From Ceratodon purpureus (Eukaryota; Streptophyta; Bryopsida; Pseudoditrichales; Ditrichaceae): a DNA stretch of 64,000 nucleotides. This document shows positions 1-64,000 of this stretch, one piece after another. Made by a program: the position numbers and the translations under genes. The DNA is taken from positions 6,067,320-6,131,319 of the forward strand of contig CM026424.1 in NCBI GenBank assembly GCA_014871385.1, written 5' to 3'. Positions within the stretch are counted from its first letter, which is position 1; each line of letters begins with the position of its first letter. Under the pieces are notes generated by a model. That model had not been told where the DNA came from and ran no database searches. It saw only the letters and a program-made list of their open reading frames with translations.

Positions 1-47
1 TACCATCAATTGCTCCAGAACCCGACGACCCCTGCTGGATGGTGTCG

Positions 48-602
48 TCAGTGCGGAGCATGAGCTGGAGTAGTGCTAGCAGCACCGTTCTGCTCGCCCT
101 TCTCCTCGTGGGCGATGGCAGCCGGCTGCGACGACGCCCCTCCTCCGATCTCGATGCGGCGCGCCTCCAACTTCTTCTTCTTCTCCACCTTCGGCACCAC
201 CACCGTCAGCACGCCGCTGTCCACCTTCGCCGTGATGTGGTCCAGATCGGCACTCTCCGGGAGCCGGAACTTGCGCATGAAGCTCCCGCTGCTGCGCTCC
301 ACGCGGTGCCAGGTATCCGTCTTCTGCACCTCCTCCTTCTGCCGCTGCCCGCTGATGCTCAGCGTGCGCCCGTCCTCGATCTGCACCCGCACGTCCTCCT
401 TGCGCAGGCCCGGCAGGTCGGCCTTGAACACGTGCTCCGAGGGCGTCTCCTTCCAGTCCACGCTCGTGCTGGCCACGGCGCGCGCGTCGCGAGCGAACGA
501 GGTCGCGGGGGCGTTGTCGAAGAGCGTCACCATCGCCTCCAGGGGGTCGGCCACTGCGTCCCACATGTTGTTCCGGCGCCCGAAGAACGACGAGAGTGCC
601 AT
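48..602 (-). CDS. Class I small heat-shock protein, left copy
   Basis: Encodes 184 residues from the ATG at 602; an upstream frame start at 617 is TTG and was not used. Known role of the family: an ATP-independent cytosolic chaperone that forms oligomers and holds unfolding proteins during heat stress. Seen in sequence: a short N-terminal region starting MALSSFFGRR, an alpha-crystallin domain at about residues 45-140 (VDWKETPSEHVFKADLPGL, then GVLTVVVPK at 130-138), and the C-terminal IXI anchor as I150-E-I152. The tail after IXI (32 residues) is rather long for the class. No intron. The protein is identical to the right copy at 5801-6355. Heat induction is expected from the heat-shock elements at 894-964. 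High GC in the exon contrasts with the AT-rich flanks. Confidence 0.95.
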   Translation of the reverse strand: MALSSFFGRRNNMWDAVADPLEAMVTLFDNAPATSFARDARAVASTSVDWKETPSEHVFKADLPGLRKEDVRVQIEDGRTLSISGQRQKEEVQKTDTWHRVERSSGSFMRKFRLPESADLDHITAKVDSGVLTVVVPKVEKKKKLEARRIEIGGGASSQPAAIAHEEKGEQNGAASTTPAHAPH

Positions 603-848
603 TGTTCGCTGTGACAATAGATGTTTGTCAAATACTACAGCTCAGAATCAGGGACGATCGATACACCGACTCGAGTAGCTATATATGTAGTATGGATTCT
701 AGATAGTCTAATATATGTCAGATCAGTGTGAAGTTGCTCGATGAGAAATCTTGCGAGGTTGGCTTGCGAGAAATTGATAGCGCTCTCTACAGTGTCAGCG
801 ATGAATATTGCTTGCCTGAGATGATGGTGTCGACTGAGGCGAGTGTTG

Positions 849-964
849 TATTTATACGCAGGAGACTCGAATCCACTCGAAGGAGGTTCACGACTAGAAT
901 GTTCGCCGACCTTCGGTAAGTGGCGCCAACCTTCGGGAACCTTCTGGAGCCGTCTGGAGCCTTC
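849..964 (-). promoter_or_regulatory. Heat-shock promoter of left sHSP gene
   Basis: Mirror image of the right-copy promoter. It has a TATAAATA box at 849-856, a heat-shock element of the GAAnnTTC type at 894-904, and a perfect three-unit element (GAAggTTCccGAA) at 932-944, extended by imperfect units to about 964. The leader between the predicted start near 825 and the ATG at 602 is about 220 nt. Confidence 0.85.
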
Positions 965-1689
965 CGGACGGTGCTCCTGACTGTCGGAAGGGTGACTGAG
1001 GACTGGTTTCGTTTCCAGGCTCTAGACTGCTGCTGCAGAACCAGGTGACCTGATACGAGTGATAACACCGTGGCATCAGGATTCGCGTAAAGAGGTTCTG
1101 GGTGTGAGCGGGTTGCCTCGGGTGTCAACTCGTATTATTGTATTATTCGGGTAGATAATCCATTTGTATTGTTGTTGCATGAGAGAACTCATTATACACA
1201 ACAAAATCTCATAGTGCATGATGAGAGCTTTCATAACATGCTACAATTTTTTTAACGGGGCATATTTTTTATGTATCACAATTGACAAGTAATTTGGAAT
1301 TTTCAATAAAAAAGGGATTTGTCTTTTATATCAATCTCATCAAGTTCAATCAAGATCTAAATTATTTGCAAAAATTCAAGATAATCTAGATTATATATAG
1401 TCGTCAACCTTGATCTTGGCTCGTTTATAGCTCAGCCTTCTTGTACAACTTTTCTTTTGCTTTCTTTGGAACCCTCCATCTATATTTTGTTTTTGCTAGT
1501 TTGCCAATTTCATAACTTAATTGTGTTTATTTTAGTGTTTGATTTACTTATGCATTCCTACATGTGATATACTAAACTATTATTTGCATTATCATATTAT
1601 ATATGATCATGTATGGGTAAATTGTTATTTATATAAGTATTTAAAGTAGTATCATTTATATGATTTAAGGATATAATAGTCAAACTTAG

Positions 1690-1985
1690 AAGTTCTATAA
1701 ACTTTTGGAAGCTTTGATAGATTTCTCAGAAGTATTCATAGAGATTTGGAAGATTCTAGAGTCTTTTTATATCTATTTTAGTCTTCTAAAATCTTCCTAT
1801 GTAGTCGTTTTGAACCTTCAAAAACATCTTGAGCTTTCTCAAATCTTCTAGAACCTTTTCATAGTCTTCTTGAACCTTCTATACACTTTTAGAATTTTCT
1901 AATGTCTTTTTAAACCTTCCATATTCTTTTTGATCCTTTTGTATTCTTTAAAACTTTTCATAGTCTTTTATGAAATTCAAGCACT
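1690..1985. repeat. Degenerate ~20-bp tandem array resembling heat-shock elements, left arm
   Basis: Repeated units of about 20 bp follow the pattern TCTTCTAGAACCTTTTCATA. Several fit TTCnnGAAnnTTC: 1846-1858 nearly and 1867-1879 exactly, with a two-unit match at 1812-1819. The array lies about 1 kb upstream of the sHSP TATA box. The spacing and sequence are seen; heat-factor binding is inference. Confidence 0.5.
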
Positions 1986-2021
1986 TTATTTTTAAAAAAT
2001 GCTTAATTGCTTCAATTTCTA

Positions 2022-2825
2022 TTGTTTGTATTTTAGATGATATGTAAATATTTATATTAAAGAGCTTCAAAATTTTAGAGTTCTTAGAATTTTTTTCTTT
2101 ATCATAAACTAGTATCTTTTAATTTTTTTATCGAATATTTACTAAATAAAATTGGTAATAGTATATATATGTAAGAAGGGATGAGCTCTATAGGGAGTAC
2201 GGTAATCAAACAATGTAATTAAGAATGATGTAGCCAAACTTCTAATGTGGAAAATTACGTGGTGATTCTCCCAGCCTCCGTGACTCTGTTCAACGGGACT
2301 GTGGGCAATGGGCGGCTGGTTGGCTGCAACTGGTAGTGCGGCCGCAAAGTCCTCTACCTTGACATTGCTGTGCAACCTTCAAAACACGACACTGGTCGCC
2401 TCCCGTTCCCATGTAGATGCTCCAAACAACAAGCCACTCCCGGATTTCTGTATTTGGGAGACAAAGAATACAAAGAATACTTCTTGAATACAAAGGAGAA
2501 TTTGTTGTTAAGTCCCTACATCTAAAAGGTCCTAGATTGAAAAAGAATTGGAAGAATTGTGGAGGGAAGTGTTCAATTTGTAGAGCTCAGAGTTGGTGTA
2601 TTGAGCCTTTGTTGGCTTCATGCTAACAAAGCAAAAACAAAAAAAATTAAGAACAATAAAGAAATAGTGAAAAATAAATAATAATGAAAAATATAAAAAA
2701 ATAGAATAAAAAAATAGTTGAACAAATAGTAATGAGAAGATTAACAACAACAATAAACAACTTTCTTTAGAATAACAAAAACAATAAGGAAACAAAAAAA
2801 AGGTTTAAAGACAATACAAATAAGA
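2022..2825. other. Spacer of the inverted repeat, left part; no gene recognised
   Basis: Mostly AT-rich. A GC-richer patch at about 2260-2420 has short open frames on both strands but no family I recognise. 2640-2820 is A-rich simple sequence. Confidence 0.5.
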
Positions 2826-3676
2826 TTTAACCCCTAAAGGACAATCTGCCATATTTGGGCTTTTTTTGAATTTGGGCATGTACCTATGTATACAATTTAT
2901 ATCAGGATTTTCTGAAATTTTTATTGAAGGTGGGCCGTTCGGAGATCTTCGTGTGGATATTTTTATTTTTCAATTCCGTCATCGGGATCAAAAGTTATGA
3001 AGGTTTAAGTGTCAAACGCTGCTCGTTGGGCAGCTGCTGAATTTTTCTAAGCCACTGTGAATGTAGCAAATTCTGCCCAAAACTGCCCAAAATTGCCAAA
3101 ATCTGCCCAAAGACGAAACTTTGAAATTCCACCAAAAATTGAGATTTTTATATTTTTTTAAAATAAAAATATCTATGTATAGAGAAGGCAGTAGAGCATG
3201 TTCCCACCGTTCGGATTTTTAATCCAAATTTTTTTCATATGCTATTTTTATTGTCCAAAAACGGCCTTTGCTTGTGAATTTCAGTATACCACCTCATTTT
3301 TTTGGCAACTTTCCACAACGTTTTTGAATATAATTTTCTTGGTACAATTAGCTAACTCAGTCTTCTTTGACGTGCATCAAAACCACCAAAATCCATAATG
3401 CAAAAAAATGGTTTTTTGGGCCTTCAAAACTCTGCTGTCTCCTTTCTTTGCAGGGAAAAAAAACTTGTTTTTCTACTTTGAACATTAAGATCTTGCAATT
3501 GGTGAAGAATGAGTGTGTGAGATTTGGTGGACATGTAGACGTAGAAGTTAGCTACAAGATCTTACGCTTAGATGTACTAAAAACCACCCCAAGTTTGCAA
3601 AATCCACCTTGCTTTGAAGAGGGGCTGTTTTGAGGCAGTTTTGATGAAAAATACCCTCAGAACTTTAGGGGTTAAA
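2826..3676. mobile_element. Possible 851-bp terminal-inverted-repeat element in palindrome spacer
   Basis: The ends are TTTAACCCCTAAAG (2826-2839) and its exact reverse complement (3663-3676), 14 bp each. The interior has no convincing transposase frame; it contains short repeated phrases such as CTGCCCAAA at about 3070-3110. I found no clear target-site duplication. The same 15-bp end sequence recurs at 45556-45570, which favours a dispersed family over chance. It could instead be a decayed fragment of a larger element. Confidence 0.35.
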
Positions 3677-4381
3677 ATGTAAAGAAAACAATAATGAAAA
3701 CTGTATCAAAAAGAAAAAAAAGAATAGAGTAAATTCATCAAAAAATAATAATGAAATTAATGGTTTTTTTTATTGATTTTTTTATTATTCATGTGTTAAA
3801 CAATAACATTTTCCTAGGCCTCCTTACATCTCTTATGTCTATAAAAAGTTGCAAATGATACTTCTTTTTCTTTAAAATATAGAGCCTTAGACCAATCTAG
3901 TACAACGTGGGGACCATGAGTAGATTTTAGGACTTTCTTATACTCCTTTTTACCTACGAGCTTATTTTTCACCCTAGACCTACGCGTTATAACTTTTGGA
4001 TGCTCAAAAACTGTGCAAAAAAGAAATTTTTAAGAAATACCATCCACGTCCTAACAATGTCCTAACAATGCAAGTACACATTTTTTGAAAATCGCAAAGA
4101 GCATTGGAAACTGAGATTTATACATCTATAAGACATCCTTCTAAGCTTCTATAAGACATAATACTCATATGATGAAGAAGCTCAGTGAAATTGTGGAGAC
4201 ACGGGAGTAAGAGGTGGCAGGTTTAGTATTTGTGAATGAAAGATGACTCTTTGCTCGATGATAGAACTTAGAAGACATTCAAAAAACTTCCATATACCAA
4301 TTTTCATTTCAAAGGTTTCAATATTATATATCAATATTCCTACAAAAGTTTCAGACTTCCTTTGAAATCAATTAAAGCAAT
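3677..4381. other. Spacer of the inverted repeat, right part; no gene recognised
   Basis: AT-rich DNA with a small repeated phrase (TCTATAAGACAT near 4125 and 4147). No coding or RNA gene seen. Confidence 0.5.
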
Positions 4382-4417
4382 TAGAAATTGAAGCAATTAA
4401 GCATTTTTTAAAAATAA

Positions 4418-4713
4418 AGTGCTTGAATTTCATAAAAGACTATGAAAAGTCTTAAAGAATACAAAAGGATCAAAAAGAATATGGAAGGTTTAAAAAGACA
4501 TTAGAAAATTCTAAAAGTGTATAGAAGGTTCAAGAAGACTATGAAAAGGTTCTAGAAGATTTGAGAAAGCTCAAGATGTTTTTGAAGGTTCAAAACGACT
4601 ACATAGGAAGATTTTAGAAGACTAAAATAGATATAAAAAGACTCTAGAATCTTCCAAATCTCTATGAATACTTCTGAGAAATCTATCAAAGCTTCCAAAA
4701 GTTTATAGAACTT
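4418..4713. repeat. Degenerate ~20-bp tandem array resembling heat-shock elements, right arm
   Basis: Mirror copy of 1690-1985. The exact three-unit match lies at 4524-4536 and the near match at 4545-4557. It sits about 1 kb upstream of the right sHSP TATA box. Confidence 0.5.
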
Positions 4714-5438
4714 CTAAGTTTGACTATTATATCCTTAAATCATATAAATGATACTACTTTAAATACTTATATAAATAACAATTTACCCATACATGATCAT
4801 ATATAATATGATAATGCAAATAATAGTTTAGTATATCACATGTAGGAATGCATAAGTAAATCAAACACTAAAATAAACACAATTAAGTTATGAAATTGGC
4901 AAACTAGCAAAAACAAAATATAGATGGAGGGTTCCAAAGAAAGCAAAAGAAAAGTTGTACAAGAAGGCTGAGCTATAAACGAGCCAAGATCAAGGTTGAC
5001 GACTATATATAATCTAGATTATCTTGAATTTTTGCAAATAATTTAGATCTTGATTGAACTTGATGAGATTGATATAAAAGACAAATCCCTTTTTTATTGA
5101 AAATTCCAAATTACTTGTCAATTGTGATACATAAAAAATATGCCCCGTTAAAAAAATTGTAGCATGTTATGAAAGCTCTCATCATGCACTATGAGATTTT
5201 GTTGTGTATAATGAGTTCTCTCATGCAACAACAATACAAATGGATTATCTACCCGAATAATACAATAATACGAGTTGACACCCGAGGCAACCCGCTCACA
5301 CCCAGAACCTCTTTACGCGAATCCTGATGCCACGGTGTTATCACTCGTATCAGGTCACCTGGTTCTGCAGCAGCAGTCTAGAGCCTGGAAACGAAACCAG
5401 TCCTCAGTCACCCTTCCGACAGTCAGGAGCACCGTCCG

Positions 5439-5554
5439 GAAGGCTCCAGACGGCTCCAGAAGGTTCCCGAAGGTTGGCGCCACTTACCGAAGGTCGGCGA
5501 ACATTCTAGTCGTGAACCTCCTTCGAGTGGATTCGAGTCTCCTGCGTATAAATA
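5439..5554 (+). promoter_or_regulatory. Heat-shock promoter of right sHSP gene
   Basis: A run of GAA/TTC units begins near 5439 and includes the perfect element GAAggTTCccGAA at 5459-5471. A second element, GAAcaTTCtaG, is at 5499-5509, and a TATAAATA box is at 5547-5554. This order and spacing are typical of plant heat-shock genes. Transcription should start near 5580, leaving a leader of about 220 nt before the ATG at 5801. Confidence 0.88.
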
Positions 5555-5800
5555 CAACACTCGCCTCAGTCGACACCATCATCTCAGGCAAGCAATATTC
5601 ATCGCTGACACTGTAGAGAGCGCTATCAATTTCTCGCAAGCCAACCTCGCAAGATTTCTCATCGAGCAACTTCACACTGATCTGACATATATTAGACTAT
5701 CTAGAATCCATACTACATATATAGCTACTCGAGTCGGTGTATCGATCGTCCCTGATTCTGAGCTGTAGTATTTGACAAACATCTATTGTCACAGCGAACA

Positions 5801-6355
5801 ATGGCACTCTCGTCGTTCTTCGGGCGCCGGAACAACATGTGGGACGCAGTGGCCGACCCCCTGGAGGCGATGGTGACGCTCTTCGACAACGCCCCCGCGA
5901 CCTCGTTCGCTCGCGACGCGCGCGCCGTGGCCAGCACGAGCGTGGACTGGAAGGAGACGCCCTCGGAGCACGTGTTCAAGGCCGACCTGCCGGGCCTGCG
6001 CAAGGAGGACGTGCGGGTGCAGATCGAGGACGGGCGCACGCTGAGCATCAGCGGGCAGCGGCAGAAGGAGGAGGTGCAGAAGACGGATACCTGGCACCGC
6101 GTGGAGCGCAGCAGCGGGAGCTTCATGCGCAAGTTCCGGCTCCCGGAGAGTGCCGATCTGGACCACATCACGGCGAAGGTGGACAGCGGCGTGCTGACGG
6201 TGGTGGTGCCGAAGGTGGAGAAGAAGAAGAAGTTGGAGGCGCGCCGCATCGAGATCGGAGGAGGAGCGTCGTCGCAGCCGGCTGCCATCGCCCACGAGGA
6301 GAAGGGCGAGCAGAACGGTGCTGCTAGCACTACTCCAGCTCATGCTCCGCACTGA
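5801..6355 (+). CDS. Class I small heat-shock protein, right copy
   Basis: Encodes 184 residues, identical in protein sequence to the left copy; the only coding difference seen is a synonymous glycine codon at 6265. The ATG at 5801 is chosen because the upstream in-frame start at 5786 is TTG and the family begins MALS. The alpha-crystallin domain is at about residues 45-140, with the GVL motif at 130-132 and the IXI motif at 150-152. As in the family, it should act as a cytosolic holdase during heat. It is transcribed away from the palindrome centre, as is its twin, so the two upstream regions face each other across the spacer. No intron is visible. Confidence 0.95.
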   Translation: MALSSFFGRRNNMWDAVADPLEAMVTLFDNAPATSFARDARAVASTSVDWKETPSEHVFKADLPGLRKEDVRVQIEDGRTLSISGQRQKEEVQKTDTWHRVERSSGSFMRKFRLPESADLDHITAKVDSGVLTVVVPKVEKKKKLEARRIEIGGGASSQPAAIAHEEKGEQNGAASTTPAHAPH

Positions 6356-6402
6356 CGACACCATCCAGCAGGGGTCGTCGGGTTCTGGAGCAATTGATGG
6401 TA

Positions 6403-7358
6403 TTCACTGCATACCCATGCTGAAAACGAGTCAAGGAGCGTCGACGAGGAAACTATGCACTGCGACCTTGAATCTTGTTCAAATCATTCCAAACTTTCAC
6501 TTGATCGTGATAGGAGGATCACTCTGGACGTGGCCGCGAGCCATGGCACAGTTTTGCGCATTATAGGTGAACGTAGATGGCACAGACGAGCGTGATGTGA
6601 TATATTATTTCCGAGTTAGCGAGACTGCGGAGAAGCTGGGCATGAAGTGTGCCTGGACATATCAATGTACAATTTTGTATTTAACATTTCAGTATAATTC
6701 GAGCGCAGACCCAGTCTGTAATTTAGTGTTGAAATTCATCTTCCTCCGTGATCGATGTTCGACGGTTTTTTGCCATTTGAGTGGTGATCGATGTCTCGAT
6801 TTGAATCCTCACAAGAGTCATGCCATTCCTGAATGGAGTGGTTCAACGTCTAAACGAATATCTGAGTGGATGCTTTGAGGTGGGAGATGGAGGCCTTGCG
6901 ATTCACATTGCCTGCACTAGAACTGCAATTTGTCCAGATTCCCCCAGGTGGCTGAAAGCTGTAAGCTGTGCTGCAAGGTCCAGTTTCGAACGGTTATTCT
7001 TCTGTGATGATGATGCGCGTTTTGAGAGGGCTCGGTACAGTGTATGTCTTCAGGGCAACCGGCCTCAGGATTCAGTGATTCAGTGCTTCCCATGCCACTT
7101 GCTCACTCGGCCTGTACGGCTGCACTGACCTGCTGCCCGGACTCATTGAACCCGGCTCAGATCCATGGCAACCTGTGACCCCCAAGCTGGCATTAATTCC
7201 GGGCGGCAATGTGGGCGCACACTTAATTTCGTGAGCAATTTCGTGGCACCTCGCAGCGCCAAACGGCCTAGACTCTGTGATAGTTCGCTTCACGAGGCTT
7301 TGTAATAGACGAAAATATTCCGGTTTGGTTTTCAATTGGGTCCCTCCGGAGAGGGGGA
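6403..7358. other. Intergenic between sHSP and U2; no gene recognised
   Basis: The start probably holds the sHSP 3' untranslated region. Short open frames at 6567-6878 and 6820-7128 have no recognisable domain and I treat them as chance. Confidence 0.5.
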
Positions 7359-7551
7359 GGGCTGCGCCGGCCAAGGAGGAAGTGCCAGACCAAGGCGACG
7401 CTCGCGGGCCCGGGCAGCAAGCTGCCGGATGGAACCCGCACCCGAGAAAAATTAGATTAATATCATGAGGGACGATGTCCCTCGTATCAGATATTAAACT
7501 GATAAGAACAGATACTACACTTGATCTTAGCCAAAAGGCCGAGAAAGGTAT
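7359..7551 (-). ncRNA. U2: U2 spliceosomal snRNA
   Basis: The minus strand from 7551 begins ATACCTTTCTCGGCCTTTTG, the canonical U2 5' end. It continues with the branch-site recognition region containing GTAGTA and then the conserved stem IIa segment. A uridine-rich Sm-like site (AATTTTTC) follows at about 7445-7452. The 3' hairpins contain GGCAGCTTGCTGCC and CTGGCACTTCCTCC, which align with U2 stem-loops III and IV. Length is about 193 nt, as expected for U2. The 3' end is estimated from the last stem. U2 pairs with the intron branch site in the spliceosome. Confidence 0.96.
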
Positions 7552-7576
7552 GCCACTCCTACCGCACCCCACCCCT

Positions 7577-7621
7577 CTCATACTCCGGAGCCCACTCACC
7601 TTCCTCCCATCCTTATGGGCC
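7577..7621 (-). promoter_or_regulatory. U2 snRNA promoter elements
   Basis: On the minus strand a GAGTATG box lies about 30 bp upstream of the U2 start (near 7579-7585). A CCCATAA element lies about 62-68 bp upstream (7613-7619). Both resemble elements at the same distances in front of the two U1 genes. In plants, snRNA genes use a TATA box at about -30 and an upstream sequence element at about -70; this match is my inference. Confidence 0.55.
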
Positions 7622-8663
7622 AAGTCCCCGCCCTCCCTCATTCTTCCTGACTCTTACGGGACTAACGGCCTTCTTTCGTCTCACGCTCCCCGGACTCGCT
7701 TCCTCGCATTCAATACGAAACTTTGCTGCTGGTTTCTCATCGACAAGTGCGATACTTTCATGTGTGCAACGTCTTTCGGCCAGATCTTATCAAATTCTAG
7801 TTACGGAGGTGTGGATAGAGTGCACTTGGCTCATGCCTGGTGCATCTGCATGCAAACGGCGCCATAGCTCATGCTCAGACGCTTGAGAGTACTCAATTAT
7901 GTGATGCTGACGAAACTATTAAAACCCGTGGGCTATCGAACCGCCTGATCGCCGCAACACGCTGCATTGCACCGTCGAACGTTGGGCAATCTGCAGCTTC
8001 TAGAATCACAACATTCTGTGACTGGCACAAGCTAAGGATCAGGAATGGACACGTGTGATGCCAATTACTTCGTTTGATCCTAGAGCACCTCAAGCACCGC
8101 AATATCATTGATCTGGACATGCATTATCGGTAGCAGCAAGCTCACGTTGCCTTGAATGCACTGAGTCACCATGGGATTCATACGCCTCTCGCGATCTTAC
8201 CGCCCGGATATACTTTCACAGATTCGGGAAGTGGATGCGTTTGGAGGTGACACAGGGTGTGTACGAACTTCAAATTGAGAATGATCTGCCTCTGCTGGTT
8301 TCCATTTTCGGACAATTGCGAAGATTCGGAGCTGCCAGCTTCATCTGGACATACAGATGTAACAGCGCGTCCTGGGGCTTTTGGTCTGTTACTAAGTTGT
8401 CTTTGTTACGGATTTCCTGCTGGCTGTACTTTAATTGTACTGAGCTAATTGCTTTCGCTTGTGGTAGAAACAGGGGTAGGGATTCACGTCATTCGAAGGT
8501 TGGCTTTTAGGAAACTAGCAGAGTCAGCAGAATCGTGTTGCAAAGGTAGCAGCCGTCTGCGTCCAGACGCAAACGCAGGACCAAAGCTGTCGATCGCATG
8601 TCTGAATTTCTTTCGAACAGCCTACTGCAGTTCTTGGAGTATTTCGTTCCCGGAGCTCTCCAG
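7622..8663. other. Intergenic between U2 and U1; no gene recognised
   Basis: Moderate base composition and several short open frames, none with a recognisable product. Confidence 0.5.
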
Positions 8664-8679
8664 CTTTAACTTTCCATTG
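8664..8679 (-). terminator. snRNA 3' box of U1 copy 1
   Basis: On the minus strand, immediately after the terminal hairpin, the sequence CAATGGAAAGTTAAAG fits the plant snRNA 3'-end signal CA(N)3-10AGTNNAA exactly. Confidence 0.65.
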
Positions 8680-8838
8680 GAGGGGGCCGCGCGAACGCGA
8701 GCCCCCGCTGCCACAAATTGTGACGTGCATGCCCTCCGTGGAGAGATGCTACAGTCACCCGGCCCGAGGTGCAATGGGGCAGGCTCCTCTAGGCCATCCA
8801 CCTTCCGGATCCTGGATCGACCCCGCCCAGGTAAGTGA
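8680..8838 (-). ncRNA. U1: U1 spliceosomal snRNA, copy 1
   Basis: The minus strand carries ACTTACCTG near its 5' end, the sequence that pairs with 5' splice sites. It is followed by stem-loop 1, the U1A-type loop ATTGCAC in stem-loop 2, the Sm site AATTTGTGG (plus-strand 8711-8719), and a terminal stem-loop with the TTCGCG-type loop. Length of about 158 nt fits U1. The two bases before ACTTACC are TC where U1 usually has AT. The stem-loop 1 loop reads CAGGATCCGG, one base different from copy 2. A matched 3' box and upstream elements suggest a working gene. Confidence 0.93.
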
Positions 8839-8861
8839 AGAGCGCATCGCCTCGTGGGGAT

Positions 8862-8908
8862 CATGTACCCGCGCGTCCACACACCCAGCGTCTAAGGTAA
8901 TGGGGTAT
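8862..8908 (-). promoter_or_regulatory. U1 copy 1 promoter elements
   Basis: Two blocks are shared with copy 2 at identical distances. AGACGCTGGGTGT begins 43 bp upstream of the RNA start (8881-8893) and ATACCCCAT begins 62 bp upstream (8900-8908). The -30 position reads TACATG, a weaker TATA-like box than copy 2 has. Confidence 0.65.
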
Positions 8909-10011
8909 ACACGCAACATCCAAGCCCCGATCCACAACTAAAAGTAAATGGAAGCACAACTGCAAGCACTAACGATGATGGGAGCAAGCCCAGGGCAACG
9001 CGAACACACACAAACGAAATGTGGCTATGGAATCCCAGGTCTTCCATTGAAGTCCAGAGGTCTGGATTCCAATGTAATCAGTTTCGCCCATTGAACCAAA
9101 AGTGAACCAAGATTGGTTTTGGCATCATAGTACCATACTTCTGTTTAGCATAATTTGTTCGATAAACTAGGACTTCAGGGAAACACGATCGATTGAAGCA
9201 CCATATCATTCTAGACTACACATGGAGGCAGAAGTTCAAGGCTCAATAGTAACAGGAGCCCCAAAGCAACTCACAAGCAAGCCAGACCGTACGTGGTTGG
9301 GTGCATTGCATCCACAAGGACGACGCAGTGAATGATCTCGTACCAGAGATATGACAGTATCCTCACTGATGTACGATCGATTGCAGCGAATTCGACGGTA
9401 CCTACAACTTCACGGCAATGAGAAGGCTCCAAAGACTAAGTAAATTCCAACAAAAGTCGTACGCCAGAACTGCCGACATGACAAAATTCTGTAAGAATCA
9501 CAACCGGCATATAACCCGGAGAAGGACTTCTGAGCGTTGTGATGTGACGAAGCAGCGGAGAAAACCTTCCAAACAGATTCTGGGATTCCGGACAAGGCAC
9601 CTGCCCAAACACAGATACTTCAAATTTTCACAGCTCGACAGTTGAACGCACTTCCCAACACTTCCTCAGAGAAACAAAGCTTTCGAACCAGCGGGCAGGC
9701 TTCGGAGTCATATCTAGTCATTGTCAGCAATCGCTGCTGTGCCAGGCTCGTCCAAAGTCTTGGGGTCAGCTGAGAAGTGGAGAATGCATGCTATCGAGTT
9801 TATGGTTGCAGACGGTTCTCCTTGAGCGGCGCATCACAGACCGTCATTCCACTCTAAGACAAATCCAAATTTTGTGTTGTGTGAAGTGACTTTTAAGGGA
9901 AGCCTGAATCCGAACTTTCACTTGGGTTGAGGCCATTGTGTGGCACTCTCTGTGCACGCAGTCGTTCTGAAATCCTGTTCCTGATGGTTCCAGTTTAGGT
10001 GTTGATTTGGG
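8909..10011. other. Intergenic between U1 copies; no gene recognised
   Basis: Apart from the snRNA units themselves the two flanks do not look alike. Open frames at 9410-9645 have no recognisable domain. Confidence 0.5.
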
Positions 10012-10169
10012 TGGGGGCCGCGCGGACGCGAGCCCCCGCTGCCACAAATTATGACGTGCATGCCCTCCGTGGAGAGATGCTACAGTCACCCGGCCCGAAG
10101 TGCAATGGGGCAGGCTCCTCTAGGCCATCCACCTTCCGGATCATGGATCGACCCCGCCCAGGTAAGTGA
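10012..10169 (-). ncRNA. U1: U1 spliceosomal snRNA, copy 2
   Basis: Same structure as copy 1, offset by 1331 bp, with four substitutions across about 158 nt. The Sm site is at plus-strand 10042-10050 and the ACTTACCTG 5' arm ends at 10167. Stem-loop 1 reads CATGATCCGG, closer to the usual U1-70K binding loop than copy 1. The 5' terminus again has TC instead of AT. The sequence after the terminal hairpin does not give a clean 3' box. Confidence 0.93.
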
Positions 10170-10193
10170 GTAACACATCGCCATTTCATGTTC

Positions 10194-10239
10194 ATATACT
10201 CGCCTGCGCGGACACCCAGCGTCTTTGCTTATGGGGTAT
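10194..10239 (-). promoter_or_regulatory. U1 copy 2 promoter elements
   Basis: AGACGCTGGGTGT lies at 10212-10224 and ATACCCCAT at 10231-10239, exactly 43 and 62 bp upstream of the RNA start as in copy 1. A TATAT box is present at about -26 to -30 (10194-10199). Confidence 0.68.
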
Positions 10240-11006
10240 GCTTAGAACCCTCAAGCCCTGAAGCAAAGCTGAATGCAGAAAGAAGCGATATGCTTGGGCC
10301 GTGAGCAAGTACGGAGAAATGGAAATAATCGGAAACGTAGGTTGGTTATCATTTAGTAATTTAATCCTGTGTTCCTCAATCTGGACGCCGAGTTAACGAC
10401 TTTGTGAATAGAAGGTGTTGGCCGTGAGTACGTTACATGGATGATGCAGTAGATATCCTCACCCAGAACTGTTTGGCGCGGTCCTTCAAACCTCCTCTAA
10501 ACATAGTCGAAGAGAAGTTGGAGGTGGCAGAGCATGAGAGAATACACTGGGCCCTTCTTGGATTCCATCGTGAGCGCCACGAAAGAACCGGTTTCCATTT
10601 CGACTCGGTCATACAGAGTAGGGTAAATTCTGCTGAAGGTGCTGGACACTGGTGGCCGTGTTCCGTGATCGGTTTGTGATACTCGTGACTGTGAACAAGA
10701 CCACGTCCCTTGCAAACACGTTATATGATTTTGGCAAACTGCCTGGGCAATGCTCATCCTGGGCTCTCTTCTTGACTATACATGGAATTTGTTGACGTTA
10801 AAGGAACCTCGATTGTCAGCAGAGTTGTTTTGCAGCAGGGCTACCTTGACTACTAAGTTAGTTCACTGGAATCACAACGCCATGGAAGGACATCCACAAC
10901 TGAAATGGTGCTGAATTTTGCAAATGCAAGTGTCCCGTTTATTACTTCTTACTTTGGTCTACATTGAACAGATGGTCACTCCACGGTATCAAGAGAATAT
11001 ACAGAG
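10240..11006. other. Intergenic between U1 copy 2 and COQ9; no gene recognised
   Basis: Open frames at 10437-10679 and on the opposite strand at 10497-10757 overlap each other and show no known domain. The right part may include COQ9 3' untranslated sequence. Confidence 0.5.
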
Positions 11007-11007
11007 G

Positions 11008-11100
11008 TCTAGTGGGTGTGTCCAAGTGGTGTTGAAGATACTGTTCCTTCAGTTAATCACGTCCTCTATAATTCGAACCTTTCGTGATCAACCCACTAGA
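11008..11100. other. Nested inverted repeats downstream of COQ9 (tRNA-like fold)
   Basis: A perfect 10-bp outer stem (TCTAGTGGGT at 11008-11017 with ACCCACTAGA at 11091-11100) encloses a second stem, ATCACG at 11056-11061 with CGTGAT at 11083-11088. A small stem TGAAG/CTTCA lies between. The part GTGTCCAAGTGGTGTT resembles a class II tRNA D-arm, and TTCGAAC resembles a T-loop, but the T-stem does not pair. It lies just past the COQ9 stop, so it may fold in that transcript. Confidence 0.4.
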
Positions 11101-11106
11101 ACATAC

Positions 11107-13884
11107 TCAGAATTTCTGAGACCCTAAACCCTTGCTGAAGAGAGAGGAGACAGAGTTGCTCAAACCCATGCTCACGGCCTGCGCCAACTGCGAAGCCTGC
11201 AAGCCAACGAGAAATCAGAAAATTTCAGAATACGGTTCCTCTTACTGACAAAGATTTGAGGATAGCGGAAGTCTCGAAAATTGAACCATCTCTCTTGCTA
11301 AGAGTTGAACTGAACAAGACTTACGAAACTAAACCCTCCAGAAAACAGAGCAGTAACGTCTGAAAACAGCAGGATTCGGATTTATGGGCTTGTAATAGCA
11401 CAACTTGAACACTTGCTCCAGCTTGTAGTTTAGGATCACCGCTGCAATTAGGCAAAATAAAACGTCGCCGATCCTACAATAATTCATGTCGAACTATTCA
11501 CACGATGGAGATATCAGTTGAAATAGTTACCTCTTGTGCAGTCTTTCGGCAATCAACGGCATCCTTTATCCTGCGCTCCAGAAACGCCCATGTATCACGA
11601 TGACCTGCCAAGGAAAGTATGGTACTCATGATGTAAAGCATCTCACAAACCATTACAAAATCATTACTCAGGACTGTACTAAACGTAACGTAAGACGAGA
11701 GGTGCACGGAAATATGTACTGAAATCTACTTAAGAAATCAGGTGATACTCTTGACTGGGAGGCCTATGCGACTTGACAAATAGTCCAATTTTCCATAACG
11801 AATCCCCGGTGGACTTCGCCTAGAACACTTGCTGGCTTAGAAGAAAATGAGTCCTCGGAGACCGCAAATCACTTGTGAGAATTTAGAACAGGCCATACCT
11901 GGAGAATAATCGGTGAGCATATACAGTTCAGTGGCTGTATAAACACCTCCTAACAACGCACGCTTCGTGTACCAATCCATATCTGTCGACCGATCACCGG
12001 CGGCATGCCAGATATCATCCATAAGAACTGCTCTTTGTTTCAGTGCCGTTGCGGCATTCATAGGATGTGCCTGCAAGGACAACGAAACGAGAAATGTTGA
12101 CAGAGAATTCATGCGCTGCAAAAAACAGCAATTTATATATGCAATTACGTCAAGACTGGACAATATGAAAACATAAATTTGACAATGTTATCACCTGGAT
12201 ACTGAGTGCTTGGGGCCATTTTGAGAGAAATGGAATCTGCATTTGTAAACGCAGGCGCACAATCTGTGCTATGCGCTCAGCAAGAAGCATGGAAGACAGC
12301 TCCTTCTCACGAGCCTCGACCTCGTCTTCTAGATGACGATTGCATTCCTCCATGAAGAACTGCAATGAAAGCAATGTACCAAGTATGAAAGCAATGTTTA
12401 ATCCAGGTGTAAGAAACAAATAAAAACAGAAAAAACACCAAAAGACAAGAACACAAGTGGATACATGCTCCATTCCAATTCCAGATTGTAGAGTGCATAA
12501 ATGTTTCGAAAAGAAGTTTCCCACCTCGACAAGAGCGGCCTCTTTGCGTGGAAAAGCTCCCACGATAGCTGGAGATAGCCGAGCGTCCTTGGCACCTTCC
12601 ACAAGTGCAGATTCAGACCATCCTAGCTTTGACTGCATCAAATCCCCATCACAGCTTACAAATGATCAAAACTCAACCCTACATTTACATTATCCTTCAA
12701 AACCCCGAAGATTGTCGCATTCTTCCAACCACAAAACCCAAACCCTAATTTCATTTGCACAAGTCTAGCAAACTGGGCTATACCTGTTATCAGTCAAATG
12801 CAATAATAATGGACTAAAACGCAATATTGAGTTAGCTGTCATCTTTGAATCTAAGGCAGGTTAATACCACGTGGGTCATGGCCGCGCGCAGAACTTGAGT
12901 CTTTTCGTCCACGATCTCCTCTTCGTGTGCTGATTCTCTGCCACTGCTTTGTTTTCCACTTGCTCCCGCTGGCGAGCCTGTTCACATGAACCATCCAATT
13001 CACAATCAATATCAACAGAGCCACCAAAAACTAACATCCAACACATAAGCGTGTAAATTTAAGATTGCAAAGCTGGTCACCAAGCATCTAATCAGCACCT
13101 AAACTCACTGACAGAGTGACACGTCTCCAACATGATTCAGGCTAACATCAAGCGCAAAAAAGATCCTGATTCACGGACTCCAAACCTCACTACTGTAGCG
13201 GACGCATAGTCATTGAGCTGATTGCGAACATCCTCAAAGACACTCCTACGAATAATTCAAAAAAACTCGTCCGCAAGATTCTATCACAACGCAACCGCAG
13301 CTCATCATTGACCGCACCATTCAATGCTGAGTATGTTCTACACGGTTATTAATCAGCAAATGGAGCCTCGTACAATAACAAAAGAAACCCAAAGAAAAAA
13401 ATTAACAAACCCGGTGGATATTCACCAACCTAAAGATAAAAATCTCTAAGAACCAGACTCAATGTCGTGGGCATATGCAACATGCAAATTCCGTAAATCA
13501 TAGTTGTGGATAATTCTTCTCCTACAGATGCTCCCACAGGTCGGCAAATCATCAAACTCATTCAAATTGACCCAAAAACGCTCACGAATCCGCCATTCCA
13601 AAATTCACACTTCACAGATGAACATTAGGTCTCCCACCTGGCGTTGCGGCATCTTCACGCGCGCCAGGCCCAACCGGAGCTCCCGTGGAACTCCCGGGCT
13701 CCGATCCCACGCTCCACGCAAACGACTCCGTCGAAGAGCTCCGGCGGCAGCGGCCAACACTCGTCTGCTGGCACATAATCGGCGCGAGACGCCTGTTGAG
13801 CACATGCGAGCCCGGGGCAGCGCTTGGCATGGCTAGGTTTTTCAACGTCCGAGCGACCTGTACAGCTCGCATCCTCGCACCCAT
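11107..13884 (-). CDS. COQ9: COQ9, ubiquinone biosynthesis protein, mitochondrial
   Basis: Seven coding exons joined by GT-AG introns with matching phases: 13638-13884, 12868-12977, 12525-12632, 12195-12359, 11899-12070, 11531-11604 and 11107-11196, giving 321 residues. The ATG at 13884 starts a basic, serine-rich presequence expected to target mitochondria. The COQ9 fold begins near residue 105 and includes LGWSESAL, LSPAIVGAFPRKEAALVE, WPQAL and the signature IWHAAGDRSTDMDWYTKR, then GGVYTATELYMLTDYSPG. Family role: a lipid-binding partner of COQ7 in the matrix-side complex that makes ubiquinone. The last exon (starting ASQLAQAV, ending SQKF) was found by frame and acceptor at 11197-11198; reading straight through exon 6 to a stop at 11498 is the alternative. 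Confidence 0.92.
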
Positions 13885-15116
13885 TCTCGCAACCCCCTCA
13901 ACCTGCCCAAATCCGCACCAACCCACCCGAAACAAACGCAACTCAACACTACAAAATCAAACCAAATTATTGAACCAAATCAGCGGAGTGGCAAATCTTC
14001 TCCAACTACAACGCTATTCTGCACACGAATTGGAACACGAGAAGGGTCACTCAATATCTGGGTCCCAGGCCTCAGGCTACTACCTAAAGAGTCGTGATGG
14101 CTTGATCAAAACTGGCATGAAGTTACACTATGTACATGCATACAAGCAATCTGCGCACAACCCACGAAGCCATTGATCGATCACGCACTCATCACAACTT
14201 CAACTCGCTGCGAGGACTCTCTGAGGAGAGCATTTCCAAAGCCGTCACCGCACCCGAATGGCGAGTTTTCTACGCCGAACTTACATTTGTGATTCTGGTA
14301 TCTATGGTTTTGTGGTGGTTTCCGGTGCTGTGGCGGTTTTGGTATGCGTTTCGTAACTCCTGCCACGTTCGTTAGTTGCGCGGCTGACGCGTCGAAAGGT
14401 GCGGAACATTCTCTTGAGATTCGACTTCAAACTTGAAGTGGGTTCGGAGTGTCATGGGTCCCAGTTTCTGTGCAATTCGCTTATGAAGTAAGAGCTTTGT
14501 AGTACGTTGGTCAATGCATTTGGATATGAATATCTTTGAGATGTGTAATGGGATCAGTTTCATGTGCAAGTTTCCCTGTGTGCAATGTCCACTGTGTATT
14601 GTACATGATCAGGTCCTGGTTTCTATGACACAATCCGTTGAGAGAACTGAATCAGATTTCAGCAGTAATGCTATCACTGCTAAACTGCACACAGAGTTAC
14701 GTGCTTATCATAATTTATTTGCACGCAGCTGGAGTGGCTGCAAGCGCACAGCAAGACGAGAAACACTTCGAATATGATTCAATGTTGACAACAATGAAAC
14801 ATGTTCACAGGAAACCAGTAAGCAGTCGGTGAGAAACATACATAGAGTTCTGATAATCTGAGGAAGATGTTAACGGCAACCAAGAAAGCTACCAGCTTAT
14901 TGGCACGTCATTTATAAGAATGTTAATCCCTTGAACTCTTTTCATGTTGTCATGCAGGCCCAATTGTATCGAATATTCTAATCTAGCTCCGGACCCGCCT
15001 CTGGACTACTTACTCTGCAAAAAAACCGAAGTGGAACCCCAGCTAATCTCCACCCCATAGTGAGAATCTACTTAATCTCTACATCGCAGTACATGAATGA
15101 TGGCGAAAAAATGCGT
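13885..15116. other. Intergenic between COQ9 and TM9; no gene recognised
   Basis: Contains the COQ9 5' flank and the TM9 3' flank. No conserved coding segment or RNA gene seen. Confidence 0.5.
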
Positions 15117-17108
15117 CTAGTCAATCTTCACAGAGGAGAAGAGGTAGTGAACGAAGTAGAAAGAGACGAGGAACCCCACAGTGCCGGTGGCGAACATGAT
15201 GGCGGTCACCATGAGCAGCGAGTAGCCAACGTAGAGGGCGGCGGACACCGGCCCACTCAAGCTGTGCAGGTCGAAGACAAGGTAGTTGATTGAGTACAGG
15301 AAGACGTAGAAGGCCACGGATCCGGAGGCGAAGAAAGACTTCCACCACCAGCGGTGATCTTCCACGCACAGGTGCATGTAGGTGAGCACCACAGCGACCT
15401 CAGCGCAGACGATGACGAGCAACACCAGCACGATGAACAGGAAGCCGAACACGTAGTACACCCGGCCCATCCAGATGCTCGACATGATGAAGAACAGCTC
15501 AATGAAGAGGGTACCGAAGGGTAAGGTGCCGGCTCCCAGGACCAGCAGCCATGACGGGTACCGCTGGGGCGGAATTTCGCGAGGGATCTGGTTGGTTCGG
15601 ACGGGGAAGGTGATCGGCTCTGCCTTGGCACCGAGGTAGCCTCCGAAGAGAGTCAAGGGCACCGAAATGGTGAACCAGAGAAGGAGGAGGACGAAGAAGA
15701 GGGAGGCAGGGATGGCGCCCGTGCTGCCCACTGACCACAGAATGCTGTTCAGCACGCAGAGGATGATGAAGACGATCCCAGGGAAGAAACAGGCCGTCTT
15801 CAAAGAGATGGCCTTCCATCCAGATGCATTCCCCCGAATGGTGCACCAGAGGCGGGACGCAACGTAGCCAGCGACGGAGCCCAGGAAGAAATACAACAAC
15901 ACCATGCCTGTGAGCAGCATTCCTCGTGACGCAGGGGACATGAAGCCCAGGGCGGCGCAGAAGATCGTCACGACGGCCATGGCCAAGATCTGAACTCCAT
16001 CTCCGACCGTAATGCAGAGAAGTTGGGGGCTCTCAGGCGCGCGGAACACGTCGCCCACAACCAACTTCCACCCAGACAGCTCCTCAGTCATCTGAGACTG
16101 CGATTCCTTGTCGAGTTCCTCGTACTTGGTCAAGTCCCTCCGCACCGTTCTCAGGAAGATCACGAACACGATACCGGCGAGGAACGTGATGACCATGAGG
16201 GAATTCAAGATCGAAAACCAGTGCACGCGAGTCCCCTCCATCTTAAGGTACGAATCCCACCTGCTCGGCCATCGGATGGTGCTATTCTCGAAAACCACAT
16301 CGTAGGAGAAGACGAGTTGCTCCCCGACCTTGATTGTCTGGTGAGCACCATCCGGGCTGCACGTGACAGCCTCCAAAGTCCCGTAATCCTCAACTTTATC
16401 AGCGGCCTTGACATCACGGACGACACTGCAAGGTACTACCTCGAACCCGACCACCATGTTGGTCCCTGTGAGGTTCTTCTCCTTGCCCGAGGGCATGGCA
16501 TCCAGCCCATCCCCAGTGCTCAACATGGCCACCATCGAGGTCTCCCCCTCGTACGGGTGGATGAGCACCTTGAAGCTCAAATGGTTGTAAATATAATGCT
16601 CCTTGCTCCCGTCAAGCTTGAACCCGATGGGCGACCCCGTCCACCGCAGCGGCACCGGCGAGTCCCGCTGCTTCGTGTAGCGCGTCACCGGCAGGTTGTC
16701 CAGCATGAGATTCACCTGGTAGAAGTCGTCGATCCTCTGCGAGAAATGCTTCACGTCCTTCTCCGTCAGGGGCTCCGTGACGCACAGCTTCACATTCATC
16801 TTGTCCTCCCGCATCCTGAACTTGTAGGGCGAATTCTCTATCTCGTCACCCATCAGCAGCTCCCCAATGTTCTCCGCCACCTTCTTGATGCCGTCCTTGG
16901 GCCGGCAGAACGGCAGGCTGTAGTACGAATACGGCAACTCCGTCTCTATCGACGTGATCGAGTTCACCTTCACTCCCAGCTCATTCCCATCTTGATACGG
17001 ATGCAAGTAGCTCCCCGGCAGATAAAACCCCTCCACAATTGCCCACATTTGGACTACCATCATCCAGCACATCACCCCCACTCCCCATCCCCCCCGCGCA
17101 GTCGCCAT
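15117..17108 (-). CDS. TM9/nonaspanin family membrane protein, first paralogue
   Basis: Intronless coding region for 663 residues from the ATG at 17108; the upstream in-frame start at 17117 is GTG. A signal peptide (about 1-27) precedes the mature end FYLPGSYLHPY, typical of the family. The lumenal domain runs to about residue 297 and is followed by nine hydrophobic segments, the first containing WFSILNSLMVITFLAGIVF. The C-terminus SSVKID carries the KXD/E COPI signal that keeps plant TM9 proteins in the Golgi. Family members act in endomembrane sorting and trafficking of transmembrane cargo. This gene is clearly diverged from the two near-identical TM9 genes at 34184 and 46365, so it is the older paralogue. 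Confidence 0.96.
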   Translation of the reverse strand: MATARGGWGVGVMCWMMVVQMWAIVEGFYLPGSYLHPYQDGNELGVKVNSITSIETELPYSYYSLPFCRPKDGIKKVAENIGELLMGDEIENSPYKFRMREDKMNVKLCVTEPLTEKDVKHFSQRIDDFYQVNLMLDNLPVTRYTKQRDSPVPLRWTGSPIGFKLDGSKEHYIYNHLSFKVLIHPYEGETSMVAMLSTGDGLDAMPSGKEKNLTGTNMVVGFEVVPCSVVRDVKAADKVEDYGTLEAVTCSPDGAHQTIKVGEQLVFSYDVVFENSTIRWPSRWDSYLKMEGTRVHWFSILNSLMVITFLAGIVFVIFLRTVRRDLTKYEELDKESQSQMTEELSGWKLVVGDVFRAPESPQLLCITVGDGVQILAMAVVTIFCAALGFMSPASRGMLLTGMVLLYFFLGSVAGYVASRLWCTIRGNASGWKAISLKTACFFPGIVFIILCVLNSILWSVGSTGAIPASLFFVLLLLWFTISVPLTLFGGYLGAKAEPITFPVRTNQIPREIPPQRYPSWLLVLGAGTLPFGTLFIELFFIMSSIWMGRVYYVFGFLFIVLVLLVIVCAEVAVVLTYMHLCVEDHRWWWKSFFASGSVAFYVFLYSINYLVFDLHSLSGPVSAALYVGYSLLMVTAIMFATGTVGFLVSFYFVHYLFSSVKID

Positions 17109-17660
17109 CGCGCTCACTAACCCTCACAACCCCCGCTCTCAAACCTCTCCCAACCCACACATCACCAAGATAACCTCACCTTCATCAAAACCATCCCTCC
17201 CTCTCCCTCGCCACACACCACCATCACCTGCAACCCCATCACCCCACTACTCAGATCTACAGCCACCACCCAACCCTAAGCACACAATTCAACCATCACT
17301 CCCACCGTCCCCAGGTTAACCCTCCCTCCACTTCCCATCACCAAAACACACTCACAAAACCAAACAAACACACCAAAATTCAACCACAACAGACACTCGA
17401 AGCCCAAAAGTCTTAACTTTCCTCCACCACCAAGATGCCCAAACACACACACACACACACCAAAAAATGCAAAACCAAGGAACAAAGCCTAAGTGGTACC
17501 TCACCTAAGCACAGAATTTCACCAAAGATCTCCCCAACAGAAAAACTCAAAAACACACACACACACACTCACCTACATGTTTCACCCACACTCCATTCCC
17601 AAGACAGAGAGAAAATCACATCAAAATGCATGCAAGAAGGAGAGTGATGACTCACCTGTG
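17109..17660 (-). promoter_or_regulatory. 5' leader region of TM9 gene with CA repeats and a likely leader intron
   Basis: A strong donor, CACAG|GTGAGTC on the minus strand at 17655/17654, and possible acceptors near 17233 (TTGCAG) or 17113 suggest an intron in the leader. Two short CA/TG microsatellites lie at about 17442-17461 and 17552-17569. The region is rich in C on the plus strand. Confidence 0.45.
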
Positions 17661-18350
17661 AATCTCTTCCACTGACTGCAAATTGTGTGCTCCAAGATGG
17701 TTTCTTCGGAGAGCCAGATCTGTGACTGTCAAGGAACTCAAACAATGACTACCATAGTTGATGTGTGTTTGTGCTTGAGCACCAATAATGAGCGGCACGG
17801 TGCGGTGGTAGGACCTTGACACGGTCTTGGGGGTCGTGGACTGGAAATGGAAATGGGAAATGGTAGACGAGACTGATGGATCGTGTCCAGAACTGAGTGC
17901 TACAGCCGATCTACCATTTGCATGTTTTTTGAGGGGTTGGAATCTATGAGTGTTGTGGATTGGGGAGGTCTTGTGGCTGTGATCTAGGAGTGGGTGCAGT
18001 AAATTATTGTTGGTTTGGGAGGAGGCTTTCTTGGAATAAGTACTAGCTTATTCATGACTGGAAGTTACAGTGGCACCTGAATGTTTGACAATCATTTTGA
18101 CAGGGCTAGCCAGAGTTGCGGCGTAGAACGGTGGGGAATGGGAAAGCAACTGGGAAAGCCTGGGAGGAGAAACGATGCCTAATTCAGTTGTGCTTTTTCA
18201 TGGGAATGAGTGAGTGAACCCTGCTGGCAGAGTAGCCGGTCATTGGTGTGGAAGCGCTAATTCCATCACCAGGTCAAACTAATTATTGGGCAATTGTCTC
18301 AACTCTCCTTCTTACTTGCTATCTAAGCTAACCTGATTCTGGAGCACTGA
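17661..18350. other. Upstream flank of TM9; no gene recognised
   Basis: Probably TM9 leader exon and promoter at the left end, then ordinary intergenic DNA. Confidence 0.45.
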
Positions 18351-18900
18351 GTTGGGAGAACTGGCAGCTAGTTACAGATTGGCCGGCTGATTTTTAAAAA
18401 AAACCGATTGATATTCAAAGCTTTGGTTAAAATTTGAGATAAATATGTGATATTTAGATTACACTTACATGATACATGGACAATAACCAGATGGATTAGT
18501 AGTTGAGACAAATTGTATTTGAAAATACAGGATAATTACTGATTTTCTTGGAAAACTTCCCGGAAATTGCTCTATATGAAGTTGCTAGATAGTGTACATG
18601 TACTTTACATTGAAGTTAAGTTAACATGATAGAGTAATGAATGGGGAGAACCGGCAGCTAGTTGTGGATTGGCCGCTTATTTTGTAAAAAACACCAATTG
18701 ATATTCAAAGCTTCCGGCTAAAAACCAAAATAAAATATGTGATACTTGGGTGATATTTACATAATATTTGGATAATAATGTAGGGTGATTACTGGTTTCT
18801 TTGAAAAACTCTCCGGACATGGCTATATGTTAGAGGAAGTTGCTGAATAGTGTAACTGTGATTTACAATGAAGTTAATCAAGGAGGTATTATGACTGCAC
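18351..18900. repeat. Imperfect tandem duplication, ~290-bp unit
   Basis: Unit 1 begins at 18351 and unit 2 at 18641, an offset of 290 bp. Shared blocks include GGCAGCTAGTT, GATATTCAAAGCTT, TATGTGATA and GAAGTTGCT in the same order. The copies differ by many substitutions and small gaps, so the duplication is old. Confidence 0.7.
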
Positions 18901-21900
18901 AGTCTGCAAATAGCATTCTTTTCTGTTATAACTCCATTAGAGGGCACACAGATTAAGTATTTTGAAGAATTATGAACTGGGTCCTGCATTACCAATTTAC
19001 CACTCACCAGACACTTTTTTGTGACCGCCGTATGTGGTTTTTAGATGATTTACCGGCAAGTAGAGTGCAGGATTGATTAGGGGAGGGCTCGGAGGCTTAA
19101 TAAGTTCACCAGTACAGTACAATTGCAATGATTTTATTTTGATTTTGATTTCAATTTTTATTTTTTAAATTCTTTTAAATTCTTTTTGAAGCAAATGGTG
19201 ACTTTATTCCACTATGATTTTTATTTTCATCTTTAACACAAACGAACAGTTGCAATGATTTGTTTGGCAATCTTTCGTCTTAAGGGGCCCACTTTAAATC
19301 ACAGGAGGCCCCATGTTGTGATTTTAAATTGTTTGATATTCAGAGGAAACACTACGTTCCTACTGTATTAAGTTGCAGTTTCAGGAAGGACGTGTTTTGT
19401 GTGGTACAGTGACCCAAACGTGACCATGGACTGGAACTCACATGGTCTTTCACGTTATTCGGAAATTCATATAGTAATACCTTGATTTTGTAACAGTTTC
19501 ACCCCATGAAAAAAAAAAAAAAAATAAATTAAATTAAAACCATCATGTCAAAGAGTTCTTTGCATGCTCAATTTTCAGCTTGTGTTGATTTTAGTTGCAG
19601 TGGATCGGTGCCATTTGTTCCAAATAAAAATGAAAAATAGATCATGTAAAACAATGTTGCACGAATTCACATGTTTTCTCACTCAAAACCCTTTTGCCTA
19701 AACCCAAACCTTTGTGACTTTCTACATGCGATTCTTTTGGTGCTTTAGTGGTTGAAAAAATAAAAATTCAATGGATTTTGTGAAACTTGAAGTACCATAC
19801 TAATTTGGGTGTATTCAATGTACATATGTTTTAATGTAACCCATTGAACTTCTAGTGTTTTACATGTTTCTCTTATGGTGTCAGGTTTCAAAGAAACACA
19901 AGCTCCGACCAAGGTAGACCTGGGTGTGGCACCTTGGACTTGGAAGGTAAGCGGGGTAAGTTGCAAGGTGGTTTAGCCAAGTGTTTAGAATTATGCCGGT
20001 TGGAATCATCTCAAAATTTAAAATAGCAATGAAACAATATTGAAACAATAAAAAAACAATACCGAGTGCCGTGCAATTTTGTTTCAATGTCATATTGAAA
20101 CAATTTAAAATCAATAGGAAAATAATTTTTATTGTATTTTAGTTGAAACAATGATTATTGAAACTATTCAAAATCAATACGAAAACATTGACTTCTTGTA
20201 TCAATTGTAAAATAATTGTTCATTGATATTAAGTTGATACATTGACCATTTATCACAATTATGCTAAAACCATATCTTCTTGTGTCGATATAAAAGCAAA
20301 ATTTTATTGTATTTTAATAGAAGAATCTATTCTAAAAATAGAAATGTGTTTTTTTTACTATAATGAGGTTATCAAAATCGGCAGTAGTTGGGACGTCCAT
20401 GACAACTTTGCCATGTTCTCATTTGCAATGATATCCATGATGAAGATAAGTTACCCTAATTCGTAGCAATTTTCTCAACCTAAATAAATTCTCTTATCTT
20501 TGCAACAATTCTATATCAAGCACTCTACTTCTCGTAATAGTGCATATACTAGTTTGAAACTTTCAAGACAATTTGCCAAATCTTCTGTTGAAGAAAACCC
20601 AGTATATTTTGCATTCACCAGAACTAAGAATGAGCCTACTCCCTCAACGATCTATCTCAATTTATTTAGTAGGTATTCACTTTCTTTAAAGTGGAATTTT
20701 GATGAAATAGAATGATCACAAGACTTTATCTATGAAGGCGCGGGTTTGAGAGAATGAGATGTATTTGTGGAGTAGATAGATGATGCTCGTTTGGTTCTGT
20801 GAAGGTTGTAGGTGTGAGTTTACTTTCTCGAGGTCTTGTTAATTAGTCAATTCACTATATACTCATGAAACTTGAGCGCTTGAAACAATCATCATCTACT
20901 AGTGGCTTACATATGAGGCCCATAGATCAAGAGTATGCATAGATAATGCCTCACATTCACAAAGCATCAACATTAAATGGTTCATTCATCCACCTAATTT
21001 GTAAAAATTGACCATTTATAAAAATTGCATTAATGCACATTCATTTAAATATACAATTTCCATAAATCATGCTTTTACAATTTTTCACTTTCATATCTTT
21101 TTATTTTTTTTAAGCATTATTTGCATAAATTATTACTTAGTCATGGACATCTTTCTTGCTATGTGCATCGTATGGATTCATAAAAATGAATCCAAAAATC
21201 TTAGTATGGTCATTGTTTGGAAAGTAATAAGAGTCTTTTAATTTCTTCTAAGCATCATTTTATACCATCATTGCAACATTTTAATGCTATTAAAACCATT
21301 CTGTAATAGTGATGGTAGTCACTTCGTTAACATTAATACTTTTAAAATAACAATATGATCATTTGATCAAATAAATGTTGTCATAATTATCTTAAAAATA
21401 TAAGAGAATAAATTGAATCATAACATGTAATAACTCAGTTTTTAAAATAGAAATTTATGTAAAAAATTTAATATTTTGATTTAATCCAAAAATAATTAAT
21501 AAAAATTAATTATTACATTAAATTATACATTGATTTAATTATTTATAGAAAATATATTTATTCAAATTAAAAATCTACAACTTACACTCTATGCCAGCGC
21601 ATGCTCATACATCTAAAAACTTTGCGCTTGAACAAATTCATTTGTAGTTTTCTAAATAGTGTAAATCTTCAAAATTTGAATGTAAAAGGACATTTAAAAA
21701 ATAATTAAGTAAGAGAGAAAATTAAAGATAAGATTGAAGTGAGAAGTGTTTAATATTAACAATTATTAATGTTTCTAATTTTATTTTATTATTTTCTATT
21801 TTTGAATTTAATAAAGCACTATCCATGGTTTTTTTACAAACAATAAGTTGCATTTCATTCATTTGTTGTAGCTTTCATGTGAATCTTCTTTATAATCATG

Positions 21901-23443
21901 TATAATTTAAAAAAGTTAAAGTGAATTTATTGAGATGGAGAGAGACAATGTAAAATGATATTGAAGACAATCATATGGATGGTGAATTTCTTTGAGAAAA
22001 TGTGTGCATTCCATGCAAACTTTCAAATCTATAAAATTTAGAATCATGAAATTGCTCATCAAGTGTTTTAGATGAACTAAACCAAAAAAAAGTTTATGAT
22101 TGAAGGAATATTTATAGAATTTACAATTTAAATGCGAAATTTACTTAATATATTGTACAACAATACAATTATATTCTTGCAAAAACATATAGATCATAAT
22201 TGTATCTAACTTTTTTTTCCATTCAATAGTCATTAATTTGAGATTTATGTTTAATTATGAATTAAATTTGTTACAAATTAATACAATTTTACTTTTAATT
22301 TTAGAAAGAAACAAATGTTTGATTTTTAATGGTTAAAATGATTACAATATATTGTATATTTCAAAAAACCACAAGAAAAAAATTAAACAAATACTAAAAC
22401 ACAAAGATAAGAGTATTAAGATTACAATGTTTTTTTTAAAAAAATTATGTTAAATAAGTCTATAAATGTAACAAGGTGTTGAATTCATAAATTTATAAAC
22501 AAGTCAAAGAGTTTATATTTATATGGGTGACCATTGATACATTTAAAATGCACATTACAATTCATATTCCAATTTTGTACACAGGTTTGACAAGCTTCCA
22601 AACATCTTCAACATTGTGGTTTGAACAGTATAACAAAATCTTCGATATAATCTTCTAAAAATGCATATTTTGAGATAACTATATTAGTGAAGTCATTAAT
22701 TTTTTTGTCTTAGAACTGTAAGTGAATTATTTAAATTTTAAATATAAATTTTAAAAATAAAAACAATTTATTAATAAGAAATAGAAAAAAATATATTCAA
22801 TTAAATATCAATTTTTTATTAAAAAATCAATCAAATTTTTGTAATTTTTTAAACAGAAAAAAAAATAACAAAGATATCACTTATTACACTTAGGAACAAT
22901 GTTTTCATCTAACTAAAAGTCTAAGAAAGTAATTTGATATTTTTAGCTTAATCATAATAAAGAACATAAATACTTTGACCTTTATGGGTTGAAGAAAAAA
23001 TATTTGGTGTTTCATCATTAGTAAGTGGTTGAATAAATTTGGACGAACTTCTAGGATGGATATTCATATTTATTTCAATAATAGGATTATGAGGAATATC
23101 TACCATTGGAACAATAGATGACTTACTTTGTTTTGCGTTGAGTTTGGTTCTTTCTTCAATGATTTTTTGAATTTCAACATCTAATTTATCGAAACACCAA
23201 TCAACAATCTTATTTTTATGAAATTTGTATGGCTATGGAAGATGCTTTATTGATTCTTTGTAATCACTTTATTTATCTAAAGAGATGTTTACAAGTCTAG
23301 ATTCGTCACCTACTTTAGATCTTTTGTATGGCTTTATAATGATAAATTCAATTAAAAATGTATACAAAAATATAAAATTAATTACAATAAATTTATATTA
23401 TTGAACAATTATAAAAACAAATCATTGCTACATAAGCCAAGTA
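18901..23443. other. Long AT-rich intergenic DNA; no gene recognised
   Basis: Increasingly AT-rich rightward. It contains a poly-A run at about 19508-19524 and a stretch at about 20030-20230 with repeated TTGAAACAAT phrases. I saw no conserved domain, RNA gene or intact transposon. Confidence 0.5.
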
Positions 23444-23758
23444 TTGTGTTTCGTTGACATTAGCTCAAGGAAATGGTACTCAATGAAACCTTGTGATGCT
23501 CTTAAGAAGTCATTCTTATTTGACTCTCGACACTTTGAAATTAAAGCGATGGATGGAGGGCTTATCCTTCTCAAAGCTCTTAAGGGAGCTTATCCTAAAC
23601 TATGTCATCATGAAAGTGGTTGTACACAACTATGTGTGTGGAATCCTATAAAGGACATTAAGATTAAACTCCCATGTGTACAAAATCATGGCAATGATTT
23701 ACGCATAAATTTTGTTGTTGATGACATTGCCGAGACTTTCAAGAGATATATTATAAAC
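23444..23758 (+). pseudogene. F-box-associated (kelch-like) domain relic
   Basis: The frame starting at 23444 reads FVDISSRKWYSM, then GGLILLKA and LCVWNPIKDIKIKLP. This resembles the blades of plant F-box-associated or kelch domains, where phrases of the form SRKWYxL and VxNPxTKxxKxLP are usual. No F-box or further blades are found nearby, and the frame runs into a TA microsatellite. I read it as a decayed fragment; the family call rests on motif resemblance only. Confidence 0.4.
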
Positions 23759-24164
23759 AAATATTGTGATGGTTGTATATTGGGCATTGGTTTTATTTGT
23801 TGCTATTTGCATATTATATATATATATATATATATAAATAAAAAATAATTAAATGAAGATCAAATTTATAAATAGAATAAATTAAAAAAGAAACATCCTT
23901 ATAGACTAAAATTAAACTTTAGTTTAATTTTATTTACAATAAAAATAAAAGTATATCTATTGATTTTTTTTTAAAAAAAATTTAAAAATATGTACATTAT
24001 TTTTTTAAATAAAAATATTCTCCTCAAATTTAAAATTGTGATCGTTTGAAATTTTTATTAGTTGAACTAGAATGCGTATATTTATCAAAAGAATATATTA
24101 TGAAAGATTTAGTAATTAATTTAATGAAACCTTTTTAAAAATCATTTATTTTTTACAAGTTATA

Positions 24165-24545
<381 letters not shown>

Positions 24546-25242
24546 GCTCAAAATGGGAAGTTAAGGATCAAACACAAGAGGTGAAAGATCGGAAAAAGGA
24601 GGATAAAAAAAAAGATCAATTATTGTCCGCTTTTGTGGTGGTTTGACCGACGCCGAATGGGACATGGTTGGAGTTGGGAAGAAACTTGTGAAGTACCTGC
24701 TGGCGGATGGAGCACATCAATTCAACGAATCAGTTCACAACATCCCTGCTGAAGACGTGGCTGAAATATTGTGCAGAAACTGAATGCACATTTAAATTAT
24801 ATTATGTTTATATTTCTGTTTCCGTGTCATTGTACATCAGTCACATGTAACCTATAGCAACAATTGCGATTTTTTTTGTGATAAATTTTATTTGGATGAG
24901 TCATTTTGTGTGATAGGTTCTTGCCCTTACAAATGAGAATACTGAATTGAAGACTTACATGAAGAAGGGCCTTGAGTTTCGAAACATGGTGAAGAAACGG
25001 GTGGCTTTGACTTTGGCTCGACCTCCAGTGGAGAGATTGTTGGAGAGGATAATAGAGGAGTACTAATAATGGTGTGCGATCTTTGGTGGATTGAACAAAG
25101 CTGAATGGGACATGGTTGGAGTTGGGAAGAAACTTGTGAAGGACCTGTTGGCGGATGGATCGCATCAATTCAACAAATTAGTTCACAACATCCCGGCTGA
25201 AGAAGTAGTTGGCAATATTGTAGCCATACGGCTAGGGTCCCT

Positions 25243-25621
25243 CCGTGTCGCATAGAAGGATATTTTCTACTTGGCTTTCAATATAAAAGTTTTTGATGCA
25301 ATTTTCAAAGCGGAGGCGGAGCACGCTAATCAACAAGAACGAATTCTCAGTCAAATTTAGATTGACTATTTAACATCAAAAACTTTCTTTTAACACAATC
25401 TCCATCTTTTTTATACGAGTGTACATTTATATTCTTTACAAATGACCAAAATCACATAAACCATAGTCAAGTGATTCCTTGACTTATGTCTTTGAATTTA
25501 ATTAGAAAGTCTTTATTGATTATCAATCAACAATGTAATCATTATTATTACGGTGTTTTAATTGTTATATATTTAGTATTTAATTTAATAACTTTATTAA
25601 TAATAAAATTATTTATACAAG
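25243..25621. other. AT-rich gap between gene fragments and repeat A2
   Basis: No coding signal seen. Confidence 0.4.
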
Positions 25622-26075
25622 TTAAAAGTTTATAAGAATGTTAAAATATTAAAATGAAAGAGGAAACTGTAATTCGTAAAATAATTTCCTTTTTTTTCAT
25701 CAGAAGATTAAAAGTGACTTTTAAATTATACTCTTATTTAATCATCTATTCTTGCAAGTGATTCAATATTATATTTTTTGCGGCATGCCATTTGATATAA
25801 TTGTTCTTTTAATATAATTTAGGTCATTATCTATGAAATTTAGTACACAATGAAACAAAAGCATATAAAAATATTTTATTCAACCTATATTAATTTTCAA
25901 ATAATAAATTGCTGAACATTGCACTAATATTTTAAATTTGAATTTGGTGCGATATTTAAAGTTTTCAAATTCAAATTCAAAAATTCAAAATTAAAAAAAA
26001 AAATCAAATTTTAAATTTTAGAACATTTAATTTTAGAAAAAAGAATTCAAGGACGCGAAGGAGTGGTGTTTGGGG
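25622..26075. repeat. Direct repeat A2
   Basis: Partner of 24165-24545, same orientation, lacking the long AT run but with extra AT-rich sequence in the middle. It ends in AATTCAAGGACGCGAAGGAG, the counterpart of the start of the charged coding stretch in the first unit. The duplication therefore probably included part of the gene fragment. Confidence 0.55.
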
Positions 26076-26800
26076 TGGTATTTATTTATTCCAAATAAAT
26101 GTCAAATAAAAAGAAATATTATGTTGCCTATTTGCCAGAAAACCATGAAATAAAATTTGATGAATTGTGGAATATCTTGAAATTGAATTTATGAAATAAA
26201 AAAATAAAGTAAATTACAAATGTTAAGAGTGATCACATGAAGTCAACTAAAAAAAAAAACGTTCAATGAAACTTCATCAATTGTGGATGTAAGTCAAACT
26301 TAAAATTGTTTATTTCCTAAAAAGTCAAATTTGAAAAAATGACTTTTTTTATTGTTGGATATCAAAATTTAAAATTAAATAATTATTCAACGGAAGAGTG
26401 CCAAAGTTGCTTTTAATATATGGAATGTGAAATGTGGCAAATAAATAGATAAGGATTAGACTTAGTATGTGTATAAATATCTTAGTTGCAATTTTGCTTT
26501 GATATTTGTGGAATTAATTCTTTAAATTAATTTTTTTGAAGTTCAAAAGCTTCTACATGATTGGTTTTGTTGTCATAAATTATAATTACTGATTCATTTA
26601 ATTTTTTAAAAATACAATCTTCTTCTAAAAAATATTTTTATTAAGCAATCTACTCCATAATTTAATCTACAACATATATTTGTAAAGACATGATATCGGT
26701 ATATATTAAGGAGTAAATAGAGCCTTATATGACAAAATACACCGCATCATAAAAGCAAATGGCTTATATTTTATTTTATTTTAACACTGCTACCAACTGA
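26076..26800. other. AT-rich intergenic; no gene recognised
   Basis: No coding or RNA signal seen. Confidence 0.5.
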
Positions 26801-26875
26801 AGAGCTTTTCCAAAGGTCCTTCATTTGTGTACAAAGTTGGTAGAGCTTTTCCAAAGGTCCTTCATTTGTGTACAA
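26801..26875. repeat. 41-bp tandem duplication
   Basis: A 34-base block starting AGAGCTTTTCCAAAGGTCCT is present exactly twice, at 26801-26834 and 26842-26875, separated by a 7-base linker. Confidence 0.9.
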
Positions 26876-26882
26876 CCCTCCC

Positions 26883-27559
26883 TACGTTGTTAAGGTCCCA
26901 TGTCCTAAAACCACCATAATCATGAGCTTTTTTTTGGCAAGATTATATTTGGGGTATATTATTCCCATCTACAAATGATGTTTTCTAACATAATGCAATT
27001 TTTTCTGAATTTTCTTCCCAATACTGAAATACATACAAATTTCTAAAGGCAAAAGTACTTTGTAACCTACACCCCATCTACACATCTTTCCATGTTCACA
27101 CCATGTGGTACAAACTTTCACCCATAATGATACCCAAAACCACCAACTATTTCTTTGCAATGCCTAGCGTACATTGGTCTGCTAAATAGTAAAATTGGTG
27201 GTTTTGGGTCTCAACCGCGCTGGCTCCAAGAAAAGTCTACATATCATAAATGTCGAAGATAGTGGTTTTAGAACAATCAACCTCACCCTAATTCATCCAA
27301 TAAACCAAAATGTAAACCAAAACCTAGTGTCCATGCAAAACCTCCTCCCTACTCTCAGATTCAAAAGAAACGAAAAACCTCAAACACGAACCCCACTCCA
27401 CTCCAATCCAATCCACGTGGCAAACACACGCAGAAACTCCAAGTGGCAACCCTCCAAGTGTGAACACAACCCTCGAACGGATAAGCCAATTCCGAACTCC
27501 ACCGATCCATCTCAATTCGCACCTCCGCAGAAGAGAACGACTCACTAGTAACTCACCAC
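26883..27559. other. Upstream flank of thioredoxin gene; no separate gene
   Basis: Composition becomes GC-richer toward the thioredoxin start, as expected for its promoter. No clear TATA box or other element is called. Confidence 0.45.
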
Positions 27560-27605
27560 CAGAATTCCAGCTTACTAGTAATACAGAGCCGAAGCTGGAA
27601 TTCTG
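27560..27605 (+). other. Perfect 14-bp hairpin in thioredoxin leader
   Basis: CAGAATTCCAGCTT at 27560-27573 and its exact reverse complement at 27592-27605 enclose an 18-base loop. It lies 77 bases before the start codon, followed by repeats of GAGGTTTTG up to the ATG. Confidence 0.6.
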
Positions 27606-27681
27606 GAATTCAGGTCGAAGGTGTAGGGTTTAGGGTTTTGGAGGTTTTGGAGGTTTTGGAGATTTTGGGGGTTTTGGGGCG

Positions 27682-29134
27682 ATGGGGAGCCTGGCGATGA
27701 TGGAGGTGGTGCAGGTGGTGAGCATGGCGGGCTTGGGTGGCTTGGGAGCCTCGCTGGGCTCGTGCTCCACTTCCAGCTCGAGTTTTTCCTCGGGGTTGAT
27801 GGTCAGGGGGTCTGATTTGCGGAGATCGAACCGTGGTGTGGGGGTGAATGGTGTTCGAGCTTCGATGGTTCATGTTCAATCTGGGGAGGATTCCAGGAGG
27901 AGCGTCTTTGGCCGGGGGTCAGTTTCGTTGCGAGCCTCGACGCGGCTTGATGTCCGGGTATGGTTTTCTGTGATGTGGTGGCTATGGAGCTTGGGTTTGG
28001 ATTTTTGGATGTTTGTAGTGGGAGAGAAATGTCTGTGCCATTTGAGAGAGATTAATCACAATGTGTCTTTATAGTAGGATCTGAGTTTTTAAGAGCAGAG
28101 CATTTTTTTAGAATTTGATTTTTTTGCTAGGAAGTTTAGATTCTAATGACCTGTGTCAGGAAGCAGCATAATGTGTGAAGACGGATGAAGGTTTTTCTAT
28201 TTATCTATGTGTTGTTTAGGTCACTGTGTAGTTGATTCTGTCATTTCAAGAGAGGAGAGAAGTCAGAGACTGCGACTGAGCTAGGTTGCTTCCTTTTACA
28301 CCTTTTATGATTTCAGGACTGAGACGCTGCGGAAAATGAGTTAAGAGTGAATTTGCAGAATTATGCTCACCTGTTGATAGCATATGGTTTCAGGCTCAAG
28401 CAACCAAGCAAACATTCTCCTCGTTTGACGACATGCTCCAAAACTGTGGAATTCCAGTCTTGGTGGACTTTTATGCAGTTTGGTATGTATTGTTTCCTGC
28501 CTGGCTTCTCACTAAGTAAATTGCAACTTTAGAGCTATAACATGGTGTGAGATTTAAGTTTTGCTTAGATTCTTCTTGTCCCACCCTTAGAAACGTGAAG
28601 GTTAGTAGATCTGGCTAGTTGGCTAATTTGCGACCATAATGTGATTCGTCTGCGCGTGAAGGTGCGGACCTTGTCAAATGATGGTGCCAATTCTGAACGA
28701 GGTCAGCAGCGCCTTGCAAGACAAAGTTCGCGTTGTGAGTTGCCTTCCCAAATCCTCTGTTGGCTTCGAGTGGAAAATTAACGACAATTACATTGTTAGA
28801 CTTTTTGGAGAATGCTTCGTATGGTGATGTTATGTCATTGAGTCAGATTTCTGAATATGTAGTTTCCGGATTGACAGGTGAAGATCGACACTGAGAAATA
28901 CCCCGATCTTGCTTCTCGCTTCAACATCCAGGCACTACCCACACTGGTGCTCTTCAAAAACGGACAAGTTGCTGATAGAATCGTAAGTCTTGTTTCAATT
29001 TCAACCAATAGAGAAGAAACCTGGCTGCAAATAAGTTTGGATTCAGAATTAACTATTTTGTTTGGTGGCTTGTTGCGCAGGAAGGTGTTCTCAGATCAGA
29101 GGAGCTAGTCAACCGCATCCAGAAAGTCCTCTGA
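27682..29134 (+). CDS. TRXy: Plastid thioredoxin, y type
   Basis: Five exons with consistent phases: 27682-27957, 28394-28482, 28662-28734, 28878-28982 and 29081-29134, giving 198 residues. Exon 1 (92 residues) is a serine- and arginine-rich transit peptide. The thioredoxin fold begins at exon 2 with KQTFSSFDDML, followed by VLVDFYAVWCGPC, whose redox cysteines are C123 and C126. Later come KIDTEKYPDLASRFNIQALP with the cis-proline and LVLFKNGQ. The y-type call rests on the QTFSSFDD start and KIDTEKYP phrase; m type is the alternative. y-type thioredoxins supply electrons to plastid antioxidant enzymes such as 2-Cys peroxiredoxin Q and methionine sulfoxide reductase. Confidence 0.93.
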
Positions 29135-31423
29135 TCTCACAAGTATCCTGTCTGCTCAGAATTTATTTTCTCAGTGTGGATGCAGGAGCTTACTGTTCCG
29201 ATGAATATAGGTCCGGATGCTATTAAAGTAATACTTATTGTTTCGTTTGCTGTGGGCTACTTCATTGTGTTCCAGCGAGCTCATTCTTCGTTATTCTTTA
29301 TCACAAGATTAGTCCATTAAAAAATGTCAGCCTCGTATCTTTCGTCTTCTGTGTGATTCAATTGTTGGGGCTATTGTTTTTATAACCTTGAGAGGTCGTC
29401 CATTCACAGATGCTGTCCATTTTCAGAAATCTAGGTCGAATGCCATAGAAGTGGCTATATATTTTGTGACTGGAAGTCGGTTCATATGCTCAGCGATCAG
29501 TACTCTAATAATTCACTCATTGCATGTATTTGTGTTACGAAACGGGACACCTTGCTCCAAATTTCAAGCTTGCTTTTGGCTCGTTGTGTCCGATCGAAAC
29601 TCACCCTTGCAATAAAAATACATGTTGCACTGGAGTCAATTGTTTCGTGCAGTTCGAAATCGCGTCCCTTAATTACGGTACTGAGCTGGTAAGCGTACAG
29701 AAAGAATCGAAAGTGGCATAATTAATGATGTTTCAAATTTGTGCCTAGGTTTCTTTTCAGCAATATGAACTATCGCTCTAGTCTGAAATTGTAGACAAGG
29801 GAGGCCATATTGTAACTTGCCAAGGGTAAATGAGTGCAATGGATATGGATATGTCAAGACTCAAGGGAAGTAGGGTATGAACTACTCCCCTTGTAATGCT
29901 CCTCGTGCCAAATGGCCGCAATCAAGCATCTCCTCATTGTTTGTAGTCAAATGAACCTCGTTTTTGACATAAATAGGTAGGTTCAGCCAAGGTGCTACAA
30001 ACGCAGTGTCCATCTCCTGTGGATTACCAGGAATTATACCGTATTCAACTGGATCGTTTGCCAGCAGAAGCACTTGGGTGAATACGGAAAGGTGGTCATG
30101 GCTAAGTACTTACCTCAGTGCTTCCAAATCACTGTATGGGCTAAGGTTACAGGGAGCGGAACAAAAGATTTGGATTTACGTGTGTGGCCACAGCAAGGTT
30201 TGATGCAAAATTCCCGAATTAGGGAAAGTACATAATTTTTGATACTCTAAGCAACAAATTACATTGTAAAGATATCAGATTTTAATATTCAATCCAAACT
30301 TGAGAACATATTTTTGCACTTCAAATTATTGTTTTGTGAATTCTAGAAGTTTAAATCTCTAGAGTTTCATTTGAAATAACAGACCAACCCATTCGAGTTC
30401 CCATTCTATCTATAAATATTACATAGAAAATGCATAAACATGGTAAATATTTAATTATTTCATAACTACCAGAGAACCTCGATTGAAGTAAAGGAAGTGG
30501 ACGGTTGGACAGTTGGACTTGGCAAAATGCCATTTAGACATGGGGAAAGTGTGGGTCTCCGAAAATGGTCACTACAGTGTAACTGCACCTCACAAAACCC
30601 AGCTAGCAATGGGCAGGGGGAGGAAGAAGTGGCGGTAAAGTGAACCGAATTGCTCAGGGTGAGTCCTCTCGGACCCACAAGCTTCCACTTTGGGGTAGCC
30701 ATTGCTGCATATTCTGCACCACTTGTCTTTACAATGCCTTTCCTCAACAGACTCAGGGATTCCGCCATGATTCTGGCCGGGTTCAGCATCCAACACTCAA
30801 CCAGGTCACACCACTTTTCGAATCCTTCAACAAAGGTTTGTGCACTTCGTGTAATGAACTACAAACACGATGAGCTATATGACGTTTTTCGGTGGAAGCT
30901 TACTCCCGCACTTACGTCCTGGCGAGGGCTCCGGTTTGACATGTACAGTTGCTCCTTTTTCAATTGAGTACCGCTCTTTCCAATGAAAGAGAATTACAAT
31001 GACGTAGTTTATTTGTAGCTCCACAGCTAAGTTGACCAGTGCTATGTTGAGCTCTATCAAGGTAGCTGTGTTTAGTTTCTGTCGTTGTCCACTAGCTTCT
31101 GTCCGATCCACGCAGCAGTGGCAGTCCAACTTGTCGTTGTTGTTGCTGTTTAGAACTCACAACCATGGGTTGAGGAGATGTTTGCATGTTTACATTTCAA
31201 GAGTGCTTCACTGTTTGTTCATGTACGTTGATTGTGAGCAATCCACCTAGAGTAGCTTGTGAGCACGGCTAGTTTGTGTAGAAGGTTAGTACTAGTTTGT
31301 GAGCAAACCGCGGACTGGTAAATTTGCTAGTTTGCGAAACGTCCAGTTTGCTTAGCGTGGCAATGGCCATGAAGATAGGGAACAGAGTGATGTCTGCTTG
31401 CGTCTAACCCTATTAAGTCAGAG
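29135..31423. other. Intergenic between thioredoxin and lectin-TIR; no confident gene
   Basis: Begins with the thioredoxin 3' untranslated region. A minus-strand frame at 30466-30834 contains LNPARIMAESLSLLRKGIVK and a tidy basic stretch, but the opposite strand is equally open. I cannot assign it, so it is not called. Confidence 0.4.
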
Positions 31424-31430
31424 TTTATAA
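31424..31430 (+). promoter_or_regulatory. TATA-like box of lectin-TIR gene
   Basis: TTTATAA, about 120 bases before the start codon at 31551, places transcription start near 31455-31460 with a short leader. Confidence 0.45.
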
Positions 31431-31550
31431 GCAGCACCTAATTGACTGTGTACACCGCTAATGAGTGGGTGTTCTATGCATTCTCAGTACTGTTGAACAT
31501 GCCAGGAGCTTTGATGTAGTTATCGCCAGGAGGTCAGTTTATCCAAGACA

Positions 31551-33104
31551 ATGGCTTCGTATTATCACCTTATTCAAAGTACTGGTCTGCTTCTTGCGGT
31601 CCAGATTATCCTTGGCACTGATCTCCTTGTTCAAGCTGGGAGCACCGACTTCAAGTTCTTGTCTTTCAACACAAGAGATCGAGACAGTTTCTTGATGGTC
31701 AACGATGTCCAACATGATGCAGCTTCTTCTTCATTCTTAATGAACCCGTCTGGAGTTACGAGGGGAGCGAGACTGTTGTACAACAAGCAAGTGAGGATGA
31801 AAGACTCAGCATCTGGGGCAGTTGCTTCTTTCCATACCGCCTTCACTTTCGAAATCACTGGTCCGGACAATGGTACGGAGAATGGACACATAGTAAACGG
31901 GGATGGGCTGGCTTTCACATTTGCTAGGTATAGCAATTTCTCGGACGAAAGCGCGGGTTATTCGCTATGCCTTGTTAATTCTATCCACAATGGTATGGCT
32001 TCCAATCGTGTCTTTGCCGTCGAGTTTGACACCTTCTACAATGACATGTTCAACTGGCTGAACGAACCCAGTGACAGCCATATCGCCGTCGACATCAACA
32101 GCGTCAACTCCATAACGTCTTATAACCTGTGCAGGTTGAGCGCAAACAGAACATACTGCAGGTACCTCTGCAACGGTGGCAATTTCACAGCTTGGATTGA
32201 TTATGACAGTGCATCGGGGTTTCTTTTAGTTTTCTTTACCAATGGGTCCTTGAATGACATTAGCATGACTAAACCGACAACACCAGTGATCCAGGTTAAT
32301 CTAAGTTCTCAGGAACCCGGATTCGTCCCATTAGCCCAACTTGTAGACGACTACATGTATGTCGGGTTCAGTTCAAGCACCGGAATCTACACTGAGTTGA
32401 ACCATATCAAGGCTTGGATGTTCAGTACAAGCTTTGAGCCGGGAAATATTCAGGTGACGCAGATTGTGATCGGAGGTAGCGTTGCAGGTACTGTAGCCTT
32501 GGTTGCCATTGTGGTGCTTTCAATATGTTGGTGGAAATATAGGCACCCTCTACGTATATTTGTTTCCCATACAGGTGGAGAGAAAGGAGAGAAGAAAAAC
32601 TTCCCAATCCACCTCTCCAACGCCCTGACATCAAGTTGGAGATTGAAGAATCGTTTCAGAGTTTTTATTGATCGTAAGCACCTGAGAAGGGGTACGCCAT
32701 TTCCGGATGAAATTCAACGAGAACTAGCAAGAGTCGACTTGGGGATTGTGGTTGTAACTCGAGAATTTTTTGAAGGAAAATGGCCTATGATGGAGTTGGC
32801 AGAGATGGTGAAACTGCAATTTAATGAACCTGCAAGAGTGCGAATACTACCCTTGTTCTACACCCTTAAACCGGGTGAAATCAGGAGTCTTCTGACGGAT
32901 GGAATGTTGCAAGCAAAGTGGGCGAAGATGGCTACTGCAAATCATCCCATTGACGTGCAATGTTATGAAGATGCAGTGGAGAAACTTTGCATAGAAAATG
33001 GTGTTGAATATAATTACAGCGACCTCAGTCATGAAGAGGAGTATATAGACGAGATCTTGAAAGAGGTAAGTAGGATGTATCGTGAAATGCGGAAGAAACC
33101 ATAG
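31551..33104 (+). CDS. Legume-type lectin / transmembrane / TIR-domain receptor-like protein
   Basis: Intronless, 517 residues. A signal peptide (about 1-29) precedes an L-type lectin domain (about 31-294). The metal-binding strand VEFDTFYN and DSHIAVDINS keep the usual ligands E158, D160, N164, D175 and H177, and the sugar-site aspartate lies in GDGLAFTF (D118). Several NxS/T sites suggest glycosylation. A hydrophobic helix at about 304-328 is followed by basic residues. A TIR domain (about 333-505) starts LRIFVSHTGGE, has FIDRKHLRRG near the BB loop, and WPMMELAEM, where E415 aligns with the catalytic glutamate of NAD-cleaving TIRs. The order resembles a lectin receptor kinase with TIR in place of the kinase. 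I infer a plasma-membrane sensor of carbohydrate signals with NADase output. No frame break is seen. Confidence 0.92.
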   Translation: MASYYHLIQSTGLLLAVQIILGTDLLVQAGSTDFKFLSFNTRDRDSFLMVNDVQHDAASSSFLMNPSGVTRGARLLYNKQVRMKDSASGAVASFHTAFTFEITGPDNGTENGHIVNGDGLAFTFARYSNFSDESAGYSLCLVNSIHNGMASNRVFAVEFDTFYNDMFNWLNEPSDSHIAVDINSVNSITSYNLCRLSANRTYCRYLCNGGNFTAWIDYDSASGFLLVFFTNGSLNDISMTKPTTPVIQVNLSSQEPGFVPLAQLVDDYMYVGFSSSTGIYTELNHIKAWMFSTSFEPGNIQVTQIVIGGSVAGTVALVAIVVLSICWWKYRHPLRIFVSHTGGEKGEKKNFPIHLSNALTSSWRLKNRFRVFIDRKHLRRGTPFPDEIQRELARVDLGIVVVTREFFEGKWPMMELAEMVKLQFNEPARVRILPLFYTLKPGEIRSLLTDGMLQAKWAKMATANHPIDVQCYEDAVEKLCIENGVEYNYSDLSHEEEYIDEILKEVSRMYREMRKKP

Positions 33105-34099
33105 CGATTGGGACTTAGAGTGTACTGCATGAATTTTGAAAGGAAGCACTTCCTTGATAGCCAGCCTAGTAGATGCTTCAGATTTTGGTGCATGCGCATA
33201 CATGAATTTTGAAATTTAAGCAAACAAGACTGGACAAAGTTATTTGAATCATACTGTAACCATTCTGGAACTCTTGTAATTGTAGCGGTTAATACATTCT
33301 TAGCATGGCAAGTTGCTCATTCTGCAGAGCTGTGGGGTTCCTACAATATGTGACTATTTGGAGGAAAAATCCAGTAATATTCCATTTTGTGTGTTGCAAT
33401 TAAGAGAAGAGCAAGTTGCAATTTGCTGAGGTTAAAAAGTGGAGAGGATTGTACATTTGTCATGTCTTGTCTAGAATTCAAGGACAAGAAAACATACATC
33501 TACCATACTAGTGTAAGGGCACACTGAAAAACATAATGAAAGAGAGCACCCACTAATCTCAATACATCACCCAGTCTATCCTTCTCGTTATTACAGAGGT
33601 TTCGGACCTCTGTAACATGGTAGTCTGATTCGAAATACACCCTCTATTTAACTTTCTATTTAGCCGTGAAAAACTTAGAAAAAAAGCTCACATGCAAGAT
33701 AAAGAACCTACAAAAACTGTGGGAGAGACGGGTAGGGACAGGGTCTCAAAAAAAGTGTACATGGTAGTGTCAACTTTAACAAACGTCGTGTGACTGTTGT
33801 TGCACCTTGTCACATGTAAGTCACTAACATCTGTAATCAATGTTCAAGGAAACGTAGACATTAGATATATGCATTCCCCTCCCTACAGTCCAACCTCGAC
33901 ATCTGTTACCCTTATAGAGCATAAATGTGATGAATCCGTAAAGGCCGATTGCGATATTTATAAGTTAATCTCTTAAATAGAATGTAAAAATGTCTACAGC
34001 CCACTCTACTCATCATGCACTACAGTCTCTGCTAATTGATGAGACATTCTAACTAATTCTAGTAAATATAAATTGAAATAAAAATTACAATAAAATCTA
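33105..34099. other. Intergenic between lectin-TIR and TM9; no gene recognised
   Basis: AT-rich, with the lectin-TIR 3' untranslated region at the left. Nothing else called. Confidence 0.5.
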
Positions 34100-36356
34100 A
34101 CAAAAAAACTACCTCAGTAGTACAGTGACCCTAAATCGCTAAGGAAAACACGTTCCAACAGCCAACCATAACCACTTACTTCCTTAGTCGATCTTCACAG
34201 ACGAAAACAGATAGTGCACGAAGTAGAACGACGTCAGGAACCCCACGGTGCCCGTCGCGAACATGATCGCAATCACCATCAGCAGAGAGTATCCCACGTA
34301 CAAAGCGGCGGACACCGGTCCGCTCAGGCTGTGCAGGTCGAACACCAGATAGTTGATCGAGTACAGGAATACATACAGCGCCACCGACCCCGACGCGAAG
34401 AACGACTTCCACCACCATCGATGATCCTCCACGCACAGGTGCATGTATGTCAGCACCACCGCCACCTCCGCGCACACGATGATCAGCAGGATGAACACCA
34501 CGAACAAAAACCCGAACACGTAGTACACCCGCCCCATCCAGATGCTCGACATGATGAAGAACAGCTCGATGAACAGCGTCCCGAAGGGCAGCGTCCCTGC
34601 GCCCAGCACCAGCAGCCATGACGGGTACCGCTGCGCCGGAATCTCGCGAGGAATCTGGTTCGTTCGCACCGGGAACGTGATCGGCTCTGCCTTCGCACCC
34701 AGGTACGCTCCCAGAAGGGTCAGCGGCACCGAAACCGTGAACCACAGCGTCAGCAGGATGAAGTACAGGGACAGCGGGATGGCACCCGTGCTCTCCCGCG
34801 ACCACAGCAGGAAGTTCAGCACCGTCAGAATCGTGAATGCGATTCCGGGGAAGAAGCACGCCGTCTTCCATGCAATGGGCCTCCACCCGCTCTGGGTCCC
34901 CTTCAGCGTGCACCACAGCCGGGACGACACATATCCCGCCAGGATTCCCAAGAACAGATACAACAACACCATTCCCGTCAACAGCATTCCTCGCGACGCC
35001 GGAGACATGAATCCCAGAGCTGCGAACAGGATCGTCACGCATGCCATGCCCAGGATCTGCACCCCGTCGCCCACCACCACGCACAGCAGCTGCGGGTTCT
35101 CGGGTGCGCGGAACACATCCCCCACCACCAACTTCCATCCCGACAGCTCCTCGTTCATCTGCGCCTGGGCCTCCTTGTCCAGCTCCTCGTACTTCGTCAA
35201 ATCCCTCCGCACCGTCCTCAAGAAAATCACAAACACGATTCCCGCCAGGAACGAGATCACCATCAGCGAGTTCAGGATCGAGAACCAGTGCACGCGCGCG
35301 CCCTCCATCTTCAGATACGCGTCCCATCTGCTCGGCCAACGGATGTCGCTCTCCTCAAAATGCACACTGTACGAGTAAACGATCTCCTCGCCCTTCTTCA
35401 CTGCCTGATGAGGCTTCTCAGGGTCGCAGTCCGAGATGGGCAGCTGGCCATTCCCATCCTCCAGCTCCTTCGCCACCTTCACATCCCTCACCACGCTACA
35501 CGGCACCACCTCGAATCCCACCACCATGAACGTCCCCGTCAGATTCTGCGTCGTCGCAGAGGGCATCACATCCAAACCCTCCCCAGTTCCCAGCACAGCC
35601 CCCGACCCCGCATCCTTGTCATACGCGTGCACCAGCACCTTGAACTTCAGATGATTATACACATAATGCTGCTTGTCACTGTCCAGCTTGAACCCTATCG
35701 GCGACCCCGTCCATCGCAACAGATTGCTCGAGTCCTTCTGCCGCGTATACCTCGACACCGGCAGATTATCCAATATCATATTCACCTGGTAGTAGTCATC
35801 AATCCGCCTGTTAAAGTGGTTCACATCACTCTCCGACAGCGGAGGTGCCACACATACCTTCACATCCTCCTGATCCTCCTTCATCGAAAACTTATACGGC
35901 GAATTCTCGATCTGGTCCCCCATCAGCAGCTCCCCGATGTTCTCCCCCATCTTCTGAATCCCTTCCTTGGGCTTGCAAAACGGCAAGCTGTAATACGAAA
36001 ACGGAAGCTCAGTCTCAATCGACGTGATCGAGTTCACCTTCACCTCCAGCTTCGCCCCTTTCTTGTAGGGATGTAGGTACGTCCCGGGTAGATAAAACCC
36101 CTCCACGGCCGAGCTGCACAGCAGAACGAAACACAACATGGACGCCACTCGCCATGAGCTAGGGTTAGAAGTCGCCATGGCCGATTGTGGCCCATACCGC
36201 ACCATATTGGGCGCCGTTTTGGTCAGCAGAACGGCGTGGGAGAGAGTTAGGAGGTGGTCGGAGGGAGTGCGGGGAGAGACGGGAGGTGCGCGGGGCGATC
36301 CCTGCGAGGGAGAGGTGGGAGGCGATCCCCGAGGGCGCAGAGGTGAGGGCGATGGT
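34100..36356. repeat. Inverted TM9 duplication, left block
   Basis: The block pairs with 46187-48440 in reverse orientation. It includes the TM9 coding region, about 180 bases of leader before the ATG and about 80 bases after the stop. Identity in the coding region is very high except in one patch near 35800-35842. Outer limits are approximate. Confidence 0.85.
34184..36178 (-). CDS. TM9/nonaspanin family membrane protein, second paralogue
   Basis: Intronless, 664 residues from the ATG at 36178, chosen because a signal peptide (about 1-27) follows at once and is succeeded by FYLPGTYLHPY as in other TM9 proteins. Nine membrane segments follow the lumenal domain, ending in SSVKID with the KXD/E COPI and Golgi-retention motif. 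It differs from the copy at 46365 at only five residues: 116, 117, 120 and 124, clustered in the lumenal domain, and 213. The frame stays open upstream to an ATG at 36805 through the minisatellite, giving a possible 873-residue product. I reject this as the main start because it would bury the signal peptide. Confidence 0.96.
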   Translation of the reverse strand: MATSNPSSWRVASMLCFVLLCSSAVEGFYLPGTYLHPYKKGAKLEVKVNSITSIETELPFSYYSLPFCKPKEGIQKMGENIGELLMGDQIENSPYKFSMKEDQEDVKVCVAPPLSESDVNHFNRRIDDYYQVNMILDNLPVSRYTRQKDSSNLLRWTGSPIGFKLDSDKQHYVYNHLKFKVLVHAYDKDAGSGAVLGTGEGLDVMPSATTQNLTGTFMVVGFEVVPCSVVRDVKVAKELEDGNGQLPISDCDPEKPHQAVKKGEEIVYSYSVHFEESDIRWPSRWDAYLKMEGARVHWFSILNSLMVISFLAGIVFVIFLRTVRRDLTKYEELDKEAQAQMNEELSGWKLVVGDVFRAPENPQLLCVVVGDGVQILGMACVTILFAALGFMSPASRGMLLTGMVLLYLFLGILAGYVSSRLWCTLKGTQSGWRPIAWKTACFFPGIAFTILTVLNFLLWSRESTGAIPLSLYFILLTLWFTVSVPLTLLGAYLGAKAEPITFPVRTNQIPREIPAQRYPSWLLVLGAGTLPFGTLFIELFFIMSSIWMGRVYYVFGFLFVVFILLIIVCAEVAVVLTYMHLCVEDHRWWWKSFFASGSVALYVFLYSINYLVFDLHSLSGPVSAALYVGYSLLMVIAIMFATGTVGFLTSFYFVHYLFSSVKID

Positions 36357-36392
36357 GCGAGAGAGTCGACTCTGAGCAACTCGAGTTCCTCA

Positions 36393-36735
36393 TCGAGGTG
36401 ATGGTTGAGGTGCTCGTTGAGGTGCTGATTGAGGTGGTGGTTGAGGAGCTGGTTGAGGTGTTGGTCGAGGTGTTGGTTGAGGTGCTGGTTGAGGTGCTGG
36501 TTGAGGTGCTGGTTGAGGTGCTGGTTGAGGTGCTGGTTGAGGTGCTGGTTGAGGTGTTGGTTGAGGTGCTGGTTGAGGTGTTGGTTGAGGTGCTGGTTGA
36601 GGTGTTGGTTGAGGTGCTGGTTGAGTTGTTTGCTGAGGTGATGGTTGAGGTGCTCGTTGAGGTGCTGATTGAGGTGGTGGTCGAGGAGCTGGTTGAGGTG
36701 TTGGTCGAGGTGTTGGTTGAGGTGTTGGTCCAGGT
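36393..36735. repeat. 12-bp minisatellite upstream of second TM9 gene
   Basis: About 28 copies of GGTTGAGGTGCT with minor variants. A higher-order structure is visible: 36401-36480 and 36641-36720 match over 80 bases with one difference, 240 bp (20 units) apart. The unit length keeps the TM9 reading frame open, coding for LNQH repeats on the minus strand and VEVL on the plus strand. The inverted twin gene lacks it. Confidence 0.95.
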
Positions 36736-36809
36736 TCGGATCGAGGGATGGGATTGGCATTTGGATTTTTTTTATTTTTTTATTTTTTAAACAAAGGAGA
36801 GGCATTTGG

Positions 36810-38386
36810 ATTTGATGGGCACGTTCTGGGGTTTTTAGCGGCCCACTTTGTTGTATATTGTTTGTGGGTCTAATATATGTTGTTATAATATTTGGGGGCT
36901 TATGGATTATATGTTGTTTCCTGTTATAGCTACTGAATGGTGCATGGTGATTTTGGAATTTATGATCTTCTATGTTTTGTGATTAGTTCTTAAACAAATA
37001 TTTGCATAATATTGTAATTTTTATCATTTGACGCGAGAGAATGATGTAAGGATTGAAGGTAGTCTTAAGAAGGCTCTACAAAATGGGATATAGAACTTAG
37101 GCAAGAATCATGGATGTGAAGATACTTGATGAGGACAGTCTAAATTATTATTTTTAATTATATAGAAAAATTGATATGAACTTAGATTGAGAGACAAGCA
37201 ACTAGCAAAATTAATAGATGGGAGGAAAGGCGTCGAAAATATGTATTATCTAGACTATTATCTTACATATTATCATTTTGTGATCTTTTTGGATATCAAA
37301 TAAGTGATATGTGTGGAAAAAATTAGTATTAATATATATAGCAATAATATGACGTTGAGACATCGAAATAGTAGTAAGAAGTCCAAGTTGTTAGATAGTT
37401 TTATTATGAAATGATCCTATAAAGTTATTTGTCATTTCTTTATCAATGACTATATTTGTTATTTTATCAATTAATACATTTATTATTTTTAATTAAGAAC
37501 ATAGTCAAATATTTAATTATAAAATGAGACCAAAGTAGTATGCATGTTCATTTGGTGTAACTAAAAGTTGTTTTATAGTTTTTTTTATATTTCTTAATCA
37601 TAATTGATTCATGTTTGATTTTAATATGGTTAAATCCAACAATTTAACCGTCTTTTTATCTTGAAGTAATAACCGCAACCAAGCAAAATAAATTAGTTCT
37701 CATGCAATTACCATTTTCATCTTTCAAATTTGCATTCAAATTCTACTAAAGCATTCAATCCAATATTATCAAAAAAATCTTCTATTATTGCTTATTTGCA
37801 TTTCAAAATTAGTAAACTATTTTTTTTTGTCACATGAGATTTTATAGTACATTCTTTAACATAATAAATTACACTTAGAATTCAATATATTTTTAGGCTA
37901 ACAATTTGAATATTATTATTCTAAAATAAACAAATAAATAAGATAAATAATATATTAAATATATACTTATAGGTAAAAACCATCAAACAAAACTCGTAGT
38001 AATGTCTTGAACATCAATGTGGAGAAGAATTTATACAATTTAGTCAACGTTATGGTAGTAAATGATATATCATTTCATTTACCCAAAATGACACAAAATG
38101 CTTTACGTATAAAATTGTCAATCTTCTCAAAGCCGTCTATCTATGATGTGAAATGTTTATTAAAATTTTCACTCATGAACTTTGTAAGCACCATAACTAC
38201 TTCATTTAATTATTTTGTATTGGTCATTTTTATTTTCAATTCTTTGATGATGGGGAATCATAAAAAAAAAATTAAAATAATATAAATTTTAAATATGAAA
38301 GAATTAAATTAAAAAATAATTATGTTACATATAAATTATTTATTATAATTATTTATTTATATTTATTTATATATCTCAGCCTCCCT
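36810..38386. other. AT-rich intergenic; no gene recognised
   Basis: No conserved coding or RNA signal seen. Confidence 0.5.
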
Positions 38387-38623
38387 GAAAAAACCAAATT
38401 GGTTTAATTATAGCAATATTGGACCCTTCAGTAACTGATGGGCGTATAGGCGCATGATGATCACCACAATCTAGTTGGTTACTTGTTACGCTCACATATA
38501 TGAAAAGGGGAAGAAATGCGAGTAATGTACAAGGAAAGGTTCTTTGGAGTCTAACTGATATTGATTTCTGAGGGGTCTGCGAACTCATCTTGCCAAATCT
38601 AAATTAAACCAGTTTGATTTTTC
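38387..38623. mobile_element. MITE-like element, 237 bp
   Basis: Imperfect terminal inverted repeats of about 23 bp: GAAAAAACCAAATTGGTTTA at the left and the reverse of GAAAAATCAAACTGGTTTAA at the right. The inside is GC-richer than the surroundings and non-coding. No certain target-site duplication. Confidence 0.45.
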
Positions 38624-41600
38624 TAGAGAGGGCCAGATATAATCATTTCAATTCATTCATAAAATCAACTTTATATTCCTATTAATTTATTTTTAAATAA
38701 TAAATTAAATTTTACATGACTTGAATCTAGACATTTCAATGAATGGATCAAAATAAATTTTGTTAAATTTTAACATGAAAATAATAATTGTTAATAATTA
38801 ATATGTAAATTCATATGTTGCTACACATTTAACTCTACACAATCAATTTATATCTTAAATAGAATTAAATCAAAATTATACAATGAATAAATGTTGAAAC
38901 AAAAAGTTACATAATTTTCCTTATTTTTTACTAGTTGAAGAATAATATATTTTATTTGAGCCTATTATGATAATTGGTAATAATTGAATTTATTACTAAA
39001 GAAAATATGTTCTTTGAAGTTGTCACTAAAAGGACTTGGCTTTTGAAACATTTACTTTTGAATAATTTGAATTTTCCACTTGAAAAGAACTTGAATATTT
39101 CATTATTAAATAAATATGATAAGGACTACTATAACACTTTTGTAAATATATCCAAATCAAGTCCATGCTGCAAGGGATTTTAAATTGTTGTTAAAATGTT
39201 TTAATTTATTTAATTTTGTGAAATAATCTAAGCTGTGTTTATAGTTTTTTATTTTCATATTTATCTAATCTGCTAAGAACATATGATTTTGGTTTATTTT
39301 CTTATTTTTCTTTTAGAATTCAATTTATTGATGTTGTTACCTACGTTTTTCAAAGAAAATTCATTCTATTCTTTTTTATGTATGATTTTTGTAGAAAGCC
39401 CATGTAATTAGATTTTGAATGAGAATGCATCTTTTTTGCAAAAAACATATGACCTATGACCTTAATAATGTGAATCACTTCTAGCTTTTCATTTTCTTCA
39501 TTGAAAGTATTTATTTTGTGAGTTCCAAATGTTTTTAAAATGAAGTAGGTCTTAAAGGTGTTGCTTAAGACAAGTCTAATTTAAAGATATGAAAAAAAAT
39601 CATTACCTAAAAAAAATAGTGAATCAAGAAACATATTACAACTACGTTCAATTTCATCCAAACTAAATAATCATAATTTGTGGTATTGTGAAGATTAACC
39701 TTACAATGATTGACTTGATTTTGTAGAATCATTGTATCAATTTCAGCATTTCTGCAATTTCATCCATCTATCTAACATTATTTATTATCTTATTCAAAAT
39801 TTTTTGAAAAAAATTAAATTATTTTATAATAAAAATTGATTTCGCAAGTTCGCTTATCTTTTGATGGATTCATTGGTTTGATTGGACTTGGGTTCAAGTT
39901 ACAAAGGCTCCCGGAGAACCGCAAATAGCAGGTTTAGCTGCTATGGGTGATAATTTTGAACTTCGAGAATATTGGTATACACAACATCCCCACACTTCAA
40001 AGAGTTTGAGTTGTATGCAAGCAGTACTTGCAAATTGTTTCTATCATTTTAGACTTAGATGTGAATGTCTTGTTATTGTGTATTATTGGTGTTTATATAT
40101 GAAGTTGCGAGATGTCTGGCAACATGTCCCGCCTATTGTAGTAGAATTAGTAGCTAGCCTTCCCATCGTCATTGTTGTCATGGCTTTTGGTATTATTGGT
40201 CCTATATGGTCGTGAAAAGAAATAAAAGATTGAAGTTGGAGTTGGAAACTTAAAAAGTTGTTTGAAAGGTTATATAGATTATATAGATGATTAATCAAAA
40301 AGTTATTGCAAAATTTATTTCAAACAATACTTTAAAATCAATTGACATATTTTAAAAATACCATACAATAGACACTTTATTGTGAAATATTTTAATATAT
40401 ATTCAAATTATAAATTATAAATTTTGGACCAAAGGACATATAGATTATAATTTTCGTAGACGGTTGTTTGTAGCATTGCGTAGCCCAAGTTTAATAAGAT
40501 AATATAATCTTCATAGTACCCTAAACTAAAATTGTAATATTTACCTAATAAAATAAAATAACTAAATTTTTAGTCAAATTAAGCAAAATAATTGAACTAA
40601 TTACATTATTATATATTATATGATTATTAAAAATAAATAGTAAATATCAAAACTATGCGTAATCCTAATAATTATATACCTTGTAATTAAGTCTAATTTA
40701 TAATATTAAAAAATGCCTAAATGAATTAAAATATTGAATTAAATCTTAAGATGATCAAATATGATCAAAACTTGATTTGGTTTCACAAAGAATAATTTTT
40801 AATAACAGTATTTTCCTTTGTAATTTGCCTCGTATTAAAAATCCAAATCAATCAATCTTACCTTTTACATACTAACCTAAGCAAGTTGAAAGCTTCTCAT
40901 GTACCTTCCATCTTACCTTCTATTAATTTGCATTCATTTCTAAAAAATTATATTTTTTACACACTTTTACTTAAATAATCATTGAAATAAACGCATCGGT
41001 AGCTTCTGCATTGGCAGGCGGGTGAGAAGGCACGCCTGCCTTACCTAAGCCTCCATGAAGAACGCTTTGTCTCCTCGACAGATTCCATTGCGGAACCGTC
41101 AAGTGAGACAACCATGGTCAATTGTAATATAGATTAGAGCTTGAAGTTTCTTTAGTAATTTGACACAAATAGGATGCATATTGATGTTATATACATTATT
41201 GCGTAAGTTCCTCCAATACTTTACATGACATTTGTAAACTTCAAGGTCGCCACTATTTATTTTCAAAGCATCAATTGGTGCGTTATCTTATCCATAATTC
41301 CATTTATTCATTTCTTTAAATATTAAAAAATTACTCTTGAATTCTTCTTCACATTTCTTGTGCTTGTTGAAATTATAAACCTTGTTTGATTCTCATTCAT
41401 TCATATAAATGTAATAATTTTAAATGCCACGTTTCTTCTCAATTTCTATTTCAAATTTGCATTCAAACTCTATAGTATATATTTTCATTTTATCAAAAAA
41501 AATCTATGTTTATAAAAAAAATGAATTTTTGATAATAATTGATAAATAAGGTAATCCATCACTTTTGCTTTGATTAGTGACTAGTGCGTCTTGTGCATTT

Positions 41601-44600
41601 TTTCAAAACGAATGCAATGGTGTAAGGCACATTCTTTGATTCCATACCAATGAAAAGTTATGATTGTTTGAAATTGATTGGTTTTTCTTTAAAATTGACA
41701 TGCTCAAGGTAATATATTGTGCTCAGCTTTACTTTTATTTAGACAAGTGAATAGCACTTTGTGTATTATTTTAGGAGGAACGGAATAGTATAAGGTACGT
41801 TTTGTAATTCCTCATCAATCAAAAGTTATGGTCGTTTGAATTTGACAATTTTTATAGAAACTTAAGTCTTAACTTAATGATATCGGGCTCATTTCTTGTT
41901 GGAATTGGAAATGTTTTGGGCATATTTGACTAATATCAAAGTGCACTTCTAATGGCATCTCTCTCATCTCTCAAATCATTATAGGAAAGGAGTTATGAAT
42001 GTTCAAAACTTGCAGATTTTTTAGTTTTAGCTGAATTTTTAAGGCCATATATTTTGCTCAATTTTGTTTTGATTTCAATGAGTGAGTAGTGCATTTTGTA
42101 TGTTTTTTCAAGATGAATTTATTTTTTAAGATGAATGCTTACTCAATGTGACTTTATTGAAATCTTAATTATCTTAAATGTATATATAGTTACATACTTT
42201 GACAAAGTTAAATAAGATCATCTTCTCACAATTTTTTTTCTTGTTCTTTTGTCTCTTTAAATTTTTTTTTTTGTGTGGAACAAATGGTATATTTGTCATT
42301 ATTTTTAAAGGTAAGTAGATAATTTATTTCAGTGTAACTCAAGTATACTCAAGTACCCAGTTAACCCAAATGGTTAGGTAACCTCCACCTTGATTTAATT
42401 TTAAGAAAAACAACTCCATGGGGGCCAAGGTACAGTGAATTTGTACATTCTATATGATAGCACAATGAATTGCGCTGGTGGGGTTCCATGATCAACACCT
42501 TACCTCTTGCCCATTCTTCTGGAGGATAATTTATAGGTATTGTGTTGTCGTCAAGCAATCCCAGTGCTCGCACTACCAAGGAAGCCCCCTAAGTTTGTTT
42601 GATTCAAATTGCAAAAGATATCGGCCTGCAGCTTTGGAATATTGTGCACATGGGTAGCACAAGGTCGCAACATTAAAACATTCATAACGAATCTATGGTA
42701 TGTTGTGGTGGAGAGATAAGATGTTGAGAATTCTGATAAGTGTCAAGCTTGAAGTGGGTCATTGGGTACAGGAGATGGCCGCCATGTGCAGCGACGTGAA
42801 ATGTAATAAGGTGACAAAAATGAGGCTCCAAGATATTTGCGCAGGAAAGAGAAACCAGAGCATACGGCAAACACCTCAAGATAATAATGGGGAAACTCAC
42901 ATCACTCGCACAAGGGCTAATGATCAATTACATCATTTCCTTCCAGCCTTCTTGGGAATCAGCCGTTATGGGTGCACACATGTGGGGTGCATGTGAGGCT
43001 AGCCGGATTGGCGACTTTCTACTCAGAAAAGTGCAACTATTCCCATCTAGTTCCTGGGAACTTGGGCTTGACCTTCCTTTATTCGTTATTCATTCTCATC
43101 CAAGCACACACATTTGCATGCAGTGAGTGCACACACATTTACTATGTCAAATACTTCTTGTTGACAATCTTTTTTACGGTGAAATTACCAAGTGTGCATT
43201 GTTGAGATAGTTTAAATATATTGTATAATAGTCATATCGAGTTTTCTTAATTACATTACTTAATCCTCAACATCAGTAACATTCATACACAAACCAAAAA
43301 TAATACCAATTAATCAATCATAATGCATATGAATCTTTCTTTGAGTATTTTTAATCAACATCCCCTATGTTTTGCACCTTGATATATTTGAATGATTAAT
43401 TTATTTTTATTAAAGTTTCATATTTTGGTTAAAACTTCATTTAAGTAAGCTACATCATTACTACTACTTTATTATGGCCATCAACTGTTAAAGACCAAAT
43501 ATTAATTTAACATACTTATAGATTATAACCAATATCAAATTTGTATTAAAAATATATATAAATTACAAACATGTTATCAAATTCTTAAGTCATATTGCAA
43601 AATAATAATGATTTTCAAGTTATTTGAATTGAACTTAGTTTTTTGAATTGAAGATTTGCAAATGCATTTTTACAAATGAAAATTGCACACCAATTATTGG
43701 AATGTACCATGGCGGAATGAAGCCTTCTATTGTTGCAACAACTACGACGATGTTTTACTCTATGGTTTCAACAATTTTAATCAAATGAATTTTTTTTTAT
43801 AACATGACTACTCAAAATGCGAGGCATTGCCTTCATGAGCTCAAAGATTTTGTGTTGTGAAATTTGTTTAATGATATTAATAGATATTGCATTTGACTCT
43901 TGCAACTTTGCTACTAAAATTGAAGTGCATCGCAATACCATTGAGCTTCCATATAAGTTTTTGTTCAAAGATATAAACGTTGGATTGTAAATAATTAGTA
44001 CAAAGTCACTCAAACTAATAAGTTATTGATTTTAAAAAAAAAAAAATCTTAACAAATTTGTATACGGAAGATTGCTAGCAACACGTTTTGCACAAAATAA
44101 TTCAAAAAATAAATAACTAAAATTTTGGAATATTATTGGCATTTTTGGCCAAATATGATATAAACTATAATTCAAAAATACCAAAAAGTATGAAATTGTT
44201 ACTTATCACTAGAATTTTAGTTATAGTGGAAGCATGTGCAAATTTTAATAAAGAGAATGTGCTCCTTTGGTAATCAAGGTCACTTACATTGGTCGACAAA
44301 GAATATGAATTAAGGAGTAGCAAGACTCTAGGTGAGGCTTTTGAATTGTGTTGTACACAATTTTTAGGAGTCCAATTGAGTATAAAAGATGAAGTTTTAT
44401 AGTATAGCATCTAACTAACAAAAGTTGACAAATCAAGCCTTTCTCCCCTACAACAAGTTTTGTGTGAAAATACGTCTTTATGCAAAAGATATGGACAAAA
44501 CATTGCATCCGTGTAAAGGTCGACAACCTGTGATCATAGCATTCTTGGGGCAAGGCTTGAGGAGGAGAAGTCTATCTAACGGATCTGTCCGAGTTAGGTC

Positions 44601-45555
44601 AAAATTTGTTCATAACAAATTTTTGGAGCTCATTTGTGCATACAAAATCAACTTTTTTGAAATTATGTTAGTCAAAGAAAACGTTAAGAAATCAAGTAAT
44701 CTTTCACCTCCAACAAATTTTATGTCATTTGAAAACACCATGCGAAAGTTATAGATGTTATAAAAATAAAGACTAACTAAGTGCGCTTCACCTAAAAATT
44801 TACATATTCCATATGCATTGTTGAATACAACTCCACTCCACTTGCGTGTAGCACAGAGCATTCTCCACTCTTCACTCACATCTTACTTGCCATCCAATTC
44901 AAGAGAGTTGTATATGATAAAAATATAAATAGAAATTTAAACAAATATTTAAACTGAAATAAAAAAAATAAAAAATAAAATGTTGAAAATATTAATATAT
45001 TATTTTAAAATATCAAACATAATTTTTGAACTTATTTATATATTAAGCACTAAGTTGCCAAACTTGATAGTAAAGTGCAATGTGATGAAAATTTTACAAA
45101 AGATATATGGTAAAATGCTTAGCATCACCTTCACAGATGTACATCTGGTGATGGTTTGGAGCACAATTATTGATTCTCACAAAAACCTCTCAATCATTAT
45201 GATTTACGTTGAAAGAATGACAACTTTTTTTGTTTAAAATATGTACAAGAGTATTTTTATGAAAGGATAGACAGAAAACTCTTAGCATAAAAAATTTTTT
45301 GGCCGCAAGATTTTTTACATATAAATCTCTTTGAATACATCTTCAAAATATTGAAAGTTTTTCTTTAGTTGTAAAAATTGCCAAAGAATAAGCAAAAACT
45401 GATACACACCACTTAGAAAGTATGGACTCAAGTCTCTTTAGAGCAATTGAAACAACTCATTCTTTTTCTTCCAATAGCATAAAAGTTATGGTTTTGGCAT
45501 GGTCAAAGTACTTGGTAGTAAACAAAAACACAAATGCTTGTATATTATTAAGGTG
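38624..45555. other. Long AT-rich intergenic DNA; no confident gene
   Basis: A small frame at 39943-40215 ends in a hydrophobic stretch (VELVASLPIVIVVMAFGIIG) but matches nothing I know. A GC-richer patch at about 41000-41110 has an 8-bp hairpin (GGCAGGCG at 41013, CGCCTGCC at 41033). Around 42370-42600 an unusual non-AT-rich patch could be an old retroelement end. None is called as a gene. Confidence 0.45.
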
Positions 45556-45570
45556 TTTAACCCCTAAAGG
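45556..45570. repeat. Dispersed copy of the TTTAACCCCTAAAGG terminus
   Basis: Same 15 bases as the left end of the element at 2826. The following sequence (AAGATCTT near 45679 and GGATCTTGACC near 45733) loosely resembles the interior near the right end of that element. No second terminus found here. Confidence 0.35.
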
Positions 45571-46186
45571 TCCAAGGTGTTTTGGCACCTCCAAAACCGA
45601 AAACTGCAGATTTTGACCATCTTATGGAAATTGATGAATGTTTCCAATAAAATTTGCTTTTCTGGTATTTCCAACCATAAGATCTTCAACCTAACTACTT
45701 TCACTAACACCTTATCAAATTTCAACCGTTGGATCTTGACCATTTGTGAAATTATAACAATCGAAGTTTACTATTTTTTTTTTTTTGGCTTTGTCGGAAA
45801 GGCATAGTCTAAATGGTGCCAAGGGAGACTTGATGATTGTTACCCTAAACAATTTGTCAATTTTTTCATCCGATTGTCATCCGACTGAAACTCGTAAGAA
45901 TATTACACATGACTGTAGAAAAACCGATGTACGACGGTAGTCGACTCACCGGACCAGATGACCGAGCCAATCCTAGGACGGGCAAAGGGCAGGGACTGAG
46001 GCCAGGCCTGACAACAGGCGGGCAGTTAGCTAAAAACACAAACAAAAAACTTCCAAAACATGAGGAACGGATATCAACCGAACTCAACATCCCCAGAACC
46101 CAAATGCCAAGCCCTCGATCCCCGCCTCAATCAAGACCTCCATGGGGAGCTCCTCACGTAGCCCCAGCTGCCACAACGTCGTCTCC
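45571..46186. other. Upstream flank of third TM9 gene
   Basis: AT-rich to about 45900, then GC-richer. An open frame from 45909 runs into TM9 but has no domain of its own; treated as promoter and leader. Confidence 0.45.
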
Positions 46187-48440
46187 GTGCCATCGCCTCC
46201 CCTCTGCGCCTCGGGGATCGTCTCTCACCTCCCCCTCTCAGGGATCGCCTCGCACACCTCCCGTCTCTCCCCGCACTCCCTCCGACCACCTTCTAGCTCA
46301 CTTCCACGCCGTTCTGCTGACCAAAACGGCGCCCAAAACGGTGCGGTCTGGGCCACAATCGGCCATGGCGACTTCTAACCCTAGCTCATGGCGAGTGGCG
46401 TCCATGTTGTGTTTTGTTCTGCTGTGCAGCTCGGCCGTGGAGGGGTTTTATCTACCCGGGACGTACCTACATCCCTACAAGAAAGGGGCGAAGCTGGAGG
46501 TGAAGGTGAACTCGATCACGTCGATTGAGACTGAGCTTCCGTTTTCGTATTACAGCTTGCCGTTTTGCAAGCCCAAGGAAGGGATTCAGAAGATGGGGGA
46601 GAACATTGGGGAGCTGCTGATGGGGGACCAGATCGAGAATTCGCCGTATAAGTTTTCGATGAAGGAGGATCAGGAGGATGTGAAGGTATGTGTGGCCCCT
46701 CCACTGTCGGACAAGGATGTGAAGCATTTTAATAAGCGGATTGATGACTACTACCAGGTGAATATGATATTGGATAACCTGCCGGTGTCGAGGTATACGC
46801 GGCAGAAGGACTCGAGCAATCTGTTGCGATGGACGGGGTCGCCGATAGGGTTCAAGCTGGACAGTGACAAGCAGCATTATGTGTATAATCATCTGAAGTT
46901 CAAGGTGCTGGTGCACGCGTATGACAAGGATGCGGGGTCGGGGGCTGTGCTGGGAACTGGGGAGGGTTTGGATGTGATGCCCTCTGCGACGACACAGAAT
47001 ATGACGGGGACGTTCATGGTGGTGGGATTCGAGGTGGTGCCTTGCAGCGTTGTGAGGGATGTGAAGGTGGCGAAGGAGCTGGAGGATGGGAATGGCCAGC
47101 TGCCCATCTCGGACTGCGACCCTGAGAAGCCTCATCAGGCTGTGAAGAAGGGCGAGGAGATCGTGTACTCGTACAGTGTGCATTTTGAGGAAAGCGACAT
47201 CCGTTGGCCGAGCAGATGGGACGCGTATCTGAAGATGGAGGGCGCGCGCGTGCACTGGTTCTCGATCCTGAACTCGCTGATGGTGATCTCGTTCCTGGCG
47301 GGAATCGTGTTTGTGATTTTCTTGAGGACGGTGCGGAGGGATTTGACGAAGTACGAGGAGCTGGACAAGGAGGCCCAGGCGCAGATGAACGAGGAGCTGT
47401 CGGGATGGAAGTTGGTGGTGGGGGATGTGTTCCGCGCACCCGAGAACCCTCAGCTGCTGTGCGTAGTGGTGGGCGACGGGGTGCAGATCCTGGGCATGGC
47501 ATGCGTGACGATCCTGTTCGCAGCTCTGGGATTCATGTCTCCGGCGTCGCGAGGAATGCTGTTGACGGGAATGGTGTTGTTGTATCTGTTCTTGGGAATC
47601 CTGGCGGGATATGTGTCGTCCCGGCTGTGGTGCACGCTGAAGGGGACCCAGAGCGGGTGGAGGCCCATTGCATGGAAGACGGCGTGCTTCTTCCCCGGAA
47701 TCGCATTCACGATTCTGACGGTGCTGAACTTCCTGCTCTGGTCGCGGGAGAGCACGGGTGCCATCCCGCTGTCCCTGTACTTCATCCTGCTGACGCTATG
47801 GTTCACGGTTTCGGTGCCGCTGACCCTTCTGGGAGCGTACCTGGGTGCGAAGGCAGAGCCGATCACGTTCCCGGTGCGAACGAACCAGATTCCTCGCGAG
47901 ATTCCGGCGCAGCGGTACCCGTCATGGCTGCTGGTGCTGGGCGCAGGGACGCTGCCATTCGGGACGCTGTTCATCGAGCTGTTCTTCATCATGTCGAGCA
48001 TCTGGATGGGGCGGGTGTACTACGTGTTCGGGTTTTTGTTCGTGGTGTTCATCCTGCTGATCATCGTGTGCGCGGAGGTGGCGGTGGTGCTGACATACAT
48101 GCACCTGTGCGTGGAGGATCATCGATGGTGGTGGAAGTCGTTCTTCGCGTCGGGGTCGGTGGCGCTGTATGTATTCCTGTACTCGATCAACTATCTGGTG
48201 TTCGACCTGCACAGCCTGAGCGGACCGGTGTCCGCCGCTTTGTACGTGGGATACTCTCTGCTGATGGTGATTGCGATCATGTTCGCGACGGGCACCGTGG
48301 GGTTCCTGACGTCGTTCTACTTCGTGCATTATCTGTTTTCGTCTGTGAAGATTGACTAGGGAAGTGGTTATGGTAGTCTGTTTGAACGTTCTTTCCTTAA
48401 CGATGTAGGCTCATGGTATTCCTTCTTGAGGTAGTTTTTA
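46187..48440. repeat. Inverted TM9 duplication, right block
   Basis: Partner of 34100-36356. Homology starts in the leader near CCATCGCCTCCCCTCTGCGC and continues past the stop to the GAGGTAG near 48435. The upstream minisatellite is absent. Confidence 0.85.
46365..48359 (+). CDS. TM9/nonaspanin family membrane protein, third paralogue
   Basis: Intronless, 664 residues, same start context (GGCC ATGG) and same signal peptide as the copy at 34184. Lumenal domain, nine hydrophobic segments and the C-terminal SSVKID signal are all present. Its residues 115-125 read SDKDVKHFNKR, which is closer to the older paralogue at 15117 (TEKDVKHFSQR) than to its near-identical twin (SESDVNHFNRR). As for the family, it should work in Golgi and endosome membranes. 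The in-frame open stretch upstream to an ATG at 45909 is judged to be leader, because a signal peptide begins at 46365. Confidence 0.96.
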   Translation: MATSNPSSWRVASMLCFVLLCSSAVEGFYLPGTYLHPYKKGAKLEVKVNSITSIETELPFSYYSLPFCKPKEGIQKMGENIGELLMGDQIENSPYKFSMKEDQEDVKVCVAPPLSDKDVKHFNKRIDDYYQVNMILDNLPVSRYTRQKDSSNLLRWTGSPIGFKLDSDKQHYVYNHLKFKVLVHAYDKDAGSGAVLGTGEGLDVMPSATTQNMTGTFMVVGFEVVPCSVVRDVKVAKELEDGNGQLPISDCDPEKPHQAVKKGEEIVYSYSVHFEESDIRWPSRWDAYLKMEGARVHWFSILNSLMVISFLAGIVFVIFLRTVRRDLTKYEELDKEAQAQMNEELSGWKLVVGDVFRAPENPQLLCVVVGDGVQILGMACVTILFAALGFMSPASRGMLLTGMVLLYLFLGILAGYVSSRLWCTLKGTQSGWRPIAWKTACFFPGIAFTILTVLNFLLWSRESTGAIPLSLYFILLTLWFTVSVPLTLLGAYLGAKAEPITFPVRTNQIPREIPAQRYPSWLLVLGAGTLPFGTLFIELFFIMSSIWMGRVYYVFGFLFVVFILLIIVCAEVAVVLTYMHLCVEDHRWWWKSFFASGSVALYVFLYSINYLVFDLHSLSGPVSAALYVGYSLLMVIAIMFATGTVGFLTSFYFVHYLFSSVKID

Positions 48441-49983
48441 TTTTATTTTTAGGTCTCCCTCTAGGTTTTTTTTTTTTTTTTTTTTCCTTCTTTTAGTTGA
48501 ATCTCTTTTTAATCCAGCGTAGAATTAGCTAGGATATCGCAGAGGCTGTCAGATCATGAAGAGAAGAGTGAGCCAACATTCTTCCTTGACACATGTATGA
48601 AGAGGTTTGAACTTTTAATTGATAACGTCAAAACGACTTCTTAATTTCATGCATTTGGGTTTTTTTCTCTATCCTCCGAGGGTCTCATGACGCTGGAGCG
48701 ACAGATACGTTCACAAGGTGGAAGATTTTTGTTACTTGTCCAGTATGTTCTGGTTGACCGTGCGTGAATTTCACACCTAAGAAGATTAGCACAATTGGAA
48801 TGGCATGACTAAAGTCTGGTAGAGTTGATATGTGCACTAGAAGATTACACTTCACAATGTGTGTGATGTGGCTTTCGGGTTTAGCTCGATCGAATTGTAA
48901 ATTTGTATGATCTGGGATTCATACCGTTTCTTACGCGGATCATATGACTATGATCACACTCTCGCTCCATATTTCAGCTTTGCAGGGTTGCAAAGTGTCT
49001 TCTTAACTTTAATATGGACTTGGGTCTCCTTTTTATCTTCTATTACTTGTTTTGAGATTCCTCATTTGAGTAGTAGTGGCTGATGAATATAATCACAGAG
49101 CTGTCTGGAGTGGGAGACGCTAAAACATACGAGCCCACTTGGGAGTAGGAATGACTGGTGCTTGCTCACTTGGAAGGTGTCGTGCAAGGTTGACCTGCGA
49201 TTCACAGAATGCGACATGTTGTTAGATACAGGTAAAGTGGATTGATCAGTTCTGTCAAACTGATCCATCCCATAACCAAGGTATAGTTCCCATTTCTATT
49301 AGTGAAAGAATTCAGCAAATGTAGCGGTTGAATAGGCTTCTATAACCTAGGAGAAACGTAAATTCTAAGAAAATCTACCCTACGAATTTCTTGTGAATTG
49401 TTGAAGGTGAAATTTAAACGATCCTAGAACCGTGACTGGCTATGATGTACACAAGGGTACATTCCATAACTTGATTGTACTTACTGTACAGAATTTGGTT
49501 AACGTTTTTGGCTTGCTACGAGGATGGGATCCCTACATTAGGTACTACATATTGCGCTTGACTTTGATCCTAACAAGCAAGTAGGGCCCAAATGGGTCGA
49601 AGTGGAATCTGGAGATAAGGTGAAGGTTCATCAACAAGAGTATATACCAGTCAAAGATTCAATAGGATGCTGGTGACTGGTGACGTTCTGGTATCATTGG
49701 GTCATGTACTAGATCTGAGCGATACCGTATTCTACATCAACTGCGAAGTATCATAGTTCTTTATCAGGTTGATGGCAACGCTGTAAACGGCCTCGATCAT
49801 GGACTAAAAACTCCTTTCTCAATCATGCACCCTGAATAAAATTCTCTAGAAGCGCACATCAGAAACGTAAAGCATTTGTCTTCTGACTTGGGTAACTAGA
49901 CCGTCTCTAGCACTTTACAAGAAACCAACATCATATTAGCAGCAACTATGAGAAACATTGATCTCATTTCTTTTCAACTGGTC
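48441..49983. other. Intergenic between TM9 and DCD genes; no gene recognised
   Basis: A poly-T run lies at about 48467-48486. The right part may hold the DCD-gene 3' untranslated region. Confidence 0.5.
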
Positions 49984-52084
49984 TCAATGGTAACGCACCT
50001 CATTGCGGGTGGGATAACCTGGCCGTAGGCCGGGTTGTAACCCAGAGGACAGGATTTTGTGCTGTTGTTTTTCCCTCTCTTTTTGCCAATATTTGGCCTC
50101 TTGTCGGAATAGAGTCACCAGTTTCCGTACCTGCACAATTTCAGTGTTCATACCGGCATGCAAATTGCAAACGACCAATACATTATAACACTTGTAAGAC
50201 ACTAAAGTGTGTGTACCATAATCTTTAAAGTTTGTGTATCTTTGATAAGCAACAATTTTAGGTGTGAAGGGTATACCTGCACTTCATCAAGGGAATACTT
50301 AAACTTATTCTTCTTTTTCTCGAAGTTTTCACTCATGGCCTCCTTGAATGCTTTTAGTGGGAGATTTGGACATTTCTCTATACACTGGATCCGGACCTGC
50401 AGAGCTTTTCCAGAGAACATCTTAACAATGCGGCAAGCAATGTCATGTAACTGTCATCTCTCTCTTGTATAGTGCTGAACATCCTTTTGTATCTTAATTA
50501 GCTAAGCAAACTTGGCACATTCTTTACAAACTTGTTTCTGGGATAATTGAAAAACATCCTAACTATCTTGAAATTTAGACTTCATATGCAGGAAGAATTA
50601 CATCGAATCAAGATACAAATTTTATGTGTAAATTTCTAAATTGTGTGTACTAATTTCCTACGGAACAAGTGCTTAAATAATGATTCAACAAAACACAACA
50701 ACACATCATTCAACTTCTTGTATATATATCATATTGCGTTAGTAAGCTTCGGGATTTAAGTGTTCAAGTGACCTGAGCTGGGAAAAAACCACGAAAAGCA
50801 TCTGGCATAATATTCATGTCCCCATATGAGGTTGCTTCAAAAATTCCAGACAACTCCCTTTCACGATAGTTGTACAAGAACAGTTTTGTTCCTGGAGTCA
50901 CTCGCATGACCTGAAAAATTTTCACGTTTGATCAGTCCATAAGTTCTTTACAAAGTACAGAGAATTCAGTTTAAATTCAGATCTATAACATGTACCGCAG
51001 CCTTCATGTATCTGAAGCAGAATTTATGTCATGAAGATCCACAATAAATATGATTTACCTCGCTTTTGTTCGCTGCTGGCAATGCAAACAACTTCATTTG
51101 CATGCACTCTATGTAGGTGTCACTTGTGCATCCAAATATCATGCCGGGCAGAGGAGGCTCATCTGTAGCATCCGGTGCTCGTGGTGGTGGCGATGGTGAA
51201 AGTGAGCTTAACGATCTCTCTAAGTCTCTGATCGGATCTCTGAATACAGGCTCTCTTACCATGCGCTCTCTGACTGCTCTCCGTCTAACGGGCTCCCTTA
51301 TAATTGGTTCTCTCATAATCGGCTCTCTGATAATCGGCTCTCTGAGAATTGGCTCTCTGAGAATTGGCTCTCTGAGAGTTGGCTCTCGGAGAAGTGGCTC
51401 TCGGAGAAGTGGCTCTCGGAGAAGTGACTCTCTGAGAAGTGGCTCTCTGAGAAGTGGCTCTCTGAGAAGTGGCTCTCTAATAATCGGCTCTCTAATAACT
51501 GGTTCCCTGATAACTGGCTCTCGGATGGGTCGTCGAATGGGGAGCCCATTTGCATAAACATCAGCATAGCGATCCCTCTCCTCAACATCCATCATGTAAT
51601 CAGAGGGTCCTATTCCAACAGGGGCAGCAAATCGTGCCTCGACGTTTGGGACATTGTATTTTGTGAGACCAAAATGGGTGGCATCGTTCAAGCTTCCGTA
51701 AGCTTGTGCCCGAACTTGTGCTTGGGCCTGCGCTTGCAATTGAGCTTGAGCTTGAGCTTGTGCTTGAGCTTGTGCTTGTGCCTGGGCTTGTAACTGTGCT
51801 TGAGCTTGAGCCTGCGCTTGTGCCTGAGCTTGTGCCTGAGCTTGTGCCTGGGCTTGTAATTGTGCTTGAGCTTGTGCCTGAGCCTGAGCCTGCGCTTGGG
51901 CTTGAGCCTGTGCTGCTAGGAGGATGCGATCTTGTAATGCATTACCATAACCGTTCACATATGGCTGATCAACAGCCCGAAGGCCATTGTTGTAGCCTCG
52001 GTTTGGTGCAACTGGATCCCCGGACCATGTTCTCTTGATGCCAGGGGTATGTTTATGGAGAGCCTCATAATTATAGCTGCCCAT
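49984..52084 (-). CDS. DCD-domain protein with Gln-Ala and Arg-Glu-Pro repeats
   Basis: Four exons in phase: 51059-52084, 50773-50910, 50277-50396 and 49984-50130, giving 476 residues. The N-terminus has a Gln-Ala tract (about 57-126) and a run of REPxxREP-type repeats (about 182-275). The DCD (development and cell death) domain starts near residue 310 with [18 protein letters not shown]. It continues with [20 protein letters not shown] in exon 2 and FPAQVRI across exons 2 and 3, the usual order GxIFG, YxEC, LFLYNY, GIFEA, FPAQVR. The tail ends in a charged helix. DCD proteins are plant proteins linked to stress and cell-death responses; the molecular role is poorly known. A donor-like GAG|GTGCGT near the last codons leaves room for another exon. 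Confidence 0.88.
51285..51532 (-). repeat. 12-bp coding minisatellite (Arg-Glu-Pro repeats)
   Basis: Plus-strand unit GGCTCTCTGAGAAGT and variants repeat with 12-base spacing, each giving four residues of the form REPL or REPI. The copies are more uniform at 51400-51480 than at the edges, which suggests recent expansion. Confidence 0.85.
51710..51915 (-). repeat. 6-bp coding microsatellite (Gln-Ala repeats)
   Basis: Alternating GCTTGT, GCCTGA, GCTTGA and similar hexamers encode (Gln-Ala)n, interrupted by a few Leu-Gln units. Synonymous variation among units argues that the peptide pattern is kept. Confidence 0.85.
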
Positions 52085-53700
52085 TGTGAATTTCTACGTT
52101 TACTATCCTCAATATGTGAGATGTTTGAAACAGATTATCAAAGAAACGGCTGATCAGCAATATCGGCAATTATCTCTACGAAGTTAAGAAACTCTCTTCG
52201 ACTGGTAAGGTAGACTTGCTTTTTGAGAAGATCTTAACTCATCATCCGTGATTGACCATGTTTGATGGATCATTTTGGAAGCTACTTTGATCTCTCTCTC
52301 TCAGAACATTCCAGGGCGTTTTTTATATCTGATTCTGATATGCTTGTAAACTAACAAGCTTAAATCATCATTTTTTGATTTGTTAATAAGCCTTGGTCTT
52401 TATGCCATTTCCCACCATAAATATATATCAATTTAAGCTCCACAGGTTTCAGACACAGAAAATTAGAAATGAAGCTTAATCATGCTGGTTCCCCCGAATT
52501 GTAATCCCTAACGTAAGTTGTCCTAAAATTGATACAAAATATATTCTTCTGAATTCATGTTTGCTTCGAAGGGAAAAACGATGAGCTTGCAGATAATTAA
52601 TGTGACAACAGGCCTCAGTCACACCATCTAATTCCCACCGAGAATGGAGAATTGATCCTGGAAGAGAGGAAAGTCTTCCTGAAGAGTCAGTTAATTACGC
52701 AGTGTCGAATGCTAAACTCATAAAACTGAAGGCAAACATGGAATAGAGAGAGAGAGGAGCAACAAAATATGGTACCAGATAACCGACCATGCACGGGCAC
52801 ACCCGAACGAAAAACCTCCTCCCACGGGCAGCCTCCCTTGACAGTTGTAAACTCCACGTCATCCACGACCCGTTCCTTACCAACGTCACGCATTAGAGTT
52901 TCACTTGAAATCTATCAGACGCATAGATAAACCACATCATCTCTATTTCCCGCTATTAATGGCTAATCATAAAAAGTAGGTACGCCCAAAAGCGTCACCC
53001 CTCTAAAAGCCCTCATCGTTTCTTACATCTACGAGTTTTATACATCTCCCTAACAAAATCTAAGAAGGTCATAGACCAGTAACTCACACCTTGATTATTG
53101 ATGACGCTGGTTAACTCACGACCTCAATGGGTTACTAATCAAGGAAGGCACACCTAAAACCATCACCTACTCAATACTACATTATCTACCATAGTACTAC
53201 ATCCCCTTCCCAAAACTAACTGCACCATAGAGAGCTTCACTGCTGTACACCTCTGCCTCTTCCAATAATTATAAAAAACATTAATCAATTCACCATATCT
53301 TTGAGCTGCTAACTAAATCCACGCTTTCCAAAGGACCCACACCCAAAACCATCACCTCACTATCTACCAACGCCCTTCATCCCCCTCCCAGAAACCTAGC
53401 AACTCCATACTTATCACGACTAACTTACTGCCCTTACCCCTCATAAACCACATCAGTACAGAAATTAATTTTGGGTCTACCAAGAAGGAGGTAGACCCAA
53501 AACCGCTCAAACCTAACCCCCTCTACTAAGCCCCTAGATCTCCAGATTTAGATCTAGCATAATTCGCAGATTAGTCACTCCCTGCTCAATTATCGAAGAC
53601 GTTAGTTATAGCAGACGCAACCACCAGGTTCCCGCGCGGTAGCGCCACGATACCCGGCTCGCCCTCACCGCGACCGACCCGGCCGGTCCGGTTCTCACGC
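52085..53700. other. Intergenic between DCD and GRV2 genes, divergent promoters
   Basis: The two genes are transcribed away from each other, so both promoters lie here. Short CT and GA runs at about 52297 and 52745 are present. No further gene seen. Confidence 0.5.
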
Positions 53701-54898
53701 TCCGCAGGTAAGCTGTGCTGGACTCCCTCTCTCAAGCTCAAGCTGCCAGGCCTCAAGCCACCAAAGCAAAGGCAACGCAAGCCAAGGCAAGGCAAGAGGA
53801 AGGTAAGAGCAAGAGCAAGACGCGAGGGAAGGCTTCAAGGCTGCGAACTCGGTCCTTCCCAATCCCCAGATCAGTCACTAGTTTCACAATTCCACAGATT
53901 AGTAAGCTGGGATTGCACTCAGGTGGCGCTGCTGAGGTTGAGTCGCCTCGGATGGGGCTCCGGCTTGGAATTCGTTGCCGAGAGCTCGAGGATTGATTGC
54001 ATGTGACGGAGGGGGAGTTGGGGAATCAGGCAGGCAGGGTTCGGAGGCGGCAGCAGGGGAACATGGTGAGGACAGTGGTGGTGGATCCATGGGGCGGGTT
54101 CGGCGTGGGATGGACGTGACTGCGGGTGAATCCGCCTCGGGAGGGGTGATTGGCTGGGTTCCATTTGGAGGAGGACGCGCGGGGGAATAATTTTGCGTTA
54201 ATCTTGTAGGTGGGTGAGTGAGTGAGGGTGGATTTTGAGGTTGTTGTGGAGGTTGGGTTTTGGATTTTGGATTTTGATGGTGCACGTGGTGTTGCGCGTT
54301 TAAAGGGGTTGGTTTGGGGCGGGTTTTTGAGAGTTTAGGTTTAGTGTGGGGAGTGGGAGCTGGGGGAGTGATCGTGAAGGTGGGGAGGGGTTCAATGGGG
54401 TGTGTGAATTGGGGAGTGATTGGATTAGGGCATTTGTGATTTGTGTGAGTGGTTGAATGGGTGTGGTGTGGGACTGGATTGCATCGGGTGGGGGTGAGCG
54501 CTGTTTTTTTTTTTTTGTGTTTGGTTTGGAAGTTAGGTCTACGTTTGGAGGTTGTTTTGGGACGGAATTAGCGATCTGAGGAGGGTTTGGATTGGTGTGG
54601 GAGCGCTCGGTGCAGGTTTAGGGAAGCATGGTGGTGGTATTGGCGTTGATGATCAGCTCGGCTTGGGTGATCAGTTGAGTTTTTGGATTGGATTTTGGGG
54701 CAGGGAAGTGGTTTCATGAGCTGGATGTGTTTGTGTTCAAGGGTTTGTTATTACGTTCTGGATTGGGTAATCAATCCGGTGAACGAGGAGCACTGCATTC
54801 CTTCGGGTTGAATAGGGGAGAGGGAAGCGCTGGGTGCAAATCAGTCGGGTAGCCGCCCTGCGGCGCAGCAGAAGCCCTGGAGTGTGTGGCTTTTGCAG
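53701..54898 (+). other. GRV2 leader exon end and leader intron
   Basis: A strong donor, CGCAG|GTAAGC, ends a probable noncoding exon at 53707. A TTTTGCAG acceptor at 54897-54898 opens the first coding exon. This places the in-frame ATG at 54884 inside the intron and supports the ATG at 54929 as the start. Confidence 0.6.
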
Positions 54899-54928
54899 CG
54901 GGCGGACGATTACCCCCGAGTCCTTGGG

Positions 54929-57900
54929 ATGGAGACGCCTCAACTCCTACTCCCGGCTGCCCGAGCTGCTCCGTCGGGGGCCGGGGGATCGACATACCAG
55001 CATCAAGGCCACCCTTCGAATCATCCGACTCCCAACGCTCTGGAGGAACCAGAATACATATGCAGGTACACTGTCACGAAGCACTCATGGCGCGGGAAGT
55101 ACAAGCGCGTTCTGTGCATCTCTCCCACTCAGATTTTGACCCTTGATCCCACCGCGCTGACGACCACGAATGAGTATGACATTGGAACTGACTTCGAAGG
55201 AGCGGCTCCTGTTGCGGGCGGGCGGGAAGATCCACTCCAGCAGCACGCGCTCGAGTTCACCATTAATGTTCGGAACGAGGGTCGAGGAAAATTCAAGCCC
55301 ATGCGATTCTCTTCTAGGTATTCTTGCCTACCTGTGTTGTTTCTGGAGCGCCTTTTCTGGTACTGCTTTAATACGATTTGCAGGTGTAGAACCATGGCGC
55401 ACTAATTTGTCAATGGTCAGTTAGTAATGGTGGCCTACCCTTGAGTTAGGTTCCTCAAGCTGTGCGCATTCTTCTTCCTTCTTTCTTTTCAGAACTCGGA
55501 GGTCTCCAATGTGTGAATGCCTTGGTTTGGTGCGTCCTGACATTCGACCACGTTGGATACAGGTACCGAGCAGCAATTTTGACGGAATTGCACAAGCTTA
55601 GGTCCCATAGAATTCCTGGGGCACCTCTTTCTGCGGCGGAGAGCCATGACTTTCCTGTTCTTCATCTGAGACGGCGTGTATCGGACTGGAGTTCTTTTGT
55701 ATGGATCTTGCCTTCATTTTGCAAAATTTCAGTTACTTGTTACTCATTGTATTCTAGTTGGATAGATATCATGCCCTATTTTCTCTTGCGTCTTTTGTCA
55801 TGAACGATGTTTGTCTACCGTCATGAACGTTGTTCTCCAACCAGTTATGTAATTTATTAGCATGGCACCAGCATCCTTCCCGTGAGGATAGACCATGTAA
55901 ATGATTTGGGGAACTTTGTTTGAAATATCGAAAGACTTGTTTTCGAAATATACATGATTGTTATGCAAGATGAGTGATCTTTGTGTGCTTATCAAGTCCT
56001 GGATGGTTTTAGGTCATGCGAATTACAGGGATTGGTATCGAAGTGCGGACCTCAAATGGCAATCTGCATTGGTGTCTAGATTTTCGCGACATGGACTCTC
56101 CGGCCATCATTCTGCTGTCAGATGCATATGGCAGGCGTGGCCAGGAAAGTGGAGGGTTTGTATTATGCCCACTATTTGGTCGCAAGTGTAAAGCTTTTAC
56201 TGCAGCCGTGGGGGTTTCTAATTCCTCAATTTTGACCACCCTGGTAACTCTTCATAACCCAGTTTTAATCGTTCTACGATTCTATGCTTCCAGTGAGTGT
56301 TTACCAATGACATGCTCTGTGAGGCACGATGCTGCGCTCATTAGGCTTTCTATCTTGATATTGGAGACGTCCTATTTATATTGTGTGGTCTCTGTTGTAG
56401 ATAGTTTGAGGCTTTTGGCATCTGAGTTTGTGTATCATTTGGCAACCTCTGACAGACTAGGATGGCGAAATCTTCTGTTGGAATTTCACTTAATGTTGAC
56501 TCAACACAATCAATGGGTGCTCCAGAGTTTTTGAAGCAAAGAGGTGAGCCTCTATTTTTATTGTACGCTCAAAGCTTTGTTTATAGTGTATTTAGTGAAT
56601 TGATTTGCTTTGATATTTTGGATAAGGAACCCGCTAAATCTTAAAGAGCAGCTGCTTGTTTCTGCACATTATTATTTTCAATCTCCGTGATGATCTGACC
56701 ATAAACCTATTACAGCGAAGACTGCAGTAGGCGCCGAAGAAACACCTATCGGAGAGTGGTCAGTAACTAGGGTACGTACAGCTGCACATGGCACTGCGCA
56801 CTCTGGTACGGTGCAGATCCTGTATGGGATCAAAGGTTTCGGTGGACCCAGTGAATCTGTGTCGAGGCAGCTAGTCCTCACAAAGAGCTCATTGGTTGAG
56901 AGACGGACGAACAACTATGAGGTTAGTAATAAACATGCTCTAAGCTGATGGTCAGTCGCTGATATTTATTTTCCTTTGTTTTCGATCACCTTCAGCCATG
57001 TTACGATATCTTTTACCTGTCCCTACTTACAATGTGTGATATATAGGTAGATGGTTGTTTTGCAGTGCATGCATTTTTGAACCAAGCATTTTTGGATTAA
57101 GAGGATTGATGTTTCGAGAAACTAATCAGCGTTCTATTTCAGGCTGTGATTGTCCGACCGTTATCTGCGGTTGCTGCCCTTGTCCGATTTGCAGAGGAAC
57201 CTCAAATGTTCGCAATCGACTTTAATGATGGCTGCCCTATGCATGTATGGTCATTGTCAACTACCACTTGATGTTTAAAAATGTTTTATTGCCACACTAG
57301 AGTTTTAACGACACTGTACCATCATTGAAAAAACTTGCGTTTGGACTCAAAGCATATTAGATTTGGAAGGAATTTAATAAGGCTCTTTTCCTTTCTTTTT
57401 GACGTCTTGGTTTGTTTGGAGGTAACCTATGACCAAATTTTGGAATATTAGTCAACAATCATGAATGATGTATGTTAATGAACATTTCATTTTTCATCTG
57501 TGTAGGTCTTTTCAAGCACATCACGGGATAATCTATTGGCAGCAGTGCGGGATACCATACAGACTGAGGTGGGTCTGATGATTACTGTTTCCAATTACAC
57601 TGTTTTTGTGTGGAACTTCATATTTAGGGCTTTCTTTCGACGTACAAATGTGGATGGGCCATTCCTGCGATGTCTTCGTATTTTACTCATATAACTGTTT
57701 CTTTCGACTTACAAGCTTTATACAATGATAACTCGTGCCTGGGTTTGGGCTAACAATCTTGGTGTAGCAGGGTCAGCGCCCTATACCCACGTTGGCGAGA
57801 GTGATTATGCCAGGTCACCGACTTGATCCTCCCTGTGGCCGTGTGATGCCCCCTCCCTCGCCAGTTACTCTGAGCGGTCATCATCGTTTGTTTGCTGATG

Positions 57901-60900
57901 TGGAAGGAGAGGCTCTCCATATTAAGCATCTCACAGCAGCTGCTAAGGATGCAGTTGCTGAGAATGGGTCTATTCCAGGAACCAAAGCTCGACTTTGGAG
58001 GCGTGTTCAAGAATTCAATGCTTGTGTGCCTTATGAAGGTCTTCAACCGCATATGGAAGTTACCGATGTTACTCTTATGACTTTATTGTCTATGCTACCT
58101 GGCCCACTAAACCTACCTCCTGATAGTCCTCCACCTCCGCCGCCATCTCCTAAAGCAGCTGGCACATTGGTGGGCTTAGTAGCTTGCTTACGTCGCTTGA
58201 TGGGATCTACATCTGCAGCATCGTTCGTGGCTTCGTTGCCCGTTGCTGCAAGCCGTTTGATGGGTCTTCTTCAGTCAGGATCAGAGGCCGTGGCCATGGA
58301 AGCTGCAGGACTTGTGGCCATGCTTATTGGAGGTGGCCCTGGTGAGAATAATGTGATTGCAATGACAAGGGGCGAAAAGCATGCAGGTATTATCCTTGCG
58401 AAGTCTGCAATGCTTGGAAGTCAGCTTCACATTATGATTCTTGTCTATCGCTTGAAACCATCGACTGTATCTCCGTTGCTCTCTATGGCAATAGTTGAGG
58501 TTCTTGAGGCAATGCTGTGTGAACCGCACAGCGAGACAACGGACCACTCAACTTTTGTTGAGATGTTGCGGCAAGTGGCTGGCTTGAAACGCCGACTGTT
58601 TGCTCTTTTTGGGCACCCTGCCGAAGGAGTCCGTGAAACTATCGCTGTGATTATGAGAGCAATTGCAGAGGAAGATGCTGTTGCTGCCGAATCCATGAGG
58701 GATGCTGCGTTACGGGATGGAGCGTTATTACGACACCTCGTACATGCGTTTTTCTTACCAGCTTCGGAACGGAGGGAAGTCAGCCGACAGCTGGTTGCCT
58801 TGTGGGCAGATGCACATCAACCGGCACTTGATCTCCTCTCTAGAGTAGTTCCTCCTGGACTTGTAGCATACCTTCAAACACGGCCTTCGGAGGAAGAGGA
58901 GTTTGATGCTCAAAGTTTGGCATCGAGCACTTCTTCAGCCCAGAGGAAACAGCAAAGAATTTTGCAACGGCGGAAGGGAAAAGTACCTCGGAAGAGCAAC
59001 ACAAGCACTTCATCGAATTCACCCAATCCGTTCTCAGCCCCACCTCTTGATGTGGGGAGTGTACATCAGTCACAACAAAATGTGAGTCAAAATTCTCCAA
59101 GTACTCAAGTACCGACTGCCTCGTCTCAAGAGGAGAATGTTTATTCCAGTTCTAAAAGCTCCCTTTCTTCTCCAACTGCACCTGGTCCTTCACAAGCTTT
59201 ACCTGCCTTGGCACAACCCACGACTTCAAACCCGTATACAAGTGGGGATCAGTATTTAGGGAGTGCGATACATAGTAACAATGTCCCAAGTGCCATTGAC
59301 AATCAGCCGCCAGTTCCGGCACCTGCCCAGATAATCACTGAAAATGTGGCTACTGGTTCTGGTGGCCTGCTTTCCAACTGGCCGGAGTTCTGGCGTGAAT
59401 TTGGCTTGGATCATTCTCGTGCTGACCTGATCTGGAATGAACGCACTCGCCAAGAACTTCGGGAAGCTCTACAAGCAGAAGTTCATCTTTTAGATGTAGA
59501 GAAAGAACGAACTGTGGATGTAAGTGTGCTTGGAAGAGTGGTGGTGGCAGGTGATAATAGCCTAGTAGAAGAGTCCATGAGCCAACTATCCTGGAATTTC
59601 GCAGAATTTGCAGTTCGCTATCCTAGTCTTTCAAAAGAAGTCTGTGTAGGACAATACTATCTCCGGCTACTTCTTGAAAGTGGGAGTGGAGCTGAAAGTT
59701 TTCCTCTTCGTGATCCGGTAGTATTTTTTCGGGCATTGTATCATCGATTCCTTTGTGATGCTGACATTGGGCTTACCGTCGAGGGCTCCGCCACGGAAGA
59801 CCTTGGGGTTGACTGGTGTGACATGGCTGGTTTGGATGGGTTTGGCGGAGGTGGAGGGACTTCAGTCCGGGACTTATGCGCGAGAGCTATGGCTATAGTT
59901 TATGAGCAGCACTATCAAACAATTGGGCCCTTTGATGGGACTCCACATATTACTGTGTTGGTTGATCGCACCAGTGACAGGACTTTACGACATCGATGTC
60001 TGCTTCTGTTGAAGGTGAGGCGTTCTTCTAATGGCTTGTGGTCCGGAAGTTTTAAGCCTCTCATAGATTGCACCTTATTTCGTACATCTCTTATGATGGA
60101 ATTTCGAGACCTGTGTTGATTGTTCCTTAATTGGATGATTCTTTGATCAAATTTTCGCTAGAAATATGTGAAAGCTTCTTAAGTATTCGTTTAAATGAGC
60201 TACTTTTGGGATGCACAGGCTCTTATGAGGGAACCAGCAAATGCTAAGTTGTCCATTGCTGTTGGAGGCTGTGTTCTTGCTGTCGACCTTCTCACTACTT
60301 CACATGAAGCATCTGAAAGAACCGCTATACCCCTTCAGTCCAACTTGATTGCTGCCAATGCTTTCGTCGAGCCACAAAAAGAGTGGCATTATGTTACCAA
60401 GGCTGGAGGTCAAGTAGGTCCTGTGGAGAAAGATGCGATCAGGCGTGCATGGTCAAAACAAGATATTGATTGGAATTCCAAGTGTTGGGCTCAAGGCATG
60501 ACGGAGTGGAAACGTCTACGGGATATTCGAGAGTTGCGGTGGGCGCTTGGAAATGGAGTGGCAGTGTTAACACCTGTGCAGGTATGGTGATTATCAATTT
60601 TTTGCATCCATTCATGCTGTCTAGTGGTGACTACTCCTGGTGGAAGTTGTGGAATAGACTGGAGGATATCTGTGAAGCAACACCTCAAAATTTGTAACTG
60701 CTTTTGAGACTCTGTTTCAAGTCTTATCAGAGGCATGAAAATGAGTAGAAGATGTACGATCTGTAAGACCAAACCTGCATGTCTATTCATTTTAATCTGA
60801 AAGTAGCACCTGCTGATTTTCAGGTGGGAGAGGTGGCGCTGTCTATCTTGCACAGCATGGTTGGGGTTCATTCAGACCTAGACGATGCTGGAGAACTTGT

Positions 60901-63900
60901 CACACCAACTCCTCGTGTGAAACGCATCCTCACCAGTCCTCGGTGCTTGAATCATATTGCTCAGGTAGAGTGTCTTTCTGTAGTTCCTATTCTGTGTCGC
61001 TATTAAGATTCCATGCATTATACGATGAAGTTTATTGAGAGCCAGCTGACATCCTATTATAGCTTTTAAGCGTGATGTTGGATTGTCAATAGTGCAAATA
61101 CTATGGATGTTCTGATGCTCCTCTTATGTTGTTTTGGCAGGCAATGTTGACTGGAGAGCCTGCACTTGTAGAAAACGCAGCTTCATTGTTGAAGGCAATA
61201 CTAACTAGAAACCCCAAATCAATGGCTCGTCTTTATAATACCGGGGCATTTTATTTTGCTCTAGCATACGGTGGCTCAAACCTGGATTCTGTTGCACAGC
61301 TTTTTGTCTCTACTCATGCCTATCAGGCTTTTCATGGGGGTGCCGATGCAGCGGTATCATCCTCTCTTCCATTAGCTAAGAGGAGCGTGTTGGGAGGTCT
61401 CTTACCAGAGAGTTTGTTGTACGTTTTGGAGAGGAGTGGCCCATCTGCATTTGCGGCTGGCCTTGTTGCTGATTCAGATACACCAGAAATCATTTGGACC
61501 CACAAGATGCGTGGAGAACGTCTTATTGACCAGGTTTGTTTCCAGGGCTGACTGGATTTATTGTGTGTGATGATTTCAATCTGATGTATGAAGTTTTCTG
61601 AACAATGCAACTCCTCAATTTGCCAGTTACGCTTAGTTTACATGAGTTATAAAATTGATGAAAGAAGCTGTTATTGATGATTCACTTTGTTTGAAGTGTA
61701 GAGAAGGAAGACATTTTGTGTTATGGAAAGAACTTGTGCCTTATTAGTTCTATTATGTCTCTTTTCCGTCTGACACAAATTGTCTCGAACTCTAGGTTCT
61801 AAAACATCTTGGAGATTTTCCTCAAAAGCTTCCACAACACTGTCATGCCCTGTACGAGTATGCACCTATGCCTCCTGTAACCTATCCCGAGCTTCAAGAT
61901 GAGATGTGGTGCCACCGCTATTACCTTCGTAATCTATGTGATCAGATCCGATTTCCAGAATGGCCAATTGTGGAACACGTTGAGTTTCTTCAATCTCTGC
62001 TATCGATGTGGAGGGAAGAACTAACCAGGCGACCCCTGGATCTGTCCGAAGAAGAGGCTTGTGCTATTCTGGAGATTTCTTCAGATGAAACTGACACTAG
62101 TGGTGAGAATGGCGAGGGTGAAGACGAGGGAAAGGCTACTGCTGGTAAGATATTCGGCCGTGTTGATGAGGAAATTCTCAAGCGACAGTACCGGAGATTA
62201 GCTATGAGATATCACCCAGACAAGAATCCGCAAGGGAGAGAGAAGTTTGTGGCTGTCCAGAAAGCCTATGAACGATTGCAGGTGAACCTAGGGCTGTCTT
62301 TTCACTTTTCACTGATTGATCTTTGTGCAAAAAGCACTTCCACGCATTGTTGTGCTTTTGGCTTCTTCTTTAACCCTGTGAAATTGTTCATTACAATGAC
62401 CTGTTGTCGATTCACTTTTCTCGAATACTGAGCTTAAAGTAACTGTGGGCATAAATCAGGCAACACTACAAGGTCTGCAAGGTCCTCAACCTTGGCGTCT
62501 ACAGCTTCTGTTGAAGGCCCAATGTATTCTTTTTAGTCGATATGGTAATGTATTGGAGCCCTTCAAATATGCTGGGTATCCAATGCTGCTAAACGTGATC
62601 ACAATTGATCGTGAGGACAACACTTTCCTTTCTCCAGAGCGAGCACCATTGCTAGAAGCAGCTACTGAACTAGTATGGCTTACGTAAGTTCCAATACTTT
62701 ACTTTTCGTGCTTTCTGTTCCCTTGTTTGGTTTGTTGAACATGCATGGTCTTCTCCAATATGAATCGGACAGTGGTCCCATCAATTATCTTGCCTTATTG
62801 CTGAAACTGAGACTTTTTCTTAAGATGCGTGATGAATATCCAACGAATTTGTTTCTGTAGGTGTTGTTCGTCTGCTTTGAATGGTGAGGAGCTGGTACGC
62901 GACGGAGGAATATCTCTGCTGGCGACTTTGCTAGCTCGATGTATGAGTGTTGTGCAGAAGACAACGCCCTCAACAGATCCAGCTGCTGTTATTGTCAGCA
63001 ACATTATGCGCACTTTTGCAGGTTACAGATGCCCCATCTTCAGTGATGTTTCTTTCTCTTTTAATGGTTCGAGACAGGTTTTGGGACGTCCTTAGTGAAA
63101 TTATGTCAGTTTCGGACTCTGATAGTAAGGACTTGTTTGGATGTGGGTTGCGTGCCAGGTTTGAGTACGTTTGAAAGTGCACGTCAAGAGATGCTTCATT
63201 ATGCAGGATTCACCGTTGATGTAGTACACTGCTGTGAGCTAGAGTTGGCAACTACAGCAGTTGAGGCTGCATTACAAACTGTTGCTCATCTGGCAGCATC
63301 ATCGAAGCTCCAAGATGCACTTCTGAAGGCTGGTGTGATATGGTCAGTTTGTTGTGCCATTTTTGTCGATTTATTTGTTTCGGGATCAAATGTTCTACGT
63401 AATCTGCCGTCTTGCTCTTAGGGCATTGTGCCCATAAAGTGTAATCTTCATTATGTCGAGTTTAGGAGTCGCTTTGATCATTTCGTATCCCTTCAAATTG
63501 TGCCTTGACAATGTGATTGATATTACTGGTGTTAGTCGTATCACGTATCAACATCTAGTGACGACTCCTTAATTATTTGCATATTGATTACATAAAGTCC
63601 AAGCTCCTGGTGCTTTTCCTGAGGTTGATGAGGGCCATATTTTGATGTTAGTAGTTGTTTGTTTCAGGTACTTGGTACCTTTGCTTCTGCAGTACGACTC
63701 CACGGCTGAGAACAGCTCTGCAAGTGGACCTCAAATTGGGAATAGTATTCAAGCATCTAAGAATATGCATGCGATGCTTGCAGTCCGTGCATTAGCAAGA
63801 TTAGCTGGTCTCCTTGAGGACGACCTTTATACCCCTCCTAATGAGGTTGCCGCTAAAGCTTTGCGGGAGATGTTAACTCCAAAACTTGCTGCCATGCTGA

Positions 63901-63959
63901 GTAATGAGTCCCCTAGAGACTTGCTACGAAACCTCAACTCTAATGTGGAGTCTCCACAG
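54929..63959 (+). CDS. GRV2: GRV2/RME-8 (DNAJC13) endosomal J-domain protein, partial at right edge
   Basis: Coding exons in phase: 54929-55317, 55563-55698, 56013-56243, 56456-56543, 56716-56921, 57143-57244, 57506-57568, 57771-60014, 60219-60581, 60824-60964, 61141-61533, 61796-62281, 62460-62683, 62861-63021, 63159-63342 and 63668-63959. They give 1901 residues and continue past the window; plant GRV2 is about 2550. The N-terminus has the RME-8 lipid-binding region (YTVTKHSWRGKYKR). A GYF-like domain lies at about 1206-1262 (EWHYVTKAGGQVGPVEKD). The J domain carries HPD at 1592-1594, which recruits Hsp70. Armadillo-like repeats flank these. The family acts on endosomes in vacuolar sorting and receptor recycling; in Arabidopsis loss affects shoot gravitropism. 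Confidence 0.96.
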
Positions 63960-64000
63960 GTCTGCCGAGTTCTATTTTTTCTTTATATCCCTCTTTTTTT

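Follow-up and report, generated by a model that had tools for sequence, protein, structure and literature searches.

Immunity at the plant cell surface is seen as relying on kinases, and TIR signalling in plants as taking place inside the cell. The L-type lectin receptor kinases (LecRKs) of land plants have a signal peptide, a legume lectin domain, a single helix, and a cytoplasmic kinase. The animal Toll-like receptors (TLRs), which recruit MyD88 by TIR contact, have an LRR sensor outside, one helix, and a TIR domain inside. A TIR and a lectin domain also occur together in one plant protein in the TIR-Nictaba (PP2-A5 type) family of Arabidopsis, where the TIR is N-terminal and the lectin part is a Nictaba/PP2 domain, according to the available text of PMC12355970. 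The part of PMC5485960 at hand tabulates four TIR-Nictaba genes in Arabidopsis and none in four other genomes, and that of PMC6272470 reports one soybean protein with the order GNA-S-locus-PAN-TIR-NB-ARC-LRR. In these texts, as far as available, neither TIR-Nictaba nor the soybean fusion is described as having the lectin outside, a helix, and the TIR inside.

The window analysed here is a stretch of 64,000 nucleotides of the Ceratodon purpureus genome (C4:6067320-6131319); the genome examined has 362,488,568 bases in 151 contigs, with 12 contigs of 16-29 Mb among those listed. It was found that one intronless frame of the window, 31551-33104 (+), starts with ATG, stays open up to a TAG, and encodes 517 amino acids (517 codons and a stop in the ORF listing), and that the region 31001-34000 has no N letters. 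The original prediction was that this intact frame joins a signal peptide, an L-type lectin, a single helix, and a TIR domain. All four were recovered, the signal peptide and the helix as hydropathy predictions. The N-terminus is hydrophobic with a peak at residues 12-30, and the predicted signal peptide covers about residues 1-30 (31551..31640, +). The legume lectin domain lies at residues 32-298 (31644..32444, +; Pfam PF00139, Lectin_legB, E = 6.7e-45, 154 bits with a cut-off of 26.3). One strongly hydrophobic helix at residues 305-323 (Kyte-Doolittle maximum 2.58) is followed on the inner side by the basic flank CWWKYRH, the two together spanning residues 305-328 (32463..32534, +). The TIR domain occupies residues 333-514 (32547..33092, +); Pfam PF01582 matches residues 345-514 (E = 1.1e-10, 42.1 bits, cut-off 21.3), and TIR_2 also matches above its cut-off (39.3 bits, cut-off 28). 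Of the N-glycosylation sequons, six fall within residues 1-300 and one lies beyond. With the signal peptide and topology both taken from hydropathy, the protein would fit a type I membrane protein whose lectin is outside and whose TIR starts about 10 residues below the membrane. The Pfam scan of the protein gave no kinase, no NB-ARC, and no LRR; the protein stops three residues past the TIR match, and the ORF listing has no + strand ORF of at least 60 amino acids between 33105 and 34213. A donor-like GAG|GTAAGT lies at 33063-33071, in the final codons of the gene, so an alternative C-terminus by splicing is possible.

The window also holds other features. Three similar intronless frames lie around the lectin-TIR gene, at 15117-17117 (-), 34184-36805 (-), and 45909-48359 (+). 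The first of them matches EMP70/nonaspanin (6.4e-183), and the second starts with a long HLNQ repeat, probably non-coding. Two 189-residue frames of the same sequence form an inverted pair about 5 kb apart, at 48-617 (-) and 5786-6355 (+), and the former matches HSP20 (1.7e-28). A spliceosomal RNA cluster at 7357-7551, 8680-8838, and 10011-10169 (-) consists of one U2 gene and two U1 genes.

The best PDB match of the lectin half, among legume lectins, is 3ujo (9e-16), which I take to be the lectin DLL-II. The loop Asp of the GDGLAF motif, presumably a sugar-contact residue in legume lectins, is kept as D118. For DLL-II, the available text of PMC12355970 gives the metal ligands as Glu146, Asp148, Phe150, Asn152, Asp156, and His161. 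Downstream of D118, the 3ujo alignment places the corresponding site of the window lectin at E158, D160, F162, N164, E172, and H177 (32022..32081, +). Thus, relative to the full ligand set of E, D, F/Y, N, D, and H, only the second Asp is changed, being replaced by E172. Five metal ligands had been predicted, of which E158, D160, N164, and H177 hold in this alignment. The fifth, D175, does not: it lies opposite a non-ligand Glu of 3ujo, and the ligand Asp of 3ujo lies opposite E172. One metal ligand therefore appears to carry a conservative D-to-E change.

Is this architecture unique to the window? The genome has 84 Lectin_legB match rows; its TIR matches number at least 150, with 150 scored out of 285 candidates. 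Lectin matches were examined with their flanks at 48 places, namely 30 loci with flanks of 1.5 kb each and 18 new places. A TIR tail behind the lectin was found at four of them: the window gene (C4:6.10M, + in the window, single frame), L029/L040 (C7:2.79M), L021/L039 (C2:11.92M), and L045 (C4:12.95M; C4:12946000-12952500). L029/L040 has a putative 95-base GT-AG phase-1 intron between lectin and helix, as judged by eye, L021/L039 has two putative introns, and L045 is one frame of 595 residues from the first Met. Both the lectin and the TIR of the three paralogues are above the Pfam cut-offs. Of the remaining 44 places, 31 show a kinase match that was ascribed to the lectin's own gene, and at 13 a kinase match is either absent or remote (L015, L017, L035, L047, L048, L049, L051, L052, L053, and L055-L058). 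Thirty-one of the 84 Lectin_legB rows fall outside the flank reading; 29 of these are in frames of 664-845 residues, which is LecRK size, and two are in frames of 81 and 189 residues. A genome search with the window protein (84 matches; 83 of 349 candidates scored) returned the same four genes and one helix-TIR relic, L062 (C2:20685827-20686456), with two in-frame stops and a Lys at the position of the catalytic Glu. By eye, no further TIR lies within 5 kb downstream of a same-strand lectin among the matches listed.

The surroundings of the relic are of interest in themselves. As judged by eye, L062 (C2:20685600-20688600) lies just downstream of a Copia-type reverse transcriptase/RNase H-like frame, and a divergent lectin, L035 (C2:20695107-20695799), is located about 9 kb upstream of L062 on the same strand. 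Possibly, L062 and L035 are the two pieces of a further, fifth lectin-TIR gene into which a retrotransposon has inserted. Elsewhere in the assembly, the LecRK genes L010 (C2:24.58M, on a contig the size of a chromosome) and L011 (on the 46-kb contig C47) have identical lectin and kinase rows, and may reflect a duplicate that the assembly left unplaced.

The paralogues also differ in their sensors. The L045 lectin lacks the metal-site residues (VFAVKFGSQRN and DPSDGTIG), and its helix and TIR are intact. Since the metal site is lost there, metal-dependent sugar binding would not be common to the whole lectin-TIR family. The same loss was observed in L047. Judging from these residues, the ligand of heads of the L045/L047 type is probably not a sugar bound through a metal.

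The two parts of the window gene were compared with those of L040 by the NG86 method. The lectin part gave dN 0.376, dS 0.892, and dN/dS 0.42, and the TIR part gave dN 0.355, dS 0.937, and dN/dS 0.38. The equal synonymous distance indicates that lectin and TIR were duplicated together and that the fusion is older than the duplication separating these two genes, and a dN/dS of about 0.4 indicates that both parts are constrained. The same values bear on whether the gene is real. That two adjacent genes were merged by annotation or assembly, or that the locus is a pseudogene, is hardly credible in view of this constraint on both domains, the gapless open frame of 517 codons, and the single frame of L045. 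An assembly join, which had been named as a possible refutation, and a chance ORF were rejected by the three paralogues with the same domain order elsewhere in the genome and by the E-values.

From where did the TIR tail come? TIR trees were built with 29 rows, or 28 rows without the relic L062. With or without the relic, the four tails form one clade (100/100), which is nested in a group of TIRs with a KWPM.EL motif, distant from the TNL-type TIRs L001-L008. Five TIR-NB-ARC genes (L059-L061, L080, and L081; the last two are the same as L068 and L069) share this TIR group, the motif, and the catalytic-type Glu with the lectin-TIR genes. An NB-ARC exon above the Pfam cut-off follows the TIR in L060, L080, and L081, the match in L059 scores 17.0, below the cut-off of 23.5, and L061 has a P-loop motif after the TIR, by eye. 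Unlike the lectin-TIR genes, these genes have an NB-ARC after the TIR and no lectin or helix before it in the stretches examined. Upstream of the TIR, L080 (C4:8507600-8511000) has a ZZ-type zinc finger (Pfam ZZ, 25.1 bits), as does L081 (C3:8574800-8578600) by eye.

The heads were placed in a lectin tree of 47 rows, from 44 of the 48 places (L055-L058 gave none) and L063-L065, and in a tree of 35 rows that omits 12 long- or remote-branch rows (L015, L032, L035, L037, L038, L042, and L048-L053). The two trees agree on the placing of the four heads. The window head and L040 group together (98/89 in 47 rows; 93/91 in 35 rows) within a LecRK clade of 14 rows (95/90; 95/93). The L039 head groups with the LecRKs L025/L026 (100/99; 100/98). 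The L045 head groups with L047 (96/95; 98/95) inside the L063-L065 clade (99/97; 100/100). In approximately unbiased (AU) tests, one clade for all four heads was rejected (p = 5.7e-43), as were the clades of window, L040, and L039 (p = 4.9e-4) and of window, L040, and L045 (p = 2.8e-36). Thus, a single old lectin-TIR family with both parts vertically inherited is rejected by the lectin AU test, and the lectin tree demands at least three tail changes. As for labels, the '_kin' of L064 and L065 stands for open frames of 712 and 727 residues and not for a kinase match, and the kinase of L063 was checked. L047 has no kinase of its own within about 2.5-3 kb downstream and is better termed lectin-TM despite its '_kin' label.

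A kinase tree of 25 rows, excluding kinases split by introns and with L064 and L065 not among the rows, recovered the 14-row clade in its 12 kinase members, as well as L025/L026 as a pair and L043/L044/L054, and placed L063 outside the kinases of the 14-row clade. Where the kinase and lectin trees are comparable they match, so that head and tail of the LecRKs have shared one history, from which the TIR-tailed genes depart. The tails form a single clade and the heads are spread over three LecRK clades, so that sensors of three LecRK lineages carry the same kind of TIR tail. This most informative point was not noticed in the earlier reading, and it amounts to a natural experiment in receptor rewiring. 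A single fusion together with two exchanges of heads could account for this pattern, as could repeated joining or gene conversion. In the simplest history, an NB-ARC-type TIR would have been fused to the end of a lectin-helix of LecRK type, and the sensors would have been exchanged, or the tail rejoined, at least two times more. The opposite direction may also apply, in which old lectin-TIRs gained kinase tails more than once. The placing of the heads gives each lectin-TIR some LecRK relatives with a similar sensor, which fits the idea that the protein is a decoy or competitor, modulating kinase LecRKs by hetero-dimerising or ligand capture with the TIR as a secondary output. This idea is improbable, because it does not need a conserved TIR, yet the TIR and the lectin are about equally constrained.

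The tail itself was examined by a PDB search with the TIR part alone, which listed 23 sequences with an E-value of at most 1. The top matches are a flax rust resistance protein (7vu8, 1.1e-9) and flax L6 (3ozi, 3.8e-9), followed by AtTIR, Roq1, bacterial TIRs, RPS4, RPP1, RUN1, and others, with one unrelated acyltransferase. No Toll-like receptor is found by name among the 23 sequences. Matches to Thoeris ThcB4 (NCBIfam, 35.7 bits versus 220) and retron-TIR (26.8 versus 600), and the PADLOC matches to PDC-S66 (1.2e-10) and ThsB (4e-4 and 0.007), were set aside as reflecting the general TIR fold only. In the WPMME motif (W411 to E415; 32781..32795, +), E415 aligns with the Glu of L6 (KWCLMELAEIV) and that of Roq1. 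Position 411 is Trp in 22 of the 29 aligned TIRs of the genome. The prediction of E415 as a catalytic-type glutamate agrees with this alignment; position 415 is Glu in 28 of the 29, the lone exception being the Lys of the relic, and the Glu is kept in all four lectin-TIR genes. On the other hand, the Arg after the first TIR strand, which I take to be an NAD-pocket residue of RUN1, is present in the three TNL-type TIRs compared and is replaced by T, T, A, and A in the four lectin-TIRs (Thr341 in the window protein). It is also Ser or Ala in five other KWPM-type TIRs compared. Because this residue is absent in all four, NADase activity of the lectin-TIRs is not assured. Some TIRs are not enzymes. 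As far as residues can tell, the Glu speaks for a TIR enzyme and the missing Arg is a caution. In the available text of PMC11218826, the catalytic Glu is required for cell death by fern and gymnosperm TIRs.

If the tail is not an enzyme, it may be a scaffold that recruits TIR proteins, e.g. the TIR-NB-ARC proteins, by TIR-TIR contact, with E415 being structural. The TLR-like layout, the abundance of TIRs in the genome as possible partners, and the replaced Arg would agree with this. However, the contrast between the Glu of all four intact tails and the Lys of the decayed relic fits a working catalytic residue, as does the Glu in nearly all aligned TIRs, so that a scaffold is unlikely, though less so than a decoy. 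I rather consider it probable that the protein is a type I receptor whose TIR enzyme is switched on when a ligand clusters the lectin. I infer the surface location, the clustering, the enzyme activity, and an immune role. An extracellular legume-type lectin would be connected by one helix to a TIR about 10 residues below the plasma membrane. Legume lectins are natural dimers. A ligand, in the simplest case a glycan, would dimerise or cluster the lectin ectodomain, and the short linker would pass the clustering on to the TIR domains. Their association would form an active site that cleaves NAD or carries out a related nucleotide reaction, and neither a kinase nor an NB-ARC would stand between sensor and enzyme. 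Association of plant TIRs is described as forming the active site in the available texts of PMC9806590 and PMC7282519.

What may lie downstream? The available text of PMC10834447 gives seed plants as the only reported source of EDS1 family proteins, so the signalling would have to bypass EDS1. The EDS1_EP profile has no match in the genome, in a search without a positive control signal. EDS1-free TIR signalling does exist in plants, because a maize TNP kills tobacco cells without EDS1, as stated in the accessible part of PMC9806590. The RPW8 profile has 11 matches in the genome, nine of them above the cut-off, so helper-like NLR parts do occur in this plant. The receptor repertoire of C. purpureus exceeds 315 in the text of PMC11218826, as far as available. 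Taken further, mosses might have evolved their own Toll-like receptors, in which a lectin sensor at the cell surface acts directly on a TIR enzyme, with no need of a kinase, an NB-ARC, or EDS1, and which were re-armed by repeated sensor exchange with LecRKs. This wider proposal is tentative, and I rate its chances slightly below even.

No plant lectin-helix-TIR receptor was found in searches of open-licence PMC papers, which is in line with the original remark that no characterised plant protein of this architecture was known; domain-architecture databases may list it uncommented. The available main text of PMC6362431 contains no word beginning with TIR or Toll. The available text of PMC10834447 defines receptor-like proteins (RLPs) as having one or two helices without a kinase, and the lectin-TIR genes would probably be counted as RLPs without notice under this definition. 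L-lectin RLPs have a lectin, a helix, and a short tail without a kinase, whereas the lectin-TIRs have a complete TIR in place of that tail. On this evidence, the lectin-TM-TIR architecture is real and repeated, and undescribed as far as the searches of open-licence PMC papers show, combining a LecRK-type sensor with a TIR of the NB-ARC-gene type.

Compared with the L-type LecRKs, the window protein is alike in the predicted signal peptide, the legume lectin, and the predicted single helix, and its lectin reaches 58% identity with lectins from genes of this genome that carry a kinase. It differs in having a TIR where the kinase would be. Compared with the TLRs, the order of sensor, helix, and TIR is the same, the sidedness being predicted from hydropathy, the basic flank, and the sequons, whereas the sensor is a lectin and not LRRs. 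The predicted parallel with TLRs therefore holds as an architecture, which is repeated in four genes. Descent from TLRs is not supported, as the TIR is of the plant type in the PDB search and in the genome TIR tree, which is without TLR rows. The nearest relatives of the window TIR are plant TIRs in the PDB search and NB-ARC-linked TIRs in the tree, which holds TIRs of this genome only. Because the TIR matches plant and bacterial TIRs and the NB-ARC-linked TIRs of the genome, the likeness to TLRs looks convergent. If true, the Toll-like layout would have arisen independently in plants, as these comparisons suggest. A plant TIR directly behind a surface sensor would then join both layers of immunity in one molecule, and it would offer a simple system for the role of TIR products in plants without EDS1. 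On paper the lectin-TIR protein would work like a TLR; its parts, however, set it apart from the TLRs and its tail from the LecRKs, and it is no TNL either.
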